Assembly (NCBI GenBank): GCA_035559535.1 | Contig: DATMBG010000022.1 | Span: 256,568-320,567 of the forward strand | Length of the DNA stretch: 64,000 bases | Origin: Candidatus Limnocylindrales bacterium | Lineage (GTDB): Bacteria > Moduliflexota > Moduliflexia > Moduliflexales > JAUQPW01 | Reading direction: 5' to 3' | Shown here: in pieces, positions 1 through 64,000 of the stretch | How positions within the stretch are numbered: position 1 is the first letter of the stretch | How the letters are laid out: each line of letters starts with the position of its first letter | The notes under the pieces: generated by a model | The model's database searches: none | What the model saw: the letters and a program-made list of their open reading frames with translations, nothing else | Told to the model about the DNA's origin: nothing | Position numbers and translations under genes: made by a program

Positions 1-1
1 C

Positions 2-3000
2 ATCAAAGAGGCCCGGCTTAAACAACAGAGTTATATCATTACCGGAGAAGAATATTATCTGGAATCTTATAACCAGGCCGTCAAAGGGGTTAATCAAAAA
101 ATTACATATCTTCTGGCATTAACAGCCGATAATCCCACCCAACAACAGAGAATTGAGGATCTGGTCCTTACGATTACTAAAAAGCTTACTTCGCTTCAGG
201 AATCCATCGACTTGCGAAAGAAGCAGGGGTCGGAAATTGAAAAGCAGGTGGTTTATGCCCATGAGGGAGAGAAGATCACGGCTGATATCCAGAAGATCAT
301 CAGCGAAATAGAGAAGGAAGAGAAGTCCCTGTTGAAAAAGCGGGATCAGGAAATGAAGACCGATGCCAGAAATACAATTTCCGCTGTGACTTTGGGAAGT
401 TTCCTGGCCTTTCTGATCGTCACTTTAGCCGGTTTTATCACCCAGCGAGACATCACCCGGCGCAAGCACGTGGAGGAAAAGTTATATCAGCAGAATACCT
501 ATCTAACGGCTCTCCATGAGACAACGGTTGCCTTGATGAATCGTCTGGAGTTATCCAATTTACTTGAATTTATCGTTAAACGGGCCGGGGATCTATTAAG
601 AACACCCCATGGATTTATTTATCTGGTTGATTCGGAAAAAGATGAAATAATTTTACAAATGGGGACCGGGAACTTTGCACAGTTTCAGGGTCTTCGATTG
701 AAGCCCGGTCAAGCCTTGGCCGGAAGGATCTGGCAAACAGGACAACCTCTGGTTGTAGATAATTATTTCAACTGGTCAGACCGCTTTCCAGATCCCCATC
801 TAGATATTATTCGGGCAGCCGTGGGAGTGCCCCTTAAGTCTGGTTCACAGGTGATGGGGGTGCTGGGTCTGGCCCACCTTGAGGGGGATCGGACTTTTGG
901 AGACGATGAAGTAGTCCTGTTAACCCGTTTTGCCCAACTGGCGGTCATCGCATTGGATAATGCTCGACTGTATGCTTCAGCCCAGCAAGAGTTGAGGGAA
1001 CGTATACAGGCGGAAGAGGCTCTGGCCGAGCGTGCCACCGAGTTGGCTTTTTCGGAAGAAGCCCTGCGGAATCAAACCAGAATCCTGCAATCCATCCTGG
1101 AAAGCATGGGGGATGGGGTCATTGTAGCCGATGAAAAAGGTCAGTTTCTGTTTTTCAACCCGGCAGCAGAAAAAATCCTGGGAATAGGTCAAATAAATAT
1201 AACCCCTGACCAATGGACAACCCAGTACGGTCTCTATCTACCCGATACATTGACACCTTACCCCCCTGAGAGTTTACCCCTGACTCGGGCTATCCGAGGT
1301 GAAGCGGTGGATGCCATAGAGGTATTTGTGCGCCACCCCCAAAGACCAGAAGGTCTTTGGTTGAATGTAACGGCACGACCCTTAAAGGATGAAAAAGGTA
1401 TTTTACGGGGCGGTGTGGCTGTTTTCAGTGATATCACCAAACGTAAACAGGTCGAAGAAGAATGGCGTATGGCCAAAGAAGCTGCTGAAGCTGCGAACCG
1501 GGCTAAAAGTCAATTTCTTGCCAATATGAGCCACGAACTACGGACTCCCCTTAACGCTATCATTGGATTTTCAGAGATTCTCGTAGACCAAATTTTCGGT
1601 CCGCTCAACGATAAACAAATTAAGTATGTCAACAACATCCTCAGCAGTGGTCGCCACCTGCTTCAATTGATCAATGATATCCTAGATTTATCCAAAATTG
1701 AAGCCGGACGCATCCAACTGGAGTTAACTCAAGTCGATGTGGAGACTGTACTCCATCATGTACAAACCATTGTCAAAACCCTTGCTAATAAAAAAGGGAT
1801 CACCCTTACCGTCCAGGTCGAGCAAAGCCCCCTGACCGTTACGGTGGATGAAGCAAAGTTCAAGCAGATTCTCTATAATCTGCTCAGCAATGCCATTAAA
1901 TTCACTCCGGAAGGAGGTCATGTAAAGGTAATCGCTTCGCTAGAAGCAGGAGAAGAAATACAGGTTGGAGAAAGGGAATCCTTGATTTCCTTCCCTACCC
2001 GGTTCATCAAGGTTTCTGTTTCTGACACCGGTATTGGCATCAAACCCGAGGATCAGGAACGAATCTTTAGGGAGTTTGAGCAGGTGGATTCCTCCTATGC
2101 TCGCAAACAGCAGGGCACCGGGTTAGGACTGGCACTAACCCGAAAACTGGTCGAATTACATGGAGGCCAGATCTGGGTGGAAAGTGAAGGCGAGGGCAAA
2201 GGGAGCACCTTTAGCTTTACCCTCCCGCAGGTTCCCAAAAAAACGGATAAATCCCGGCTTATTATTCCTGAACCGGCTTTCATCTATCCCAAATCTGATC
2301 CTCTAAAATCCGACTCATATCCCCTGGTTTTAGTCATAGAGGATGATCTATCCACAAGCGAACTGCTACGCAAGTACCTGACCGAGGCAGGGTACGCCGT
2401 AGCTACGGCATTCAACGGCGAACAGGCCCTTGATTTGGCAAGGAAACTCAAACCCGCTGCAATTACCTTAGACATCCTTCTCCCCGATAAGCATGGGCTA
2501 GAAGTGCTCGCAGAACTGAAATCTCTACCCGACACCCGAGATATTCCTGTAATAGTCGTCTCCATCACCGAAGATCGACAATTGGGTTTCAGTTTGGGAA
2601 TTATGGAATGGTTCGTTAAACCGGTTAACCGAGATCGATTTATCGAGGTGTTGAATAAAGCTAGAATAGCAAGGGGAACGAAAGTCACCACCGTACTCAT
2701 CATCGATGATGAACCTCAGACGGTCGAGCTATTGACAGACATCGCACAAACTCAAGGATACAGGGCTCTGCAGGCTTATACAGGTCGAGAAGGGATTCGT
2801 TTGGCCCGAGAAAAACGTCCTGACATTATCATTGTTGATTTGATAATGCCTGAAATGAACGGATTTGACGTGGTCAAAGAGCTACAGAAAGACGAGGAGA
2901 CTCGAGAGATTTCCATAGTGATATTTACTGCAAAAGAGTTAACCCAAGAAGAACGCAAACAGCTAAACATGAGCGCACAGGGAATCGTTTCGAAATCCAG

Positions 3001-3058
3001 CAGGGAGGATTTGCTTCAAGAATTGGATAAGATAAGAACTTGCTTGAACCAAAGGTAA
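2..3058 (+). CDS. Hybrid sensor histidine kinase, CHASE3-GAF-PAS-HisKA-HATPase-REC-REC (5' end outside window)
   Basis: The reading frame is open from base 2, so the gene starts upstream of the window. The first 120 or so visible residues resemble a CHASE3 extracytoplasmic sensor domain (SYIITGEEYYLESYNQAV, then LTADNPTQQ). A membrane segment follows (AVTLGSFLAFLIVTLAGF, near base 390-450), then a GAF domain, a PAS domain (ILESMGDGVIVADEKGQF), HisKA with the phospho-acceptor His in MSHELRTPLNAI (codon 1532-1534), and HATPase_c with an N box (LLSNAIKFTPEGG) and G boxes (DTGIGI, GTGLGLAL). Two receiver domains end the protein, with Asp in TLDILLPD and IVDLIMPE. The protein should sense an external or membrane signal and pass phosphate through its own receivers. 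The next gene, a lone receiver 4 bases away, is the likely partner. The signal sensed is unknown. Confidence 0.93.
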   Translation: MKEARLKQQSYIITGEEYYLESYNQAVKGVNQKITYLLALTADNPTQQQRIEDLVLTITKKLTSLQESIDLRKKQGSEIEKQVVYAHEGEKITADIQKIISEIEKEEKSLLKKRDQEMKTDARNTISAVTLGSFLAFLIVTLAGFITQRDITRRKHVEEKLYQQNTYLTALHETTVALMNRLELSNLLEFIVKRAGDLLRTPHGFIYLVDSEKDEIILQMGTGNFAQFQGLRLKPGQALAGRIWQTGQPLVVDNYFNWSDRFPDPHLDIIRAAVGVPLKSGSQVMGVLGLAHLEGDRTFGDDEVVLLTRFAQLAVIALDNARLYASAQQELRERIQAEEALAERATELAFSEEALRNQTRILQSILESMGDGVIVADEKGQFLFFNPAAEKILGIGQINITPDQWTTQYGLYLPDTLTPYPPESLPLTRAIRGEAVDAIEVFVRHPQRPEGLWLNVTARPLKDEKGILRGGVAVFSDITKRKQVEEEWRMAKEAAEAANRAKSQFLANMSHELRTPLNAIIGFSEILVDQIFGPLNDKQIKYVNNILSSGRHLLQLINDILDLSKIEAGRIQLELTQVDVETVLHHVQTIVKTLANKKGITLTVQVEQSPLTVTVDEAKFKQILYNLLSNAIKFTPEGGHVKVIASLEAGEEIQVGERESLISFPTRFIKVSVSDTGIGIKPEDQERIFREFEQVDSSYARKQQGTGLGLALTRKLVELHGGQIWVESEGEGKGSTFSFTLPQVPKKTDKSRLIIPEPAFIYPKSDPLKSDSYPLVLVIEDDLSTSELLRKYLTEAGYAVATAFNGEQALDLARKLKPAAITLDILLPDKHGLEVLAELKSLPDTRDIPVIVVSITEDRQLGFSLGIMEWFVKPVNRDRFIEVLNKARIARGTKVTTVLIIDDEPQTVELLTDIAQTQGYRALQAYTGREGIRLAREKRPDIIIVDLIMPEMNGFDVVKELQKDEETREISIVIFTAKELTQEERKQLNMSAQGIVSKSSREDLLQELDKIRTCLNQR

Positions 3059-3062
3059 ATCC

Positions 3063-3446
3063 ATGTCTGGTAAGAAAGTGTTAATCATTGAAGACAATCC
3101 CATCAATATGGAATTGGTTACAGATATTTTAACTGTGGCAGGTTATGGGGTATTACAGGCAGAAGATGCAGAGATAGGGATTGCTTTGGCCAAGACCGAG
3201 AAACCGGCCTTGATTTTAATAGATATCAGTTTACCGGGGATGGATGGGCTTGCAGCGACCCGGATTCTAAAACAGGATCCTACCACCAGGAATATTCCCG
3301 TCGTTGCCCTGACCGCCCATGCTATGAAAGGAGATAGGGAGAAAATACTGGCAGCAGGTTGTACCGGGTATATCAGTAAGCCGATAAATACCCGGACACT
3401 TCCGAAAATGATAGCCGATTTTATTGAATCAGTTGAAAGCGTGTGA
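3063..3446 (+). CDS. Stand-alone response regulator receiver (DivK/CheY-like)
   Basis: This is a 127-residue protein with a single receiver domain and no output domain. The acidic pocket (LIIEDNPIN), the phospho-acceptor Asp (LIDISLPGMDG), the Thr position (ALTAHA) and the conserved Lys (GYISKPIN) are all present. It starts 4 bases after the hybrid kinase stop and is almost certainly co-transcribed with it. By family logic it either acts by protein-protein contact, as DivK does, or shuttles phosphate between the two kinases of this cluster. Its target is not identifiable. Confidence 0.9.
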   Translation: MSGKKVLIIEDNPINMELVTDILTVAGYGVLQAEDAEIGIALAKTEKPALILIDISLPGMDGLAATRILKQDPTTRNIPVVALTAHAMKGDREKILAAGCTGYISKPINTRTLPKMIADFIESVESV

Positions 3447-3605
3447 AAAGAACGGCTTGCAGGATGAAAGAACAGGGAGTAAAAAGGTTTTTGTTCTGGG
3501 CTTAATAGCTTAAGTCTTATCCTGGAGTCTTCCTCTGTAGGGTTTAGAGGTACCCTATGAGAATACCCATCTGAAATTCATCATGCTTACTTTTTACTCT
3601 GGAAA

Positions 3606-4790
3606 ATGGAAAATAACCGACTCGGGAGGAAAACTGTGAATAGCACTACTTCAGGTACACCCATGTATCCAACCGGTCATGTGCTGGTGGTGGACGACGA
3701 AGAAAACAATCGCATCCTCCTCAGAGACTTGCTTGAAGCCCAGGGGCATAAAGTCAGCGAGGCAGAAGATGGGGAGCAGGCTTTACAAAAGGTCATGGAG
3801 GGTTCCATAGATGTGGTCCTCCTGGATGTCATGCTTCCTAAACTCGATGGGTTTGAAGTTTGTCGTCGGCTGAAAAGAAATCCTCAAACAGCTCCGATTC
3901 CCGTTCTTCTCATAACCTCTTTAACCGATCGTCAAGATCGATTAACAGGAATAGAAGCAGGAGCCAATGATTTTCTTACCAAACCCATCGATACCCAGGA
4001 CGTCAACCTCCGGGTGCGCAATGCAGTGTATACCAAACAGCTTTTTGACCGTCTACAAGAAAATTACCACCAATTCCAGGAATTAGAGGCCCTACGGGAC
4101 AATTTGACCCACATGATCGTACACGATTTAAGATCCCCCCTCACAGGCATAAAACTTTTCCTGGAAATGCTCCAGAGATCGGCCAGAAAAAAATTAGATG
4201 ACGTAGAAAATCAATATTTAGAACGTGTGCTGAGTAGTATCACAACCTTGATGGAAATGATCAGCTCAGTCCTGGATGTGAGTCGGCTAGAAGTAGGAGA
4301 GATGCCTCTCAATTTGAGCCCGTGCGATTTGAGAAATATAGCCAAGAAAGCGATAGAAACCCTGGGTTATCTGGCGCATCAATACCAGGTCCATCTGGAA
4401 GTGCCACCGGAACCTGTATTACTTTTTTGTGATGCCAATATAATAAGTCGGGTTATTATGAATTTAGTGGGAAATGCTATTATTCACACTCCAAGGGAAG
4501 GAAAGGTATGGGTTAGAGTGGAAGAAAAAGAGGACCAGGCTAAGGTTCTGGTCATAGATACAGGGCCAGGGATTCCCTTAGAGTATCAGGAAAAGATCTT
4601 CGAAAAATTCGGCCAGGTCAAACTGGGGGAACAAAATCGGAAGTACTCGACCGGATTGGGCTTGACATTCTGTAAACTGGCCATCGAAGCCCATGGGGGT
4701 AAAATAGGTGTGGAAAGCAAATTGGGTCAGGGGAGTACCTTTTGGTTTACATTACCGACTAAACCGAAAACTCTCCCGGAGTCTTTCTAA
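3606..4790 (+). CDS. Receiver-histidine kinase fusion (REC-HisKA-HATPase)
   Basis: This 394-residue soluble protein has an N-terminal receiver (VLVVDDEENN; Asp in LLDVMLPKLDGFE; Lys in FLTKPID), a short coiled linker, a dimerisation and phospho-acceptor helix (MIVHDLRSPLTGI) and a HATPase_c domain (NLVGNAIIHT, DTGPGIP, STGLGLTF). With no membrane segment it is probably driven by phosphorylation of its own receiver, perhaps by the kinase upstream. The start at 3606 gives about 20 disordered residues before the receiver; ATG 3663 is an alternative. It is separated from the preceding receiver gene by 159 bases with no evident gene. Confidence 0.88.
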   Translation: MENNRLGRKTVNSTTSGTPMYPTGHVLVVDDEENNRILLRDLLEAQGHKVSEAEDGEQALQKVMEGSIDVVLLDVMLPKLDGFEVCRRLKRNPQTAPIPVLLITSLTDRQDRLTGIEAGANDFLTKPIDTQDVNLRVRNAVYTKQLFDRLQENYHQFQELEALRDNLTHMIVHDLRSPLTGIKLFLEMLQRSARKKLDDVENQYLERVLSSITTLMEMISSVLDVSRLEVGEMPLNLSPCDLRNIAKKAIETLGYLAHQYQVHLEVPPEPVLLFCDANIISRVIMNLVGNAIIHTPREGKVWVRVEEKEDQAKVLVIDTGPGIPLEYQEKIFEKFGQVKLGEQNRKYSTGLGLTFCKLAIEAHGGKIGVESKLGQGSTFWFTLPTKPKTLPESF

Positions 4791-4827
4791 ATTTAAAACT
4801 TAAAATTAAGGTGAGAATTTAAAAGCT

Positions 4828-6345
4828 TTGAATTCCGAAATCCTGGCAAATTTGACGGAGCGCCGGTTTCTCCAACTCTGGTATTCCCAGAATCTAAAAA
4901 CCATTAACCTTACCGCTACAGATGGAAGAAAGATCGAAGTTATTCGTCGTGGAAAATGGAACTTTGATACCGGTCCCGATTTTAAATCGGCCCTCCTTCG
5001 CATAGGAAATCAACTTCAGCCGGGTGATGTAGAAGTTCACTTGAGGACTACGGACTGGTATGCCCACCGACACGATAAAGATCCCCATTACAACCAGGTT
5101 ATTCTCCATGTAGTATTGTGGGAAGATTTAAAAAATCCCGTTATCCGACAAGACGGTCAACCGGTTCCTACATTGGTTCTTGAACACTTCTTGAAACCCA
5201 TAGATTTCCAACGCCTCCTTAAACCCTATCTCTCCCCGAGAAGCAGATCCCCACAAATACCCTCTGCTTGCCTGGAGGAAATTAAGATCCTTCCTAAGAA
5301 AAGGTTGATGGAACTCCTTCAAGAAAAGGCCGATCGGCGATTTCAGCAGAAAGTACGACGTTTTGAAGCAAGATACCGGGAGGGTGAAGAGAGAAAATGG
5401 AGAAAAGAACGATCTACCCTTCCCTGCTCTTCCACCTCCTTACCTTCCCCGGATTCCGGCTGGGATCAGCTTATTTACGAAGGATTTCTGGAAGCCCTGG
5501 GATATCCCATCAATAAAAAACCTTTCTTAAAACTGGCACAGCTTCTTCCCCTGGAATCTCTTCGGAATGTTATAACCCGGCGTGGGATGGAAAGTAAAGT
5601 ACTCTGGTTACAGGCCGTTCTTCTAGGGACTGCAGGACTGCTTCCGGCTTCCCTCTCTTCGCCTGTCCTCAAAGTAGCCGATCAGAAGAACTTAGATTTA
5701 GAAACGAAAAGCTACCTTGACGAGATATATTCCCTGTGGGAAATGTTAAAACCCTGCCTGACAGAAGTTCAGATGCAGCCTGAAGAATGGCAATTCTTCA
5801 GAATACGTCCCCTTAATTCCCCCATCAGTCGATTGGCCCGGTTCAGTTTTGTACTGGCAAAGTTACCCTCAAGTTCCTGGATCCACTCCTACGTAACCCA
5901 CTTAACAGATTCGCCGGAATCTTCCTCCTGGAGGGTAGAGACGGTTAAAAAGCTGGAAGCAAGCCTTCGGGTTCCCATTTCCGGATACTGGACCTGTCAT
6001 AATGGCTTTAGCGGCCGCATATCCCCTCCCATCCGCTTTGCCATCGGGTGTAATACCCTTCGGGAAATGGTGATTAATGTTCTTCTTCCGATTCTGTATT
6101 TCTATGCCGAAAAAACGTCCCGATCTCATCTCCAGGAAAGGATCCATCAACTTTATCAGACTTATCCGGCTCCGGCCTATAACAAAGTTACCCGATTTAT
6201 GGACGAGAATCTCTTTCAAGAAGATTCTGCGGAACCGTTCAGGCAAGAGATGGGTTATGCCCGAATCCATCAAGGTCTCATCCAGCTCCATACCGAACTC
6301 TGCCAGATGAAAGGATGTCCGACCTGCCCCTATCGGACGTTTTAA
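4828..6345 (+). CDS. DUF2851 family protein
   Basis: This 505-residue protein matches my memory of the DUF2851 family, which is common in Bacteroidetes and scattered elsewhere. The N-terminal core holds the family hallmarks GPDFKSALLRIG and GDVEVHLRTTDWYAH followed by HYNQVILHVVLW. The C-terminus ends with a cysteine pair motif (CQMKGCPTCPY) that could bind a metal. There is no signal peptide, so it is probably cytoplasmic. The biochemical function is unknown. The start is TTG at 4828, downstream of an AAGGTGAG stretch; it follows the kinase gene by 37 bases and may be co-transcribed. Confidence 0.82.
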   Translation: MNSEILANLTERRFLQLWYSQNLKTINLTATDGRKIEVIRRGKWNFDTGPDFKSALLRIGNQLQPGDVEVHLRTTDWYAHRHDKDPHYNQVILHVVLWEDLKNPVIRQDGQPVPTLVLEHFLKPIDFQRLLKPYLSPRSRSPQIPSACLEEIKILPKKRLMELLQEKADRRFQQKVRRFEARYREGEERKWRKERSTLPCSSTSLPSPDSGWDQLIYEGFLEALGYPINKKPFLKLAQLLPLESLRNVITRRGMESKVLWLQAVLLGTAGLLPASLSSPVLKVADQKNLDLETKSYLDEIYSLWEMLKPCLTEVQMQPEEWQFFRIRPLNSPISRLARFSFVLAKLPSSSWIHSYVTHLTDSPESSSWRVETVKKLEASLRVPISGYWTCHNGFSGRISPPIRFAIGCNTLREMVINVLLPILYFYAEKTSRSHLQERIHQLYQTYPAPAYNKVTRFMDENLFQEDSAEPFRQEMGYARIHQGLIQLHTELCQMKGCPTCPYRTF

Positions 6346-6430
6346 GAAAGACGGATTTCAATTATTTTTCCTCCTGAACCCTAAACTTTCTGGTTTCTCA
6401 GGTGTCCTATTTATAAAAAAGGAGGAAACC

Positions 6431-8014
6431 ATGAAGACTAAAACCATTTTCATTCCCATCATTTATTTATTCGTTGGGGTCTTTATCTGGAATATTAGCT
6501 TTTTAGAAGGCGCCGAACTACCCCGTGTTCCTTCGAGTACGGCGTTTCAAAGTTTATCCCAAATGGCACGTCCGGAACTCAGGAGACGGACGGAATCTGC
6601 CCTGAGCTCCCGAATAGAGCAAGTGCCGATCAATCCTGCGGTCCGAGGAAATCCTGCGGTCCGAGGAAATCCTCTTCTACCGGAAGTACCGATCTGGAGA
6701 AGTCCCACGCCATTTACCCAAACTGCTCCGGTTCCCATGAGTCGGATCCAATCCAGGGGAACCGGTCGATATGTTCCAGGTGAAATCATTATAAAGTTAC
6801 GACGAGATGCAAATATCCAGGGATTTCGCCAAGGATCACCTTCCTTACGGGCCGGGACCCCGGGTGCCGGTTCTGGATTGGAGAGCTTAAATCGAAGATA
6901 TAGCGTTCGGAGTATGGATAAGCTCTTCCAAGCTCCTGATTTTCGCATTCAGAGTAATGCACCCAGAGGGCTGGAGTTATGGAGAATTTACAGGCTTAGA
7001 TTTCGAAGCGATCTGAATCCGGAGGAGGTGGCCCGGGATTACGAAAGGCTGGCAGAGGTTGAATATGCAGAACCTAATTATATCTACACCATCTCTTTCA
7101 TTCCCAATGATCCCCTCTTTCCAAGGCAATATGCTCTTCAGAGATCCCAAAGTGGAATCGATGCCGTAGAAGCCTGGGATATCGAGACCGGAAGTAGCCG
7201 TATTGTGGTTGGATTATTAGATACCGGCGTGGACTATAACCACGAGGATTTAAAGGGGAGAATTGTGAAGGGTCCTGATTTGGTCAACGAGGATTCGGAT
7301 CCCATGGATGATCAGGGGCACGGAACCCATATTGCAGGGATTATTGCCGCCCGGGGTAATAACGGCAAAGGGGTCGCAGGGGTATGCTGGAGCTGTCGGG
7401 TTATGGCCATTAAAGTAGCAGATGCTTCTGGAGCCTCCACCAACGCCTGGATCGCCCAGGGGCTTGTTTACGCAGTCAACCACGGAGCTCAAATCGTTAA
7501 CCTGAGCCTGGGAGGATTCGATCCGTCTAAGACGTTGGAACAGGCGGTCAGATATGCTAATTCCAGGAGTGTAGTTCTTGTCGCGGCCATCGGTAACGAA
7601 TCTACCAGTCAGGCCGTTTACCCGGCGGCTTATCCTGGGGTTATTGCCGTAGGGGCGACCGATGTGAATGGCAGCCGCGCTTCCTTCTCTAATTATGGGG
7701 ATTACCTGTTCGTGATGGCTCCTGGGGTTTCTATTTACAGTACTTATCGTGGAAATAGCTATCAGGGGTTGAGTGGCACTTCCATGTCCGCAGGCTTTGT
7801 ATCGGGTGTGGCCGCTTTGATTTTATCCAAAAATCCTTCTCTCTCCAGTAGCCAGGTCCGCCGCATCCTGGCGGCTTCTACCGATGATATAGGGACATTC
7901 GGAAAAGATTTCGAAACCGGATATGGCCGTATCAATGCTTTTAAAGCCTTGGGTGGAGGAGCCGTCTCCGTAAGCAATTATCAATTTTTAATAAACAGGT
8001 GGAGGGGGTATTAA
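6431..8014 (+). CDS. Secreted subtilisin-like serine protease (S8 family)
   Basis: This 527-residue protein has an N-terminal export signal (hydrophobic run within residues 5-25), a low-complexity linker, a propeptide-like region (VPGEIIIKLRRDA to EVEYAEPNYIY, about residues 115-220) and a peptidase S8 catalytic domain. The triad is visible: Asp in VVGLLDTGVDY, His in GHGTHIAGIIA and Ser in GLSGTSMSAG, with the oxyanion Asn in AAIGNES. Its layout resembles fervidolysin-type proteases, which mature by removing the propeptide. It should degrade protein outside the cytoplasm. A strong ribosome site (AAAAAGGAGG) sits 6 bases before the ATG. Expression is probably independent of the DUF2851 gene, 85 bases upstream. 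Confidence 0.93.
   Translation: MKTKTIFIPIIYLFVGVFIWNISFLEGAELPRVPSSTAFQSLSQMARPELRRRTESALSSRIEQVPINPAVRGNPAVRGNPLLPEVPIWRSPTPFTQTAPVPMSRIQSRGTGRYVPGEIIIKLRRDANIQGFRQGSPSLRAGTPGAGSGLESLNRRYSVRSMDKLFQAPDFRIQSNAPRGLELWRIYRLRFRSDLNPEEVARDYERLAEVEYAEPNYIYTISFIPNDPLFPRQYALQRSQSGIDAVEAWDIETGSSRIVVGLLDTGVDYNHEDLKGRIVKGPDLVNEDSDPMDDQGHGTHIAGIIAARGNNGKGVAGVCWSCRVMAIKVADASGASTNAWIAQGLVYAVNHGAQIVNLSLGGFDPSKTLEQAVRYANSRSVVLVAAIGNESTSQAVYPAAYPGVIAVGATDVNGSRASFSNYGDYLFVMAPGVSIYSTYRGNSYQGLSGTSMSAGFVSGVAALILSKNPSLSSSQVRRILAASTDDIGTFGKDFETGYGRINAFKALGGGAVSVSNYQFLINRWRGY
6632..6667 (+). repeat. Tandem 18-bp in-frame duplication in the protease linker
   Basis: The unit AATCCTGCGGTCCGAGGA occurs twice back to back and begins a third time. 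It encodes NPAVRG repeated in the linker before the propeptide, so copy number can change without breaking the frame. Confidence 0.9.
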
Positions 8015-8043
8015 GGACTCCAGGTTAAAAAATTACCCAACGT

Positions 8044-8101
8044 CAGGAGGTCTCTACCGGGATTCTCCCTTAGGGCCTTCAATCCCGATGAGGGTCTCCT
8101 G
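8044..8101 (+). terminator. Possible terminator hairpin after the protease gene
   Basis: The arms at 8044-8061 and 8084-8101 can form an 18-bp stem with four G-U pairs and two mismatches. A loosely T-rich stretch follows. It lies between the protease gene and the convergent hydratase gene. The imperfect stem and weak T run keep confidence low. Confidence 0.35.
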
Positions 8102-8209
8102 CTCCTTTTGAAAGGTATCTTTTTATGTAGCATTGTTTCCCCTTCACACTTCAACCCCTTTCCACCCCTTGTTTATCGTCCATTATGTCCCTGCTAACGG
8201 GCAAATTTA

Positions 8210-8998
8210 CTAAATAAACTTTGCACTTACGGAGCCCAAACGGGTAAAGGTAATACGAATATGATTTCCTTTCTTAACTTTAAAATAGCTGGTAATAGAT
8301 CCTGAGATGATAATTTCCCCTGCCCTCAAATAGTCATCAAACTCAACCAGTTTGTTGGCCAGCCAGGCTACGGAATGAGCCGGATTTCCCATGACTTCGG
8401 CTCCGGCCCCGGATGCCACTAGCTCCCCATCGACCTCCAACACTACCCCTTCAAAGCGAAGATTCAGGTTTTGTACCGGAGTTAATTGAGGACCTAAAAC
8501 GATTCCTGCATTAAGGGCATTGAACCCTATCAAATCAACTGCTTTGAAGTGAGATCCTTGCAGGATAATATCCCCGATTTCCATGGCGGGTAAAACTCCC
8601 TCGGTGGCTTGAAGAACCGACAGCGGACTGACGCCGGGGCCCTTTAAATCCTGTTTTAATAAAAAAGCTACTTCGGGTTCAACTAAAGGATTTACAAAGG
8701 CATCTAAAGGAATGGTACTCCCATCCAGGTAAATACCGGGACTCATCAGATGCCCAAAAATGGGCTCATCGATCCCGAACTGGATTCGGGTCGCTTTATT
8801 AGTTAAAGCTATTTTACGGCCAATAACTTTTTGTCCCCGGGTTATGAGTCTTCGAATCCAACCATACTGAACCCGATAGGCATCGTGCTGGCTCATGTTT
8901 CCTAAGAGTCCAGAAAATGTTTCGACCGGTTTTTTAACTTCATAACTCTGGGCTACCTGATTGACAGCTTCTTCTATGAGTTCTGGTGAAAGGGCCAT
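8210..8998 (-). CDS. 2-keto-4-pentenoate hydratase / 2-oxo-hepta-3-ene-1,7-dioate hydratase family protein
   Basis: This 262-residue protein belongs to the MhpD/HpaH/DmpE family, related to fumarylacetoacetase-fold enzymes. Family landmarks are GRKIALTNKA, the metal-binding acidic run LVEPEVAFLL, then PAMEIGD and NPAHSVAWLANKL. Members hydrate 2-hydroxydienoates made by meta-cleavage of aromatic rings, or decarboxylate 4-oxalocrotonate; which reaction applies cannot be read from sequence. A strong ribosome site (GAAAGGAGGG) precedes the ATG at 8998. No ring-cleavage dioxygenase is nearby, so the link to aromatic catabolism is only by family. It is divergently arranged with the aldo/keto reductase gene. 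Confidence 0.85.
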   Translation of the reverse strand: MALSPELIEEAVNQVAQSYEVKKPVETFSGLLGNMSQHDAYRVQYGWIRRLITRGQKVIGRKIALTNKATRIQFGIDEPIFGHLMSPGIYLDGSTIPLDAFVNPLVEPEVAFLLKQDLKGPGVSPLSVLQATEGVLPAMEIGDIILQGSHFKAVDLIGFNALNAGIVLGPQLTPVQNLNLRFEGVVLEVDGELVASGAGAEVMGNPAHSVAWLANKLVEFDDYLRAGEIIISGSITSYFKVKKGNHIRITFTRLGSVSAKFI

Positions 8999-9142
8999 GA
9001 CTCCCTCCTTTCGTAATTAAAACGGTTTATCTCGGGAAGTAGTTTGGGAAATTGTTTGTCGCGTATTTACTTTATACACGAAACCGGATCCAAGTCAAGC
9101 TTTTGCCACCCACAGAGTTTGTTAGCCATTCCTACTTAACCA

Positions 9143-9171
9143 TTGACAAGGGAGTAGAGGTTATGGATAAT
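9143..9171 (+). promoter_or_regulatory. Sigma70-type promoter for the aldo/keto reductase gene
   Basis: A perfect -35 box TTGACA (9143-9148) is separated by 17 bases from a -10 box GATAAT (9166-9171). Transcription would begin near 9178, about 75 bases before the ATG at 9253. Confidence 0.6.
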
Positions 9172-9252
9172 AGGGGATGGGAGAGGAGATCTTAAAGTCT
9201 GTGAAGGCCTTGGGGTCTAGCTTCTCATAGATTTTAGGAATCGGATACGATT

Positions 9253-10368
9253 ATGGTATATACTTCGCATGCGACTCCAGAAGGTACAGATACCTATCAG
9301 AAACGCTTTTCGGGGAAATTAGCACCTGGTCATTTTCGACTGCATCAGGGTTGCTGGCTTTCGTCTATTGGGCTCGGTACATACTTAGGTCACCATGATA
9401 TTACCACCGACACTCTTTATCGAGATGCCATCATCCGAGCCCTTGAGTTAGGCTGCAACGTCATTGATACGGCCATTAATTATCGATGTCAACGGAGTGA
9501 ACGGGTCATAGGACAGGCTTTATCCCTTCTTTTTAAAGAGGGACGTCTCAAACGGGAAGAAGTTCTGATCGCTACCAAAGGCGGATTCATCCCTTTTGAT
9601 GGAGAACCTCCGCGAAATCCCCGCGCTTATATCCTGGAGACCTTTGTCAAGCCTGGCATCATCACCTTTGAGGATATCGTAGCAGATTGCCATTGTTTAG
9701 CCCCGCGATACATACAGAACCAATTAGATCGTAGCCTTAAGAATTTAGGCCTGGGATGTGTGGACATCTATTATCTCCACAACCCGGAAACCCAGTTAAG
9801 TGAGGTATCCCGGGAAGAGTTTTACCGTCGCATGAAAGCAGCTTTCCAGGTTTTGGAAGAAAATGTTATCCGGGGTAAAATCCAGTGGTATGGTACCGCA
9901 ACCTGGGATGGATATCGCACTTCTCCCCAGGCCCCCGATTATCTCTCCCTACAGGATCTGGTTGAGCTGGCCAGGGAAGTGGGTGGGGAAACCCATCACT
10001 TTAAGGTGATCCAGCTTCCTTATAATCTGGCCATGGCGGAAGCTTTTACCCATCAGAATCAAGCTGTTGGAGAAGAAGTCCTGTCCGTCTTTGAGGCTGC
10101 ACAGCGGCTGGGTATTACCGTTATGACCAGTGCTTCTATTTACCAAAGTCGATTAGCCCGCAATCTTCCCCCAACCATTTATGGATTTTTTCCAGGCGTT
10201 TTCACCGACGCCCAACGGGCCATCCAGTTTGTTCGCTCTACCCCTGGAGTAACAACCGCTTTAGTCGGCATGAAACAGCGGGCCCATGTAGAGGAAAATC
10301 TCAAAACCGCCCTGACTCCCCCCATGAGCCAGGAAGAATTCATGCGGCTATTCTCGCAGGCCCCCTAA
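9253..10368 (+). CDS. Aldo/keto reductase family oxidoreductase
   Basis: This 371-residue protein has an aldo/keto reductase TIM barrel. The catalytic tetrad is visible: Asp and Tyr in NVIDTAINYR, Lys in IATKGGF and His in YYLHNPE. It should reduce aldehydes or ketones, or oxidise alcohols, with NADP(H). Family members of this length include sugar dehydrogenases and L-glyceraldehyde 3-phosphate reductase relatives, and the substrate cannot be assigned. The neighbouring racemase, aldehyde dehydrogenase and hydratase genes suggest carbon-substrate oxidation. A well-formed promoter precedes it. Confidence 0.88.
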   Translation: MVYTSHATPEGTDTYQKRFSGKLAPGHFRLHQGCWLSSIGLGTYLGHHDITTDTLYRDAIIRALELGCNVIDTAINYRCQRSERVIGQALSLLFKEGRLKREEVLIATKGGFIPFDGEPPRNPRAYILETFVKPGIITFEDIVADCHCLAPRYIQNQLDRSLKNLGLGCVDIYYLHNPETQLSEVSREEFYRRMKAAFQVLEENVIRGKIQWYGTATWDGYRTSPQAPDYLSLQDLVELAREVGGETHHFKVIQLPYNLAMAEAFTHQNQAVGEEVLSVFEAAQRLGITVMTSASIYQSRLARNLPPTIYGFFPGVFTDAQRAIQFVRSTPGVTTALVGMKQRAHVEENLKTALTPPMSQEEFMRLFSQAP

Positions 10369-10379
10369 GGGAGGCAGAG

Positions 10380-10433
10380 ACCCGGAGACACGGGGACGCG
10401 GAGATATTTCCCCGGGTCCCTAAGTCCCCGGGT
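10380..10433. repeat. Intergenic palindrome of degenerate 8-base units (GGAGACAC/GGGGACGC type)
   Basis: The arms 10380-10397 and 10416-10433 match at about 14 of 18 positions as an inverted repeat. Each arm is made of variants of an 8-base unit such as GGAGACAC and GGGGACGC, with GATATTTCC in the loop. The same unit and loop type recurs at 31863-31914 and 61187-61261. It lies between two convergent genes and could also end transcription. Confidence 0.7.
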
Positions 10434-10454
10434 TCCAAACTCCCGGGTCCAAAA

Positions 10455-11711
10455 TTACCTGACTCGGGCCAGGGTTTTCTCGTTAATTTGGAGGGTTCCA
10501 CACGGGAAAACAACCACACGAGCCTCCTTGCCGTACTCCATTTTGAGGACGTCGATAACTTCTGTCCATTTTTTACAAAAAATTGTGGTATCCGGGTAGC
10601 GGTCGTAGACATCTGCCGGGGATACATGGGGGGAAAAGACGATAAACTTTCGGTTCTCGAACATTTTACCGGCCGGACCCCGGTCATGGGTGCGGATATT
10701 TAACCGCATATTGGTATCTCCCAGGGAGTGAAAGCCACGCCCTTCCGAACTGGCCGTGGTCAGTATAATGGTCCCTCCGGGTCGAATTAAATCCTCACTG
10801 CGATTATCCCAAATATTGAAGGCATTGCTGGCCTGAATAAATTCCGTGTCTTTCGGATAGGCATTAAAAATCCCTATATCAATGGGACCTTCTGGAACCC
10901 TGGTCGCATAGACCTGTCGGGCCAGGGAAACCGCAGCACGATGGGAGGCTACCAGATCTCCAACAAAAACTCCCGAAGTCCCTCCATGGGAATTTCCAAC
11001 TGCATTGATGCTTACATCCAGCCCGACAATTCGGGCTGCTTCTTCCAGATCGGCCCGATGTTCATTTCCTTCGATAAATCCGATCCCACCTATTTTCCCA
11101 ATAAGGGCCGGAGTATGATTGGCCTGAAGCGTTTCTATGCCCGCAACACCTGGTAACACCGCCTTAGCTCCTCCACCGAATCCGGCAATGGGATGAGGGG
11201 TTATGAAGCTGTTACAAACTTTAAGATCGGCTTCATAGAAAGTCCGGTTGATGAAGAGAGGAGTCCCTCGACTGGTTTTTCCCAAATTTACCAGGTTCTC
11301 ATAGGGATGATGGTTGTATACCGGAAAGTTATCCACGATTTCTCGCCCCAGCTTCTTGATGAGATCTTCTCGGGTCATGGGTCGATGAGCTCCAAAGGAC
11401 ATGACAAAGGTAATTTGGGATCGATGAACCCCACCTTCCTCCAGTTGCCGAAGGATAAAAGGAATGAACCGATAGGCCTGGGTAGGACGGGTCAAATCAT
11501 CGGCCGTGATAACCACTCTTTTTTTTCCTCTGGCCAGCTCCCGAATGGTTGGAGTCCCGAGGGGCGACTCAAAAGCCTGCCTAATGGCTTCATCACTGAT
11601 ATCCGGCGCATCCCTCATGGCTGCAACCTGAACATCCCAGGTATCGGGAAAGGTTAATTCGAATTGGGTATTCGCATACCAGGCCCCCCAGGGGATATAG
11701 ACACTTTTCAT
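10455..11711 (-). CDS. LarA-type nickel-dependent racemase family protein
   Basis: This 418-residue protein matches the lactate racemase LarA (DUF2088) family. Residues that bind the nickel-pincer cofactor or act in catalysis have counterparts: ADDLTRPT, the His of SFGAHRPMT, the His and Lys of TPHPIAGFGGGAKAVLPG, and the later His of LQANHTP. Characterised members interconvert the stereoisomers of 2-hydroxy acids; the substrate here is unknown. The cofactor-making genes larB, larC and larE are not in the window. It lies downstream of the aldehyde dehydrogenase gene on the same strand, so the two may act in one pathway. Confidence 0.85.
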   Translation of the reverse strand: MKSVYIPWGAWYANTQFELTFPDTWDVQVAAMRDAPDISDEAIRQAFESPLGTPTIRELARGKKRVVITADDLTRPTQAYRFIPFILRQLEEGGVHRSQITFVMSFGAHRPMTREDLIKKLGREIVDNFPVYNHHPYENLVNLGKTSRGTPLFINRTFYEADLKVCNSFITPHPIAGFGGGAKAVLPGVAGIETLQANHTPALIGKIGGIGFIEGNEHRADLEEAARIVGLDVSINAVGNSHGGTSGVFVGDLVASHRAAVSLARQVYATRVPEGPIDIGIFNAYPKDTEFIQASNAFNIWDNRSEDLIRPGGTIILTTASSEGRGFHSLGDTNMRLNIRTHDRGPAGKMFENRKFIVFSPHVSPADVYDRYPDTTIFCKKWTEVIDVLKMEYGKEARVVVFPCGTLQINEKTLARVR

Positions 11712-11729
11712 GGTTTTCTCCTTTACAAG

Positions 11730-11788
11730 AGAAGTCGGGAGTCAGGGAATCAGAATCGGAAGATTTTTTACCCTGACTTCTGACTTCT
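11730..11788. repeat. Intergenic inverted repeat (GAAGTCAG-type units)
   Basis: The arms 11730-11747 and 11771-11788 form an 18-bp stem with only two G-U pairs, built from repeats like GACTTCT. It fills most of the gap between the aldehyde dehydrogenase stop and the racemase start and may attenuate transcription between them. Confidence 0.75.
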
Positions 11789-11796
11789 AGGGTTGA

Positions 11797-13290
11797 TTAT
11801 CTCATTACAAACGGATCTGGAACGGTCCCGGAAAGCTCCACCCAGACACTTTTCACCTGGGTATACTCCCTCAATACCTCAGGTCCATTTTCCCGGCCAT
11901 ACCCGCTATTTTTATAACCTCCAAAGGGAGAAGCGAAGGAAATATTTCGGTAAGTATTGATCCAGACCGTTCCTGCCTGGATTTCACGGGCTACCCGGTG
12001 GGCCCTTTGAATATCCTGGGTCCAGATTCCGGCCCCCAGTCCATAAGGAGTATCGTTGGCTAATCGAATGACCTCCTCTTCATCCCGGAAAGTCAGAACA
12101 CTCAAGACCGGTCCGAAGATCTCCTCCTGGGCAATCCGCATATGGTTTTGCACGCCGGTAAAAATTGTCGGCTTGAAGAACCAGCCTTTACGGAGTTCGG
12201 GTTCGGTAGGCGGTTCACCTCCATATACCAATTTGGCTCCTTCTTGTAAACCTATCTCCACATATTTTTTAATCTTATCCAGTTGTTCCTTAAGGGCAAT
12301 GGGACCCATTTCCGTTTCCATTTTGGAAGGATCTCCCATCTTAATTTTTGAAGCTTTATCGATCAGGCGCTCCAGAACCTCTTGATGGATTTTTTCATGG
12401 AGAAAGAGCCGAGATCCGGCAATGCAGGTTTGTCCACTGGCAGCAAATATCCCGGCAATAATTCCGTTGACGGCATTATCCAGGTTTGCATCGGGAAAAA
12501 CAATATTAGGAGACTTCCCACCTAACTCTAAGGAGACCCGAGCCAGGTGATTGGCAGCATTTTTAGCTACCAGTTTTCCGGTTTCCACTCCTCCTGTAAA
12601 GGCAATTTTATTAACCAGATGATGCCGGGTCAGGGCGGCTCCTGCGGTTTCTCCATATCCGGTAACGACATTGACAACACCGGGCGGAAATCCAGCCTGT
12701 TCTATAAGGGGAACCAGTTCAAGGAGGGAAGCAGAGGTATGCTCTGAAGGTTTGATGACAATGGTATTTCCCGTTGCTAAAGCCGGAGCCATCTTCCAAA
12801 ATGTTAATAAAAGGGGAGAGTTCCAGGGTACGATGGCCCCCACCACTCCCAGCGGCTCCCGGAGTGTATAATTAAAGATGTTCGGTTTCTCCAAAGGAAT
12901 AACTTCCCCCATGATTTTATCTGCCCATCCTGCATAATAGTAACACCACTGGGGGATAAGTTTTGTTTGAATCAGCATCTCCCGGATTAACTTTCCGTTA
13001 TCCCGGGTTTCAATCTGTGCCAGTCGCTCGGCATGATCCTTGACCAGATCTCCCAGTTTCCTCAGGAGATTTCCCCGCTCCGTGGGGGTTAATCGCTTCC
13101 AGTCCGGACTCTCGAAAGCCTTCCGGGCCGCCCGAACCGCTCGATCAACATCTTCTTCATCTCCTTCTGCAATCTCGGCCCACACTTCTCCCGTATAGGG
13201 ATTGATAGTTCCAAAAGTCTTTCCAGAGGCGGCTTCCTCCCATTGACCGTTAATATAAAGTTTGTATTTTTTAATCTCAGACATTCCCAT
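11797..13290 (-). CDS. Aldehyde dehydrogenase (NAD(P)-dependent, class I/betaine aldehyde type)
   Basis: This protein of about 497 residues is a standard aldehyde dehydrogenase. It has IVPWNSPLLLTFWKMAPALA at the cofactor site, the general base Glu in SLELGGKSPN, the nucleophile Cys in ASGQTCIAGSR, and EEIFGPVLSV near the C-terminus. It oxidises an aldehyde to the acid; family members of this shape act on betaine aldehyde or hydroxymuconic semialdehydes, and the substrate here is open. The frame stays open to TTG 13299, but an intergenic repeat begins there, so I place the start at ATG 13290 or ATG 13284. It probably shares a transcript with the LarA-like gene. Confidence 0.9.
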   Translation of the reverse strand: MGMSEIKKYKLYINGQWEEAASGKTFGTINPYTGEVWAEIAEGDEEDVDRAVRAARKAFESPDWKRLTPTERGNLLRKLGDLVKDHAERLAQIETRDNGKLIREMLIQTKLIPQWCYYYAGWADKIMGEVIPLEKPNIFNYTLREPLGVVGAIVPWNSPLLLTFWKMAPALATGNTIVIKPSEHTSASLLELVPLIEQAGFPPGVVNVVTGYGETAGAALTRHHLVNKIAFTGGVETGKLVAKNAANHLARVSLELGGKSPNIVFPDANLDNAVNGIIAGIFAASGQTCIAGSRLFLHEKIHQEVLERLIDKASKIKMGDPSKMETEMGPIALKEQLDKIKKYVEIGLQEGAKLVYGGEPPTEPELRKGWFFKPTIFTGVQNHMRIAQEEIFGPVLSVLTFRDEEEVIRLANDTPYGLGAGIWTQDIQRAHRVAREIQAGTVWINTYRNISFASPFGGYKNSGYGRENGPEVLREYTQVKSVWVELSGTVPDPFVMR

Positions 13291-13303
13291 GAACCACAAA
13301 GAT

Positions 13304-13380
13304 ACAAAGGTACCAAGACCCCTTTACCCGTAAGAACGATTTTTAAATCCTGTCAGGTCCTGATATCCTGGTACCTTTAT
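13304..13380. repeat. Intergenic inverted repeat (ACAAAGGTACCAAGA type)
   Basis: The arms at 13304-13318 and 13366-13380 match at 13 of 15 positions. The left arm is made of degenerate units such as ACAAAGAT and ACAAAGGTACC. It lies in the 434-base gap between divergent genes, just upstream of the aldehyde dehydrogenase start. The rest of that gap (13381-13733) holds a weak promoter and a C-rich repeat near 13665-13710 but no gene. Confidence 0.65.
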
Positions 13381-13575
13381 GGCTGAGTAATCTGTCCAAA
13401 CGAATTTTATTCTTAACTCCTCAGAATCCTGTTCTTACCGTCAAATTTCAAGGGTGTACTAAACCTATTCTAGGAATTCAACCTCTTCAGGTCAAGGACA
13501 AATTATCCAGGGAAATAGACTTTGATTTGAAAACCTAAGATATATAGGGTTTTAGTTAAAAAGAAAAGGTTTTGC

Positions 13576-13605
13576 TTGACATCCCTGGGAGAAAAAATCT
13601 AAAAA
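13576..13605 (+). promoter_or_regulatory. Candidate promoter for the PQQ dehydrogenase gene
   Basis: A perfect TTGACA (13576-13581) is followed after 18 bases by TAAAAA (13600-13605). The -10 box is poor. The leader to the ATG at 13734 would be about 120 bases. Confidence 0.35.
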
Positions 13606-13733
13606 TTAAAAGTGATTATTATCTTTTAGCTTAATAAACTTTTGTTTCTTAACCGTTCAGGTTCTCACCCTCTACCCCTCTCCCACGCTGCAAGAGAGGA
13701 GTAGAAGACGGGGGGCGAAAGGAGCAAAGGGCT

Positions 13734-15506
13734 ATGAGGAGGCAATTTTTTAAACCTAAAAAACTTATGAAAGCTACCCTAAGTTTGGGTATGATATGCT
13801 TTTTGCTGTCTTTTTTCTTTGTTCCCCTGGCCAATTCTGCTGAGGAGGTGAAGAAAAGCGAGAAGAAAAAAGAGGAGGCCACGGCGAAAAAAGAAGAGGT
13901 GAAGCATACCGAAGTCACCGATGAAATGTTACTGAATGCCGGTAAAGATGGAAAAAACTGGTTGATGTATGGCCGTGATTACACGAATCAGCGTTATTCT
14001 CCTTTGAATCAAATCACGACGGCCAATATCGGTAAACTGGTCCCCAAGTGGGTTTTTCAAACGGGGGTGGTCCACTCTTTTGAGAATACCCCCATTGTCG
14101 TGGACGGCGTCATGTACATTACCACACCCTTTAACCATGTATTTGCCATTGATGCCAGAACCGGCAAGCAACTCTGGAAGTATGAACATAAGGAGCCTCC
14201 CACCAGGATTTTCTGTTGCGGACCCAATAACCGAGGGGTTGCAGTTGCTTATGGGAAAGTCTACATGGCTACCCTGGATGCCCGCCTTCTGGCCTTAGAT
14301 CAAAAGACCGGTAAGGTGGTATGGGACGTTGAGACCGGGGATCCTACTGCTGGTTATGGAAATACCATGGCCCCCCTGGTCTATAAAAATATGGTCATTG
14401 TGGGGACCTCCGGGGCGGAATATGGGATTCGTGGCTTTGTAAAGGCTTTTGATGCTAAGGATGGTAAATTGATCTGGACCTGGTACACCATTCCCGAGAA
14501 AGGTTGGGAAGGAGAATGGAAAAAAACGACGCCAGAAGGGGAAGATTTACATCGAGACATTGAAGCTGAGAAGAAAGCCATGGAAAAATATGCAGATGCC
14601 TGGAAGACCGGAGGCGGCTCTGTATGGATGACCCCCGCTCTGGACCCTGAATTGGGGCTGCTGTATGTCTGCGTAGGGAATCCTTCACCGGATCTGGATG
14701 GTTCTGTACGCCCGGGGGATAATCTGTATACCGAATCCATCGTTGCTCTGGATGTAAATAAAGGCGAAATGAAATGGTATTATCAATATCTACCCCATGA
14801 TGTATGGGATCTAGATGCAACCAGTCCGGCTGTTCTATTTGATGTAACGGTCGGAGGAAAAAAAGTGAAAGCGGTGGGTCATGCCGGAAAAACCGGTTGG
14901 GTCTATATTCTGGACAGAACCAACGGAAAATTGATTAAGAAATCCGATGCCTTTGTACCTCAAGAGAATATGTTTGCCCCCCCTACCGAAAAGGGAACCC
15001 GCATGCTTCCCGGAGCAAACGGAGGATCAGAGTGGAGTCCCATGGCTTACAGCCCTCAAACCCAAATGGTCTACGTTGCCGGACTCCATCAACCCATGCA
15101 TTATATCGTCCATACAGCCCCCCTGGAAAAGGGTAAGCTCTGGCTGGGGAGTGCTTTTATTGCAGCTCCTGGAGAGGAAAAAGATCAGTATGGAACCTTC
15201 ACGGCTATCAATGTGAATACAGGAAAAATTGTCTGGCAGCATAAAACGGAACAACCCTTGATAGGAGGATCCCTGGCTACCGCCGGAGGTTTAGTCTTCA
15301 CCGGCGAAGGAAATGGTTATTTCAACGCCTTTGACGCAAAAACCGGGAAACTTTTGTGGCGATTCCAATGTGGAGCCGGGGTTAATGCAGCTCCTATATC
15401 CTTTGAGGTAGATGGTCAACAGATGATCGCGGTAGCCGCCGGAGGAAATTTCCAGTTGGGCTTCCCCTATGGGGATGCCATCTTCGTTTTTGGCCTGTCT
15501 AAATAA
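13734..15506 (+). CDS. PQQ-dependent alcohol dehydrogenase (methanol/ethanol family), periplasmic
   Basis: This 590-residue quinoprotein has a signal peptide (residues 1-35) followed by a charged Lys/Glu-rich linker, then an eight-bladed propeller. Visible features are the vicinal disulfide (RIFCCGPNNRG), metal-ligand regions GAEYGIRG and GNPSPD, the RPGDNLYTESIVALD blade, and the catalytic Asp in HDVWDLD. The residue two past that Asp is also Asp, the pattern linked to lanthanide-dependent enzymes. There is no C-terminal cytochrome c domain (no CxxCH), so a separate electron acceptor is needed; the copper protein gene downstream is a candidate. It should oxidise an alcohol in the periplasm. 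No PQQ synthesis genes are in the window. Start ATG 13734 has a GGAG upstream; ATG 13767 is possible. Confidence 0.9.
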   Translation: MRRQFFKPKKLMKATLSLGMICFLLSFFFVPLANSAEEVKKSEKKKEEATAKKEEVKHTEVTDEMLLNAGKDGKNWLMYGRDYTNQRYSPLNQITTANIGKLVPKWVFQTGVVHSFENTPIVVDGVMYITTPFNHVFAIDARTGKQLWKYEHKEPPTRIFCCGPNNRGVAVAYGKVYMATLDARLLALDQKTGKVVWDVETGDPTAGYGNTMAPLVYKNMVIVGTSGAEYGIRGFVKAFDAKDGKLIWTWYTIPEKGWEGEWKKTTPEGEDLHRDIEAEKKAMEKYADAWKTGGGSVWMTPALDPELGLLYVCVGNPSPDLDGSVRPGDNLYTESIVALDVNKGEMKWYYQYLPHDVWDLDATSPAVLFDVTVGGKKVKAVGHAGKTGWVYILDRTNGKLIKKSDAFVPQENMFAPPTEKGTRMLPGANGGSEWSPMAYSPQTQMVYVAGLHQPMHYIVHTAPLEKGKLWLGSAFIAAPGEEKDQYGTFTAINVNTGKIVWQHKTEQPLIGGSLATAGGLVFTGEGNGYFNAFDAKTGKLLWRFQCGAGVNAAPISFEVDGQQMIAVAAGGNFQLGFPYGDAIFVFGLSK

Positions 15507-15532
15507 TAAAATTCAGCTCGTTTAAGTTAAAA

Positions 15533-15594
15533 AACTAAAGTCGTTGCTACAAAAAATTAGGTGGCAACGACTTTAGTTATTTTTAGATTTTTAG
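15533..15594 (+). terminator. Strong rho-independent terminator after the PQQ dehydrogenase gene
   Basis: The arms 15533-15550 and 15561-15578 pair over 18 bases with one G-U pair, around a 10-base A-rich loop, followed by ATTTTTAGATTTTT. It separates the dehydrogenase from the copper protein gene, so read-through between them would be partial or regulated. Confidence 0.85.
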
Positions 15595-15607
15595 ACCGAT
15601 AAAAAAA

Positions 15608-16189
15608 ATGAATAGTGAAAAACGCCGGCAGAGATTACGTTTGGTAAAGATGTTACTTTGGGTAGGACTTGGAGCGGTTTTCTTTAAAATCTCCATAACA
15701 TTTGGGGAAGAAGCCTCAGAGCTGGAAAAACTGGGATGGAAATCCCAGTGGATGACCGTCGATCCTGAAAAAAAATTTGTCTCCTTTGAAATCATCGGGG
15801 GTTATAATGGAGCCAATGGGACTTTTAATTTCAACGGTTTTTACGAAGGAGAACTTACTCTGACGGTCCCATTAAACTGGCAGGTCGAGATAAAATATAC
15901 GACTAAAAGTGCCTATAAACCCCATAGTGCCGCCATCATTAAAGAGACCGATCCTCTACCGGAAGAAGGCGGAGCCGTTGCCTTCAGAGGAGCGACCACG
16001 GTCAAATTAATCCAGGGTCTCCATGCTAATGAATCTGATACCTTTACCTTTGTGGTAGACAAACCTGGGAAATACCTGCTCTTTTGTGGAGTGACCGGGC
16101 ATGGTCGAGGGGGCATGTGGGATTATTTTGTCGTATCCGAGACGGCCAATCGCCCCACGGTTCATATTGAAAATAAAACAAAAAAGTAG
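15608..16189 (+). CDS. Sulfocyanin-like blue copper (type 1) protein
   Basis: This 193-residue exported protein has a single N-terminal hydrophobic segment (residues 13-32) and a cupredoxin domain. Sequence landmarks follow the sulfocyanin pattern: FNFNGFYEGELTLTVPLNW, then the first His ligand in YKPHSAAII, and Cys, His and Met ligands in LFCGVTGHGRGGMWDYFVV. All four copper ligands are therefore present. Sulfocyanins carry electrons in some archaea, and related domains occur in bacteria. Its place just after a PQQ dehydrogenase that lacks a cytochrome domain suggests it could accept electrons from that enzyme; this is inference. The MobA-like gene starts 6 bases after its stop. Confidence 0.82.
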   Translation: MNSEKRRQRLRLVKMLLWVGLGAVFFKISITFGEEASELEKLGWKSQWMTVDPEKKFVSFEIIGGYNGANGTFNFNGFYEGELTLTVPLNWQVEIKYTTKSAYKPHSAAIIKETDPLPEEGGAVAFRGATTVKLIQGLHANESDTFTFVVDKPGKYLLFCGVTGHGRGGMWDYFVVSETANRPTVHIENKTKK

Positions 16190-16195
16190 TCAAAG

Positions 16196-16777
16196 ATGGT
16201 TTCAGCCATACTCTTAGCAGCGGGTGAATCTAAACGGATGGGCCGGCCAAAACAACTTCTTCTGGTTGACGGCCAGCCGATTGTGGTTCAATCTTTGCGA
16301 AATCTTATCGCCTCTCAGGTAGACGAAGTCATTCTGGTCCTGGGTTATTACGCAGAACTGATTCTGGCGGAAGTTCAGCGATATTTCCAGAAGGGTTTTA
16401 AGATCGTTGTGAATCCCTACTATCGAGAAGGAATGAGCCGATCCTTACAAGAAGGTTTAAAGCAGGTAAATAAGGAATCGGAAGCCGTTCTCATTGCCCT
16501 GGCAGACCAGCCTTTTGTAGAAACTCAATCCCTTAACAAAATCATTCAGGCTTATCACAACACCCCCTACGGTATTATCGTACCGACTTATGGGGGACGG
16601 CGAGGAAACCCGGTCCTCCTCAGTTTAAAGTATAGACAGGAAATGGAATCTTTAACCGGAGATGTGGGATGTCGGGAGATCCTGAAACGTTACCGGGAAG
16701 ACATATTGGAAGTTGAGGTGGATTCTCCTGGGATCTTAAAGGACATAGATACTCCGGTAGATTATCAGTCCCTGTAG
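16196..16777 (+). CDS. MobA/MocA-like nucleotidyltransferase
   Basis: This 193-residue protein has the NTP-transferase fold of the molybdenum cofactor cytidylyl/guanylyltransferase group. The nucleotide loop LAAGESKRMGRPKQLL, the metal-binding Asp of LADQPF, the loop GRRGNPVLL and the C-terminal KDIDTPVDY are present. MocA relatives attach CMP to molybdopterin for xanthine-dehydrogenase-type enzymes; others act on sugars. No such molybdoenzyme is encoded nearby; the sulfite-oxidase-like protein at 31252 uses a cofactor without a nucleotide. The gene is tightly coupled to the copper protein gene (6 bases). Confidence 0.8.
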   Translation: MVSAILLAAGESKRMGRPKQLLLVDGQPIVVQSLRNLIASQVDEVILVLGYYAELILAEVQRYFQKGFKIVVNPYYREGMSRSLQEGLKQVNKESEAVLIALADQPFVETQSLNKIIQAYHNTPYGIIVPTYGGRRGNPVLLSLKYRQEMESLTGDVGCREILKRYREDILEVEVDSPGILKDIDTPVDYQSL

Positions 16778-16816
16778 AGCTAATACTGTTTCCCCCTTGA
16801 AACCTCCCTGAACCCT

Positions 16817-16842
16817 AGGAGCAGCCCGCAGGGGTTGCTCCT
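16817..16842. other. Small hairpin downstream of the MobA-like gene
   Basis: The arms 16817-16827 and 16832-16842 form an 11-bp stem with one G-U pair and a 4-base loop. No T run follows. It lies in the 460-base gap 16778-17237, which has no convincing gene. Confidence 0.45.
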
Positions 16843-16931
16843 TATGCATCCAGTTAAGGATTAGACTTGGGGTCCAGAACCCCCTTGACCTCCATAAACG
16901 CCAGGATAAGAATATCGGCCATGGTGGGGCG

Positions 16932-16971
16932 ACCTGTTAATAGTTCTTATGTAGATAACAGGTTCTTTTTT
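16932..16971 (+). terminator. Rho-independent terminator candidate
   Basis: ACCTGTTA (16932-16939) and TAACAGGT (16956-16963) form a perfect 8-bp stem followed directly by TCTTTTTT. It could end the transcript of the copper protein and MobA-like genes. Confidence 0.6.
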
Positions 16972-17001
16972 CCCCCTCTCCCGAAGCTTCGGAAGAGGGG
17001 G
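16972..17001. repeat. C-rich palindrome (CCCCTCTCCC family)
   Basis: A 30-base palindrome with one mismatch and no loop. Related C-rich palindromes lie near 13665-13710, at 46910-47031 and at 62404-62425. This resembles the widespread CCCTCTCCC/GGGAGAGGG intergenic elements of many bacteria. Confidence 0.7.
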
Positions 17002-17129
17002 GAGGGGATGAAGGAAAAATATCAAATTTAACTCTACACAGTATGACCGTTTAGGCGACGCTTCCACAAGGAAGCATTTTAAACCATCCTTCTTTAAATT
17101 AAATTATTTATCTATCCGGTGGTTTTCGC

Positions 17130-17158
17130 TTGACCCTATTTTTTTCCTAGCCCATAAT
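17130..17158 (+). promoter_or_regulatory. Sigma70-type promoter for the alpha-2-macroglobulin gene
   Basis: TTGACC (17130-17135) and CATAAT (17153-17158) are separated by exactly 17 bases, giving a start near 17165. The ATG at 17238 has a CAGGAGAT ribosome site. Confidence 0.6.
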
Positions 17159-17237
17159 CTTTTTAAATTGAAGATTTTTTCCGGCCAGAAAGAAAACCCC
17201 TTGCCATCAGAATATAAAATCTACAGGAGATACAGAT

Positions 17238-20200
17238 ATGTTTAAACGACTTTTTATTGTTTTACTTTTCGTTGGAGGTTCATCCGGTCTTACTCTTACC
17301 GTTGCCCAACAAGATACCGCCCAGTTTAACAAAAACCCGGAACCCCTCAAGCTTTTGAGTATCACTCCTTCTGGAGAGGATGTTCCGGTCGGTCGTCAAG
17401 TTGTGTTCCAGTTCAATCGCCCGGTCGTGCCCGTGGGTCGGATGGACCGGAAAGCCGAAGAGATTCCTATTACCATCGAACCAAATCTGGCCTGTGAATG
17501 GCGGTGGTTGAATACCTCTGCTTTAGCCTGTCAGTTGGGAGAGAAAACGGCGATGGCTCCGGCTACACGTTACAAAATAACTGTACGGCCTGGAATCAAA
17601 ACCGAAGATGGCTCTACTCTGGCGGAAGAAGTCACCCATACCTTTATCACCCAACGTCCGAAAATTATCAATACCTGGTTTCAAACCTGGAAATCTCCTG
17701 GAACTCCGGAGATTCGGATTACCTTTGATCAACCTGTTACCCAGGACTCCGTGTCCCGGCACCTGTACTTCCAGACAGAAAAAGGTCAACGTCAAGCCTT
17801 GAGGGCTACGGAATCCCAGGACTCTGAACAGAATAGGGAAGAAGAAACCTTCCCGGAGGAAGGGCCGGGGGGGGAACAAATTGTCCGGGAAGCACCGGAT
17901 CGCAAGGGTCTGGATTGGGTAGTAAGCCCTCTTGAGGAACTGCCGCAAGATGCACGCATAGAACTTTACGTGGAGCCCGGTATTGTATCCAGGTCAGGAC
18001 CCGAACCCGGAGTCGAGAACCGGCTGGTGGTTGAATTCTATACTTTTCCGCCCTTTCGTTTTCTGGGTGTGCATTGTACAACCAATCAGGGAGAGGAAAT
18101 AAAGATTCCGGCCACGGGGGATCCGGCTCTTCAGAAACCCCAGACATCGGGTGCAGTCGGGACTCCTTCTATGAAATGCAATCCTGTGAAGGGTGTCCGC
18201 CTGGCGTTTTCCTCTCCGGTCATCAAGGAAGCCGTCAAGGCGGGTTTGCAGGTAACTCCGGATTTGGCAGGTGGTCGAAAAGATTATGATCCGTGGGAGA
18301 GTGTTGTTTCTTACTCTCGTCTATCCCAGCTCCATCAGAAAGGAGCTGAATATGAGATTTACCTGCCGGGCATTCTGAAAGCCAATGCGGTTTATCATCT
18401 CCAGGCTGATCCAGATCAAATCCAGGATGAATTCGGACGCCCGCTCAGTGAAGCCATTTCTATGAAATTTGCTACCAACCACCGACCCCCCCATTATCAC
18501 CTGGAACATCCCATTTCCGTTTTAGAGAAAAACGTCGAAACCCATGTACCTATCATCATAACCAATCTAGATGCCATCCATCTGAGCTACGAAACCTTAA
18601 CCGTCCAGGGTAAAAAACCGGAACAGAAGAAAACCCTTACCCCTTACAAGGTACGGAACATCGCCTATCCCTTCCCACTCAAGATACGGGAATTGATTCC
18701 CGGTGGTTCCGGAGCCATCCAGGGAACTTTGAAAACTACCCCTTCCGTGACCGACGAGGAAGGCAAGCCGCGTTGGTTCTTTTCCCAGGTCACACCCTTT
18801 GATGTTCACGTTAAGATAGGACACTACAACACTTTAGTTTGGATCACGCGATTTGATACCGGATTACCTGTGGAAGGGGTTCGCGTACAGGTCTATGAAG
18901 ATCAATTCGGCTCCTTTGCAGAGAACCCGAAAATACTTGCAGAGGCCGTAACCAATGCAGACGGCATTGCCATGCTGGCCGGTACAGGCAAGCTAGACCC
19001 GGAATTGAAGTTAATCGATCAATGGGACCAATTTCAACCCCATTTGTTTGTACGGGTTCAGAAAGACGATGACATGGCTTTGGTCCCTCTAATCTATGAT
19101 TTCCAGGTCCAATCTTATGGCGCCCATGAGGAATATATCTTTGCCGACATGAGGCGCCGTTATGGGCATATTCAGGCCTGGGGAACGACGGCACAGGGAA
19201 TCTATAAGGTCGGAGATACGGTGCAGTACAAATTTTACGTACGGGATCAAAGTAACGAACATTTTATCCCGGCTCCTCGTAAAGGATACTCCTTACAGGT
19301 CATAGACCCCACCGGTAAGGTAGTACACGAGGTTAAGGAACTGGTTCTATCCGACTTTGGGGCTTATGACGGTGAATTTCTATTGCCTCAGACCGGGGCA
19401 GTCGGCTGGTATCGCTTTGTTTTATCTGCCGTCTTTAACCCAAAGCAACCCGATGATAAAATGTCCTGGGAACCGATGCGGGTGTTGGTTAGTGACTTTA
19501 CACCGGCTCCTTTTCGGGTGACCACCGATCTGAATGGAGCTCTATTCCAACCGGGGGATACGGTTCAGGTAACAACGCAGGCTAAACTCCACGCCGGTGG
19601 CCCCTATGCAAATGCCCCGGCGCGTATTACGGCTTTTGTACGAGGTCGTCCTTTACTCCCCCAAGACCCACAAGCCAAAGGTTTTTATTTTGATGTTTCC
19701 CAGGGGGCAGATACCGAAACCTTATACCAAACCGAGGGTTTTGTGAACGATCAAGGGGTTCTGGAAACCCAATTTACCGTTCCTCAGGCCCAGATTCTCT
19801 ACGGTCAGTTAAAGGTTGAAAGCACTGTACGAGATGATCGGGGGAAAGATATAGCCAATGTCGCAACGGCCGGCTATGTCGGTCGGGATCGCTACGTAGG
19901 CGTCCATCAGGCAGATTGGGTGTTAGCCGCTGGTAAACCGGTCCAGCTCCAGACATTGGTCGTTAATGAACAGGGGATTGTCGTAGCCGGTACAGAAATT
20001 CAAATCAAAGTAGAACATCTTCAGACCAAAGCTGCCCGGGTCAAAGGAGCCGGTAATGCCTATCTGACGAATTATGTCCATGAGTGGATCTCCGTTGCCG
20101 GGTGCACACTGGCTTCAGAAACCAAACCGGTTGTCTGTGAATTTACACCTCCAGCCCCTGGGACTTACAAAATGACGGCCAGTATATCGGATACTAAAGG

Positions 20201-23135
20201 CCGTAAGCACAGCAGTAGCCTCGAACGCTGGGCCGTCGGTAAAGGAGAAGTATTGTGGGAGACCACCCCGGAAAATACGTTGAATATCTTTCCTGAGAAG
20301 AGCGAATACAAAGTTGGTGAAACTGCTCGCTTCCTGGTTCAGAACCCTTATCCGGGAGCTAAAGCCCTCATCACGATAGAACGCTATGGGGTACAGAAAA
20401 GCTGGATCGAGACTTTCAACGATAGTGCCGTCATTGTAGAATTTCCCATCGGTCCCGATCAGATTCCGGGCTTTTATCTATCGGTGGTCGTTCTCTCCCC
20501 GCGGGTAGATAAACCCTTGGATGAAAATCAGGTGGATCTGGGCAAACCTGCTTTCCGTATGGGATATGTTCAGGTACCGGTGAAGGATACTTATAAAGAA
20601 CTCCTGGTCGAGGTCAAACCCCGACAGGAAGTGTACAAGCCCCGTGAAGTGGCTACAGTCGATCTATACGTCCGTACCCGTGCAGAAACGACTAGTCAGT
20701 CGCCCTTACCACCCATAGAACTTGCGGTGACCGTGCTTGATGAGGCTGTATTTGACTTGCTTAAGCATGGAAAAGCTTATTTTGATCCTTACAACGGTTT
20801 TTATTATTTAAACCCTCCGGATCCCCTCGATTTGAGAAATTATAACCTGCTCACTCAGTTGATTGGTCGACAAAAGTTTGAGAAGAAGGGAGCCAATACC
20901 GGTGGAGATGGGGGATTGGGCCTGGATTTGCGTTCTGTATTTAAGTTCGTCAGCTACTGGAATCCGTCTCTTAAGCCCGATGCCAACGGCAAAGCAACCA
21001 TTCAATTCAAGCTCCCGGATAATTTGACCGGATGGCGGGTGTTTGTCCTGGCAGTAACACCCGAAGATCAGATGGGACTGGGGGATGGCCACTTCAAAGT
21101 TAACCAGGCTACGGAGATACGTCCCGCCCTCCCCAACCAGGTTACCGAAGGAGATAATTTCCAGGCCGGCTTCACTATTATGAACCGTACCGACATGAAG
21201 CGAACCCTGGAGGTTACCATTACCGCGGAAGGTCCCATTCAGGCTACCGAACCCGTGCATCACCGGCTGGAAGCCGAACCTTATAAACGCTATGTAGTTA
21301 GAATGCCTCTACAAACCGTAGGTGAGGGTGAAATCAAGTTCAGGGTACTTGCAGGGGATAATGTGGATCGAGATGGTTTAAAAGCTTCTTTAACGGTGCG
21401 TAAACGTCAGGCCCTGGAGGCAGTGGCCACCTACGGTACCACGATTTCCAATGAAGTTAAAGAAACCCTGGAGTTTCCCAAGGATATACATACAGATGTC
21501 GGTTATGTGAGTGTTGTGGCTGCACCTACAGTCCTGGGTCATTTAGAAGGGGCCTTTCAATATATGCGGGATTATCCTTATATCTGTTGGGAACAGATCC
21601 TTTCCAAGGGGGTGATGGCTGCCCATTATCTTCCTCTCAAGCCCTATCTCTCGGATACTTTCCACTGGGAGGAGAGCCGGGGTTTACCGGAACGGACTCT
21701 CCAACTGGCAGCCAACTATCAGGCCCCCAATGGAGGGATGACCTATTATATCCCACAGGATGAATATGCAAGTCCTTATCTGAGCGCCTATACGGCCCTT
21801 GCTTTCAACTGGTTACGGGCGAAGGGTTACCAAATTCCACAACAGGTGGAAGGCCCCCTCCATAACTACTTACTCGAACTCTTGCGTAAAGATGGGATGC
21901 CGGACTTTTATTCTAAAGGGATGGCTTCTACGGTTCGTGCCGTGGCCCTTGCTGCTCTATCCGGTCACAATAAAATCAATCTTTCCGATCTGCAACGCTA
22001 TCAGGGCCATGTCCGTGAGATGAGCCTGTTCGGTAAAGCCCATTACCTGATCGCCCTGACTCAGGTTCCCGGCACACTGAACCTGCAGTCCCAGGTCGTG
22101 ACTATGATCCGGGCCCATGCCAATGAAACAGGGGGCAAATTGATTTTTACAGAAACCCTGGATGACGGTTTCCAACGTATTCTGGAATCCTCTTTGCGAA
22201 CCCAATGTTCAATTCTCAGTGCCTTCCTGGCTTACGAGGATCAAAAAATAGAAGCCGGTTCGAAATCCACCCTTATCGGAGATATACCGTTTAAACTCGT
22301 CCGCCTGATTACCCAAACCCGCAAAAACCGGGGTCATTGGGAAAATACCCAGGAAAATATGTTCTGTATGAATGCCCTGGTCGATTTCAGCCGGGTCTAT
22401 GAGAAGGATAAACCCAAACTGACATTACAAGCCTTTCTGGACAATGAAAAACTTGGTCAGGTCCAATTCCAGGATTTTAGAGATCAGCCCGTAGACTTTC
22501 AACGCCCCCTTCAACCCAGCGATCCGGGCCGCAAGGCTACCATTACCTTAGATCGGGAAGGCACGGGTCGCATCTACTACGCAACCCGGCTGTTTTATTC
22601 CCCCTCTGAACCGAAAGTACAACCCATTAACTCCGGCATCGAAGTCTATCGAGAATACAGCGTAGAACGTAACGGCGCCTGGGTCTTACTCCAAAACCCC
22701 ATGCAAATCAAAACCGGTGAACTCGTTCGGGTTGATTTATATATCTCCCTCCCCGCCGCCCGTAATTTTGTAGTGGTGGAGGATCCGGTCCCCGGAGGCC
22801 TGGAACCCGTCAACCGGGATCTCGCAACGGCTTCTACTGTAGATGCAGCCAAAGCCACCTTTACCTACCCTAAGGATTCTTTCTTTTTCCGATATGATGA
22901 CTGGAGATATTTTGGCTATACCCTCTGGAGCTTCTATCATCGGGAATTTCGCCACCATGCTGTGCGTTTCTATTCAGAGTATCTACCGGCCGGGCGATAT
23001 ATACTGTCTTACGTAGCCCAAGCCATTGCACCCGGTGAGTTTACGGTTATGCCTCTACACGCGGAAGAGATGTATGACCCTGACGTTTTCGGACAAGGGA
23101 TACCGGCTACGTTGCGGGTGAATGGGGCTCCGTAA
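17238..23135 (+). CDS. Bacterial alpha-2-macroglobulin family protein (YfhM-like)
   Basis: This 1965-residue exported protein has a signal peptide (residues 1-24) without a lipobox cysteine. It has an N-terminal Ig-like region, macroglobulin MG domains across the middle, the A2M core (YWNPSLKPDANGKATIQFKL, then NLTGWRVFVLAVTP) and a C-terminal thioester/complement-like helical domain. The thioester motif is CWEQ within YPYICWEQILSK; the usual Gly before Cys is Ile, but Cys and Gln remain, so covalent trapping looks possible. Bacterial members trap proteases in the periplasm. The PBP1C gene follows, the pairing known from Escherichia coli yfhM-pbpC, where trapping is thought to go with cell-wall repair. 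Confidence 0.93.
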   Translation: MFKRLFIVLLFVGGSSGLTLTVAQQDTAQFNKNPEPLKLLSITPSGEDVPVGRQVVFQFNRPVVPVGRMDRKAEEIPITIEPNLACEWRWLNTSALACQLGEKTAMAPATRYKITVRPGIKTEDGSTLAEEVTHTFITQRPKIINTWFQTWKSPGTPEIRITFDQPVTQDSVSRHLYFQTEKGQRQALRATESQDSEQNREEETFPEEGPGGEQIVREAPDRKGLDWVVSPLEELPQDARIELYVEPGIVSRSGPEPGVENRLVVEFYTFPPFRFLGVHCTTNQGEEIKIPATGDPALQKPQTSGAVGTPSMKCNPVKGVRLAFSSPVIKEAVKAGLQVTPDLAGGRKDYDPWESVVSYSRLSQLHQKGAEYEIYLPGILKANAVYHLQADPDQIQDEFGRPLSEAISMKFATNHRPPHYHLEHPISVLEKNVETHVPIIITNLDAIHLSYETLTVQGKKPEQKKTLTPYKVRNIAYPFPLKIRELIPGGSGAIQGTLKTTPSVTDEEGKPRWFFSQVTPFDVHVKIGHYNTLVWITRFDTGLPVEGVRVQVYEDQFGSFAENPKILAEAVTNADGIAMLAGTGKLDPELKLIDQWDQFQPHLFVRVQKDDDMALVPLIYDFQVQSYGAHEEYIFADMRRRYGHIQAWGTTAQGIYKVGDTVQYKFYVRDQSNEHFIPAPRKGYSLQVIDPTGKVVHEVKELVLSDFGAYDGEFLLPQTGAVGWYRFVLSAVFNPKQPDDKMSWEPMRVLVSDFTPAPFRVTTDLNGALFQPGDTVQVTTQAKLHAGGPYANAPARITAFVRGRPLLPQDPQAKGFYFDVSQGADTETLYQTEGFVNDQGVLETQFTVPQAQILYGQLKVESTVRDDRGKDIANVATAGYVGRDRYVGVHQADWVLAAGKPVQLQTLVVNEQGIVVAGTEIQIKVEHLQTKAARVKGAGNAYLTNYVHEWISVAGCTLASETKPVVCEFTPPAPGTYKMTASISDTKGRKHSSSLERWAVGKGEVLWETTPENTLNIFPEKSEYKVGETARFLVQNPYPGAKALITIERYGVQKSWIETFNDSAVIVEFPIGPDQIPGFYLSVVVLSPRVDKPLDENQVDLGKPAFRMGYVQVPVKDTYKELLVEVKPRQEVYKPREVATVDLYVRTRAETTSQSPLPPIELAVTVLDEAVFDLLKHGKAYFDPYNGFYYLNPPDPLDLRNYNLLTQLIGRQKFEKKGANTGGDGGLGLDLRSVFKFVSYWNPSLKPDANGKATIQFKLPDNLTGWRVFVLAVTPEDQMGLGDGHFKVNQATEIRPALPNQVTEGDNFQAGFTIMNRTDMKRTLEVTITAEGPIQATEPVHHRLEAEPYKRYVVRMPLQTVGEGEIKFRVLAGDNVDRDGLKASLTVRKRQALEAVATYGTTISNEVKETLEFPKDIHTDVGYVSVVAAPTVLGHLEGAFQYMRDYPYICWEQILSKGVMAAHYLPLKPYLSDTFHWEESRGLPERTLQLAANYQAPNGGMTYYIPQDEYASPYLSAYTALAFNWLRAKGYQIPQQVEGPLHNYLLELLRKDGMPDFYSKGMASTVRAVALAALSGHNKINLSDLQRYQGHVREMSLFGKAHYLIALTQVPGTLNLQSQVVTMIRAHANETGGKLIFTETLDDGFQRILESSLRTQCSILSAFLAYEDQKIEAGSKSTLIGDIPFKLVRLITQTRKNRGHWENTQENMFCMNALVDFSRVYEKDKPKLTLQAFLDNEKLGQVQFQDFRDQPVDFQRPLQPSDPGRKATITLDREGTGRIYYATRLFYSPSEPKVQPINSGIEVYREYSVERNGAWVLLQNPMQIKTGELVRVDLYISLPAARNFVVVEDPVPGGLEPVNRDLATASTVDAAKATFTYPKDSFFFRYDDWRYFGYTLWSFYHREFRHHAVRFYSEYLPAGRYILSYVAQAIAPGEFTVMPLHAEEMYDPDVFGQGIPATLRVNGAP

Positions 23136-23154
23136 TGATCTGGATTTTAGAGGG

Positions 23155-23253
23155 ATATGGGAGTATAGGGGTAGGGAAGTGTGGGGGGTGTGGAAGTGTG
23201 GGAGTATGGGGGTGTGGGAGTTTATTTTTTTACTCCCACACTTCCATACCCTT
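23155..23253. repeat. Intergenic palindrome of GTGTGGGA/GTATGGGG units
   Basis: Purine-rich degenerate octamers (GTGTGGGA, GTATGGGG) run to 23220, then a T-rich loop, then the complementary CTCCCACACTTCCATACCC. The same element flanks the gap gene at 42311-42420 and 43480-43617. It lies between the macroglobulin stop and the PBP1C start, which argues against a PBP1C start further upstream. Confidence 0.8.
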
Positions 23254-23265
23254 TTTATACGGATA

Positions 23266-25566
23266 ATGGATAAACGAAAAATATTTTTCTTTCTGGTTAT
23301 CCTTCTCCTGGCTATGGGTTTGTTTATCTGGAAAACGTGGGTTGACCTGCTTCCGCTGCCGGAATCTCTTACCCCGGATACGTTGGGTCTCCGTAGGGTT
23401 CAAGTTTTAGACCGTCGAGGCATTCCGCTTTCGGTTACTTTCCAGAACCCCTGGAATCTTCACCAGATAATTCCCCTCCATAAGATTCCTACCTTTCTCC
23501 AACAGGCCTTTATCCTGGCCGAGGACAAACGGTTTTATTTACATAGGGGTGTGGACTGGAAGGCCCGGCTGCATGCATGGGTTCAAAATCTGAAGGCATT
23601 TCGAGCGGTGCGTGGGGCAAGTACCATAACCGAACAGGTAGTCCGCATGCTGCATCCGCGTCCACGTACCTTATGGTCACGCTGGTTGGAAGGGATTGAA
23701 GCATCACGGTTGGAAAAACGGTTTTCCAAAGCTACCATCCTGGAATTTTACCTTAATCAAGTTCCCTATGCCCGTCAACGACGGGGTGTAGCTCAGGCGG
23801 CATACGATTATTTTGATCGGGATCTGGATACGCTCAGTGCCAAGGAGATGCTGGCATTGGCCGTATTGGTACGGGCACCCAGTCGATTGGATTTGAATCG
23901 GGGTACAGATCAAATTCAAAAACCCCTCACCCGCCTGGCCCATCGCATGTACACGGCGAAACTGATCTCCACCGACGTGTATCAGAATATTCTCCAGGAG
24001 AAGCTGGTGCTTAGAGAACCTACTCTTCCAGTTCAGGCAAGCCATTTTATCCAATATGTCCGTCATCTGGATCTTCCAACCTCCGGGTTACAAAATGGGC
24101 GTCTGCATACCACCCTGGATGCTTCGCTTCAGAAACGTGTCCAGGATATTCTGGATCAACGACTTCTGACTTTGCGCTCCCAACAGGTAACCGACGGGGC
24201 CATTTTGGTCGTGGATCATCTCTCAGATCAGGTGTTGGCCTGGGTCAATGGAGGTTCATTTTTGGCCGACACGGCTGGGAGTCAGATCGATGCGATCCTT
24301 ACGCCTCGACAACCCGGGTCGACGTTGAAACCTTTCCTTTATGCCATGGCCCTGGAAAAAGGTTGGACGGCGGCAACATTGATCCAAGACTCTCCCCTGT
24401 CACAACCTGTTGGTCTGGGACTGCATAATTTCCACAATTACAGTCAGCAATATTATGGACCTCTCCGGCTTCGGGAGGCTTTGGGGAACTCCCTCAATAT
24501 CCCGGCGGTACGGACGATTCAATTTGTAGGAGTCCAGTCCTTCCTGGAACGTTTACATGAACTCGGTTTCTCCAGTTTAACCCGATCTTCAGATTTTTAT
24601 GGGGAGGGTCTGGCGCTGGGTAATGGAGAAGTCACGTTATTTGAATTGGTTCAGGCTTATGCCACCCTGGCTCGGGGAGGGGTATTTCGTCCCCTGAAGG
24701 TACTCCTTGAAGAAATAGTTCCAGCCGAACCTCCCCGACGGATATATGGCAAAGAAGTCAGCTCGCTCATTGCCGACATTCTTTCCGATCCCCAGGCCAG
24801 ACGGTTGGAATTTGGGGAGGGTCATTTATTACGATTCCCAGTTCAGACGGCTGTAAAGACCGGCACTTCTACCGATTATCGAGATGCCTGGGCCATAGGT
24901 TTCTCTTACCGTTATACGGTAGGGGTATGGATGGGGAATCTGGATCGTCGATCCATGGATGCGGTTACCGGATCTACAGGTCCTGCCCTGGTATTACGTG
25001 GAGTATTTGCCGAACTTAACCGGTATGAAGAATCCCGGCCTCTTTTCCGAAGCCCCCAACTCACTCCTGTTAAAATTTGTCGTGTGAGCGGGCAACTTGC
25101 TACCCCCAACTGTCCAACCCTTCTGGAATGGTTTGAGCCCCATAAAAGGCCTGCACAACGCTGTCCTTTGCATTCAGCCCCCTCCTGGGAGGTGAAGGAA
25201 ACCCTCGATGAACCGGAAAGAACTCCGGATAAAGAGGAAACAACCCCGGTAAAGTTAGAAAGGAAACCGGTCAGGAACGACCTGGAGCTTATCTACCTGT
25301 TACGCCCGACCCCTGGGCTCCAACTGGCTATGGATCCCCGGATTCCCGATGAGCTGGAAGCCTTTCCTTTCCAGTTACCCGAAGGGATTCAAGCCGTAAA
25401 AGTAGATTGGATCGTGGATAAGCAACTGGTAGGTTCGACTTCCCAGGGGGAACGCCAGTTTCTATGGCCTCTGTCCCGAGGAATCCACAAAGCTCAGGCC
25501 AGGGTGTGGTTGAAAGAACAAACCGATCCCGTTGAAACCCCTGAAGTGGAATTTGTAGTGAAGTAA
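23266..25566 (+). CDS. pbpC: Penicillin-binding protein 1C (bifunctional transglycosylase/transpeptidase)
   Basis: This 766-residue protein has an N-terminal membrane anchor (residues 5-24) and a GT51 transglycosylase domain (catalytic Glu in ILAEDKRFYLHRGVDWK; GASTITEQVVRML). The transpeptidase domain has Ser-x-x-Lys in RQPGSTLKPF, SLN in LGNSLNIPA and KTGTS. A BiPBP_C-like domain ends the protein, the mark of PBP1C rather than PBP1A. It polymerises and cross-links peptidoglycan in the periplasm. I chose ATG 23266 because the frame upstream is an intergenic repeat. The pairing with alpha-2-macroglobulin is conserved in many Gram-negatives. Confidence 0.93.
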   Translation: MDKRKIFFFLVILLLAMGLFIWKTWVDLLPLPESLTPDTLGLRRVQVLDRRGIPLSVTFQNPWNLHQIIPLHKIPTFLQQAFILAEDKRFYLHRGVDWKARLHAWVQNLKAFRAVRGASTITEQVVRMLHPRPRTLWSRWLEGIEASRLEKRFSKATILEFYLNQVPYARQRRGVAQAAYDYFDRDLDTLSAKEMLALAVLVRAPSRLDLNRGTDQIQKPLTRLAHRMYTAKLISTDVYQNILQEKLVLREPTLPVQASHFIQYVRHLDLPTSGLQNGRLHTTLDASLQKRVQDILDQRLLTLRSQQVTDGAILVVDHLSDQVLAWVNGGSFLADTAGSQIDAILTPRQPGSTLKPFLYAMALEKGWTAATLIQDSPLSQPVGLGLHNFHNYSQQYYGPLRLREALGNSLNIPAVRTIQFVGVQSFLERLHELGFSSLTRSSDFYGEGLALGNGEVTLFELVQAYATLARGGVFRPLKVLLEEIVPAEPPRRIYGKEVSSLIADILSDPQARRLEFGEGHLLRFPVQTAVKTGTSTDYRDAWAIGFSYRYTVGVWMGNLDRRSMDAVTGSTGPALVLRGVFAELNRYEESRPLFRSPQLTPVKICRVSGQLATPNCPTLLEWFEPHKRPAQRCPLHSAPSWEVKETLDEPERTPDKEETTPVKLERKPVRNDLELIYLLRPTPGLQLAMDPRIPDELEAFPFQLPEGIQAVKVDWIVDKQLVGSTSQGERQFLWPLSRGIHKAQARVWLKEQTDPVETPEVEFVVK

Positions 25567-25691
25567 AAAATAGGATATCTTCTGGAGTCTAAGAACCCAT
25601 TGCGTTTATCAGGCAGGGCAGGTTTGAAACTCGCCTCTCTGTAGGGGGACGGAAAAACCGATGGGTATAAAAAGATGCCGTTAAAAGATAG

Positions 25692-25737
25692 AACCCGTGG
25701 GCGGGAATCCTCTACCGACCGCCCACAGGTTTCTGTT
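25692..25737. terminator. Terminator hairpin between convergent genes
   Basis: The arms 25692-25704 and 25719-25731 form a 13-bp stem with one mismatch, followed on the plus strand by TCTGTTTTTA. It would end the pbpC transcript and possibly the lactonase transcript from the other side. Confidence 0.7.
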
Positions 25738-25761
25738 TTTACTTCAGGGGACTATCTATCA

Positions 25762-26883
25762 TCAGGTGATATGGGCTCCCTGGGTTTCCACGTAAACCGC
25801 ATAGAGGGACTGGCTGGCCGTCATGAAGAGTCGATTTCGATAGGTACCTCCAAACACCAGGTTGGAGCATATTTCAGGCAATCTTATGATTCCAATTCGC
25901 TCCCCATTGGGGGCAAAGATATGCACGCCATCGTAACCGTCGCCAACCCAGCCCATACCGGCCCAAATATTACCATCCACATCGGCCCGGATACCATCGG
26001 CGAAACCCGCTTTGCCTTCATAAGTTGTTGAGGTAAACTCTTTGCCATTGGCCAGCTTGACGTTATCCACTACATCCCAGACCTTGATGTTTTTAGGAGC
26101 ATCGGGATAATGGGAGGCACCGGTATCAACGACATAGAGTTTTTTATAATCTGGAGAGAAGCATAAGCCATTGGGTTTAAAAATCTCGTCGGTGACCTTC
26201 TCGACATTTCCAGATTTGGGATCGATCCGATAGACCGCTTCCTTTTGAAAAGGCTGAGGAGAGCCGGTATTTCCTTTGCGCCAGTTACTTTCATAACCGA
26301 CCAAAGCTCCATAACCTGGATCGGTGAACCAAATTCCGCCGTCCGGATGAACTACAATATCATTGGGGCCGTTGAGGGGTTTCCCATTGGCCTTATCGGC
26401 AAGGACCGTGATGGTCCCGTTATTCTCATAGCGGACCACGCGCCGTGTCCCGTGCTCACAGGCAAGCTGCCTGCCCTGCCAATCGAAGGTATTGCCGTTG
26501 CTGTTATTAGAGGGATATCGAAATCTGCGAGAAACATGACCGTCTTCCTCAATCCAGCGGAGTTGCTCATCATTGGGGATATCGCTCCAGATTAAATAAC
26601 GACCCAGTCCATTCCAGGCCGGACCTTCTGCCCACAGGGTACCGGTATAGAGCCTTTGAATCGGCGTGTTACCTATCTTGGCTTTAAACCGTTTGTCCAG
26701 GGCAACAATATCCGGATCGGGATAACGTGTGGGTTCTGCCTCCGGACCAAAATTTCGAGCAAATGCCACAGGATCCATGGAAGTAATGGCGGCTATAGCC
26801 GCTGCCGCCTTCATAAAGGCCCGGCGTGTCATCAGCTTGCGTTCTTGCTGCTCATGCAGAATTTCTTCTTTATCTTTTTTCAT
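25762..26883 (-). CDS. SMP-30/gluconolactonase family protein with Tat signal
   Basis: This 373-residue protein begins with a twin-arginine signal (TRRAFMKAAAAIAAITS, residues 18-34), so it is exported folded. The rest is a six-bladed propeller of the SMP-30/gluconolactonase/LRE type. Landmarks are LWAEGPAWN (metal-binding Glu), NGPNDIVVHPDGGIWFTDP (metal-binding Asn and Asp) and PNGLCFSPDYKKLYVVDT. Family members hydrolyse sugar lactones with a divalent metal. Substrate and pathway are not known here, though periplasmic sugar oxidation would fit. A strong GGAGGG ribosome site precedes ATG 26883. Confidence 0.88.
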   Translation of the reverse strand: MKKDKEEILHEQQERKLMTRRAFMKAAAAIAAITSMDPVAFARNFGPEAEPTRYPDPDIVALDKRFKAKIGNTPIQRLYTGTLWAEGPAWNGLGRYLIWSDIPNDEQLRWIEEDGHVSRRFRYPSNNSNGNTFDWQGRQLACEHGTRRVVRYENNGTITVLADKANGKPLNGPNDIVVHPDGGIWFTDPGYGALVGYESNWRKGNTGSPQPFQKEAVYRIDPKSGNVEKVTDEIFKPNGLCFSPDYKKLYVVDTGASHYPDAPKNIKVWDVVDNVKLANGKEFTSTTYEGKAGFADGIRADVDGNIWAGMGWVGDGYDGVHIFAPNGERIGIIRLPEICSNLVFGGTYRNRLFMTASQSLYAVYVETQGAHIT

Positions 26884-27324
26884 CGCTTTACCCTCCTCTG
26901 TTTTTTAATTCGGGTTTCCCTCCTGTATTTAACAGGGCGGTTTCTTTATCCACCCTAAAACTACAAAGAAATAATTATAAACAAAGCAAACGAGGGATAA
27001 TGATTAGGGTAGCAACAGTTATCCAATATAACCGTTGCTAGTATTTTAGGGTATTTAAGGATTGAAATAAAGTCAAGAAGATTTAAAAGAAATTTACTTG
27101 CAGCCCGATATAAGCGCGAAGTACCGTTGGATGGCCTTTTAGCCTCAACGGGGTGATCTGTTTATAAAAACTATCTTCCCTGTCTTTAGCTCCGGATCCC
27201 CTGAACAAGCCAGCCTGTCAGGCGGACAGGTCGCTTCTCCAAAGATTGATTGTTGAAGGATAAGCTTGACTCTCAACAGGCCCCTCTTACAGCTATTCTG
27301 ATATCGAAACCTTAGAAAAGAACT
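26884..27324. other. Intergenic region with a near-perfect hairpin
   Basis: No gene is supported in these 441 bases. The arms 27010-27021 and 27029-27040 pair with one mismatch (GCAACAGTTA type), and a short CCTGTC/GACAGG hairpin lies near 27215-27231. The region carries the promoter of the lactonase gene and the downstream end of the FHA gene. Confidence 0.5.
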
Positions 27325-28167
27325 TTAAGATTCCAGCATAAACCGCATGATCACTTTTCCGATTCTGATTTCAGCTCCAGGCTCCAATTTGACTTTTTTT
27401 ATGGAAGTTTCATTCACATAAGTGCCGGTGCTGCTGTTGGCATCCTCGATATAATAGCGTTCCTTGTCATAGTGGATGATGGCATGTCGGTCGGAAATAT
27501 CCAACATGTCTGCGGGAAAGCGAATATCTGCCAGGGGACTTCGGCCCAGGATGGTTTTATGAAAGATCAAACTAAACTTCTTCCCTTTCATGGGTTCCCC
27601 ACTTAAAACTTCCAGGAATGCCGTCGGTTTACCGGTTGGAGGTCTCAAGGAACCGGGTTTTTCATCTCTGGCCTTTAATTCCGGATTTTTTTCCTTCTTC
27701 ACCCGCCTGCCTTCACCCTTTCTTTTACTAACAGAAGCAGACGACAGGAGTTTTTCGGGAGTTTTTCCGGATTTCTTGAAAGGAGGTAAAACTTTTGGTT
27801 CCTGAGCCGGTTTAATTTCTTGCGGGCTAACCGGGGGAAGCAGATCTATGGCAAAATGGGTGGTAAGAGTTCTATCCTCGACAAAAGAAATAGAAATAGG
27901 CGTGGTGATGAGTTTATACCCTTTTTCCAATACCCGTTGATTCAACTGATACGTCAACTGTTCTTGAAGACGGGGCAGTGTTGGAGAAAGTTGTTGAAAA
28001 TTTTTTGGATGCAATCGAATTTTATAGGCATGGGGAACATAGGTTTCTGTAGGTAATATCCACATATACCTTTCCATATGCTCTTCCAGGGCTTTTTTGA
28101 GCTGCTCGGGGTAAAACTCGGATTTACCAGATATCCATAAGAGAATATTCTTTAAAAAGTTCTTCAT
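27325..28167 (-). CDS. FHA domain protein with FhaA-type N-terminal domain (DUF3662)
   Basis: This 280-residue cytoplasmic protein has an N-terminal DUF3662-like domain (about residues 1-115, with VPHAYKIRLHPKNF), a basic, proline-rich linker, and a C-terminal forkhead-associated domain. The FHA core is intact: TILGRSPLADIR, ISDRHAIIHYD and DANSSTGTYVNE, which bind phosphothreonine. In Actinobacteria FhaA sits in a cell-wall cluster with RodA/FtsW and Ser/Thr kinases. Here an FtsW/RodA gene lies 4.5 kb away, but no Ser/Thr kinase is in the window. Its partner is unknown. Confidence 0.87.
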   Translation of the reverse strand: MKNFLKNILLWISGKSEFYPEQLKKALEEHMERYMWILPTETYVPHAYKIRLHPKNFQQLSPTLPRLQEQLTYQLNQRVLEKGYKLITTPISISFVEDRTLTTHFAIDLLPPVSPQEIKPAQEPKVLPPFKKSGKTPEKLLSSASVSKRKGEGRRVKKEKNPELKARDEKPGSLRPPTGKPTAFLEVLSGEPMKGKKFSLIFHKTILGRSPLADIRFPADMLDISDRHAIIHYDKERYYIEDANSSTGTYVNETSIKKVKLEPGAEIRIGKVIMRFMLES

Positions 28168-28307
28168 ATTTTATGGCGCGTCCTTTACGATTAAGGCCTG
28201 AGTAGAAAAGTTAAATCGAATAAAATGCTAGCAAAAGTTATACCGAATCTTTTATAATCCGTCAAGCTTTTTCTATTAGAAAAGGTTGTTTCCAGAGAAA
28301 ATAAAAG

Positions 28308-28337
28308 TTGACTTTCCCCCTTTGGGCTTCATATAAT
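28308..28337 (+). promoter_or_regulatory. Sigma70-type promoter for the succinate dehydrogenase genes
   Basis: TTGACT (28308-28313) is followed after 18 bases by a perfect TATAAT (28332-28337). Transcription would begin near 28344, giving a leader of about 190 bases before the ATG at 28534. Confidence 0.65.
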
Positions 28338-28343
28338 TCATAA

Positions 28344-28533
28344 AGATTTATCCACCTGAACAGAGGTACACCGGACCCTAAGGATAAGACCGTAAGTGAC
28401 AAAGTCACAAATCCCTGCAAAGACCGGGCAGGTGACAGAAAAGGTTTCAGGTTCTTTTGATCTCGAGGAGGGACCGGGGTGATACCTTCCGGGTTTTGGG
28501 GGTTTGGTGACTTTGGAGCCGGAAAAACGGAAG
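28344..28533 (+). promoter_or_regulatory. Long structured 5' leader of sdhA
   Basis: The leader has no ATG and can fold. ACCTGAA (28354-28360) pairs with TTCAGGT (28446-28452) as a closing stem. Inside are GTGAC-AAA-GTCAC (28396-28408) and CCTGC (28414-28418) with GCAGG (28428-28432) around a 9-base loop. It does not match any riboswitch consensus I can recall. It could be a cis-regulatory RNA; the evidence is stem geometry only. Confidence 0.4.
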
Positions 28534-30270
28534 ATGAAAAATCCTAAGATAGCTATTGTAGGGGGTGGCCTGGCCGGCCTTATGTCTGCCATTAAGCTGG
28601 CCGAGAAAGGATATGCCTTGAGTCTTTTTTCCCTTGTACCGGTTAAACGTTCCCATTCGGTGTGTGCCCAAGGAGGGATCAATGCCGCCAAAAATATCAA
28701 AGGGGAGGGAGATTCTCCCTGGCAGCATTTTGAGGATACCATCTATGGAGGGGATTTTTTAGCTAATCAGCCTCCAGTCAAAGGGATGTGCGAAGCAGGC
28801 CCGGGAATTATCGATCTGCTGGACCGCATGGGGGTTATGTTCAACCGAACCCCGGAAGGTTTGATCGATATGCGTCGATTTGGTGGGACTAAATACAATC
28901 GGGCAGCTTTTGCAGGTACGACCACCGGTCAGCAGCTTTTATATGCTTTGGACGAGCAGGTGCGCCGGTATGAGGCAGCCGGACTGATTAAAAAATATGA
29001 GGGTTGGGATTTCCTATCCGCTGTCATCGATGAAGCGGGAATTTGTCGAGGGCTCTGTGCCATGAACTTAACGACCCTGGAAGTTCGAACTTTTCCGGCA
29101 GATGCAGTTGTGCTGGCCACCGGAGGGATCGGGTATATTTTTGGTAAGAGTACCAATTCCATCATTTGCAATGGGAGTGCTGCCAGTGCCGTTTATCAAC
29201 AAGGGGCCTATTATGCAAACGGTGAGTTCATCCAGATCCATCCTTCGACCATCCCTGGAGAGGATAAACTCCGTCTCATTTCAGAATCCGTTCGGAGCGA
29301 AGGGGGACGGTTATGGACGTATAAAGATGGAAAACCCTGGTATTTCCTGGAGGAATGGCACCCAGAGTACAAAAATCTGGTTCCTCGAGACATTGCCTCC
29401 CGGGCTATTTATAAGGTCTGTTACGAGTTAAAGCTGGGGATCCAGGGAAAAAATCTGGTTTACCTGGATATCACCCATCTGGATCCCCAGCTTATCGAGA
29501 CGAGACTGGGAGGAGTGGTGGAAATCTACCAGAAATTTATGGGAGAAGACCCCCGGAAGGTCCCCATGAAGATTTTTCCCGGTATGCATTACTCCATGGG
29601 CGGGCTCTGGGTGGATTATAATCAGATGACAAATATCCCGGGACTCTTTGCCGTAGGGGAATGTGAATATCAATATCATGGAGCCAATCGATTAGGAGCT
29701 AATTCCCTTTTATCCTGCTTTTACGGGGGAATGATCATCGGAAGATCCGTGGTGGAATATACAACCGGATTACAATCCGGAGTAGAAAGTGTTTCCTCTA
29801 CGGTATTTGAGCGTGAACTGAAACGTCAGCAGCAAATAAACGATCAGCTCCTCCGTTCTGCCGATGGCCCTGAAAATCCTTATCAAATCCACAAAGAAAT
29901 GGGAGAGTGGATGACCCAGCATGTAACCGTTATTCGCTATAACAAGAACCTTCAAGAAACCGATCATAAACTCCAGGAACTCCTGGATCGATATAAAAAA
30001 ATCGGATTAAACGATCGCGGGAACTGGGCAAATCCTTCCCTTCCCTTTGCACGTCAGTTATACAATATGCTTCAACTCGCCCGTGCCATTACCATCAGTG
30101 CACTGGCCCGTAACGAAAGCCGGGGGGCCCATTATAAACCTGAATTCCCCAACCGGGATGACGAAAACTGGCTCAAAACTACCAAGGCCCGCTTCACTCC
30201 CCATGGACCTGAATTAAGTTATGAGCCGGTGGATGTGTCGTTAATTAAACCGAGACCGAGGAAGTATTAA
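28534..30270 (+). CDS. sdhA: Succinate dehydrogenase/fumarate reductase flavoprotein subunit
   Basis: This 578-residue protein has an N-terminal FAD-binding motif (IAIVGGGLAGLMSAIKLAEK), the flavin-attachment region (SHSVCAQGGINAAKN), the active-site region (FIQIHPSTIPG, SESVRSEGGRLW, HYSMGGLWVD) and the C-terminal FAD motif (HGANRLGANSLLSC). It oxidises succinate to fumarate, or does the reverse, at the membrane. It resembles the type found in Bacillus and Deltaproteobacteria rather than E. coli SdhA. ATG 28534 is favoured; TTG 28504 and GTG 28507 are in frame upstream. No cytochrome b anchor gene precedes it, although sdhC-sdhA-sdhB is the usual order for this type. Confidence 0.92.
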   Translation: MKNPKIAIVGGGLAGLMSAIKLAEKGYALSLFSLVPVKRSHSVCAQGGINAAKNIKGEGDSPWQHFEDTIYGGDFLANQPPVKGMCEAGPGIIDLLDRMGVMFNRTPEGLIDMRRFGGTKYNRAAFAGTTTGQQLLYALDEQVRRYEAAGLIKKYEGWDFLSAVIDEAGICRGLCAMNLTTLEVRTFPADAVVLATGGIGYIFGKSTNSIICNGSAASAVYQQGAYYANGEFIQIHPSTIPGEDKLRLISESVRSEGGRLWTYKDGKPWYFLEEWHPEYKNLVPRDIASRAIYKVCYELKLGIQGKNLVYLDITHLDPQLIETRLGGVVEIYQKFMGEDPRKVPMKIFPGMHYSMGGLWVDYNQMTNIPGLFAVGECEYQYHGANRLGANSLLSCFYGGMIIGRSVVEYTTGLQSGVESVSSTVFERELKRQQQINDQLLRSADGPENPYQIHKEMGEWMTQHVTVIRYNKNLQETDHKLQELLDRYKKIGLNDRGNWANPSLPFARQLYNMLQLARAITISALARNESRGAHYKPEFPNRDDENWLKTTKARFTPHGPELSYEPVDVSLIKPRPRKY

Positions 30271-30313
30271 CCCTATTCCCCCTTAACCCTAACCAGATAA
30301 TAATCCATCGTGC

Positions 30314-31063
30314 ATGGAGACAAAGACGGTATATCTAAAAATTAAACGGCAAAGGAGACCTGAGGAGGCACCCTATTGGGAGGAATTTGAAATTCCTTAT
30401 CGACCCAATATGAACGTGATCATAGCCCTGCAAGATATTCAGAAAAATCCGGTTACCCGGCAAGGACAGAAGACAACGCCGGTTGTCTGGGATTGTAATT
30501 GTTTGGAAGAAGTCTGCGGGGCCTGTTCGATGATCATTAACGGTCAGGTCAGACAGGCCTGTTCGACTCTGATCGATAAACTCTATCAACCCATTGTCCT
30601 GGCACCCATGACCAAATTCCCGGTTATTCGGGACCTGCTGGTGGACCGGAGCCGCATGTTCGAGAGTCTAAAAAAAATAAAAGGCTGGATTCCCATTGAT
30701 GGGACCTATGATTTGGGACCGGGTCCCAGAATGGCCGAATCTGAACGGCGTAAAGCCTATGACTTTTCCCGATGCATGACCTGTGGCTGTTGCCTGGAGG
30801 TCTGTCCACAGGTAAATCCCTTATCTGAATTTATGGGCCCGGCTGCATTGGGACAGGTCCGGTTATTTAATACCCACCCAACCGGACAAATGAACCAAGC
30901 AGAACGATGGGAAGCTATTATGGGACCCGATGGTATTGTCAATTGTAGTAACGATCAAAATTGTGTGAAAGCCTGTCCGAAAAATATCCCTTTAACCGAA
31001 GCCATTGCAGAGCTTAACCGGGACCTGACATTCTACGGTATCTTAGGATTATTGAGGAGATAA
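30314..31063 (+). CDS. sdhB: Succinate dehydrogenase/fumarate reductase iron-sulfur subunit
   Basis: This 249-residue protein has an N-terminal [2Fe-2S] domain (DCNCLEEVCGACSMIING, with a later Cys in RQACSTLI). The C-terminal domain binds a [4Fe-4S] and a [3Fe-4S] cluster (CMTCGCCLEVCPQ, then CSNDQNCVKACPKNIPL). It carries electrons from SdhA to quinone. It follows sdhA by 43 bases. No membrane anchor follows either: 31064-31251 has no gene. Confidence 0.93.
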   Translation: METKTVYLKIKRQRRPEEAPYWEEFEIPYRPNMNVIIALQDIQKNPVTRQGQKTTPVVWDCNCLEEVCGACSMIINGQVRQACSTLIDKLYQPIVLAPMTKFPVIRDLLVDRSRMFESLKKIKGWIPIDGTYDLGPGPRMAESERRKAYDFSRCMTCGCCLEVCPQVNPLSEFMGPAALGQVRLFNTHPTGQMNQAERWEAIMGPDGIVNCSNDQNCVKACPKNIPLTEAIAELNRDLTFYGILGLLRR

Positions 31064-31251
31064 CCGACTTGACCGGTGTAAGGATTCTAAATATCCAACG
31101 ACAGATAAGTAAGTCAACCTATCAGAAATTGTAAAAACTGAAAGGATTCCCCTGAATGGCCGATTCCCTATAGAAGCTACAAAGTAAAGAAGAGTTGAAT
31201 CCTGGAAAATAGGTTCTTCGTACTTTTGTAGTAGATTACCTGTGAAAGACT

Positions 31252-31836
31252 ATGTCTCGAAAAACCACAGATCCCAAACGAATACCTCCGGGCCAAACGG
31301 TTACGGAGAAATTTCCTGTACTTCATGTAGGTTCTATTCCAACCTTCGATGAAAAAACCTGGGATTTCCGGGTTACCGGACTTGTAGAAAACCCAATACG
31401 ACTGACCTGGAGTGAGTTTCTTCAACTTCCCAAAGTAACTATTATCAGCGATTTCCATTGTGTAACGACCTGGAGTCGCTTCGATAACGTTTGGGAAGGG
31501 GTTAGTTTCAGATATCTTGCAGATCTGGTTAAGCCGAAACCGGAAGCCCGGTATGTTGTGACCGATGATGGGAGGGGTTATACTGCCAATCTTCCCCTGG
31601 AGGTTTTGATGGATGAGGACGTTCTGTTTGCTTACAAACACGACGGTCAGCCCCTAGCCCCTGAACATGGAGGCCCCCTTCGATTGGTGGTTCCTAAAAG
31701 GTATGCCTGGAAATCTACCAAATGGGTTCGCGGGGTTCGCTTCCTCCAGGAAGATGAACCGGGTTACTGGGAAGTTAGAGGGTATAGTAATACAGCCGAT
31801 CCCTGGACAGAAGATCGATTCAGCCAGGGCTGGTAA
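31252..31836 (+). CDS. Sulfite-oxidase-like molybdopterin oxidoreductase (short form)
   Basis: This 194-residue protein is a single oxidoreductase molybdopterin-binding domain. The Mo-ligating Cys lies in SDFHCVTTWSR, followed by WEGVSFRYLADLV, YTANLPLEVLMDEDVL and PEHGGPLRLVVPKRYAWKSTKW. There is no Tat signal and no dimerisation domain, unlike MsrP (YedY) and full sulfite oxidases, so it is probably cytoplasmic. Short proteins of this type (YuiH-like) have no firm substrate. It stands alone between sdhB and a convergent lipoprotein gene. Confidence 0.88.
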   Translation: MSRKTTDPKRIPPGQTVTEKFPVLHVGSIPTFDEKTWDFRVTGLVENPIRLTWSEFLQLPKVTIISDFHCVTTWSRFDNVWEGVSFRYLADLVKPKPEARYVVTDDGRGYTANLPLEVLMDEDVLFAYKHDGQPLAPEHGGPLRLVVPKRYAWKSTKWVRGVRFLQEDEPGYWEVRGYSNTADPWTEDRFSQGW

Positions 31837-31862
31837 TACAAAGAGGCAGGATATTAGATACA

Positions 31863-31914
31863 CGAGAATACGGGGACAGGGAGGTTATTTCCTCGTCTCC
31901 ATGTCCTCGCATTG
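31863..31914. repeat. Intergenic palindrome of GGGACAGG-type units
   Basis: A purine-rich arm (31863-31884) is followed by TTATTTCC and a partly complementary arm (to 31914). The unit and loop resemble the elements at 10380-10433 and 61187-61261. It lies between convergent genes and could stop transcription from both sides. Confidence 0.6.
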
Positions 31915-31944
31915 TTTATGACTTATATCCCCGCGTCGGAAATT

Positions 31945-32310
31945 TTATCGCGGATTGGCGGGTACCCATACCTGATGTTGGGGAATCCACTGACCATTAA
32001 CCCACTGACCAGGAACTGTGACCCAATAACCAGCCCCGGGGTTGTAAGTAGAATAACCTAAAGTTGGATTACCGTATTGACCGTATCTTTGCTGATCATA
32101 TTTATCCATGGCATTTCCGATCACAGCCCCGGTTAACCCACCTAATGCCGTACCGATTAAAGTACTCTGTGTATCATGGCCAATGGCCTGTCCAGCCAGA
32201 GCTCCAGCCCCAGCACCTATGGCAGCTCCGGTTTCCGTTCGATACCCGGCACAACCCGCCGTCCACAACAAAAGACCTATAACCAGTAAAATTAAACCTG
32301 GCTTTTTCAT
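31945..32310 (-). CDS. Glycine-zipper outer-membrane lipoprotein
   Basis: This 121-residue protein has a lipoprotein signal with lipobox (LLLWTAGC, Cys 20). A glycine-zipper segment follows (about residues 28-68) with GAAIGAGAGALAGQAIG and GTALGGLTGAVIGNA. The C-terminal 45 residues are rich in Gly, Tyr, Gln and Trp (PGQWVNGQWIPQHQVWVP). It resembles 17-kDa surface antigen/YMGG-like proteins that insert in or stiffen the outer membrane. The function is not known in detail. Confidence 0.85.
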   Translation of the reverse strand: MKKPGLILLVIGLLLWTAGCAGYRTETGAAIGAGAGALAGQAIGHDTQSTLIGTALGGLTGAVIGNAMDKYDQQRYGQYGNPTLGYSTYNPGAGYWVTVPGQWVNGQWIPQHQVWVPANPR

Positions 32311-32734
32311 GTTATCTCATCTCCTTTATCTTAGATGCTAGAAAAGCCTTAGCCCAACTGGATCCTTTTAACCCTTGGCTTCTCTAACTTCTAATTCCTA
32401 TATTAATATAAGCGATTATTTCCAACCCGCAAGGAGTATACCATCCATTGAGATTTATCTCTCCAAACAAGGAAGACGTTGCCAAAATAAAAAAGTTGCA
32501 AAAATTCTTGAAACTCTCCTAAAAAAATCTTCAAGGTGAATACGAAATTCCCATTGACAAAACCTATTTTTATAAGGAAAATCCAGGGGTAAAAATCAAA
32601 TTCATCCACACCTTGTTTCCAGGCCGGAACCTCACAGAGGATAACCGGAAGGATTCAACTCTTTTTCACATTCTTAAGTCAACAACCCGGGGCCCTGCCT
32701 GGAGCTGAGAACAGGGAAGAAGGAAAGAATTTGC
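32311..32734. other. Intergenic region with a weak promoter candidate for the FtsW/RodA gene
   Basis: No gene is supported in these 424 bases. TTGACA at 32554-32559 is followed after 17 bases by GAAAAT (32577-32582), a poor -10 box; this could drive the FtsW/RodA gene at 32735. Confidence 0.3.
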
Positions 32735-34246
32735 ATGCTAAATTTGGAGTCTATTCCAAGCTCGTTCCATAGCTTTTTTCTGGGAAGTTATAGCCTGACT
32801 CTGATAAGTATTTTTTTCTTTAGCTTTATTATATTCTTCGGTCAGGCCCGTTGGATTTCCCGGCTTAAATTTATTTTATTATCGATTCTGGTCTGGTTTA
32901 CACTGTTTATAGGTTTCTACCCCCTGGTCAGAGATAACTTCCAACTGAATCGTTACTTTGAACTGTACCTGATTTCTTATTTGTTTGCATTTATTTTCAT
33001 GCTTCACCAGGTCAATTACCGGAATTATGCACTTTTTCCCCTGATAACTTTACTCAACGGAACCGGACTTCTCTTACTCTATCGCTTGAGTTATTTTTCT
33101 CATCTGAACACGCAAAAAGAGTTCAGCAAACAGGCTTTATTTTCGGCGGTTGGACTTTTTTTTATGGTTTTAACCACCTGGACCCTTAAGGTAACCCTTC
33201 AGGTCGATGTACACAGGGATAGCTTTGCCTTGTTAAAACCCCCCAAACTGGATCTAGTCCTGGGCTGGATCATTAACCACCTGATATTTAATAACTTTGT
33301 GTCTTATCACTTCTGGCTCATTATCACGCTTATTTTATTGACAATTCCCATTATCTTTGGAACAGGCATGCGGATCACTTTAAGTGGGGTTCAGTTTCAA
33401 CCCAGTGAGTTTGTTAAAGTTACGTTTATTTTTTACCTTACCTATCATTTGGTTAAATATCGAGAAAAGATCGGAGGATGGGAAACACCTCTTCGCCAAC
33501 GGTTAGGATTTCTTATCTTTCCCCTAATAACCTTATCTTTACCTTTTGCTGGTTATGTTCTCCAAAAGGATTTTGGACCTTTGATGCTCTATTCGTTGGT
33601 GTTGATGGCCATGTTCTTTGTCGGAACATCTCGGATATTTGAGGTTGCTTTCATCATAAGTCTTTTTACCCTGATTATTTACGTGTATAATACTTTCTCC
33701 TCGGTTATCAATGCCGTTATACCAAAATACGCTTCGATTATTGTGGATCGGATCAATATCTGGCAAAATCCCTGGTTGCACACAAAGGGTGAGCAAATTG
33801 TTCGTTCTTTATGGGCCATTAAAGAGGGAGGGCTCTGGGGAACAGGCCTGGGGGCTGGACATCCTGAATTTTTTCCTTCTGAGGTTCAGCATGACTTTAT
33901 TTTTACCTTAATGACCCATGAATTAGGCCTGTTGGGTGGTTTCTTGATCATCCTGGCTTATATTGGTTTTTGTCTTTTGGGGATCCGAATTGCCTTTGCA
34001 AACCGTAAAGATTATACCTGGAATGCTAAATGGGCTGAACTTCGACTTATCCTTGCCTTGGGATGTACTTTGATTATTTTTGTCCAAGCCATGATTAATA
34101 TCGGTGGGGTTATCAATTTTAGCTTGATGACCGGGATCACCTTACCTTTCGTAAGTTATGGAGGGACTTCCATTATGGTGAGTTATATCGTGGTAGGGAT
34201 ATTATTGTTTTGTTCCCTCAGCCGAAGGGAGTTTACTTTCGTTTAA
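32735..34246 (+). CDS. FtsW/RodA/SpoVE family peptidoglycan polymerase
   Basis: This 503-residue integral membrane protein has about ten hydrophobic segments. Family motifs are present: SGVQFQPSEFVKV, then INIWQNPWLHTKGEQIVRS, GGLWGTGLGAG, DFIFTLMTHELGLLGG and, near the end, LPFVSYGGTSIMVSY. These SEDS proteins polymerise lipid II into glycan strands with a partner class B PBP. Whether it acts in elongation (RodA) or division (FtsW) cannot be decided; no class B PBP is in the window. An N-terminal extension of about 190 residues precedes the most conserved part. Confidence 0.9.
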   Translation: MLNLESIPSSFHSFFLGSYSLTLISIFFFSFIIFFGQARWISRLKFILLSILVWFTLFIGFYPLVRDNFQLNRYFELYLISYLFAFIFMLHQVNYRNYALFPLITLLNGTGLLLLYRLSYFSHLNTQKEFSKQALFSAVGLFFMVLTTWTLKVTLQVDVHRDSFALLKPPKLDLVLGWIINHLIFNNFVSYHFWLIITLILLTIPIIFGTGMRITLSGVQFQPSEFVKVTFIFYLTYHLVKYREKIGGWETPLRQRLGFLIFPLITLSLPFAGYVLQKDFGPLMLYSLVLMAMFFVGTSRIFEVAFIISLFTLIIYVYNTFSSVINAVIPKYASIIVDRINIWQNPWLHTKGEQIVRSLWAIKEGGLWGTGLGAGHPEFFPSEVQHDFIFTLMTHELGLLGGFLIILAYIGFCLLGIRIAFANRKDYTWNAKWAELRLILALGCTLIIFVQAMINIGGVINFSLMTGITLPFVSYGGTSIMVSYIVVGILLFCSLSRREFTFV

Positions 34247-34322
34247 CCGTTTGAGAATATTTTTTTCTTGATCTTCGTCTTGTTTACGCCTATTATAATT
34301 TATAACCTTAATCAGGAGTTCT

Positions 34323-35930
34323 ATGCTGGATCATAATATCCTCATAGTTGGAACAGATCCCAGTGTGGTCGGTTTACTGAACATCCATCTGGAGGAAGAG
34401 GGGTTTTCAGTTTCCATTTCCGATAATATCCCCGATAGTCTTTCTTACCTGGAAAGAAAGAAGTTCGATCTGGTGGTGTTAGATCTTACGGAACTGGGAG
34501 CCGAACTTTATCACAGGGTCGGGAGTAATCCTGAAACCGCGGACATTCCTTTTATTTTATTGAATCCCTGGGGGGAAAAAATCTCCTTTACCCCCCGTTC
34601 TCGAGATCACATTGTGGAAGATATGAACATGGAGGAGATTGTAGGCAAGGTCAAAGATCTTCTCCATATTACCCAGGAACTGCAAAAATCGAATTCTAAA
34701 CCGTCTGTTAAAGTCCAGGAACCGGAAAGTGCACCTGCAGAACTTCCCATAACAGTGGAAGATGGGGTTGTGTTTAAAGGATGTCTGGAGAAAATAAGGA
34801 TCGATGAGATTTTAAGAGGCCTCTCCCTGATGGGAAAGAGTGGTAAACTTCTGGTCACGTATGGAGAGCGAAAGGGCTTTCTTTACTTTACGCAAGGTCA
34901 TGTGGTCCATGCAGTGACCGGAAATTTAAAAGGGGAAAAGGCGGTATACCGGCTCCTCCTCTGGCATAAGGGACAATTTTTATTTGATCCCCAGACCATC
35001 TTAATAGAACAAAACATCCATACTCCCACGGAGACCCTTCTCATCGAATGCTCTCGACGTCTGGATCAATACAAACACCTGCTTACCCAGCTTCCCTCTT
35101 TAGAAACACGGATCGAGACGTTATCCCTGAGCCAGCTTAAGTCCTTAAACTCCCAGGAGATGAAGATTTTGAGTATAGCCAACCGTCAGCCGACCCTTCT
35201 ACGCCTTATCGAGACATGTCCCCTGGATGATGGAATTACCCTTCAGATCGTAGCCCGGTTCTACAAGCAGAAGGTCATCGGTCCGGTAGAAGAAGAGGAA
35301 GAAGAAGCTACCCAAGCAATCCCATCCCCGGAACCTACAGCGGCTTTAGAGGGTAACCTGAAAGAGATTAATATTGGGGAAGTCATTCAAATTCTGGTAC
35401 TAAGCCGGAAGGAAGGAAGGCTTCTGGTTGCCTGGGAGGATCGTAAAGGGGAAGTTTACATCCAGAATGGAAACATTACCTATGCGACGGTCGAGCGTCT
35501 CAAAGGGGAGAGTGCCGTCTACCGGCTCCTAACCTGGCGAGAAGGAAAATTTCGCTTTGACACCGGGGTTACCCTAAAGGGTCGTAACGTTCAAAAATCC
35601 CTGGAAAGTATCTTCTTCGAAGGTCTGGATATTTTAGAAGAATATAAGCGGTTTATGGAACAATTCCCTTCCCTGACGGCTTACGTGGAGGTTATCTCGG
35701 TTACGGGTCAAGAAAAGATCACACCAGATGAGGCAAAGATTCTAAAAGTCGTTAATGAATCGGATACCCTCCAGGATATTATTCACCACAGTCCCTTTGA
35801 AGATCTCAAGACGCTCAAAATTTTGAGTAAGCTTTATTCGGATCGTATCATCGGAATAAGTAAAGGGGCACCGGATAAAAAGTCCCAATCGGTTAATTAT
35901 GATCAAATCGCAGATGATTTGTTTGGATAA
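34323..35930 (+). CDS. Pseudo-receiver plus duplicated DUF4388 protein
   Basis: This 535-residue protein has an N-terminal receiver-like domain (residues 1-115; FDLVVLDLTELG) that lacks the usual acidic pair and the conserved Lys, so it probably is not phosphorylated in the normal way. Two DUF4388 domains follow, about residues 145-270 and 340-470. They share the pattern FKGCLEKIRIDEILRGLSLM / LEGNLKEINIGEVIQILVLS and GEKAVYRLLLWHKGQFLFD / GESAVYRLLTWREGKFRFD. DUF4388 (PATAN-type) domains occur in signalling proteins such as PatA. It is probably a cytoplasmic signalling scaffold. Confidence 0.82.
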   Translation: MLDHNILIVGTDPSVVGLLNIHLEEEGFSVSISDNIPDSLSYLERKKFDLVVLDLTELGAELYHRVGSNPETADIPFILLNPWGEKISFTPRSRDHIVEDMNMEEIVGKVKDLLHITQELQKSNSKPSVKVQEPESAPAELPITVEDGVVFKGCLEKIRIDEILRGLSLMGKSGKLLVTYGERKGFLYFTQGHVVHAVTGNLKGEKAVYRLLLWHKGQFLFDPQTILIEQNIHTPTETLLIECSRRLDQYKHLLTQLPSLETRIETLSLSQLKSLNSQEMKILSIANRQPTLLRLIETCPLDDGITLQIVARFYKQKVIGPVEEEEEEATQAIPSPEPTAALEGNLKEINIGEVIQILVLSRKEGRLLVAWEDRKGEVYIQNGNITYATVERLKGESAVYRLLTWREGKFRFDTGVTLKGRNVQKSLESIFFEGLDILEEYKRFMEQFPSLTAYVEVISVTGQEKITPDEAKILKVVNESDTLQDIIHHSPFEDLKTLKILSKLYSDRIIGISKGAPDKKSQSVNYDQIADDLFG

Positions 35931-35943
35931 CTAACCCTCAGTT

Positions 35944-36030
35944 GTCCGTTGCTGTCGGGCCATGGAGAAAGGCACAGTAAATATTCGCTTCCAGATATGT
36001 GAAGTCTCCATGGCTTACTAGATAACGGAC
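35944..36030. repeat. Nested inverted repeat between genes
   Basis: GTCCGTT (35944-35950) pairs with AACGGAC (36024-36030), and inside it GCCATGGAGA (35959-35968) pairs perfectly with TCTCCATGGC (36005-36014). It lies just before the 90-residue protein gene and could form a two-stage hairpin in its leader. Confidence 0.75.
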
Positions 36031-36041
36031 CCTAGACAGCT

Positions 36042-36314
36042 ATGTCAGGAGTTGTATCCTTTAAAAAGGGTGAAGAAGGAAGTGACAATCACAAAGTATT
36101 GGAGTTAATTTTTGAAACGGCCAGTGAGTTAGTACCTAAAATTGTTGATAATGTAACCAAAACCTTGAATCGTTCCAGTTTCACCATCAAATGCACGGCC
36201 GAATATAATAAAGACGATGAGCTGGTGATTAAGGTCAGCGGAGCCTGTTCGCTCCCGACAGAAACCATCGAGCGAAAAGGAGAGATTCTCGAAGGTAAAT
36301 TGAAGCTATGGTAG
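36042..36314 (+). CDS. Hypothetical 90-residue protein
   Basis: I do not recognise this protein. It is a small soluble protein with an amphipathic helix (ELIFETASELVPKIVDNVTK) followed by a beta-rich half ending in a strongly charged tail (GEILEGKLKLW). No signal peptide or membrane segment is visible. Codon use resembles the neighbours. It sits between two intergenic hairpin elements, downstream of the DUF4388 gene, and may be a single-gene unit. ATG 36042 is the only good start. Confidence 0.6.
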   Translation: MSGVVSFKKGEEGSDNHKVLELIFETASELVPKIVDNVTKTLNRSSFTIKCTAEYNKDDELVIKVSGACSLPTETIERKGEILEGKLKLW

Positions 36315-36320
36315 ATCAAT

Positions 36321-36416
36321 AAAACGTAATGGGTAATGCGTAATAGATAAAAAATGACCGGTTATTTAAGGAACTCTAAGCAGGTGTTACCATTACGTTT
36401 TACCTGTTACGTTTTA
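36321..36416. repeat. Intergenic inverted repeat of ACGTAATG-type units
   Basis: The left arm (36321-36344) consists of units such as ACGTAATG and GGTAATGC. The right arm (36386-36416) carries complementary units (CATTACGTTTTACC, GTTACGTTTTA). It fills the gap before the MEMO-family gene. Confidence 0.65.
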
Positions 36417-36431
36417 CAGCCTACGTAGTTC

Positions 36432-37661
36432 ATGGATTATCCAAAACTGCGTTACATTAATGCATTCCCCGTAGAGCATGAAGGGCAAAACCTGATTTGT
36501 ATTCAAGACCCTGCAGGTTTTTGTGAAAAAGTTTTTTTTGTTTCCTATCCCCTTTTTACCTTAATGGCTTTTTTTGATGGTCAGCACTCCATTCGGGATA
36601 TTCAGGTAGAATACATGCGCCGCTATGGGGAACTTCTCTATAAGGAAAACATTGTGGCGTTGATTAACGAGTTGGATAATCACTTACTGCTGGAGAGTGA
36701 GCGATTTGAGGCCCATCGCAAGAAATTAGAGAATGAATTCAGGCAGTTAACGTATCGTCCGGCGGCCCTGGCCGGAAAGAGTTACGAAGCGGATCCCGTT
36801 CGTTTGGAGAATCAACTACTCAGCTTTTTTACCTCTCCGGAGGGGCCCGGCCCCATCCCGGAGACTAAACCTTCAAGAACCCTCAAAGGGGTCATAGCTC
36901 CCCATGTGGATCTTCGAAACGGGGGACCCTGTTTTGCCTGGGCCTATCAAGAAATCCAGACCTGCTCAGAAGCCGATCTTTTTATCATCTTTGGTACGGC
37001 CCATAACCCAACCAGGGGGTTTTTTACCCTTACCACGAAGGATTTTGAAACCCCTCTGGGAACCGTGGAAACCGATAAAGAGTTCATCCAGGAATTGGAA
37101 AAAAAATATCCCTACGACCTTTATCAAGACGAATTAAATCATAAAACCGAACACTCGGTTGAATTCCAGGTTGTGTTCCTTCGCTATCTTTACCGGAACC
37201 GCCGACCCATCAAAATCCTCCCCATCCTCTGTGGTTCCCTCCATGAACTCATTGTAACCGGGGTTAATCCCATGACGGTTCCGGAAGTGAAGGATTTTAT
37301 TCAAGCTCTCCGGGAGGTCATCACAGCCCGGTCTTCTAAAGTTTGCATGATCGCCGGAGCCGATCTGAGTCACATTGGTCCCCGTTACGGAGACCCTGAA
37401 GCACCTTCCCAGGCTTTCCGTAAATACATTGCCCGGGAAGACCTTTCTATGCTTCAGCAGATCGAACAGCTAAGCCTGGAAGGATTTTTTCAATCTATTC
37501 ACAAAGATCATAACAAGCGTAGAATTTGCGGAGTGGCTCCGATTTATGCCTTATTGGCTTCCCTGGATGCCTCCCAGGGTAAGCTCCTTAAATATGATCA
37601 GACCATCATAGATCCTGTAACGCAATCGGTCGTCAGCTTCGCCAGTATGGCTTTCTATTAA
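36432..37661 (+). CDS. MEMO family protein (AmmeMemoRadiSam system protein B) with N-terminal helical domain
   Basis: This 409-residue protein has an extra N-terminal region of about 105 residues resembling a PqqD-like winged-helix domain (YMRRYGELLYKENIVALINE). A MEMO domain follows (KGVIAPHVDLRNGG, FGTAHNP, HKTEHSVEFQVVFLRYL, AGADLSHIGPRYGD, ICGVAPIYALL). The conserved His and Cys residues that line the putative active site of MEMO are present. MEMO proteins resemble class III extradiol dioxygenases and usually sit with an AMMECR1 protein and a radical SAM enzyme; neither is here. Its chemical role is unknown. Confidence 0.87.
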   Translation: MDYPKLRYINAFPVEHEGQNLICIQDPAGFCEKVFFVSYPLFTLMAFFDGQHSIRDIQVEYMRRYGELLYKENIVALINELDNHLLLESERFEAHRKKLENEFRQLTYRPAALAGKSYEADPVRLENQLLSFFTSPEGPGPIPETKPSRTLKGVIAPHVDLRNGGPCFAWAYQEIQTCSEADLFIIFGTAHNPTRGFFTLTTKDFETPLGTVETDKEFIQELEKKYPYDLYQDELNHKTEHSVEFQVVFLRYLYRNRRPIKILPILCGSLHELIVTGVNPMTVPEVKDFIQALREVITARSSKVCMIAGADLSHIGPRYGDPEAPSQAFRKYIAREDLSMLQQIEQLSLEGFFQSIHKDHNKRRICGVAPIYALLASLDASQGKLLKYDQTIIDPVTQSVVSFASMAFY

Positions 37662-37695
37662 ACCCTGGAGGGTGAAAGGCCGTTATTTAAAAGCT

Positions 37696-38784
37696 ATGAA
37701 CTATCAAATCGCCGTAATTCCCGGAGATGGAATTGGTCCTGAAGTTATTAACGAAGGAATTAAAGTGATAGAGGCTGTTCAGCGCCGTATTCCTGGATTA
37801 AGTTTGAAATTTACCCGCTATAAGGCCGGAGCCGACTGCTATCGGGAAACCGGAATTCCTTTCCCAAAGGAAGCTTACAAAGCCTGTATAGAAGCCGATG
37901 CAATTTATTTGGGAGCCGTTGGTTATCCCGATGTTCTCATGCCGGACGGGACAGAAATAGCCGGAGAGGTCGTCTTGAAACTTCGCTTCGATCTGGATCT
38001 TTATGCCGGGGTCCGTCCCATTAAATTGTATCCGGGTATTGACTCCGTTCTTAAAGGTCGAACTGCAGGGGACATCGATTATGTCATTTTAAGAGAAAAC
38101 ACGGAAGGATTGTACGCTTCCCGGGGAGGTGGAAACCTTTTAAGAGGGGAAGTAACCACCGATACCATGGTTTTGACCCGTAAGGGGACCGAACGGATTA
38201 TCCGATATGCCTTTGAATTGGCGAAAAAGCGAAAAGGGGCACCTAAGGATGGGAGAAAGCGAGTAACCTGCGTGGATAAGGCCAATGTTCTTAAAAGCTA
38301 TGCCTTTTTCCGAAAAATCTATCATGAAGTTGCCAGAGATTATCCGGATATAGATCGAGATTATGCCTACATTGATGCCATGGTTCTCTGGATGAACCAG
38401 ATACCTGAACACTACGATGTTATCGTCACTGAAAATATGTTCGGGGATATCATTTCGGACCTGGCTGCCAGCACCGTAGGCGGCATGGGTATGGCCCCTT
38501 CTGGAGATATCGGCGACCATCACGCGGTTTTTCAACCCTCCCATGGAACGGCCCCGACCCTGGCCGGAAAAGGAATTGCCAACCCCCTTGCAACCATCTT
38601 ATCCGGGAGTATGATGCTGGAGTGGCTGGGTTCCCGGCATCGAGATGCTCAGGCCCTTGAGGCCGCCCAGAAAATTGAGGAAGCCGTTACCCGGGTTCTG
38701 GCCGAAGGAAAAGTCCGAACTCCAGATATCGGGGGAAGTGCAAAAACCTGGGAAGTGGGAGACGCCATTGTAGAAAGACTTTGA
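37696..38784 (+). CDS. Isocitrate/isopropylmalate dehydrogenase family protein
   Basis: This 362-residue protein belongs to the beta-decarboxylating dehydrogenases. It shows [11 protein letters not shown], the substrate-phosphate/carboxyl Arg residues around [26 protein letters not shown], the metal-binding Asp run [13 protein letters not shown], and the NAD site [15 protein letters not shown]. Substrates in the family are isocitrate, 3-isopropylmalate, homoisocitrate, tartrate and D-malate. The specificity loop here is not typical of LeuB, and no leucine genes are nearby, so I leave the substrate open. GTG 37672 is also in frame; ATG 37696 matches the usual family N-terminus. Confidence 0.88.
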
Positions 38785-38804
38785 GAAAAAAGGAGGGATA
38801 GGTC

Positions 38805-38900
38805 ATGAAAGAGTTTGTAGCCGTTGTTCTCGGTCTTTTGATGGGGAGTACTATTGTACTTGTCAGTATTTCTATTGGATACCTGATAGCCTCTCACTGA
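38805..38900 (+). CDS. 31-residue single-pass membrane peptide
   Basis: This short gene has an excellent ribosome site (AAAGGAGGGATAGGTC) ending directly before its ATG, 20 bases after the upstream dehydrogenase stop. The product (MKEFVAVVLGLLMGSTIVLV, then SISIGYLIASH) is almost entirely one hydrophobic helix. The strong ribosome site and clean start and stop suggest it is translated. The function is unknown; it may be a small partner of a membrane complex. Confidence 0.6.
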   Translation: MKEFVAVVLGLLMGSTIVLVSISIGYLIASH

Positions 38901-38928
38901 GGAAAGAGATGGGATTAAAAAAAGGGAA

Positions 38929-39004
<76 letters not shown>

Positions 39005-39049
39005 ATACTTTTTGAAAACAACCAGTACTCTATTTATTTGACCGGTATT

Positions 39050-39709
39050 CTACGTTTCCCAGCCGTACTTTCCGAGCAGTTTTACAAAGGTACATTGGCA
39101 AATCTTCTGGACTTCGAAGGTATCGCCTTTTTTTGTAAAAACCTTCAGGTGTTGTAATAATTTATTTCCAATGGGAATAACCAGTCGACCCCCATCGACC
39201 AATTGTTCCAGAAGGGGTTTCGGGAGGTTTGGAGCACTGGCCGTAACGATGATCCCGTTATAAGGGGCATGTTCTTTCCAACCCAGGGTTCCATCGCCAA
39301 CCTTAATAAGAACGTTATAGTATCTTAAATAATCCAAAATTTTCCAGGCCTTTGTAGCCAGAGAGGGGAGACGTTCTATGGAAAAAACCTGATAAGCCAG
39401 TTCTGCCAGAACAGCCGTCTGATAGGCAGAACCAGTCCCGATTTCTAAAATGCGGTCTTCGGGATCTATCTTCAAAGCCTGGGTCATGACTCCCACCATA
39501 TAAGGTTGGGAAATCGTCTGGTTTTCTCCTATAGGAAGGGGGTAATCATCATAGGCCCGATCTTGAAGTGCCTCCTCTACAAACAAATGCCTGGGGACTT
39601 TGGTCATTGCCGCAAGGACTCGGGCATCTTGAATTCCTCTCTGTATAAGCTGCTCCTCCACCATACGTTTCCGTGCTTTTTCAAAATCTACAATGGATAA
39701 CCCGATCAT
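39050..39709 (-). CDS. pcm: Protein-L-isoaspartate O-methyltransferase
   Basis: This 219-residue cytoplasmic enzyme matches PCMT throughout: MVEEQLIQRGIQD, VPRHLFVEEALQDRAYDD, the substrate loop PIGENQTISQPYMV, the SAM motif ILEIGTGSAYQTAVLAEL, and APYNGIIVTASAP near the C-terminal third. It methylates isoaspartyl residues in aged proteins using S-adenosylmethionine, starting their repair. The gene lies between two tRNA-Pro genes on the same strand, so it may be transcribed together with them. Confidence 0.94.
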   Translation of the reverse strand: MIGLSIVDFEKARKRMVEEQLIQRGIQDARVLAAMTKVPRHLFVEEALQDRAYDDYPLPIGENQTISQPYMVGVMTQALKIDPEDRILEIGTGSAYQTAVLAELAYQVFSIERLPSLATKAWKILDYLRYYNVLIKVGDGTLGWKEHAPYNGIIVTASAPNLPKPLLEQLVDGGRLVIPIGNKLLQHLKVFTKKGDTFEVQKICQCTFVKLLGKYGWET

Positions 39710-39748
39710 TTTATCCTTTTTTTTAATCTATCCGGTCCTAAAAGTAAG

Positions 39749-39825
<77 letters not shown>

Positions 39826-39998
39826 ATAGAGTAATAGATTGGTGCTACCTCTGTAAAGCTATTTTAGGGTACACATCATACATTAAGTTGGTATTTTTAT
39901 CCTGTCAAGTTCTTGCATTCCAAAATCTAGGGAATTAAATTTATTTGTCCGGTAAGATTTAGCTTTACAATTTTGAGTCCCGATGATAATTTCACCTT

Positions 39999-42305
39999 AT
40001 GCCCGGGCCGATGATCCGCAAATTTCTGATTGTCTTTTCTATTTTCCTCTCTATAGGTGCAGGGGCGGCGGGAGGTATGCTCTATCTTTATTTACAAGAT
40101 TTACCTCCCATATCAAAGCTCGAGGAGTTCGAGCCAAGTCTTATTACCAGGGTATATTCCGAAGAAGGGGAGTTAATCGGAGAATTTTTTGAAGAAAGGC
40201 GTATTTTAGTCAATTATGCCGATATTCCTAAGAACCTGATCAATGCCACCATTGCCAAGGAAGATCGGAGATTTTATCAACATCACGGTATTGACTTTTA
40301 CGGAATTGCCCGGGCAGCCCTCGCCAACCTTAAATCCGGTAAGTCTAAAGAAGGCGCCAGCACCATTACCCAGCAATTGGCCCGGGTTTTGTTTTTAACC
40401 CCCGAAAAAAGGCTTGAACGGAAAATTAAAGAAATATTGCTGGCCCTTCAAATCGAAAAGAGGTACTCCAAAGAGGAGATTCTTCGTCTTTATTTTAACC
40501 AAATCTACTATGGTCACGGGGCCTATGGGGTAGAAGCGGCCGCACAAACTTATTTTAACAAAAGCGTTAAAGACTTAACCCTTGCAGAATGTGCCATGTT
40601 GGCGGGTCTTCCGAGATCTCCCAGGTATTACTCCCCCATCCTTTATCCAGAACGGGCCAAACAGCGACGAAAACAAGTCCTTGACTGGATGGTTAAAGAA
40701 GGGAAAATCTCAGAGGAAGAAGCCAGAAAGGCTGCGGAAGAACCTTTCAAGCAGAGAGTAGGACCTGTTCAAAAGCAAATCAATAAAGCTCCTTACTTTG
40801 TGGAATACGTTCGTCAGTATCTGGAGGATAAGTACGAGAGCCAGGCGGTTCATCGAAGTGGACTCAACGTTTATACCACCCTCAACTTAAAAATGCAGGA
40901 AGCCGCAGTGAAAGCTCTACAACAAGGACTTCGGGATCTGGATAAACGGCAGGGGTTCAGACCCCTCAAGCGGGATAAAACGGAGGAGGAATTGAAGGCG
41001 GAGCTGGAGAAAATCCGGGAAGAGGAATGGGCTTCACCTCCCGAGATAAATCAGGTTCTTCACGGAATCGTAAAAGACGTCACGCCTAAGAAAGCAACGG
41101 TTCAAATGGGGAATTACGTGGGTTCACTACCCCGGGAACGAATAGCTTGGACGGGTAGAACCTTGGAAGCTGTTCTTAAACCCAACGATCTCATTCTGGT
41201 CAAAGTCGTGGGAAAAGATGAGAAAACCGGTGAATTTATTCTGGCTTATGATCAAGAACCTCTGGTGGAGGGTGCTTTATTGGCCTTAGATCCCAGGACG
41301 GGTGCTATTAAGGCCATGGTCGGAGGTTATGATTTTTATGAAAGCAAGTTCAACCGGGCGACGCAGGCCCTACGGCAACCGGGCTCGGCCTTTAAGCCTT
41401 TTATCTATACAACCGCCATCGAAAAAGGATATACGCCCGCCTCTAAAATTGAAGACTCCCCCTTTGTTCTTACTGATCCTCAAACCGGTAAGGAATGGCA
41501 GCCAGAAAATTATACCCACCGATACTACGGACCTACCACGCTTCGGGTGGCCCTGGAACAATCCCGAAATGTCGTCGCCGCCAAGCTCTTGATGAAGGTG
41601 GGGATCCGTCATGTGATCGATACAGCCCGAAGAATGGGCATCACCAGTGTTTTAAGTCCTTATCCTTCCCTCGCTCTGGGCAGTTCTGAAGTAACTCTGT
41701 TGGAAATGGTCTCAGCCTACAGCATTTTCGCCAACCAGGGTATCTTGATGGAACCCATCTTTATAACCAAAATTACCGATCGGAACGGTAAAGTTATCGA
41801 GGAAAATATGGGAAGGGCCCAAGAAGTTCTCTCCGAATCTACCGCTGCCATCATGGTTTCTATGCTGAAAGGAGTTATTGAAAGAGGGACGGCTAAAAAA
41901 GCCAAAGTTCTTAATCGACCTCTGGCCGGTAAGACCGGAACCACCAACGATTATACCGATGCCTGGTTTATCGGTTTTTCTCCAAACCTTGTCGCAGGGG
42001 TCTGGGTCGGGTTTGACGAAAAGAAAAAGCTGGGCAAAGATGAAACCGGAGGAAAAGCCGCCCTTCCTATCTGGATCGCCTTCATGAAAGAAGCTCTGGC
42101 CGAAGAACCGGTTGAGGATTTTCCCATTCCAGATAGTGTCAGAGTTGTCAAGATGGATGCAGTATCCGGCCTGTTAGCCAACGGAGCCTGCGAAGGAAAT
42201 ATGGTCCTTCAGGCTTTTAAAAAGGGAACCGAGCCTAAAGAATTTTGTGGTTACAGCTTTGAACCTGAGGATTTTTCTAACGCAACCTCCTACGAAGCGG
42301 ACTGA
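39999..42305 (+). CDS. mrcA: Penicillin-binding protein 1A (bifunctional peptidoglycan synthase)
   Basis: This 768-residue protein has an N-terminal membrane anchor (residues 8-30) and a GT51 transglycosylase domain (IAKEDRRFYQHHGID; EGASTITQQLARVLF). An OB-like insert follows, then the transpeptidase domain with Ser-x-x-Lys in RQPGSAFKPF, SRN in LEQSRNVVA and KTGTTNDYTDAW. It polymerises and cross-links peptidoglycan. ATG 39999 and ATG 40011 are both possible starts; the second gives MIRKFLIVF. It is the second bifunctional PBP in the window, together with PBP1C. Confidence 0.93.
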   Translation: MPGPMIRKFLIVFSIFLSIGAGAAGGMLYLYLQDLPPISKLEEFEPSLITRVYSEEGELIGEFFEERRILVNYADIPKNLINATIAKEDRRFYQHHGIDFYGIARAALANLKSGKSKEGASTITQQLARVLFLTPEKRLERKIKEILLALQIEKRYSKEEILRLYFNQIYYGHGAYGVEAAAQTYFNKSVKDLTLAECAMLAGLPRSPRYYSPILYPERAKQRRKQVLDWMVKEGKISEEEARKAAEEPFKQRVGPVQKQINKAPYFVEYVRQYLEDKYESQAVHRSGLNVYTTLNLKMQEAAVKALQQGLRDLDKRQGFRPLKRDKTEEELKAELEKIREEEWASPPEINQVLHGIVKDVTPKKATVQMGNYVGSLPRERIAWTGRTLEAVLKPNDLILVKVVGKDEKTGEFILAYDQEPLVEGALLALDPRTGAIKAMVGGYDFYESKFNRATQALRQPGSAFKPFIYTTAIEKGYTPASKIEDSPFVLTDPQTGKEWQPENYTHRYYGPTTLRVALEQSRNVVAAKLLMKVGIRHVIDTARRMGITSVLSPYPSLALGSSEVTLLEMVSAYSIFANQGILMEPIFITKITDRNGKVIEENMGRAQEVLSESTAAIMVSMLKGVIERGTAKKAKVLNRPLAGKTGTTNDYTDAWFIGFSPNLVAGVWVGFDEKKKLGKDETGGKAALPIWIAFMKEALAEEPVEDFPIPDSVRVVKMDAVSGLLANGACEGNMVLQAFKKGTEPKEFCGYSFEPEDFSNATSYEAD

Positions 42306-42310
42306 TCAAA

Positions 42311-42420
42311 GTATAGAAGTGTGGGAGTGTGGGAGTGTGGGGGTATGGGAGTGTGGAAAGTAAAGTGTTCATACTCCCATACCCCCACACTCCCACACTC
42401 CCATACCCCCATTACTTTCC
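42311..42420. repeat. Intergenic palindrome of GTGTGGGA/GTATGGGG units, copy 2
   Basis: Four to five purine-rich octamers, then GGAAAGTAAAGTGTTC as spacer, then the complementary octamers. It is the largest hairpin in the window, between convergent mrcA and gap. The spacer returns in reverse complement at 43480-43617, so copies 2 and 3 point in opposite directions around gap. Confidence 0.88.
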
Positions 42421-42459
42421 CTAGTCCTTCATGGATAAAATCCATAACTTCCGAGCTTT

Positions 42460-43461
<1,002 letters not shown>

Positions 43462-43479
43462 CTAACCTTCCTATTTAGC

Positions 43480-43617
43480 GTAAGGAGTATAGGCGTGGGG
43501 AAGTGTGGGAGTATGGGGGTATGAACACTTTACTTTCCACACTTCCATACCCCCGCACTCCCACACTTCCATACTCCCATACTTCCATGCTCCCCTACTT
43601 CCACACGCCCCTACCGC
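43480..43617. repeat. Intergenic palindrome of GTGTGGGA/GTATGGGG units, copy 3
   Basis: It has the octamer type of copy 2, with the spacer GAACACTTTACTTTCC, the reverse complement of the copy 2 spacer. A long pyrimidine-rich arm of about 70 bases follows. It lies between the glyA stop and the gap start on the minus strand. Confidence 0.85.
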
Positions 43618-43619
43618 CT

Positions 43620-44870
43620 TTATCCTTTGTTAAATTCTGGATATAGAGGAAACTGGGAACACAATTCTCGGACCTCCCCGGCGACTCTCTTTTGCAGATC
43701 CACGTTGGTAACATCCTGAAGCACAGCAGCAATCCATCTTGCGATCTGGATACATTCTGCTTCTTTCATGCCTCGCGTGGTGATAGCGGGGGTTCCGATC
43801 CGAATACCACTGGTTACGAAGGGGCTCTGGGTTTCAAAGGGTACCGTATTTTTATTAACCGTAATTCCCGCCTGGTCTAAAGCCTTTTCTGCCTCCTTAC
43901 CGGTTAGATTTTTATTGGTCAGATTGACCAACATCAGATGATTATCGGTACCTCCGGAGACGAGTCGAAATCCATGCCGCTTGAGCTCTTCGGCCATAGC
44001 CTTGGCATTTTTTACAATCTGCTCTTGATATTTGCGGAACTCCTCGGTCATGGCTTCTTTCAAAGCCACGGCCTTGGCCGCAATGACATGCATTAAGGGT
44101 CCTCCCTGCATTCCAGGAAAAACATTTTTATCGATGATCTGGGCAAATTCCTGTTTGCAGAGAATCATCCCACCCCGGGGACCTCGAAGGGTTTTATGGG
44201 TCGTTGTAGTAACAAATTCCGAATAGGGGATAGGACTTGGATGCATCTTACCTACAATTAGTCCGGCGATATGGGCAATATCCGCCATTACATAGGCTCC
44301 AACTTCATCGGCGATTTCCCGGAATTTTGCAAAATCGATGATTCGGGGATAAGCACTGGCCCCTACAACGATCAGCCTGGGTCTATACTCCCTGGCCAGA
44401 TCGCGAACCTGCTTGAAATCGATCTGTTCGGTTTCCTTATCCACTCCGTAAAAAACCACCTGGAAATATTTTCCCGAAAAGTTAACCGGACTCCCATGGG
44501 TCAAATGCCCACCGTGGGATAAGTTCATCCCCAGAATGGTATCGCCGGGTTTTAATACGGCAAAATAGACTTCCATGTTAGCTTGAGATCCCGAGTGGGG
44601 TTGTACGTTCACATGATCGGCTCCGAAGAGTTGCTTGGCACGCTGAATGGCCAAACTTTCGGCTATGTCCACAAACTCACATCCCCCGTAATATCGTTTC
44701 CCCGGGTAACCCTCTGCATATTTATTGGTCATAATGGATCCCTGGGCCTCCAATACCGCCGGGCTCGTAAAGTTTTCCGATGCTATCAACTCCAGTTTCG
44801 TACGCTGTCTTTCGATTTCCCGCTCTATAGCCGTTGCAATCTCCGGATCAACTTCCCTTAAAAATTTCAT
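43620..44870 (-). CDS. glyA: Serine hydroxymethyltransferase
   Basis: This 416-residue PLP enzyme interconverts serine and glycine with tetrahydrofolate. Landmarks are [41 protein letters not shown], the PLP-binding Lys in [14 protein letters not shown], and [15 protein letters not shown]. It follows rpiB on the same strand, an order seen in many bacteria. Residues and length are typical. Confidence 0.96.
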
Positions 44871-44880
44871 CTCTATCCCT

Positions 44881-44968
44881 TATCTCTTGTCCATTGTCCG
44901 TTTTTCATTGTAGGAGCAAGGGATCGGTCACCTGCCTTACAACGAATCCCGGACTACAGACAACAGAT
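44881..44968. repeat. Intergenic inverted repeat (TTGTCCATTGTCCG type)
   Basis: The left arm TATCTCTTGTCCATTGTCCG (44881-44900) and the right arm at 44950-44968 are partly complementary; both are made of TTGTCC-like units. It fills the gap between rpiB and glyA. Confidence 0.65.
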
Positions 44969-44970
44969 CA

Positions 44971-45420
44971 TCACATATTTTCTTCTATAAGTTTTTCAAT
45001 TTTTTCTAACCTTTTAGAATGTCGCCCGCCTTCAAATTCCGTACTCAGCCAGATTTTTACCATCTCCCGGGCCAATCCTTTACCCACCACCCGACCCCCC
45101 ATAATCAAAATATTGGCATCGTTATGTTCCCGGCTCATGCGGGCTGTATAGAGGTCCTGACAAAGGGCTGCCCGAACCCCCTTTAACCTTCCGGCGACAA
45201 TGGACATACCGATTCCCGTTCCACAAATGAGAATACCCCGATCTACCTCTTTTCTGGCAACAGACCGGGCCACTTTAATCCCGAAATCGGGATAATCTAC
45301 CGACCGGGTATCATAAGTTCCATGGTCGATAACTTCATGACCTCCCAGCTCTTTAAGATAAGCTTTAATTTCTTCTTTGAGCTCAAAGCCTGCATGGTCA
45401 CTTCCAATAGCTATTTTCAT
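44971..45420 (-). CDS. rpiB: Ribose-5-phosphate isomerase B
   Basis: This 149-residue enzyme of the RpiB/LacAB family has [13 protein letters not shown] at the N-terminus, the catalytic Cys in [12 protein letters not shown], and the His and Arg in [15 protein letters not shown]. It interconverts ribose 5-phosphate and ribulose 5-phosphate. It is the first gene of the rpiB-glyA unit. Confidence 0.95.
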
Positions 45421-45467
45421 ATTCTAAAGGATACCCACAGCCCTGAGGACTGTCAAGAGTTTTAATC

Positions 45468-45501
45468 GTTGTCCGTGTAAAAGGACTACAGGGATTGAAA
45501 C
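45468..45501 (+). repeat. Single CRISPR-repeat-like sequence
   Basis: This 34-base stretch has an internal GTCC/GGAC dyad and ends in GGGATTGAAAC, the handle type of many CRISPR repeats. There is only one copy and there are no cas genes, so this is at most a solitary remnant. Confidence 0.25.
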
Positions 45502-45579
45502 GAGATATACCCGGGTCCTTTTTAACAGGCAAAAGAAGAATTCCCTTTACCTCCCCTACACGCCAGGTCAAGCTGAAAA

Positions 45580-45631
45580 GCCCCTCAGGGGCGAACTGTC
45601 GGTAGCCTCCGATGTAAATCGGGGGATTCAA
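45580..45631 (+). mobile_element. Possible remnant of an IS200/IS605-type right end
   Basis: Two hairpins lie close together: GCCCC-TCA-GGGGC (45580-45592) and CCTCCGAT-GTAA-ATCGGGGG (45606-45625), the second followed by ATTCAA. This layout resembles the right end, or omega-RNA tail, of TnpB-carrying elements. A short open frame ends at TAG 45602-45604 just before the second hairpin. No transposase gene is present. The surrounding gap 45421-45903 holds no other gene. Confidence 0.25.
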
Positions 45632-45903
45632 TCATTCAGAATTTTTTCAAGCTCCGTGGCAGCGGCCTGTTAACTGGAGGGGGGATGGGGGGTGTTCAGA
45701 CAGAAAAAGTGACACCTACTAAATTGGTATAGTTACCCGACATCCATTTTTGTTGACAGGCGCCTCAAAATATGGGAAAAAATAAAAGAAGAGGTCCCAT
45801 AATCCTTGTCAGGCTGTAGGACGGTTACACAGCTTCTTCACCTCCTGATTTTCCTTCCCCTAAGCAAGGGCGAGGGGAACAGGAGATAAGGGAGGCAATT
45901 TCG

Positions 45904-46836
45904 ATGAGGAAGGAGAACATGACCTTGGCCTTGCCGCTTGTCATAAGGGAATCTCAAGGTCTTTATCGTTCCAAGATCCCCATTGGCTGTACAAGAACCT
46001 GCTTGTGCCCATCCAATCATATAAACTGCCTGACGGCAAAGGAGTGGATCAAATGCCAGCTTGGGATTTGGCAATTCTTTTATGAGGGTGGGGATATTCG
46101 TGACAAAAACGTCCATCCGGCGACATTCCCGATTGCCCTTTCCAAAAGGGTCATCGGTCTCTTTACACACGAAGGTGAACTTGTCCTCGACCCATTCGTA
46201 GGAAGTGGTACGACCCTTGTGACGGCAAGAGATTTGAATCGAAATGCCATAGGCTTTGACCTCCAAGAAAAGTATATTAATCTTTGCATTGAACGCCTGG
46301 CTTCTGGTAATTTGTTCAACCGTGCTCAACAATTAGCCGTTCAAGATGATGCAAGAAACATCCCGGCCTACCTGAACCCCGAAACGGTCAGTCTGATTTG
46401 GACCTCTCCACCTTATGCTAATCTATTAAATAGAAAACGCCTCAATAAATCCAGACGTGACCGACGCAATGAACAGTTTGGAAGGATCGAACAGTACTCA
46501 CAAGATCCGCGGGACTTAGGCACCATGCCCCTTGAAGAGTATACGAAAGCTATGGGGGACATTTTCGAAGCCTTGCTGCCTTTGCTCAGACCCAAGGCGC
46601 ATTGCGTTATCAACGTCCCGGACATGTGGTGGGAAGATCGGCGTATCACCCTTCACGTTGCTCTCATTGAAGAGTTACGAAAGCGAGGGTATGAACTCAG
46701 GAATATCATCATTTGGGATAAAACGAATATTGTGAACAAGATAGGTATATTCGGTTGGCCGAGCAATTATATTACTATGGGGACAACGTTTGAGTATCTC
46801 TTGGATTTCTGGAGGCCACCGAATGGAACTCTATAA
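45904..46836 (+). CDS. Orphan site-specific DNA methyltransferase (N4/N6 amino type)
   Basis: This 310-residue protein has a SAM-binding region first (HPATFPIALSKRV, then LDPFVGSGTTLVTARDLNR, about residues 80-120) and the catalytic motif TSPPY later (about residue 163). The usual beta-class order is reversed, so the fold is permuted. The rest holds a likely target-recognition part (RLNKSRRDRRNEQF) and a conserved C-terminus (GIFGWPSNYITMG). TSPPY suggests methylation of cytosine N4 or adenine N6. No restriction endonuclease is next to it, so it may serve regulation or be an orphan. ATG 45904 has a GGGAGG site 8 bases upstream. Confidence 0.8.
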   Translation: MRKENMTLALPLVIRESQGLYRSKIPIGCTRTCLCPSNHINCLTAKEWIKCQLGIWQFFYEGGDIRDKNVHPATFPIALSKRVIGLFTHEGELVLDPFVGSGTTLVTARDLNRNAIGFDLQEKYINLCIERLASGNLFNRAQQLAVQDDARNIPAYLNPETVSLIWTSPPYANLLNRKRLNKSRRDRRNEQFGRIEQYSQDPRDLGTMPLEEYTKAMGDIFEALLPLLRPKAHCVINVPDMWWEDRRITLHVALIEELRKRGYELRNIIIWDKTNIVNKIGIFGWPSNYITMGTTFEYLLDFWRPPNGTL

Positions 46837-46909
46837 AAGATGAACTGATAGACATAGGGCTTTGTTTACTTAGTTTTACTTGACTTTTAAACGGCCCTCA
46901 CCCCCGGCC

Positions 46910-47031
46910 CCTCTAACCTCCCCCTCACCCTCTCCACTTGTGGAGAGGAGGTGGGGGGGGTTAGGGGGGATTAGGGAGTTGATCTGGGGATTTGCCGGCT
47001 CCCCTCTCCCACGCTGTGGGAGAGGGGCCGG
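46910..47031. repeat. Two C-rich palindromes (CCCCTCTCCC family)
   Basis: The first, about 46910-46970, pairs CTCACCCTCTCCAC with its complement around a short loop. The second pairs 46995-47012 with 47016-47031 (CCCCTCTCCCAC core). They fill the gap between the methyltransferase and ridA-like genes. Confidence 0.75.
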
Positions 47032-47080
47032 GGGGAGGGGAAATCAGACAGCTTTTTCAATAAAATCATAGGGAGAGAAT

Positions 47081-47503
47081 ATGGAGAGAAAAAACATATC
47101 AACGGGAACTCCTTGGGAACCGATAGTAGGATATTCCCGGGCCGTCCGGATAGGGCCCTTTGTCCACATATCGGGAACGACCGCCACCGATGAAACCGGT
47201 CGAATCATAGGCCTGGGGGATCCTTACGCCCAGACCGTCCAGGCCCTTCGAAATATTGAATCAGCTCTACGCCAGGCCGGAGCCGGCTTAAAGGATGTGG
47301 TTCGTACCCGGATTTATGTGGTCAATATCCAGGATTGGGAGAAAATCGGGAAAGCCCATGGAGAATTCTTCCGTGAAATTCGACCGGCTACCAGTATGGT
47401 AGAAGTAAGCCGATTAATTGCTCCGGAGATGCTGGTGGAGATCGAAGCAGATGCTTTTATTTCAGAAGGAGGGCAGGAAGGGTCTTCTGCCGAGACACTT
47501 TAA
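47081..47503 (+). CDS. RidA (YjgF/YER057c) family protein
   Basis: This 140-residue protein has the RidA fold. [16 protein letters not shown], the catalytic Arg in [10 protein letters not shown], and [14 protein letters not shown] at the C-terminus are visible. Family members hydrolyse reactive enamine/imine intermediates made by PLP enzymes. It has small differences from canonical RidA and may belong to another Rid subgroup. It precedes the methylmalonyl-CoA mutase gene by 118 bases. Confidence 0.88.
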
Positions 47504-47621
47504 GCTGCCTTTATAAATTGCAGGATTTATCAGAAATCCTGACCGGGGATGGCCACCTTCGGCAGGCGGGTTTTTGGGCGTTGGGGCTCGAAGATACGTC
47601 TGAAGGGGCGGACATCCAGAA

Positions 47622-49307
47622 ATGAGATCCATGTACGACCTCATCAAGTTAAATGAACTTAAAAAAGCTAAAGAAACCTGGGAAACTAACCTATCCAAGA
47701 AACTCGCACAGACGCCTGAAAGGAAAAAAGAATTTAAGACTCCCTCCGGGATTGAAATGAAGCGGGTTTTTACCCCGGAAGATATCCAGGATCTGGACTA
47801 TCTGGAAAATCTAAACTTCCCCGGCAGTTACCCTTTTACCCGAGGCGTTCAGCCGACCATGTACCGGGGACGGCTCTGGACCATGCGGCAATATGCCGGA
47901 TTTGCCACGGCAGAGGAGTCCAATAAACGTTACCGGTATCTGCTGGAACAGGGCCAGACCGGATTAAGTATCGCTTTCGATCTTCCCACCCAGATGGGAT
48001 ATGATTCTGATGATCCTCGGGCTTTTGGAGAAGTGGGAAAAGTCGGGGTAGCTATTGATTCTCTGGAAGATATGGAAATTTTATTGAAGGGAATCCCTTT
48101 AGATAAGGTCAGCACTTCTATGACCATCAACTCCACAGCAGCTATTCTTTTAGCTATGTATATCGCCGTAGCAGAAAAGCAGGGGGTTCCCTCGGAAAAA
48201 CTGCGGGGAACGATTCAGAACGATTTACTGAAAGAATATATTGCCCGAGGTACCTATATTTACCCCCCGGAACCCTCCATGCGGATTATTACCGACATCT
48301 TTGCCTTTGCCAAAGACCACGTTCCCAATTGGAACACCATCAGCATCAGCGGGTACCATATTCGGGAAGCCGGAGCCACGGCAGTTCAAGAAGTTGCTTT
48401 TACCTTAGCCAACGGAATTGCTTACGTAGAAGCAGCTCTCAAAGCGGGTCTGGCGGTAGATGATTTTGCTCCTCAACTCTCATTTTTCTTTAATGTCCAC
48501 AATAACTTCCTGGAAGAAGTAGCCAAGTTTCGGGCAGCTCGAAGGATGTGGGCCAGGATTATGAAAGAGCGTTTCAAAGCCCAAGATCCGAGGTCCATGA
48601 TGCTACGATTCCATGCCCAAACGGCCGGAAGTTCTCTGACGGCGCAGCAGCCAGATAATAATGTAGTACGGGTAGCTTTACAGGCCCTGGCAGCTGTTTT
48701 CGGTGGTGCCCAATCCCTCCATACCAATTCCCGAGATGAAGCTTTGGCCCTTCCCACCGAAGACTCTGTACGTATCGCCCTGAGAACGCAACAAATCATT
48801 GCTTATGAAACAGGCGTGGCGGATACCGTTGATCCCCTGGCCGGTTCTTACACCATAGAAGCCCTTACCTGTGAAATTGAAACACGGGCCTGGGCCTACC
48901 TTCATAAAATCGATGAGCTGGGAGGTATGATCCGGGCCATCGAATCCGGATATGTCCAGAGGGAAATCCAGGAAAGTGCCTACCAGTACCAAAAAAGTAT
49001 TGAAAATAAAGAACAAATTATCGTAGGGGTTAATGAGTTTGTCATGGAAGAACGGATACCCTTTGAGATTCTCAAACTCGATCCGGAGTTGGAAAAAGCC
49101 CAGGTGCGGCGGGTTCAAGAGCTCCGGAAGCGTCGAGATAATGAAGCGGTTAAATCGGCTCTAACCCGTTTAAAACAGGTCGCCCAGGGAACCGATAACC
49201 TCATGCCTGCAATCCTGGATGCGGTTAAATGCTATACCACCCTGGGAGAGATCTCCCATGCTTTACGGGAAGTGTTTGGAGAGTATCACGAATCGATTGT
49301 ATTTTAA
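47622..49307 (+). CDS. Methylmalonyl-CoA mutase large subunit (catalytic domain only)
   Basis: This 561-residue protein is the TIM-barrel catalytic subunit. [19 protein letters not shown] and [14 protein letters not shown] bind the CoA thioester; [37 protein letters not shown] and [19 protein letters not shown] are also typical. It rearranges methylmalonyl-CoA to succinyl-CoA using adenosylcobalamin. The B12-binding domain is absent, as in two-subunit mutases, and its partner gene is not in the window. It could be a related acyl-CoA mutase (isobutyryl or ethylmalonyl type), but the [15 protein letters not shown] stretch favours methylmalonyl-CoA. Confidence 0.9.
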
Positions 49308-49316
49308 GGGGAATAT

Positions 49317-49380
49317 TGTCTATGGCCCGAGGTCCAGGGTTGATAGGACCTCCCATGGACCACGGATCATAGACCACAGA
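49317..49380. repeat. Intergenic inverted repeat (GTCTATGG/GGTCCATGG type)
   Basis: The left arm starts GTCTATGGCCCGAGGTCCAG and the right arm holds ATGGACCACGGATCATAGAC; they match at roughly 17 of 20 positions. The right arm continues as GACCA-type short tandem units up to the first plausible codon of the pseudouridine synthase. Confidence 0.75.
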
Positions 49381-49382
49381 CC

Positions 49383-50324
49383 ATTAAACAGAGTTTTACC
49401 CTTCGCGTTCTCGATTCAGATGCCCATCAACGGTTGGATACCTTCCTTGCCCACCGGTCCGATGTATCTTTATCCCGATCCCAGGCTGCAAAACTTATTA
49501 AACAGGAGCGGGTTCGGGTGAACGGCCGTCCGGTAAAGCCCAGTTACGAAGTGCAGGTAGGAGATTGGATTGAGGTAGATCTGCCGGAACCGGAACCGCT
49601 GGAACTCGTTCCCGAAGAAATCCCTTTAGATATTCTCTATGAAGATGAAGCCCTTATCGTTTTGAACAAACCGGCGGGCCTGGTGGTGCATCCGGCACCT
49701 GGACACCCAAAAGGAACCCTTGTCCATGCCTTACTGGCCCATTGCCAGAATCTTTCGGGGATCGGAGGGGTCCAAAGACCCGGTATTGTCCATCGACTGG
49801 ATCGAGATACTTCCGGAGTTATGCTGATAGCTAAAACTGATCAGGCCCATCAAAGCCTTTCTACCCAACTGAAGAATCGGGAGATCATCAAGGAATATCT
49901 GGCCGTTGTTCATGGAATTTTTAAAGATAAAAAAGGGACTCTTTCCACAGTGATCGGACGGCATACCCATGATCGTAAGAAAATGTCCGTCTTTACCCGG
50001 CAGGGTCGTCCGGCCGTTACTTCCTATGAAGTGATTGAAGAATTTCCCAATTATTCGCTGGTGAAAATCCAGATCCACACCGGACGTACCCATCAAATCC
50101 GGGTCCATATGAAATATCTGAACCATCCTGTGGTAGGAGATCCTTTGTATGGAAGAGGTGCTAAAGATCAGGCCCTTATCCAGCGCCAGGCCCTCCATGC
50201 AAAACGTATCACTTTTAAACATCCGGTAACCGATCACCCCCTGGAGTTTGTGGCACCCCTACCGCAAGATATGAAAAATCTCCTTGAAAAGCTGCGAGCC
50301 TCATATGGAACTCAATCTCATTAA
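49383..50324 (+). CDS. rluD: RluA-family 23S rRNA pseudouridine synthase (RluD-like)
   Basis: This protein of about 313 residues has an N-terminal S4 RNA-binding domain (SRSQAAKLIKQERVRVNG) and a pseudouridine synthase domain with the catalytic Asp in GIVHRLDRDTSGVM, plus the VHPAPGHPKGTLVHALL and GRTHQIRVHMKYL motifs. It isomerises uridines in 23S rRNA; the exact site is inferred from resemblance to RluD. The family N-terminus (FTLRVLDSDAHQRLDTFLA) is encoded upstream of the first normal start, TTG 49434. No ATG, GTG or TTG lies between the stop at 49344-49346 and 49434, so ATT 49383 or an altered 5' end must be considered. Its last 20 bases overlap the next gene. Confidence 0.88.
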   Translation: MKQSFTLRVLDSDAHQRLDTFLAHRSDVSLSRSQAAKLIKQERVRVNGRPVKPSYEVQVGDWIEVDLPEPEPLELVPEEIPLDILYEDEALIVLNKPAGLVVHPAPGHPKGTLVHALLAHCQNLSGIGGVQRPGIVHRLDRDTSGVMLIAKTDQAHQSLSTQLKNREIIKEYLAVVHGIFKDKKGTLSTVIGRHTHDRKKMSVFTRQGRPAVTSYEVIEEFPNYSLVKIQIHTGRTHQIRVHMKYLNHPVVGDPLYGRGAKDQALIQRQALHAKRITFKHPVTDHPLEFVAPLPQDMKNLLEKLRASYGTQSH

Positions 50325-51630
50325 ATTTAGAGTCGGTGGAGTAGATTTTGGAATTTCCGTTGAGGAAGTCCAGGAGGTTATCTTCTATCCTAAACTGCGC
50401 CCATTACCAAGACCTCTACCCCCTGTTAAAGGGGTCTTCGAATTTCGCAATAGCCTGATCCTTCTCGTGGATCTACGGAAAAGATTGGGATTAGACTTTA
50501 CCGGTTTAACACGCAATACCCGGGTGATTGTAGCCAGATTAACCCAGGGACTTACGGGAATACTCGTGGAATCCCTCTCAGACTTCAAACGTATATCAAC
50601 AGAGTCTCTCCTCCCTCCCATTCCTTTGGCCGGATTCGGTGAAGACCTTTTGAAGGGAATTTATTTACAGGACGATGAGATGATCCTGCTTCCCGATTTT
50701 AATAAGATTCTATTTTCATTTATCCGGATCCAGTTGTCACCTCCCAGCCTCTTCGATCGGATAGCCCTTCGACATAAATTTAATAAAGGTCCGTTAACTT
50801 CGATCCTGGAAGAAATTTATACCCACCGGCAGATACCTTTTTCGACGACGCAGGCCAAGATACTTGCCAGATCCCTGGATCTGCCTGTTACCCAACTTTG
50901 TAAAATAACCTCCTTCTATCAGCGGTTTCATCCTATCTCCCCTCCCATTGAGTCCCTTGAAAGCCCGAGAATAGCCCAATTTGGGGATCAGGAATATCTC
51001 CAGCTTTCTCAACGTTTAGAAGAAGAGGAAAGAAAAGGAAAATTAAACCTTCTGGAGATAGAATCCCATAAGGAATCCCAAGATCTTATGGAGAGATGGG
51101 ATAGTTTCCTGGATAGAAATCCCTTTGACTTACCAAAGCCGGGCCCTAAGCAAGAAGCAAGGAACAAGACGCGAAGTTTTCTTGCTTCCCACCTCTTACC
51201 CCTGGTCACGGATTCTGGGAAGCAAATCCCTTTAACCCGATATAGAGATTTGGCCCGGAGACTGGATCTACCTACCCCCCAACTTGCGCATTTTATCTCC
51301 TTCTATAAAGGAAGTAGGGACAGGAAAATGAGCAAAGAGGATAAAGGGGAGGCCGCTGAGGTTAAATCGAAACCTGAGCTTTCTGTTAAGACCCTTTCGG
51401 AAGATCTTTTATCCGATAAGAACCAACCCTTACCGGAGGTACTTTATACCATTCTGGACCGACAAGGCTCTATCACCCCTGAAGATATTCGATTTATCAG
51501 TCGGGTTCGAAACCTTCCTGCCACGCAAGTCTACAAACTGGTTTCCTTTTTGTACGGGACGGAGGTCATTTTGAAAACAGAAAACTTGACAAGGAACCCG
51601 CAGGCAGTAGATAATGCCGGCTATAAATAA
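50305..51630 (+). CDS. CheW domain fused to repeated NuoE-N-terminus-like helical modules
   Basis: This 441-residue protein has an N-terminal CheW-like domain (residues 1-150): ELNLIKFRVGGVDFGISVEE, GVFEFRNSLILLVDLRKRLG and GILVESLSDFKRI. After that come three helical modules of about 48 residues, near residues 161-210, 288-339 and 372-421. They share a pattern of L..IL....IP...A..LA..L.LP..Q....SFY (for example ILARSLDLPVTQLCKITSFY and LARRLDLPTPQLAHFISFYK). That pattern is the signature of the N-terminal bundle of NuoE/HydC, but the cysteine-bearing thioredoxin part of NuoE is missing. ATG 50305 overlaps rluD by 20 bases. The next two genes are NuoF- and HydA-like, so it probably docks on that complex and links it to signalling; this is inference. 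Confidence 0.75.
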   Translation: MELNLIKFRVGGVDFGISVEEVQEVIFYPKLRPLPRPLPPVKGVFEFRNSLILLVDLRKRLGLDFTGLTRNTRVIVARLTQGLTGILVESLSDFKRISTESLLPPIPLAGFGEDLLKGIYLQDDEMILLPDFNKILFSFIRIQLSPPSLFDRIALRHKFNKGPLTSILEEIYTHRQIPFSTTQAKILARSLDLPVTQLCKITSFYQRFHPISPPIESLESPRIAQFGDQEYLQLSQRLEEEERKGKLNLLEIESHKESQDLMERWDSFLDRNPFDLPKPGPKQEARNKTRSFLASHLLPLVTDSGKQIPLTRYRDLARRLDLPTPQLAHFISFYKGSRDRKMSKEDKGEAAEVKSKPELSVKTLSEDLLSDKNQPLPEVLYTILDRQGSITPEDIRFISRVRNLPATQVYKLVSFLYGTEVILKTENLTRNPQAVDNAGYK

Positions 51631-51665
51631 AAGGAAGATATTTCTCAAAAGTTCAGGTATTCTGA

Positions 51666-51866
51666 AAGCAGATTTTAAAATTTTGGGGTGAAAGACATCC
51701 GGGGAGCGAGGGAAATTTATTTCCGGTTCTGAATAAGATAAAAAAGGAATCAGGATCTCTGACCCTGGATGAGGCTAAACATGTGGCTTCTTTACAAGAT
51801 ATTTCCCATGTCCGGCTTCATAAGCTTCTCATAGTTTATAACGTAAGCGTCCCTATGGAACGTTGA
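51666..51866 (+). pseudogene. Detached fourth NuoE-like helical module
   Basis: This 67-codon open stretch has no ATG, GTG or TTG. Its second half encodes LFPVLNKIKKESGSLTLDE followed by HVASLQDISHVRLHKLLIVY, the same module pattern as the three copies in the preceding gene but in another frame. A frameshift, real or in the assembly, between about 51567 and 51725 would explain it. Confidence 0.5.
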
Positions 51867-51895
51867 ACGTTAGATGAACGGTCATTACGCTGATT

Positions 51896-53680
51896 GTGAA
51901 AACCCTTACCGATAAATGTTGTTCAAAATGCTGGGACAGTGAACTCCAACGCTGTCCGGTTTTTACAGAGTGCCAACCTCAACGGCCTTTGTCCCACTGT
52001 CATACAGATGAGGCTTGTATTCGTCAGCGTGAGGAGGTTGTCACCCGACTCCGGTATGGAGCCGGAACTTTGATTCGGGTTGGAGTGGGCACTTGCGGTC
52101 AACAGGCAGGAGCTTCTTCGGTATTGGGAGCTATTTTCATAGAACTTCAACGACGAAATCTTTCCCATGTAAGCCTTTCGATAACGGGATGTCTGGGAAA
52201 TTGCTTCCAGGAAGTTGTGGTTTCCATTTCTCATCCTAAATACCCCACCGTTCTTTACACCCAGGTAAGTGAAGACAGGGTTCCGTATTTGATTTCCGAG
52301 CACATCGAAAAAAAGCGTATTGCCCGGGATTTGGTTTTAGCTCAACTGGAGGAGCCCGGGAAAAAGCCTTTAGGTCATGTTCCGGTCTTCAAAAATCTAG
52401 ATTTTTTCCGAAAGCAGATCTGGCGCGTCTCAGAACGTTGTGGGCATATGGATCCTGAAAGCCTGGACGACTTTTTGTTGCATGGAGGTTTTCTAGGTCT
52501 TTCTAAAACCATCAGAGAAGCTAAGCCGCCGGACCTGTTGAAATTGCTTAAAGAATCTAAGTTAAAGGGTCGTGGGGGGTCTGGAGAAGATGTGGCCGAT
52601 AAATGGGCCCGCGTGGCTGCTGCAGATGGAGAGGAAAAATATATCATCTGTAATGCCCATGAAGGAGATCCGGCCTCCTTTAAGGATCGAAGGTTACTGG
52701 AAAGTGATCCCCTGGGGGTCATAGAGGCTATGACCCTGGCCGGATATACCGTTGGAGCCGGAAAAGGGATTATCTTTCTGAACCCCAGGTATGAACTGGC
52801 TAAAAAACGCTTAGAACTGGCCCTTACGAAGGCACGGGCCTTTAATTACCTGGGGAAAGAAATTCTCGGCTCGAACTTTTCTTTTGATATCGAGATTCGA
52901 TTATCCCCAGGAGATTACCTGTCGGGAGAGGAAACTTCTTTGGTTACTTTCCTGGAAGGTAAAGCCGGGGTTAGAAGGGTCCCACCTCCCTTAACCAGCC
53001 AGGGTCTGTGGAATCTTCCTACGTTGATCCACAACGTAGAAACCCTCTTGAACATACCCCTTTTGGTGGTCAAAGGGGTTGATTGGTTTCGTGAACAGGG
53101 TACCGGGAACAGTCCGGGAACTCGATGCTGGACCTTATCCGGATGCCTTCAACGGAGGGGGATCGTAGAAGCTCCCGTCGGTATTTCGATTCAAGATCTG
53201 CTGGATATGGGGGGTGGGGCCCTGCCCGGGAAGAAAATTAAAGCCGTTCATGTGGGGGGATATGTGGGAGGTTATCTGCCGGAGAGTCTGTTTCAGACTC
53301 CTTTAGACGACGTGTCCCTGAAAAAATCAGGTATTAGCTTGGGAATCGGATCTCTGGTAGCCCTGGAGGAAACCACGTGTATGGTTCATAAGACCTGGCA
53401 AGACGCTCTTTTTACGGCTAAAGAAGAGTGTGGTCAGTGTACCCCGGGGCGGGAAGGCTCTTATCAGATATCTCGATTTCTGGAGAAAATCTGCCGGGGA
53501 AGAGGAGTCCGAAGTGATCTTCAGAAGCTCAAAGAAATTGCTTTCTATATGCGGGAGGCTTCCATGTGCGCTTATGGGCGCTTTTCCCCTGGACTTATAT
53601 CCAGCTCTCTGGAGTATTTCCACTCTGAGTATGAGGAGCATTTGCAGAAGCACTGCCCGGCAGGGGTTTGTTTTAAATAA
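51896..53680 (+). CDS. HndB/NuoF-like flavoprotein of a hydrogenase-type complex, altered cluster site
   Basis: This 594-residue protein begins with a cysteine-rich stretch (CCSKCWDSELQRC and more, residues 8-42). A [2Fe-2S] thioredoxin-like domain of HndB type follows (VGVGTCGQQAGA, then ITGCLGNCFQE). The NuoF core has FMN/NADH regions (LKGRGGSGEDVADKW, YIICNAHEGDPASFKDRRLL, SGEETSLVTFLEGKAGVRR), then an SLBB segment and the C-terminal cluster domain. The motif normally written CGxCxPCR reads CGQCTPGR, so the third cysteine is Gly (codon 53447-53449). The usual NADEGDP reads NAHEGDP. There is no C-terminal ferredoxin domain. It should pass electrons between NAD(H) and a partner, but cluster N3 may be absent or changed. 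Start GTG 51896 lacks a good ribosome site. Confidence 0.82.
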   Translation: MKTLTDKCCSKCWDSELQRCPVFTECQPQRPLSHCHTDEACIRQREEVVTRLRYGAGTLIRVGVGTCGQQAGASSVLGAIFIELQRRNLSHVSLSITGCLGNCFQEVVVSISHPKYPTVLYTQVSEDRVPYLISEHIEKKRIARDLVLAQLEEPGKKPLGHVPVFKNLDFFRKQIWRVSERCGHMDPESLDDFLLHGGFLGLSKTIREAKPPDLLKLLKESKLKGRGGSGEDVADKWARVAAADGEEKYIICNAHEGDPASFKDRRLLESDPLGVIEAMTLAGYTVGAGKGIIFLNPRYELAKKRLELALTKARAFNYLGKEILGSNFSFDIEIRLSPGDYLSGEETSLVTFLEGKAGVRRVPPPLTSQGLWNLPTLIHNVETLLNIPLLVVKGVDWFREQGTGNSPGTRCWTLSGCLQRRGIVEAPVGISIQDLLDMGGGALPGKKIKAVHVGGYVGGYLPESLFQTPLDDVSLKKSGISLGIGSLVALEETTCMVHKTWQDALFTAKEECGQCTPGREGSYQISRFLEKICRGRGVRSDLQKLKEIAFYMREASMCAYGRFSPGLISSSLEYFHSEYEEHLQKHCPAGVCFK

Positions 53681-53689
53681 GAGGGGAAA

Positions 53690-55438
53690 ATGGATCTCAT
53701 TTCGATTCTTATCGATAACCGGGAAATTCAGATTCCCAGAGGAATTACGGTTTTAGAAGCGGCTGAATCCCTGGATATTAAAATTCCTGCACTATGTGTT
53801 TCCCCAGGCTGGGGAACGTCCGGTTTTTGTCGAAGTTGCGTGGTAGAGGTGGAAGGAGAGGATTACCTTCCCATAGCCTGTAGTCTGCCCGTTCAAGAAG
53901 GGATGGTTATCAAAACGAACTCCCCCAGAGTACTTGAATCCCGTAGATTAACGGTGGAATTGCTCCTTGCCCGCCATACCATGGATTGTGCTGTCTGTTA
54001 TCGAAATGGCAGGTGTTCTCTCCAAGATCTGGCAAATACCTACGGAATCAAGGAATCTCGATTTCTTACCCGAGAGAAACCCCTGGAAATCGATGATAAA
54101 AGTCCGGCCATTGTGCATAATCCCAACCGCTGTATTCTATGTGGTTTATGTGTTCAGGCCTGTTGCGATATCCAAACCGTTTCGGTGATTGATTTTGCCC
54201 ATCGAGGATTCGACCGGGTCGTGGAACCGGCCTTCGGACAGAGTCTTAATGAGGTGGAATGTGTTGCCTGTGGGCAGTGCATCCAGATCTGTCCGGTAGA
54301 ATCTTTCTATGAAAAAAGCGAGATCGATAAAGTAAGGGAAGCCCTGAGAGATCCCCATAAAGAGGTTGTGGCGTTTTTATCTCCTTCGGTGCCGCTCTCT
54401 ATCGGAGAAGAGTTTGGAATCGAGCCCGGAAAGTCTCTCTCCGGAGAAGTTATAAAGGCCTTGAAAATGGCCGGTTTTAAGAAGGTTTTTGATACCGCTC
54501 TGGGGGCCGATTTGGTAATCATGGAAGAAGCTTATGAGCTGTTAACCCGCTGGAATTCGGGTAAAAGTCTCCCTCTGATAACCTCCTGTAGTCCGGAGTG
54601 GGTCAAGTTCGTCGAGCACTTTTATCCGGAACTCTTACCTCATCTCTGTCCTACCAAATCCCCCCAGCAGATCATGGGAACTTTAGCCAAGACCTATTTT
54701 GCCGAGATTACGAAGATAGATTTGAAAAATCTCTTTACGGTTTCTATAACTCCTTGTACGGCTGAGAAGTTTGAGCGGACCCGACCGGAGTTAAATATCC
54801 AGGGTTTTCCGGATATAGATGCCTGTTTAACCGTCAAAGAGGTAGCCCGCCTCATTCGGATGACCCTGGGAAACCCTTTTCCCGATATCGGCTCCGAAGA
54901 GTTTGATCAACCCTTCGAGGTCTCATCGGGAGCAGGAGTTATATTCGGAGTGGCCGGGGGGGTCATGGAAGGTGTGCTGAGGACTCTGTACGAGCTTAAA
55001 GTCGGTAAGAAGTTGAAATCGGTAGCTTTTGAGAATATCCGGGAAGAAGTCAGAACTTCTTACAGCGGAGGCCTTCGGGAAGTGGAGGTTCAAGTAGGAA
55101 ATGAAACCCTTCAGGTTGCTGTGGTGCACGGATTAGGAAATGCCAGAAGGATATTGGAGGCCCTTCGATCCGGGAAGAGCCGGTATCATTTTATCGAAGT
55201 AAAAGGATGCCCCAACGGCTGTGCTCAGGGGGGCGGTCAACCTATTCCAGCTACCCTTGAAATTATTCAGGCTCGAGAACGCGGCCTTTATCTAGAGGAT
55301 GAAAAAAGAAAAATCCGTAAAGCCCATGAAAATCCCAGAATCAAAGAACTTTATGAAAAATTTTTTAAAAAACCCGCCAGTCCCACGGCCAGAAAATTCC
55401 TACACACGGAGTTTACGCCGCGGGAACACCATCTCTAA
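53690..55438 (+). CDS. [FeFe]-hydrogenase-like protein with altered H-cluster motifs
   Basis: This 582-residue protein has the domain order of a multi-subunit HydA. First comes a [2Fe-2S] domain (FCRSCVVEVEG), then a His-ligated [4Fe-4S] site (HTMDCAVCYRNGRC), two [4Fe-4S] ferredoxin motifs (CILCGLCVQAC, CVACGQCIQIC) and the catalytic domain with a small C-terminal subunit-like tail. The H-cluster motifs are changed. The first is TSCSPEW (usually TSCCPxW), the second TPCTAEKFE (usually MPCxxKKxE) and the third EVKGCPNGCAQGGGQP (usually ExMxCPGGCxxGGGQP). Cysteines 300, 356, 507 and 511 remain, but the Lys that holds the diiron cyanide and both Met residues near the diiron site are replaced. 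It may not make the normal active site. It begins 9 bases after the NuoF-like gene. Confidence 0.82.
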   Translation: MDLISILIDNREIQIPRGITVLEAAESLDIKIPALCVSPGWGTSGFCRSCVVEVEGEDYLPIACSLPVQEGMVIKTNSPRVLESRRLTVELLLARHTMDCAVCYRNGRCSLQDLANTYGIKESRFLTREKPLEIDDKSPAIVHNPNRCILCGLCVQACCDIQTVSVIDFAHRGFDRVVEPAFGQSLNEVECVACGQCIQICPVESFYEKSEIDKVREALRDPHKEVVAFLSPSVPLSIGEEFGIEPGKSLSGEVIKALKMAGFKKVFDTALGADLVIMEEAYELLTRWNSGKSLPLITSCSPEWVKFVEHFYPELLPHLCPTKSPQQIMGTLAKTYFAEITKIDLKNLFTVSITPCTAEKFERTRPELNIQGFPDIDACLTVKEVARLIRMTLGNPFPDIGSEEFDQPFEVSSGAGVIFGVAGGVMEGVLRTLYELKVGKKLKSVAFENIREEVRTSYSGGLREVEVQVGNETLQVAVVHGLGNARRILEALRSGKSRYHFIEVKGCPNGCAQGGGQPIPATLEIIQARERGLYLEDEKRKIRKAHENPRIKELYEKFFKKPASPTARKFLHTEFTPREHHL

Positions 55439-55468
55439 AAAATCTTTAAAAACCATCTTGTAAAAGTG

Positions 55469-55497
55469 TTGAAAGTTTATGTAATTTTATCTATCAT
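55469..55497 (+). promoter_or_regulatory. Candidate promoter for the ABC transporter genes
   Basis: TTGAAA (55469-55474) and TATCAT (55492-55497) are 17 bases apart, giving a leader of about 130 bases before livF. Confidence 0.45.
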
Positions 55498-55636
55498 TTC
55501 CTCCTCTTGTTCCTGAAATTTTACCTTCTGTCAAACGAGACGTTTAACCTACCTGGGTTAACTCAAGGACGGGTAAAAGAAGTTGAATACCTTTTAGCGG
55601 AGGAAATTTTCTTCTACCAATCTGGAGAATAGAAAC

Positions 55637-56341
55637 GTGCTGATAGTTGATAAAATTTGTGTTTTCTATGGAGATATACAAGCCCTATGGGAAGTTTCTT
55701 TTCAGGTGAGGGAAGGGGAAATTGTCGCTCTGGTAGGAGCCAACGGAGCCGGCAAAACAACCATTTTGAAGACCCTGGTAGGGATTCTGCGTGCGGCGTC
55801 TGGAACCATTACCTTTCAAGATGAAGATATCACCCACGAGTCGACCCATAAAATCGTCGAAAAAGGAATTTCTTTAATTCCTGAAGGGCGTAAACTTTTT
55901 CCTCAAATGTCGGTCTACGAGAATCTGGAAATGGGGGCTTATTCCCAACGGGCCAGGAGTAAAAAAAATGAGATGCTCGCCCGAGTTTTTAGATTGTTTC
56001 CCATTTTAGAAGAGCGAAAAACTCAGCCGGCTGGAACCCTTAGCGGAGGAGAGCAACAGATGGTTGCCATTGGCAGAGGGTTAATGGCACTTCCCAAACT
56101 TCTGCTTATCGATGAACCTTCTCTGGGATTAGCACCTAGGATTGTTAAAGAGCTTTTTCAAGTCATTCAGGAGATTAATCAACAAGGAGTGACTATTCTT
56201 TTGGTAGAGCAGAATGTCCATCAGGCTCTGAAAATCGCTCATCGAGCCTATATACTGGAAACCGGTCATATTACCCTGGAAGGGAAAGGAGCCGAGCTCC
56301 TTCAGAATGATTATATAAAGACGGCCTATTTAGGATTGTAA
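55637..56341 (+). CDS. livF: Branched-chain amino acid-type ABC transporter ATPase
   Basis: This 234-residue ATPase has Walker A (GANGAGKTT), the signature LSGGEQQMVAIGRGLM, Walker B (LLLIDEPSLGLAP) and the switch His in LLVEQNVHQAL. It resembles LivF, one of two ATPases in the high-affinity branched-chain amino acid importer. LivG and the permeases LivH and LivM are not in the window. GTG 55637 is the start. The gene precedes a substrate-binding protein, so the pair probably serves one importer whose other parts lie elsewhere. Confidence 0.9.
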   Translation: MLIVDKICVFYGDIQALWEVSFQVREGEIVALVGANGAGKTTILKTLVGILRAASGTITFQDEDITHESTHKIVEKGISLIPEGRKLFPQMSVYENLEMGAYSQRARSKKNEMLARVFRLFPILEERKTQPAGTLSGGEQQMVAIGRGLMALPKLLLIDEPSLGLAPRIVKELFQVIQEINQQGVTILLVEQNVHQALKIAHRAYILETGHITLEGKGAELLQNDYIKTAYLGL

Positions 56342-56344
56342 ATA

Positions 56345-56420
56345 CAGAGGCAAGAGGCAAGAAGCCAGGGTTTTAGAGGCTGATCTGGCTTACCATAGGC
56401 TTCTGGCTCTTTGTTTCTCG
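56345..56420. repeat. Intergenic inverted repeat (AGAGGCAAGA type)
   Basis: The left arm repeats AGAGGCA-like units and ends AAGAAGCCAG; the right arm carries GGCTTCTGGCTCTTTGTTTC, partly complementary. It ends just before the ATG at 56429 and rules out the in-frame TTG at 56411 as a likely start. Confidence 0.65.
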
Positions 56421-56428
56421 AGAAAATC

Positions 56429-57667
56429 ATGGATCGAAGAACCTTTCTTAAGGGCACAGGTGCTTTAGGGATTATAGCTGTTGTTCAGGGGTTTCCTGCC
56501 CTGGTTCGAGGGGCCGGGCAAGAAATTAAAATCGGCGCGACACATCCGTTAACCGGACCCTTGGCCGATATTGGTCAGTCTTGCCGCAGAGGGATGTTGT
56601 TGGCTGTAGAGAAAATTAACGCTGAGGGCGGGATTAAATCCCTAGGAGGTGCTCCACTGAAACTACTAGAGGGGGATGATCAGGCCAGGCCGGAGGTTGG
56701 GATTGCCGAAACAGAACGGCTTATTCGAGAAGGAGCCGTCGCACTGACTGGTCCTTTTACCAGTCAGGTGGCTATGGCAGCCACCCAGGTTGCAGAGCAA
56801 CATCAGATCCCTTATGTCGTCAGTATCGGTGCAGCCGATCAAATTACGGAACGGGGGTTTAAGTATACCTTCCGAATCTTCGTTACCACCGATACCATCG
56901 GTCAGGATGTAATTAAATATATCGTAAAACTTTCGGAAGTGACCCACATACCCATTAAAACGGCGGTATTAATCCATACCAATGACTTGTTCGGCAAAGT
57001 TCAATCGGATAAAGTGATAGAACATTTAAAAAAAGCAGGCTCTCCCTTTGAAATTGTAGAACGAATTTCCTACGACTATACCTCCAAAGATCTGAGTGTA
57101 GAGGTGGCCAGGGCAAAGGCTGCTAAACCCGACGTGCTCCTTCCCATCTCTCGACTCCAGGATGCCATCCTCATCACCCGGGAGATGTTCAAACAGAGAT
57201 TCGAGGTAAAGGGAATTATCGGTGCCCCCAGTCCGGGCCATTATGAAACAGAATATATCAAATCCCTGGGTAAACTGGCAGAGTATACCCTGGATGCCGC
57301 TCCCTGGTATAATGTCAAAGATCCTAAAGTACAGGCCATATCCACCGAGTTTGAGAAAAAATTTAATAAATTCTTTGATCTCAACGCCGCTTATAGTTAC
57401 GATGCCATTCTGGTTATCGCAGATGCTCTGGAACGGGCGGCATCTACAGAGCCTGACAAACTGGTCGAAGCCTTGAGAGCTACCCGGTTAAACAGTCATC
57501 TCATGATTTCCAGAGGACCTATCCAATTCGATGAAAAAGGAAATAATATCAACGCAGGTCTTTCTTTTTTCCAAATTCAGGAAGGTCGGGTCAAGGTCAT
57601 CTTTCCGGAGGAATATGCAGAGGCCAAAGTCGTTTTTCCGGTTCCCCTATGGAGTGAGAGAAAGTAG
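56429..57667 (+). CDS. Branched-chain amino acid-type ABC transporter substrate-binding protein (Tat-exported)
   Basis: This 412-residue protein starts with a twin-arginine signal (MDRRTFLKGTGALGIIAVV), then a periplasmic-binding fold of the LivJ/LivK/amide type (IKIGATHPLTGPLADIGQ, ALTGPFTSQVAMAATQVAEQ, VQAISTEFEKKF). It should capture a ligand, perhaps an amino acid, amide or short organic acid, for the importer that uses the preceding ATPase. Ligand specificity cannot be read from the sequence. Confidence 0.9.
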   Translation: MDRRTFLKGTGALGIIAVVQGFPALVRGAGQEIKIGATHPLTGPLADIGQSCRRGMLLAVEKINAEGGIKSLGGAPLKLLEGDDQARPEVGIAETERLIREGAVALTGPFTSQVAMAATQVAEQHQIPYVVSIGAADQITERGFKYTFRIFVTTDTIGQDVIKYIVKLSEVTHIPIKTAVLIHTNDLFGKVQSDKVIEHLKKAGSPFEIVERISYDYTSKDLSVEVARAKAAKPDVLLPISRLQDAILITREMFKQRFEVKGIIGAPSPGHYETEYIKSLGKLAEYTLDAAPWYNVKDPKVQAISTEFEKKFNKFFDLNAAYSYDAILVIADALERAASTEPDKLVEALRATRLNSHLMISRGPIQFDEKGNNINAGLSFFQIQEGRVKVIFPEEYAEAKVVFPVPLWSERK

Positions 57668-57816
57668 TATTTCCTCCATAAGGCAAATGATAACCTCTTG
57701 CTGACCACGAAAATTATCGTAGCCAAACTCCGAACGGAGCAGTTGAAGGGGATGTTCAGGCCTATTTAGTTATTTATACCCTTTATGGGTCCTACCGGCC
57801 GGGATAAAATGAGTCC

Positions 57817-58416
57817 TTAAATTTCCCGCCGTCCCTCTAAAGCCCTGGCCATGGTTACTTCGTCGGCATATTCTAAATCTCCACCCACCGGAATTCCATG
57901 GGCAATTCGGGTAATCTTAATGCCTAAGGGTTTCAGGAGTCTGGAAATGTACATGGCTGTCGCTTCCCCTTCCACATTGGGATTGGTAGCTAAAATAATC
58001 TCATTACGACTCTCTCGTTGAATCCTGTTGAGTAAACTTTTGATCTGAATATCATCCGGGCCAACTCCTTCCAAGGGGGAGAGAGAGCCCATGAGAACAT
58101 GATAGACACCTTTATACCCCCCTGTTTTTTCAATAGCCAGAAGATCATTGGGCTCTTCAACCACACAGATGACTTTTCGATCTCGTCGGGGATCTGAACA
58201 AATATTACACAGTTCCTTTTCTGTAAGATTCCCACACTCAGAGCAATATCCTATTTTCTCCTTAAGATCAATCAGAGCCTTGGCCAGACGTCGTACGTCT
58301 TCTACGGGCATTTTAAGGAGAAAAAAGGTTAATCTTTGGGCAGTTTTTTCTCCGATTCCAGGGAGTTTGACCAATTCGTCGATAAGCTTTGCAACCGACT
58401 CTGTATAACGAGCCAC
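57817..58416 (-). CDS. recR: Recombination protein RecR
   Basis: This protein of about 199 residues has a helix-hairpin-helix ([18 protein letters not shown]), a four-cysteine zinc site ([16 protein letters not shown]) and a Toprim domain ([30 protein letters not shown]). It acts with RecF and RecO to load RecA on gapped DNA. The frame is open to ATG 58461, but that part lies in an intergenic repeat; GTG 58416 gives the family N-terminus [14 protein letters not shown]. It is the last gene of dnaX-ybaB-recR, a common bacterial order. Confidence 0.94.
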
Positions 58417-58426
58417 TGGCTGGTAG

Positions 58427-58498
58427 ATAGTAAGTGGAGTAAGTAGTGAGTAGTAAATCATGAGCAGGAAAGTACCGACTACTTACCTCCTACTCACT
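58427..58498. repeat. Intergenic inverted repeat (AGTAGTGAGT type)
   Basis: The arms near 58427-58452 and 58475-58498 are made of degenerate GTAGTGAG/GTAAGTGG units and their complements. It fills the gap between ybaB and recR. Confidence 0.6.
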
Positions 58499-58499
58499 T

Positions 58500-58835
58500 T
58501 TAAGAAGTAAGTCCGGGTATTTTGATCCCACCGGTTAATTTAGACATTTCTTCGGCCATCATTTCCCGGCTTTTCTCAATGGCCTGATTTACGGCGGCAA
58601 CAATTAAATCTTGAAGCATTTCTATATCATTCAGACTGATCACCCCCGGATCGATTCGAATAGACTTGATTTCTTGCTTTCCATTGGCTATCACCGTAAC
58701 CATACCACCACCCGCAGAACCTTCTACCGTTTTATTGGCCAGTTCCTCTTGTAATTGAGCCATGCGGGCCTGGACTTCTTGAAGCTGCTTCATCACGTTT
58801 CCGAGGTTTCCGAGATTTCCTATTCCTTTAAACAT
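58500..58835 (-). CDS. ybaB: YbaB/EbfC family nucleoid-associated protein
   Basis: This 111-residue DNA-binding protein begins with a glycine- and asparagine-rich stretch (MFKGIGNLGNLGNVMKQL), then a helix with MAQLQEELANKTVEGSAGGG and VTVIANGKQEIKSIRIDP. Family members bind DNA as dimers. Its place between dnaX and recR is conserved in many bacteria. The start is ATG 58835, 30 bases after dnaX. Confidence 0.94.
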   Translation of the reverse strand: MFKGIGNLGNLGNVMKQLQEVQARMAQLQEELANKTVEGSAGGGMVTVIANGKQEIKSIRIDPGVISLNDIEMLQDLIVAAVNQAIEKSREMMAEEMSKLTGGIKIPGLTS

Positions 58836-58865
58836 AATATCTGTCCTCCATTCTTATGGGGTTAA

Positions 58866-60722
58866 TCATTGGGGAGCCTTTCCATCAAACAATTGTAAGA
58901 TCTTTTTAAGGACCTTCTGCTCGTCATCTTCCAACATTGTTGGATCCGAGGTAGAAACCTGGGATCGTTCCCCCACTGGGGAATTTACTTCTACGGAAGG
59001 TTGAATGACTGAAGGGACCGGTCTGGCAAACTTTCCGTTCTCTCTGGGAATATCCTGCTCTTCTTTAAGGAAAGTTACTTTAATTTTAGGGGTTATCTTG
59101 AATTCTTCATGTAAAATATCCCGAATAATCTTCAAACTATCAGGTTCCTCAACCTTCTCTTTGGCAAAACTGGAATTTTTACTAAATCCGATAACAATGG
59201 CTTCTGGAGATACCTCAATCACCTGACCTTTTCTTAAAGTAGAATTCAGAGAAGGTTTGATTTTCTCCGTTCTGGCCAGAATACGTTCCCACACATCCCC
59301 TACCGGTTCCGAATCTTTTTCATCCCCCGGCGATGCCGAACGATCTTCCCCTCCGACCAGGATTTCTTCCGATTTCTCGACCACTCCGGTTTCCATAGGA
59401 GGGGGCGGTTCTACCGGTTCTTCCTGTTTGGGTACCTTCATTTTCTCAGATAAAAGGGGCTTTTCCAGGACAGGAGGCTGGGATGGTCTGGAGCGAGAAC
59501 TCCACTCCCTGAAGAGATCCAGGGAATTTTCTGAACCTTTCGGGGGTTCTAAATCTAAAGAGCCTTCGGAGGCCAGCTTTTCTTCCAGTTGCTGAATTTT
59601 CTCTAGGAGGCTTTCTACAGGTTGAAGAGAAGCGAGCTGGCCTGCACGGATTAAAGCCATTTCTAAAACAAACCGGGGATAAGAAGTACGTTTTAACTCC
59701 GATTCGGTTTCCAGCAAGAATTTAAAAATTTGCTGGAGTTCCTGGAGAGAGACCTTCTGAGCCTGTTCTTGTAATTTTTGAAGATCCAGAGAGATATCCT
59801 CGATAAAGGTATGGGGATCGGGAATCAGCTTTACCACGATCAAATTGCGGAAGTACTCGATGAGTTCTTTACAAAACTGTCCTAAATCATATCCGCGAAG
59901 CGTCAAATCTTCTACGAGTTGAAAAATCTCCCGGGTTTTTTTAGATAAAATAACCTCGGCAAAAAGCCTTAAAGTTTCCTGACCGATAACTCCCAATAGA
60001 GCACGAACATCTTCCTGGTGGACCTGAGTTCCGCTATACGAGATGATCTGATCGAGAAGGCTTTGGGCATCCCGCATACTCCCCTCGGCGGCTTTGGCGA
60101 TATAAACCAGGCTTTGGTCATCTATCTGGACGGATTCCGATTCTGCGATATGTTTCAGGCTTGCCGTAAGCTCTTTTAGCGAAACCCTTCGAAAATCGAA
60201 CCGTTGACAGCGGGAGAGGATGGTAACCGGGATTTTATGAACATCGGTGGTAGCCAGGATGAAAACCACGTGTTTAGGAGGTTCTTCCAACGTCTTCAGG
60301 AGTGCATTAAAAGCCTCGCGGGTTAGCATGTGGACTTCATCGATGATGTAGACCTTATAACGGAATTTGGCAGGAGCGTATTTAACACTCTCACGAAGTT
60401 CCCGGATTTCATCGATTCCCCGATTGGAGGCGCCGTCGATTTCAAGGACGTCCACCGAAATCCCCTGTTTAATTTCTAAGCAGGCCTCACAGTTATCACA
60501 GGGAACAGGAGTCGGTTTCTCTTCCTTTTGGCAATTAAGTGCTTTGGCCAGAATACGGGCGGTGGTTGTTTTTCCAACTCCTCGAGTTCCTGAGAACAGG
60601 AAAGCATGGGCAATACGTCCACCAGAAATTGCATTTTTTAGCGTTTGGGTTACGTGACTCTGCCCGATAACCTCATCAAATTGTTGGGGACGCCATTTCC
60701 GGGCAATAACTTCGTAAGACAT
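58866..60722 (-). CDS. dnaX: DNA polymerase III subunit gamma/tau
   Basis: This 618-residue clamp-loader ATPase has the family start SYEVIARKWRPQQFDEVIGQ, Walker A (GTRGVGKTTTARILAKALNC), a zinc site (CDNCEACLEI), Walker B (YIIDEVHML), the LLKTLEEPPKHVVFI helix and the arginine finger in LSRCQRFDF. A long acidic, proline-rich C-terminal region (about residues 380-500) precedes a tau-type domain. ATG 60722 gives the canonical N-terminus; the frame remains open upstream into the leader palindrome. The SRP RNA gene lies directly upstream. No programmed frameshift site is obvious. Confidence 0.95.
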   Translation of the reverse strand: MSYEVIARKWRPQQFDEVIGQSHVTQTLKNAISGGRIAHAFLFSGTRGVGKTTTARILAKALNCQKEEKPTPVPCDNCEACLEIKQGISVDVLEIDGASNRGIDEIRELRESVKYAPAKFRYKVYIIDEVHMLTREAFNALLKTLEEPPKHVVFILATTDVHKIPVTILSRCQRFDFRRVSLKELTASLKHIAESESVQIDDQSLVYIAKAAEGSMRDAQSLLDQIISYSGTQVHQEDVRALLGVIGQETLRLFAEVILSKKTREIFQLVEDLTLRGYDLGQFCKELIEYFRNLIVVKLIPDPHTFIEDISLDLQKLQEQAQKVSLQELQQIFKFLLETESELKRTSYPRFVLEMALIRAGQLASLQPVESLLEKIQQLEEKLASEGSLDLEPPKGSENSLDLFREWSSRSRPSQPPVLEKPLLSEKMKVPKQEEPVEPPPPMETGVVEKSEEILVGGEDRSASPGDEKDSEPVGDVWERILARTEKIKPSLNSTLRKGQVIEVSPEAIVIGFSKNSSFAKEKVEEPDSLKIIRDILHEEFKITPKIKVTFLKEEQDIPRENGKFARPVPSVIQPSVEVNSPVGERSQVSTSDPTMLEDDEQKVLKKILQLFDGKAPQ

Positions 60723-60734
60723 GATGAAACTAAG

Positions 60735-60842
60735 AAACCCGTTTTTCTCCCTCTGGAGCCATGCAGACGCGAAGTAAGGGCGCAATGCCTTGCGCCCCTA
60801 CCATTTTTATCGGCATGGATCTCCAGGGTAAAAAACGGGTTT
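60735..60842. repeat. Nested palindromes in the SRP RNA-dnaX gap
   Basis: The outer arms 60735-60764 and 60813-60842 form a stem of nearly 30 bases (AAACCCGTTTTT, CTCCAGGG and GCATGG segments pair). Inside lies a second palindrome, GGGCGCAA-TGCC-TTGCGCCC (60778-60797), followed by CCTACC. The inner element recurs at 62504-62523. It lies between the SRP RNA 3' end and the dnaX start and could act as a terminator or attenuator. Confidence 0.8.
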
Positions 60843-60862
60843 TTCGGATAGTTTCAGTTTAG

Positions 60863-61135
60863 AGACCGTGCACCCAACCTTCGAATACCACTCCCCTGCG
60901 TTACAGTCTACAGTTAGCTCCGGTCAGGCACCCCCACGGCACACGAGAAAATCTCCTTAAGGCTGCTTCCGTCAGGACCTGACCTGGTTCGGAGCATCTC
61001 GTCGCGTGGGACCCAACCATCAACACCACTTATAGACTGTCTGACCAGAAGAATGGGACCCTCGGGTTGGGAATTAAACCCCGCTAAGCGGATTTCGGGT
61101 ACAGGGCACCGCTACCTCCCCGTCTAGCACGGTCA
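60863..61135 (-). ncRNA. ffs: Signal recognition particle RNA, long bacterial type with Alu domain
   Basis: The conserved SRP54-binding hairpin is visible on the minus strand as CAGGTCAGGTCCTGACGGAA then GCAGCC. The Alu-domain signature CGGGGAGGTAGCGGTGCCCT lies near the 5' end. The termini pair: GACCGTGC (complement of 61127-61134) with GCACGGTC (complement of 60864-60871). At about 270 bases it matches the Bacillus scRNA type, not the 114-base E. coli 4.5S RNA. It targets membrane and secreted proteins together with Ffh. Confidence 0.95.
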
Positions 61136-61186
61136 ACCGTAAAGTCTCGGAGACACAGGGGTATCGTCAGATGCGTCTCTAGACAC

Positions 61187-61261
61187 GGGGTTTTAGGACG
61201 CGGGGACTGAGAGACACGGAGATGCGGGGAAATATCCTGCATCTCCGTGTCCTAAAACCCC
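61187..61261. repeat. Nested perfect palindromes of GAGACACGG-type units
   Basis: ACACGGAGATGC (61214-61225) pairs perfectly with 61239-61250 around a loop with GGAAATATCC. GGGGTTTTAGGAC (61187-61199) pairs perfectly with 61249-61261. Degenerate units of the same type extend from about 61147 to 61295. It resembles the elements at 10380 and 31863. Confidence 0.85.
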
Positions 61262-61294
61262 TCGTCCCTCAAGTCCCCGCATCCCCCGGTCCGG

Positions 61295-61388
<94 letters not shown>

Positions 61389-61501
61389 GGGAACTTCTCA
61401 GTGACCCTTTGCTTTCGTATAAGGTCTCTTATCAATATACATCTTTATCTTTTTTGGTGCGAGGAGAATTCTTTATCTTCTCCCCAATATTTAAAAGAGC
61501 A

Positions 61502-61589
61502 CGGAGAGGGGGGGATTCGAACCCCCGAGGGACATAAAATCCCTAATGACTTTCGAGGCCATCCCGTTCAACCACTCCGGCACCTCTCC
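61502..61589 (-). tRNA. tRNA-Ser (anticodon CGA)
   Basis: Acceptor GGAGAGG/CCTCTCC, long variable arm, anticodon loop CTCGAAA in an ATGGC/GTCAT stem with one G-U pair. It reads UCG. CCA is not encoded. Confidence 0.95.
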
Positions 61590-61633
61590 AGGGAAAAATC
61601 AAAAGTAGAACCAACCTGTATCTCGCCCCAGGC

Positions 61634-62110
61634 TTAACCCTTCCAAGACCCTACCGGGCGGAGGGTTTTAAAAAAAGTCTTTAAAATCTCGCTACAGGCC
61701 GCCTCCAGGATTCCGGAAGTGACTTCGATTTGATGATTTAACCGGGGGTCTTGAGCGAGGTTGTAAAGGGATCCTACTGCTCCTGCCTTGGGATCTGAGA
61801 CCCCATACACGAGATGCTGGATGCGAGCTAAAATTAACGCCCCCACACACATGCTACAGGGCTCCAAAGTTACATAAACGGTTGCATGGGGTAGCCGCCA
61901 GGAATTCAACTTCCGACAGGCTTCCCGGAGAGCCAGCACCTCTGCATGGGCCGTAGGGTCCTGTAGGGCTTCTCGTTGATTATGACCTTTTCCTACTATC
62001 TGACCTTCGACGACTACAAGGGCTCCTACGGGTACTTCACCTTCTTTGAAGGCCAGCCCGGCCTCTTGAAGGGCCAGGCGCATAAACTCTTCATGCCGAT
62101 GATTTTCCAT
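61634..62110 (-). CDS. tadA: tRNA-specific adenosine(34) deaminase
   Basis: This 158-residue zinc deaminase has the active-site motifs HAEVLALREAC and TLEPCSMCVGALILARI, with the conserved Asn in KGHNQREA. It converts A34 to inosine in tRNA-Arg(ACG). That tRNA gene lies less than 100 bases upstream on the same strand. ATG 62110 is the natural start. Confidence 0.95.
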   Translation of the reverse strand: MENHRHEEFMRLALQEAGLAFKEGEVPVGALVVVEGQIVGKGHNQREALQDPTAHAEVLALREACRKLNSWRLPHATVYVTLEPCSMCVGALILARIQHLVYGVSDPKAGAVGSLYNLAQDPRLNHQIEVTSGILEAACSEILKTFFKTLRPVGSWKG

Positions 62111-62206
62111 AAAATCTACTTTTACTCCTACAGCACCTTATCTTTAAGAGTCGGCAGGACCTTCTGGAGCGTATCGAAGAAGGTAATACCCAGAGTAGAA
62201 AAGAAA

Positions 62207-62280
62207 TGCGCCCAGGAGGAGTCGAACCCCCAGCCTACAGATCCGTAGTCTGTTGCTCTATCCAATTGAGCTATGGGCGC
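62207..62280 (-). tRNA. tRNA-Arg (anticodon ACG)
   Basis: Acceptor GCGCCCA/TGGGCGC with discriminator A, a T-loop GGTTCGACTCC and the anticodon loop CTACGGA in an ACAGA/TCTGT stem. A34 is the target of TadA, encoded just downstream. CCA is not encoded. Confidence 0.96.
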
Positions 62281-62297
62281 ACGACACAAACAAATTC

Positions 62298-62389
<92 letters not shown>

Positions 62390-62403
62390 CAGCCCCTCCC
62401 TCT

Positions 62404-62425
62404 CCCTCCCCGTATACGGGGAGGG
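62404..62425. repeat. Perfect 22-base C-rich palindrome
   Basis: CCCTCCCCGTA is followed at once by its reverse complement TACGGGGAGGG. It lies between two tRNA-Ser genes and is of the CCCTCTCCC family. Confidence 0.85.
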
Positions 62426-62503
62426 CTGGGGTGGGACGCTGTTAAACTAACAATATATATTTTAATTGAAAACCCGATTTATTTCAACCTTTGTTTTAAG
62501 TAC

Positions 62504-62523
62504 GGGCGCAAGGCATTGCGCCC
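62504..62523. repeat. GGGCGCAA palindrome, second copy
   Basis: GGGCGCAA-GGCA-TTGCGCCC, followed by CCTACC as in the copy at 60778-60797. The four-base loops are reverse complements of each other (TGCC and GGCA). Confidence 0.85.
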
Positions 62524-62568
62524 CTACCGGGTTCTGATCTCACAGCAATAAATTCTAAAATTTATAGG

Positions 62569-62655
62569 CGGAGAGGGAGGGATTCGAACCCCCGGACCTC
62601 GTAAAAGGTCTGCGGTTTTCAAGACCGCCCCGTTCGGCCACTCCGGCACCTCTCC
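62569..62655 (-). tRNA. tRNA-Ser (anticodon TGA)
   Basis: Acceptor GGAGAGG/CCTCTCC, long variable arm, anticodon loop CTTGAAA in a GCGGT/ACCGC stem. It reads UCA and probably other UCN codons. The 3' sequence is CCT rather than CCA. It begins 3 bases after the serS stop on the minus strand. Confidence 0.96.
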
Positions 62656-62658
62656 GAT

Positions 62659-63981
<1,323 letters not shown>

Positions 63982-64000
63982 CTAATCTAGGATAGATATC

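Follow-up and report, generated by a model that had tools for sequence, protein, structure and literature searches.

A hydrogenase-derived gene trio with a CheW-NuoE(N) fusion in the phylum Moduliflexota (KSB3)

Introduction

What purpose is served by a gene set that resembles an NADH-linked [FeFe]-hydrogenase, if its NuoE-type subunit is merged with a coupling domain of chemotaxis? This question is raised by a 64,000-nucleotide stretch of contig DATMBG010000022.1 (Candidatus Limnocylindrales bacterium, phylum Moduliflexota), referred to as the window. Filaments of the phylum, also termed KSB3, have been characterised as strict anaerobes that glide, live by fermentation and carry a very large number of sensory genes; the main text of that description considers a possible role in chemotaxis for some 'hydrogenase' genes that adjoin signalling genes (PMC4312070). 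As far as gene neighbourhood is concerned, the idea of a chemotaxis-related hydrogenase in KSB3 has therefore been voiced before; the terms CheW and CheA are absent from the main text (PMC4312070). A literature search for a link between CheW, NuoE and hydrogenases returned nothing relevant.

Results

Organization and distribution of the locus

The trio comprises three open frames on the + strand, on which all features described below are located, and forms an operon-like run behind rluD (49434-50324). The first gene (50305..51630), which overlaps the 3' end of rluD, encodes a CheW-NuoE(N) fusion protein of 441 amino acids counted from an ATG, with an alternative TTG start possible at position 50284. 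It is followed by a NuoF/HydB-like gene (51896..53680; 594 amino acids, GTG start) and a HydA-like gene (53690..55438; 582 amino acids). Open frames and family matches confirm the original prediction of a hydrogenase-derived three-gene system on one strand. Matches in a promoter and terminator scan were no more frequent than in shuffled sequences.

The order rluD, CheW fusion, NuoF-like, HydA-like is identical in all four available genomes of Moduliflexota, the complete sample for this phylum, which span two families. Besides the window genome (G000), these are the three relatives JZ-2 bin, UASB270 (G003; trio locus L029) and KSB3 bacterium DOLJORAL78. UASB270 is linked to Candidatus Vecturithrix. 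In the following, L025 denotes the trio locus of a congener (G001), and L026 and L027 denote loci of the second family. A fusion-profile search of 385 genomes matched only the four KSB3 genomes and none of the other 381. Had the fusion mostly been located away from the NuoF/HydA-like pair, this would have spoken against a common system; in the 385 genomes it was never found apart from it. Among 77 other HydA loci with examined flanks, none is adjoined by a CheW gene, although remote HydA cases may have been missed because the genome collection was scanned with two HydA peptide patterns only. No catalytic partner subunit common to the operons of the four genomes was found, and no CheA or receptor gene adjoins the trio. 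Located 3' of the second-family trio (L026 15935-18627, L027 16249-18816) are an epimerase gene, a gene for a protein of 630-650 amino acids and nrdR; the 630-650 residue protein has an ATP-cone-like start and resembles anaerobic ribonucleotide reductase.

The CheW-NuoE(N) fusion protein

Residues 6-136 of the fusion (50320..50712) form a CheW domain, which is matched by Pfam PF01584 (E=7.5e-25; 87.6 bits at a curated cut-off of 23.5) and by solved CheW chains, and which is present in all four fusions. It is followed by three modules that resemble the N-terminal helical bundle of NuoE/HydC: module 1 (50770..50928, residues 156-208), module 2 (51166..51312, residues 288-336), which taken alone is the weakest of the three, and module 3 (51412..51555, residues 370-417), which gives a partial match to Pfam PF01257 over residues 372-415. 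Of the NuoE family model PF01257, only the N-terminal part is matched by the fusion (E=7.8e-6). A profile of NuoE/HydC N-termini from other loci scored 27.7 bits on the window fusion, whereas none of the 423 shuffles that were scored exceeded 5.7. Among 2601 open reading frames, the four CheW fusions were the top matches without the NuoE cysteine motif, apart from one NuoE-NuoF fusion that scored ahead of them. This latter protein of UASB270 (L179 238-1959) has lost the cluster cysteines from its NuoE part, where QVDTNIPGFLAG replaces the CxxxxC stretch. Conversely, a profile of the four fusions retrieved CheW chains and then HydC/FdsG chains from the solved structures; in the latter, every match fell within the bundle of about 60 residues at the N-terminus.

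In the congener, the fusion is 527 amino acids long and carries four modules. The fourth is degraded in the window genome by a stop codon and indels, leaving a remnant (51631..51870) of the module that is intact in the congener (L025 7804-8040), and the window gene is shorter than its relatives. In the second family, the first module is readily recognised, whereas those after it are weak. The four fusions contain 1, 0, 4 and 5 cysteines, none of which is conserved across all of them, and the [2Fe-2S] domain of NuoE (the C1 cluster of BfuC) is absent. In the related NiFe enzyme the C-terminal cluster domain of HydC is the mobile part (PMC8880783), which by analogy would fit the N-terminal bundle as a fixed docking unit. 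A single-chain AlphaFold model of the fusion is poor (pLDDT 50). Pfam, the comparison with shuffles and the solved chains agree with the proposal of a CheW domain carrying repeated modules of the NuoE N-terminus, and, judged by sequence, the role of NuoE appears to be reduced to docking-type bundles plus CheW. A NuoE partner of the trio elsewhere in the window genome was considered and rejected; the other NuoE matches are accounted for by complex I and a formate dehydrogenase-like pair, each of which has its own NuoE.

The NuoF/HydB-like protein

The second protein is NuoF/HydB-like (1.9e-99 to TIGR01959). It starts with a CCxxC prefix (51896..52051; NF040902, E=5.1e-8, below cut-off), in which C8, C9, C12, C20, C26, C35, H36 and C41 are invariant in all four proteins; these eight cysteine and histidine residues may form an extra metal site. 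The thioredoxin-type [2Fe-2S] cysteines of the N-terminus are gone in L026 and L027.

Within the FMN/NAD domain (52550..53059) the contacts to FMN are retained. In HydB of Acetomicrobium, K177, N194 and E197 bind FMN, F180 and F307 sandwich the adenine of NAD, and E287 binds its ribose (PMC8880783). According to the alignment, K236, N253 and E256, the equivalents of the three FMN ligands, are kept in all four proteins. The adenine-stacking phenylalanines, however, are lost: F180 corresponds to R239 (Arg or His in the four) and F307 to L366 (Leu or Tyr). The equivalent of E287 is E346, which is replaced by proline in L027. Two further substitutions, Asp to His at position 255 and Asn to His at position 379, are found in all four.

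The [4Fe-4S] domain (N3/B1; 53411..53641) keeps the ligands C512, C515 and C558, whereas C518 is replaced by glycine in four out of four; in L026 and L027 an extra cysteine is situated three residues past the last ligand. Due to this ligand loss, it is doubtful whether the wire from FMN to HydA is continuous in the window genome. The CCCH site, which could hold Zn or the B2 cluster, is invariant (C495, H582, C587, C592). It is not diagnostic for the Bfu family, since a similar end occurs in a formate dehydrogenase-linked NuoEF protein: the NuoE-NuoF fusion that adjoins a formate dehydrogenase-like gene in the window genome (L184 8010-9704) ends in CPSRVCF, corresponding to the end of a CCCH site without ferredoxin tail, as in the NuoF-like protein of the trio. 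This tail, two [4Fe-4S] clusters at the C-terminus of BfuB, is present in 54 of 66 HydB neighbours at other loci and absent from all four trio proteins. The loss by itself says little, because non-bifurcating relatives also are without it (PMC9499530). The flavoprotein was expected to have lost key residues, which is borne out by the missing NAD adenine sandwich and [4Fe-4S] ligand.

The HydA-like protein

The third protein matches NF040763 with 1.8e-212, yet remains below the cut-off of that model. Its accessory region (53690..54319) corresponds to one [2Fe-2S] and three [4Fe-4S] clusters; the 15 cysteines and one histidine that make up their 16 ligands are intact in the four proteins. The H-cluster domain (PF02906; 54359..55234), in contrast, is devoid of diiron-pocket residues. 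Substitutions in this domain are numbered as in CpI, whose residue n aligns with residue n+1 of the window protein before the first gap. Motif L2, VSITPCTAEKFE (54740..54775), carries the exchanges M353 to Thr and K358 to Glu, and motif L3, KGCPNGCAQGGGQP (55202..55243), carries M497 to Lys. K358E together with M497K occurs in all four trio proteins and in none of 79 homologues, in which K358 and M497 are both invariant (79/79). In addition, M353 is Thr or Ser in all four, A230 is replaced by Ser, and the arginine of the APxVR motif, three residues past P231, is lost. K358 holds a cyanide of the cluster; a literature search for this residue found nothing relevant. M497 and M353 frame the diiron site, and substitutions there reduce activity in prototypical enzymes; with M497L the [2Fe] cluster is not properly integrated, whereas sensory HydS tolerates other residues at both positions (PMC10055695, PMC8163306). 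The expected loss of key residues from this subunit is consequently found in K358E, M497K, M353T/S, A230S and the missing arginine.

It is not found in motif L1 of the window protein, TSCSPEW (54581..54601), where the original prediction had taken a Cys-to-Ser exchange as such a loss. Serine at this position is the commoner residue among ordinary homologues (Ser in 49/79, Cys in 30/79), and TSCS also occurs in the solved HydA1 of a hydrogenase (7q4v). Cys300 to Ser was thus rejected as a demonstration that the H-cluster is lost. The L1 motif of L026 and L027 reads SSSSPAW, with serine in place of both cysteines, so that C299S occurs in two of the four proteins; the same two have Gln instead of E282.

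The alignment has 115 columns with a conservation of 95% or more. The four trio proteins all retain 89 of these and all deviate in ten, nine of which map to the H domain; ligands of the accessory clusters are not among the ten. Cys379 of the H domain is trio-specific and invariant and might be a new cluster ligand. The four HydA-like proteins form one fully supported clade; owing to its long branch, the position of this clade relative to other HydA is uncertain. The same residue changes recur with the trio in all four genomes of the phylum, as had been proposed for checking.

Maturases and hydrogenase status

HydE, HydF and HydG, for which the original prediction had suggested a search of the genome, did not exceed the cut-offs in the window genome (95.8% complete), in the congener or in UASB270; the Thermotoga control was positive every time. 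They reach the cut-offs only in G002, clustered beside a second, separate HydA gene. Two HydA genes besides the trio are found in G002 (L186 and L185 on contigs C48 and C19), one of which adjoins HydE/F/G; both are separate from the trio clade. A single maturase gene could be hidden in the unassembled part of one genome, but three maturases missing from three genomes are unlikely to be due to chance. That the trio is not an ordinary hydrogenase is well supported at the level of sequence, and the complex almost certainly neither makes nor uses H2.

Selection and signalling genes

Compared with the congener, dN/dS is 0.17 for the fusion, 0.12 for the NuoF-like and 0.08 for the HydA-like protein, values which indicate that the genes are maintained. 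Constraint is strongest on the HydA-like protein, whose identity across the two families is only 52-54%. Inside the fusion, dN/dS amounts to 0.085 for the CheW domain and to 0.21 for the modules. All four trio genomes encode CheA and receptors; the window genome gave 5 CheA and 8 MCP matches. Since these genes are not adjacent to the trio, it is the CheW domain alone that would tie the trio to signalling. The trio can be described as conserved, kept by selection, and composed of hydrogenase-type subunits with CheW plus predicted docking-type bundles.

Discussion

Proposed function and alternatives

Loss of the catalytic centre, retention of the electron wiring and the tie to CheW indicate that the trio probably reports redox state to the behaviour machinery and does not serve H2 metabolism. 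The complex is probably an H-cluster-less derivative of an NADH-linked HydABC-type [FeFe]-hydrogenase, now docked to CheW as a redox-sensing unit that feeds CheA. The NADH-linked ancestor would have lost the H-cluster and kept its Fe-S wiring. Reduced ferredoxin or another low-potential donor would charge the HydA/NuoF pair via the HydA clusters, possibly including FMN, and the shape of the pair would change with its redox state. The bundles would be attached to the NuoF-like subunit or else to the HydA-like one, and the change would be relayed by the CheW domain to CheA/receptor arrays controlling motility or other outputs of the anaerobic filaments. We infer redox sensing from this arrangement. 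More tentatively, the trio may be a phylum-specific pseudo-hydrogenase that monitors the ferredoxin pool and is coupled to CheA arrays by the multivalent NuoE-type bundles on CheW, acting as a cytosolic redox receptor without a chemoreceptor of its own. Since HydABC is a tetramer of protomers (PMC9499530), one may speculate that a four-bundle fusion could bind all four copies.

An unlikely alternative is a working oxidoreductase that exchanges electrons between ferredoxin and an acceptor via the HydA clusters; the H-cluster site would then hold an ordinary [4Fe-4S] cluster, and CheW would only scaffold the enzyme or position it at the array. Retention of all accessory clusters and FMN contacts would fit such an enzyme, as would the invariance of three H-domain cluster cysteines and of the additional Cys379; moreover, the NiFe-HydA of Acetomicrobium likewise has a [4Fe-4S] cluster replacing the H-cluster (PMC8880783). 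However, the four operons share no catalytic partner subunit, and the NAD adenine site, the ferredoxin tail of HydB and the [2Fe-2S] domain of NuoE are lost. It is less probable still that the hydrogenase fold is redox-silent and merely a structural platform or oligomeriser for CheW. This would account for the loss of catalytic and cofactor residues in all three proteins and of the thioredoxin-type cysteines in L026 and L027, but hardly for 16 accessory ligands kept in every protein or for the strongest constraint falling on the HydA-like subunit. Decay of a former hydrogenase operon, as the degraded module 4 and the many lost residues might suggest, is already disfavoured and very improbable in view of a gene order kept across two families at 52-54% HydA identity and of dN/dS far below 1. 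Finally, a hydrogenase with an unusual active site, be it H2 sensor or enzyme, is scarcely credible: the overall HydA sequence and motifs L1-L3 are recognisable and sensory HydS also alter M353 and M497 (PMC10055695, PMC8163306), but HydE/F/G are missing from three of four genomes, both L1 cysteines are gone in L026 and L027, and K358 is Glu in all four although the hydrogen-bonding residues that hold [2Fe] are reported to be conserved even in sensory enzymes (PMC10055695).

If the preferred reading of an H-cluster-less redox sensor is correct, the trio would represent a clear conversion of a pseudoenzyme into a sensor, and the redox state of low-potential carriers, not H2, would be a new input of CheA arrays. 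Where signalling to chemotaxis proteins has been suggested for sensory hydrogenases, the enzymes in question still possess an H-cluster, in contrast to the trio, which has retained the wiring but no catalytic centre. The trio also bears on annotation: its proteins are recognised by models of [FeFe]-hydrogenases, and genes of this type may underlie part of the capacity for H2 production that has been published for bulking filaments of KSB3.

Comparison with known systems

With the electron-bifurcating or NADH-linked HydABC enzymes (HydDB group A3; Bfu family, PMC9304861) the trio shares HydA- and HydB-like subunits, the accessory clusters and the CCCH site of HydB. In contrast to HydABC, it has lost the H-cluster pocket, the NAD adenine site, one B1 ligand, the ferredoxin tail and the [2Fe-2S] domain of HydC, which is replaced by the CheW-bundle fusion. 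Of the features that mark the Bfu family, only the CCCH site is found; the C1 cluster of BfuC, the tail of BfuB and an intact B1 are absent. The modules match the N-terminal helical domain of HydC/FdsG chains and no other part of these chains, but are repeated three to four times without a thioredoxin-like [2Fe-2S] domain. Similar to CheW and multi-domain CheW-like adaptors, the fusion has a full CheW domain in a genome with receptors and CheA; unlike them, it carries docking bundles of the NuoE type, and its gene lies together with those for redox subunits.

Chemotaxis has been considered for hydrogenases before, as HydDB group C2 of the [FeFe]-hydrogenases is termed 'chemotactic (putative)' (PMC5037454). 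Like the putatively sensory groups C/D (HydS), the trio is hydrogenase-derived, presumably coupled to signalling and changed at M353 and M497. Unlike HydS, it has a HydABC-type HydA, CheW instead of a receptor, no K358 and mostly no maturases; neither the PAS domain nor the extra C-terminal cluster of HydS was detected in it, and the pocket for the H-cluster, which HydS retain, is lost. For the 'hydrogenase genes' of UASB14 and UASB270, near some of which signalling genes were noted, the authors predicted some to be catalytic (PMC4312070); UASB270 is one of the trio genomes, its trio HydA is without pocket residues and the genome without HydE/F/G.

Judged by these comparisons, the trio lacks defining features of [FeFe]-hydrogenases (diiron-pocket residues, with C299S in two of four proteins, and maturases, found in G002 only). 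It likewise departs from the Bfu family and from sensory HydS in features that define them, and only as a CheW-domain protein does it qualify. In its presumed action it most resembles a sensory hydrogenase or an energy-taxis input, stemming from another region of the hydrogenase tree and lacking a catalytic centre.

Follow-up and report, generated by a model that had tools for sequence, protein, structure and literature searches.

The locus raises the question of whether a protein built like an [FeFe]-hydrogenase can still be one when the surroundings of its diiron site have been exchanged and, if not, what it has become. The gene, hydA*, occupies positions 53690..55438 of the plus strand of the window, i.e. 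the whole 64,000-nucleotide stretch of DNA that was analyzed. It encodes in an intact reading frame, without interruption, a HydA-like protein of 582 aa in which the H-domain is kept and the diiron environment is replaced. The results suggest that an old hydrogenase-type enzyme was put to another use, perhaps as a sensor.

Architecture and diiron pocket of HydA*

HydA* meets the test for group A both by its H-domain fold (AF2 and Foldseek) and by its sequence signature (HMM). It passes TIGR02512 ([FeFe] hydrogenase group A) with 432.6 bits, relative to a cut-off of 405.95, and scores 706.7 bits with the curated model of the NADH-dependent [FeFe] hydrogenases of group A6, below the cut-off of 765. 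In the AF2 model, the pLDDT is 80-96 over most of the H-domain. The solved structures that come closest are the HydA1 subunits of two electron-bifurcating complexes, 8a6t, the top Foldseek match (E 1.7e-57), and 7q4v, followed by CpI; the Foldseek comparison with the D. desulfuricans hydrogenase yielded 2.1 Å over ~395 columns. The whole-chain rmsd of ~7 Å is not meaningful because the N-terminal Fe-S part of HydA* is poorly modeled. All 16 accessory Fe-S ligands are retained. Those of the [2Fe-2S] cluster (C36, C47, C50, C64; 53795..53881, plus strand) were identified as invariant columns and by mapping onto CpI, and those of the His-Cys [4Fe-4S] cluster (H96, C100, C103, C109; 53975..54016, plus strand) and of the two ferredoxin-like [4Fe-4S] motifs (C148-C158 and C191-C201; 54131..54292, plus strand) by the alignment. 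A PAS domain is absent from the Pfam result for HydA*. As judged from its sequence, HydA* is a homologue of the group A6/HydA1-type [FeFe]-hydrogenases.

The residues of the diiron pocket were tabulated from an alignment of 38 HydA-like proteins, 33 of them canonical, in CpI numbering. The three H-cluster motifs of HydA*, all on the plus strand, are TSCSPEW starting at residue 298 (54581..54601), TPCTAEKFE starting at residue 354 (54749..54775) and EVKGCPNGCAQGGGQP starting at residue 503 (55196..55243). The codons AGT, ACT, GAG and AAA specify Ser301, Thr354, Glu359 and Lys505, which correspond to C300S, M353T, K358E and M497K. These motifs and residues had been named by the sequence-only reading and were all confirmed by the sequence, the codons and the alignment. 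K358E, M497K and A230S, together with M353T or M353S, are common to HydA* and its orthologues (4/4). The canonical proteins invariably contain Lys358, which we take to be the residue beside the distal cyanide, as well as Met497, Cys299, Glu282 and Ala230 (33/33), and all but one contain Met353 (32/33). Neither K358E nor M497K occurs in any of these 33 proteins, and no alignment recovered the canonical Lys and Met in HydA*, a recovery that would have refuted the earlier claim of a lost diiron environment. Two of the four variants, both from the other family, additionally carry C299S, E282Q, Q325V and S232V or S232M, such that the proton-path residues C299 and E282 are lost. The positions of Cys355, Cys499 and Cys503 are kept in the HydA* variants, likewise those of F417, P324 and E279 in HydA*.

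C300S alone means little because Ser300 is found in 24 of the 33 canonical proteins, including HydA1 of A. woodii (7q4v). Serine in the first motif was therefore rejected as a sign of inactivity, as the sequence-only reading had rightly cautioned. In G002 and G003, the motif is SSSSPAW, and TSCSPGW has been reported in the literature (PMC3787301). Canonical HydA (loci L005-L039 and L078-L083) invariably has the first Cys of TSC[C/S]P; the second, at which the serine occurs, is a cluster ligand in CpI. With regard to the other positions, a review reports that CpI and CrHydA1 variants at Met353, Met497 and Cys299 are partly or wholly inactive, that Met497 variants lose [2Fe]H, and that an Asn swap at the residue beside the distal cyanide, there called an arginine, results in an inactive protein devoid of [2Fe]H signals (PMC11376134). 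The occurrence of identical residues in a same-genus genome and of K358E and M497K in the genomes of the other family shows that the substitutions reflect neither chance nor sequencing error.

Distribution, selection and maturation genes

An orthologue of HydA* was found in all four genomes of the phylum that were examined (G000, G001, G002 and G003), which represent two families and have a completeness of 93-97%; G003 is listed with 11% contamination. The clade that had been proposed as support for a new function, set apart and sharing the Lys-to-Glu and Met-to-Lys changes, does exist: in a tree of HydA-like proteins, containing no Nar1 or NARF, the four variants from the two families form one clade with 100/100 support. 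A degenerate DNA pattern for K-x-C-x-x-G-C-x-x-G-G-G-Q-P, scanned over 385 genomes from many families, matched in only these four genomes, once in each, and no hit to the control pattern was among the matches listed. The pattern detects only M497K in that motif and misses other degenerate HydA types. One scan of the GTDB contig collection yielded no variant other than that of the same genus; the other proteins were canonical or matched in the N-terminal part only.

In a comparison of the window with the 95%-identical orthologue, dN/dS was 0.076 for HydA*, 0.116 for HydB* and 0.174 for the CheW fusion (see below), values within the range of the neighboring genes (0.01-0.17). The HydA* proteins of the window and G003 are 51% identical in the H-domain and 58% in the Fe-S domain. 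Purifying selection on HydA* (dN/dS 0.08) thus argues against decay. Sequencing error and a pseudogene were rejected on the basis of the four orthologues and the same dN/dS.

In G000, G001 and G003, neither HydE nor HydF nor HydG was found above the curated cut-offs, and the variant was the only H-domain protein found by the search. Three of the four genomes therefore lack the known pathway to the diiron site. Given their completeness, it is unlikely that the maturase block was missed in all three, although this cannot be excluded for any one of them. Among the four genomes, HydE, HydF and HydG occur only in G002, in one block with canonical HydA; with two canonical HydA in addition to the variant, this genome provides an internal control. 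The earlier inference that the protein carries only a [4Fe-4S] cluster or a different cofactor gains support from the clade and from the lack of HydEFG in three genomes but it is still an inference, and G002 contains both the maturases and canonical HydA. In our view, and without measurements of CO/CN ligands or H2 turnover, HydA* very probably does not function as an [FeFe]-hydrogenase in three or more of the four species. Homology-based annotation would name HydA* an NADH-dependent [FeFe] hydrogenase, and a phylum that includes members with four heme-copper oxidase genes would be wrongly credited with [FeFe]-based H2 metabolism.

The organisms differ in their energy metabolism. G000 and G001 have a NiFe hydrogenase match and four heme-copper oxidase-type matches, whereas in G002 and G003 no match to either was obtained. 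The NiFe locus of G000 (G000:C41; L113:5654-9249) encodes a group 3-like NiFe hydrogenase whose cysteine motifs, RICGIC and DPCISC, are intact and consists of a flavin-reductase-like subunit, the small and large subunits and a maturation protease; this organism may use H2 by means of this enzyme. The retention of the variant across very different energy metabolisms speaks for a role that is independent of one respiratory mode. A NiFe hydrogenase as a hidden partner of HydA* was rejected, since none is encoded in G002, G003 or the operon; for the genus, it remains possible.

HydB* and the CheW fusion

The gene order rluD, CheW fusion, HydB*, HydA* is conserved in all four genomes. The hydB* gene (51896..53680, plus strand) ends 9 nt before the start of hydA* and encodes a NuoF/HydB-like protein of 594 aa with a Cys-rich CCxxC prefix and no C-terminal ferredoxin domain. 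In each of the four orthologues, signature residues of four FMN/NADH motifs are replaced relative to canonical HydB: the Phe-Pro-Thr-Gly of GRGGxGFPTGxKW is lost, the Asp of CNADE is a His, the basic residue of (K/R)PP(F/Y)P is a Val or Ile, and the first Asn of NNVET is a His. The degenerate FMN/NADH motif in the window is GRGGSGEDVADKW (52568..52606, plus strand), the canonical form being GRGGAGFPTGLKW. The third Cys of the N3/B1 cluster motif, CGQCTPG (53429..53449, plus strand), is a Gly in 4/4. The C-terminal ferredoxin domain, which harbors the B3/B4 clusters, is missing from all four HydB* and present in both canonical HydB of G002. The Cys/His ligands of the B2 cluster, described for A. 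mobile HydB (PMC9304861), are retained with the exception of the variable C476 position. The Cys-rich prefix is invariant in the four HydB*; a similar prefix is also found on HydB of canonical complexes elsewhere. In NuoF, the nucleotide is framed by residues around E95 (PMC6560083); this Glu is kept in HydB*, and the GEE motif in three of the four, which means that FMN binding may be weakened rather than lost. Binding has not been measured. HydB* probably does not oxidize NADH.

In the canonical loci that were compared, HydC, HydB and HydA follow each other in that order, which places the CheW fusion where HydC belongs, its CheW domain taking the place of the ferredoxin half. The fusion gene (50284..51630, plus strand) encodes 448 aa, composed of a CheW domain (50320..50712, plus strand; Pfam PF01584, E 7.7e-25) followed by NuoE/HydC-like helical repeats. 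PF01584 is above the cut-off in the fusions of all four genomes. After the CheW domain, there are three to four copies of the helical segment; of NuoE only this helical part is present, without the [2Fe-2S] thioredoxin part of HydC. The Pfam NuoE model is above the cut-off in two of the orthologues and a custom NuoE profile matches three places in the G001 fusion, the individual repeats being weak matches. The AF2 model of the fusion is uninformative (pLDDT 44). The last NuoE-like repeat, intact in the other three genomes, is a remnant in the window genome (51631..51862, plus strand), with a frameshift and a stop, and reflects either a real truncation or an assembly error. Matches to MCPs (8 to 75) and to several further CheWs were obtained in each of the four genomes, such that chemosensory arrays are likely. 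G003 (8.4 Mb, with the contamination listed above) has 75 MCP and 22 CheW matches, far more than its relatives.

Possible roles and comparison with known systems

It was proposed that HydA* is a former subunit of a HydABC-type (group A6) enzyme whose diiron site is gone and which is maintained as an Fe-S protein. Loading of the accessory clusters is inferred to still occur. The three Cys at the C355, C499 and C503 positions may still hold a [4Fe-4S] cluster at the H-site, and the space left in the pocket would be occupied by Lys505 and Glu359, possibly paired in a salt bridge; both are inferences. HydA*, HydB* and the CheW-NuoE-repeat fusion are presumably one complex, their association being inferred as well. 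The least certain step is that this redox relay or scaffold docks on chemosensory arrays through the CheW domain, with the oxidation state of the Fe-S clusters rather than H2 turnover as the putative signal. A HydABC-derived non-hydrogenase Fe-S complex, including its least certain part, a CheW-docked redox input to the arrays, has in our estimate an even chance of being correct. The redox input taken by itself is, given the CheW fusion, the best available proposal for a function, yet it rests on anatomy alone, without binding or sensing data, and remains tentative. We are similarly hesitant about the stronger formulation, that a complete HydABC was domesticated into a non-enzymatic Fe-S redox sensor in which the catalytic ends (the diiron and NADH/FMN sites) were replaced, the wire was kept and HydC was turned into a CheW adaptor. 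Several points count against the proposal. The maturases of G002 could, in principle, supply the variant of that genome with a diiron unit; Lys505 might substitute for Lys358 from the opposite side of the pocket; HydB*, with its Glu95 and, in three of the four, the GEE motif, may still bind FMN; CheW domains can be co-opted, and neither binding nor sensing has been shown; the structure model of the fusion is uninformative; and the window genome has only a disrupted copy of the last NuoE-like repeat.

The main rival explanation, possible but with roughly one chance in four, is a redox enzyme of the HydABC/Bfu type with a new substrate, in which HydA* relays electrons for a catalytic partner encoded elsewhere. 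There is a precedent in NiFe-HydA of Acetomicrobium mobile, which lacks the H-cluster-coordinating residues and serves as a relay for HydSL (PMC8880783). The retention of the accessory Fe-S wire of HydA* and of the B2 ligands of HydB* is consistent with a relay, as is the group 3-like NiFe hydrogenase in G000. However, the conserved operon is devoid of a catalytic subunit, G002 and G003 keep it in the absence of a NiFe hydrogenase, all four HydB* lack the NADH/FMN signatures and one of the N3 cysteines, and the C-terminal domain of NiFe-HydA could not be aligned with HydA*, of which 7t2r_A matched residues 4-205 only. HydA* could also be a hydrogenase whose H-cluster is altered yet functional, with K358E and M497K exchanging charges so that one positive charge stays near the cyanide. 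The intact fold, the C355, C499, C503, F417, P324 and E279 positions, the HydEFG of G002 and the frequency of Ser300 in canonical proteins would allow this possibility, which is nonetheless improbable in view of the three genomes in which HydE, HydF and HydG were not found, the strict conservation of K358 and M497 in the canonical homologues and the additional loss of C299 and the proton-path residue E282 in two of the four variants.

A scaffold or carrier for Fe-S assembly working like Nar1/CIAO3 is slightly less probable still. Nar1 provides the precedent of a diiron-less HydA homologue in Fe-S assembly (PMC12991071), but HydA* is group A6-like with a full N-terminal wire, and its conserved partners are HydB* and the CheW fusion instead of Fe-S assembly genes. 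That the operon is merely a decaying pseudogene without function, as the broken last NuoE-like repeat in the window genome might indicate, can hardly be maintained: the reading frames of HydA* and HydB* are intact in four genomes from two families at ~50% identity, and the operon displays dN/dS values of 0.08-0.17, identical specific substitutions and the full set of accessory Fe-S ligands.

Regardless of its role, HydA* is a natural experiment on the residues of the diiron site, in which the substitutions are fixed phylum-wide and the maturases are missing while the fold and the Fe-S wire are kept. A genuine link to CheW would show how a soluble respiratory/hydrogenase module can become a redox input for chemotaxis, and a sensor, if that is what the complex is, would constitute a new type of energy-taxis input. 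Within the open-licence literature, no publication was found that connects CheW, NuoE and hydrogenase in the way described here, nor one that describes these HydA substitutions.

Among known systems, the trimeric HydABC of A. woodii (7q4v), T. kivui (8a6t) and T. maritima (7p5h), whose HydA is of the group A6 type, share with this operon the HydB-HydA order, the accessory Fe-S ligands and NuoE-like repeats in the HydC position, and HydA* is colinear with their HydA over the full length (548 bits with 8a6t). The operon differs from them in the replacement of K358, M497 and M353 of HydA*, the absence of maturases from three of the four genomes, the loss of the FMN/NADH signatures and the C-terminal ferredoxin domain from HydB*, and the replacement of HydC by the CheW fusion. 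NiFe-HydABCSL and Bfu (PMC8880783, PMC9304861) resemble it in that an H-cluster-less HydA homologue is part of a HydABC-type module with the B2 ligands of HydB kept. In NiFe-HydABCSL, however, the NADH/FMN site works and the catalytic SL module is attached, whereas the HydA* operon has no catalytic subunit; moreover, the H-domain of HydA* is recognizable, and the C-terminal domain of NiFe-HydA does not align with HydA*. HydS of groups C and D, a HydA homologue with a proposed signaling function, has lost the proton-relay Cys (PMC8924675). HydS proteins reportedly keep the H-cluster and a PAS domain, whereas in HydA* the surroundings of the diiron site are exchanged and a separate CheW fusion protein provides the link. 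A canonical HydABC operon is directly adjoined, at L079:12907-14943 as well as at L083:3162-5252, by a second protein with an H-domain, which may be of the sensory HydS type.

Several genomes of family f122, which belongs to another phylum, share a conserved dead HydA of another kind (L077, L089, L091, L092). Its motifs are ISPCEAV, TGTAAKE and ELYACPGGC; Cys355 is lost and the accessory clusters are kept. It is ~30% identical to HydA* and forms a very long branch in the tree; canonical HydA paralogues also occur in the family. At L077:6698-10183 (G123), the gene lies beside that of a NuoF-like protein that carries the CCxxC prefix and lacks an FMN motif; no CheW gene was seen near the f122 dead HydA/NuoF loci. 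From HydA*/HydB* and this independent pair, it follows that HydA/NuoF pairs have probably lost both of their catalytic ends, and kept the Fe-S part, at least twice. NARF and Nar1 of eukaryotes are HydA homologues without a diiron site; HydA*, unlike them, has the full N-terminal wire of group A and is encoded in an operon with HydB and CheW. HydA homologues lacking the H-cluster, such as NiFe-HydA, NARF and Nar1, were thus already known; new, as far as could be found, is a phylum-wide HydA with a conserved, charge-swapped diiron pocket, accompanied by a HydB that has degenerated along with it and by a CheW fusion where HydC would stand.
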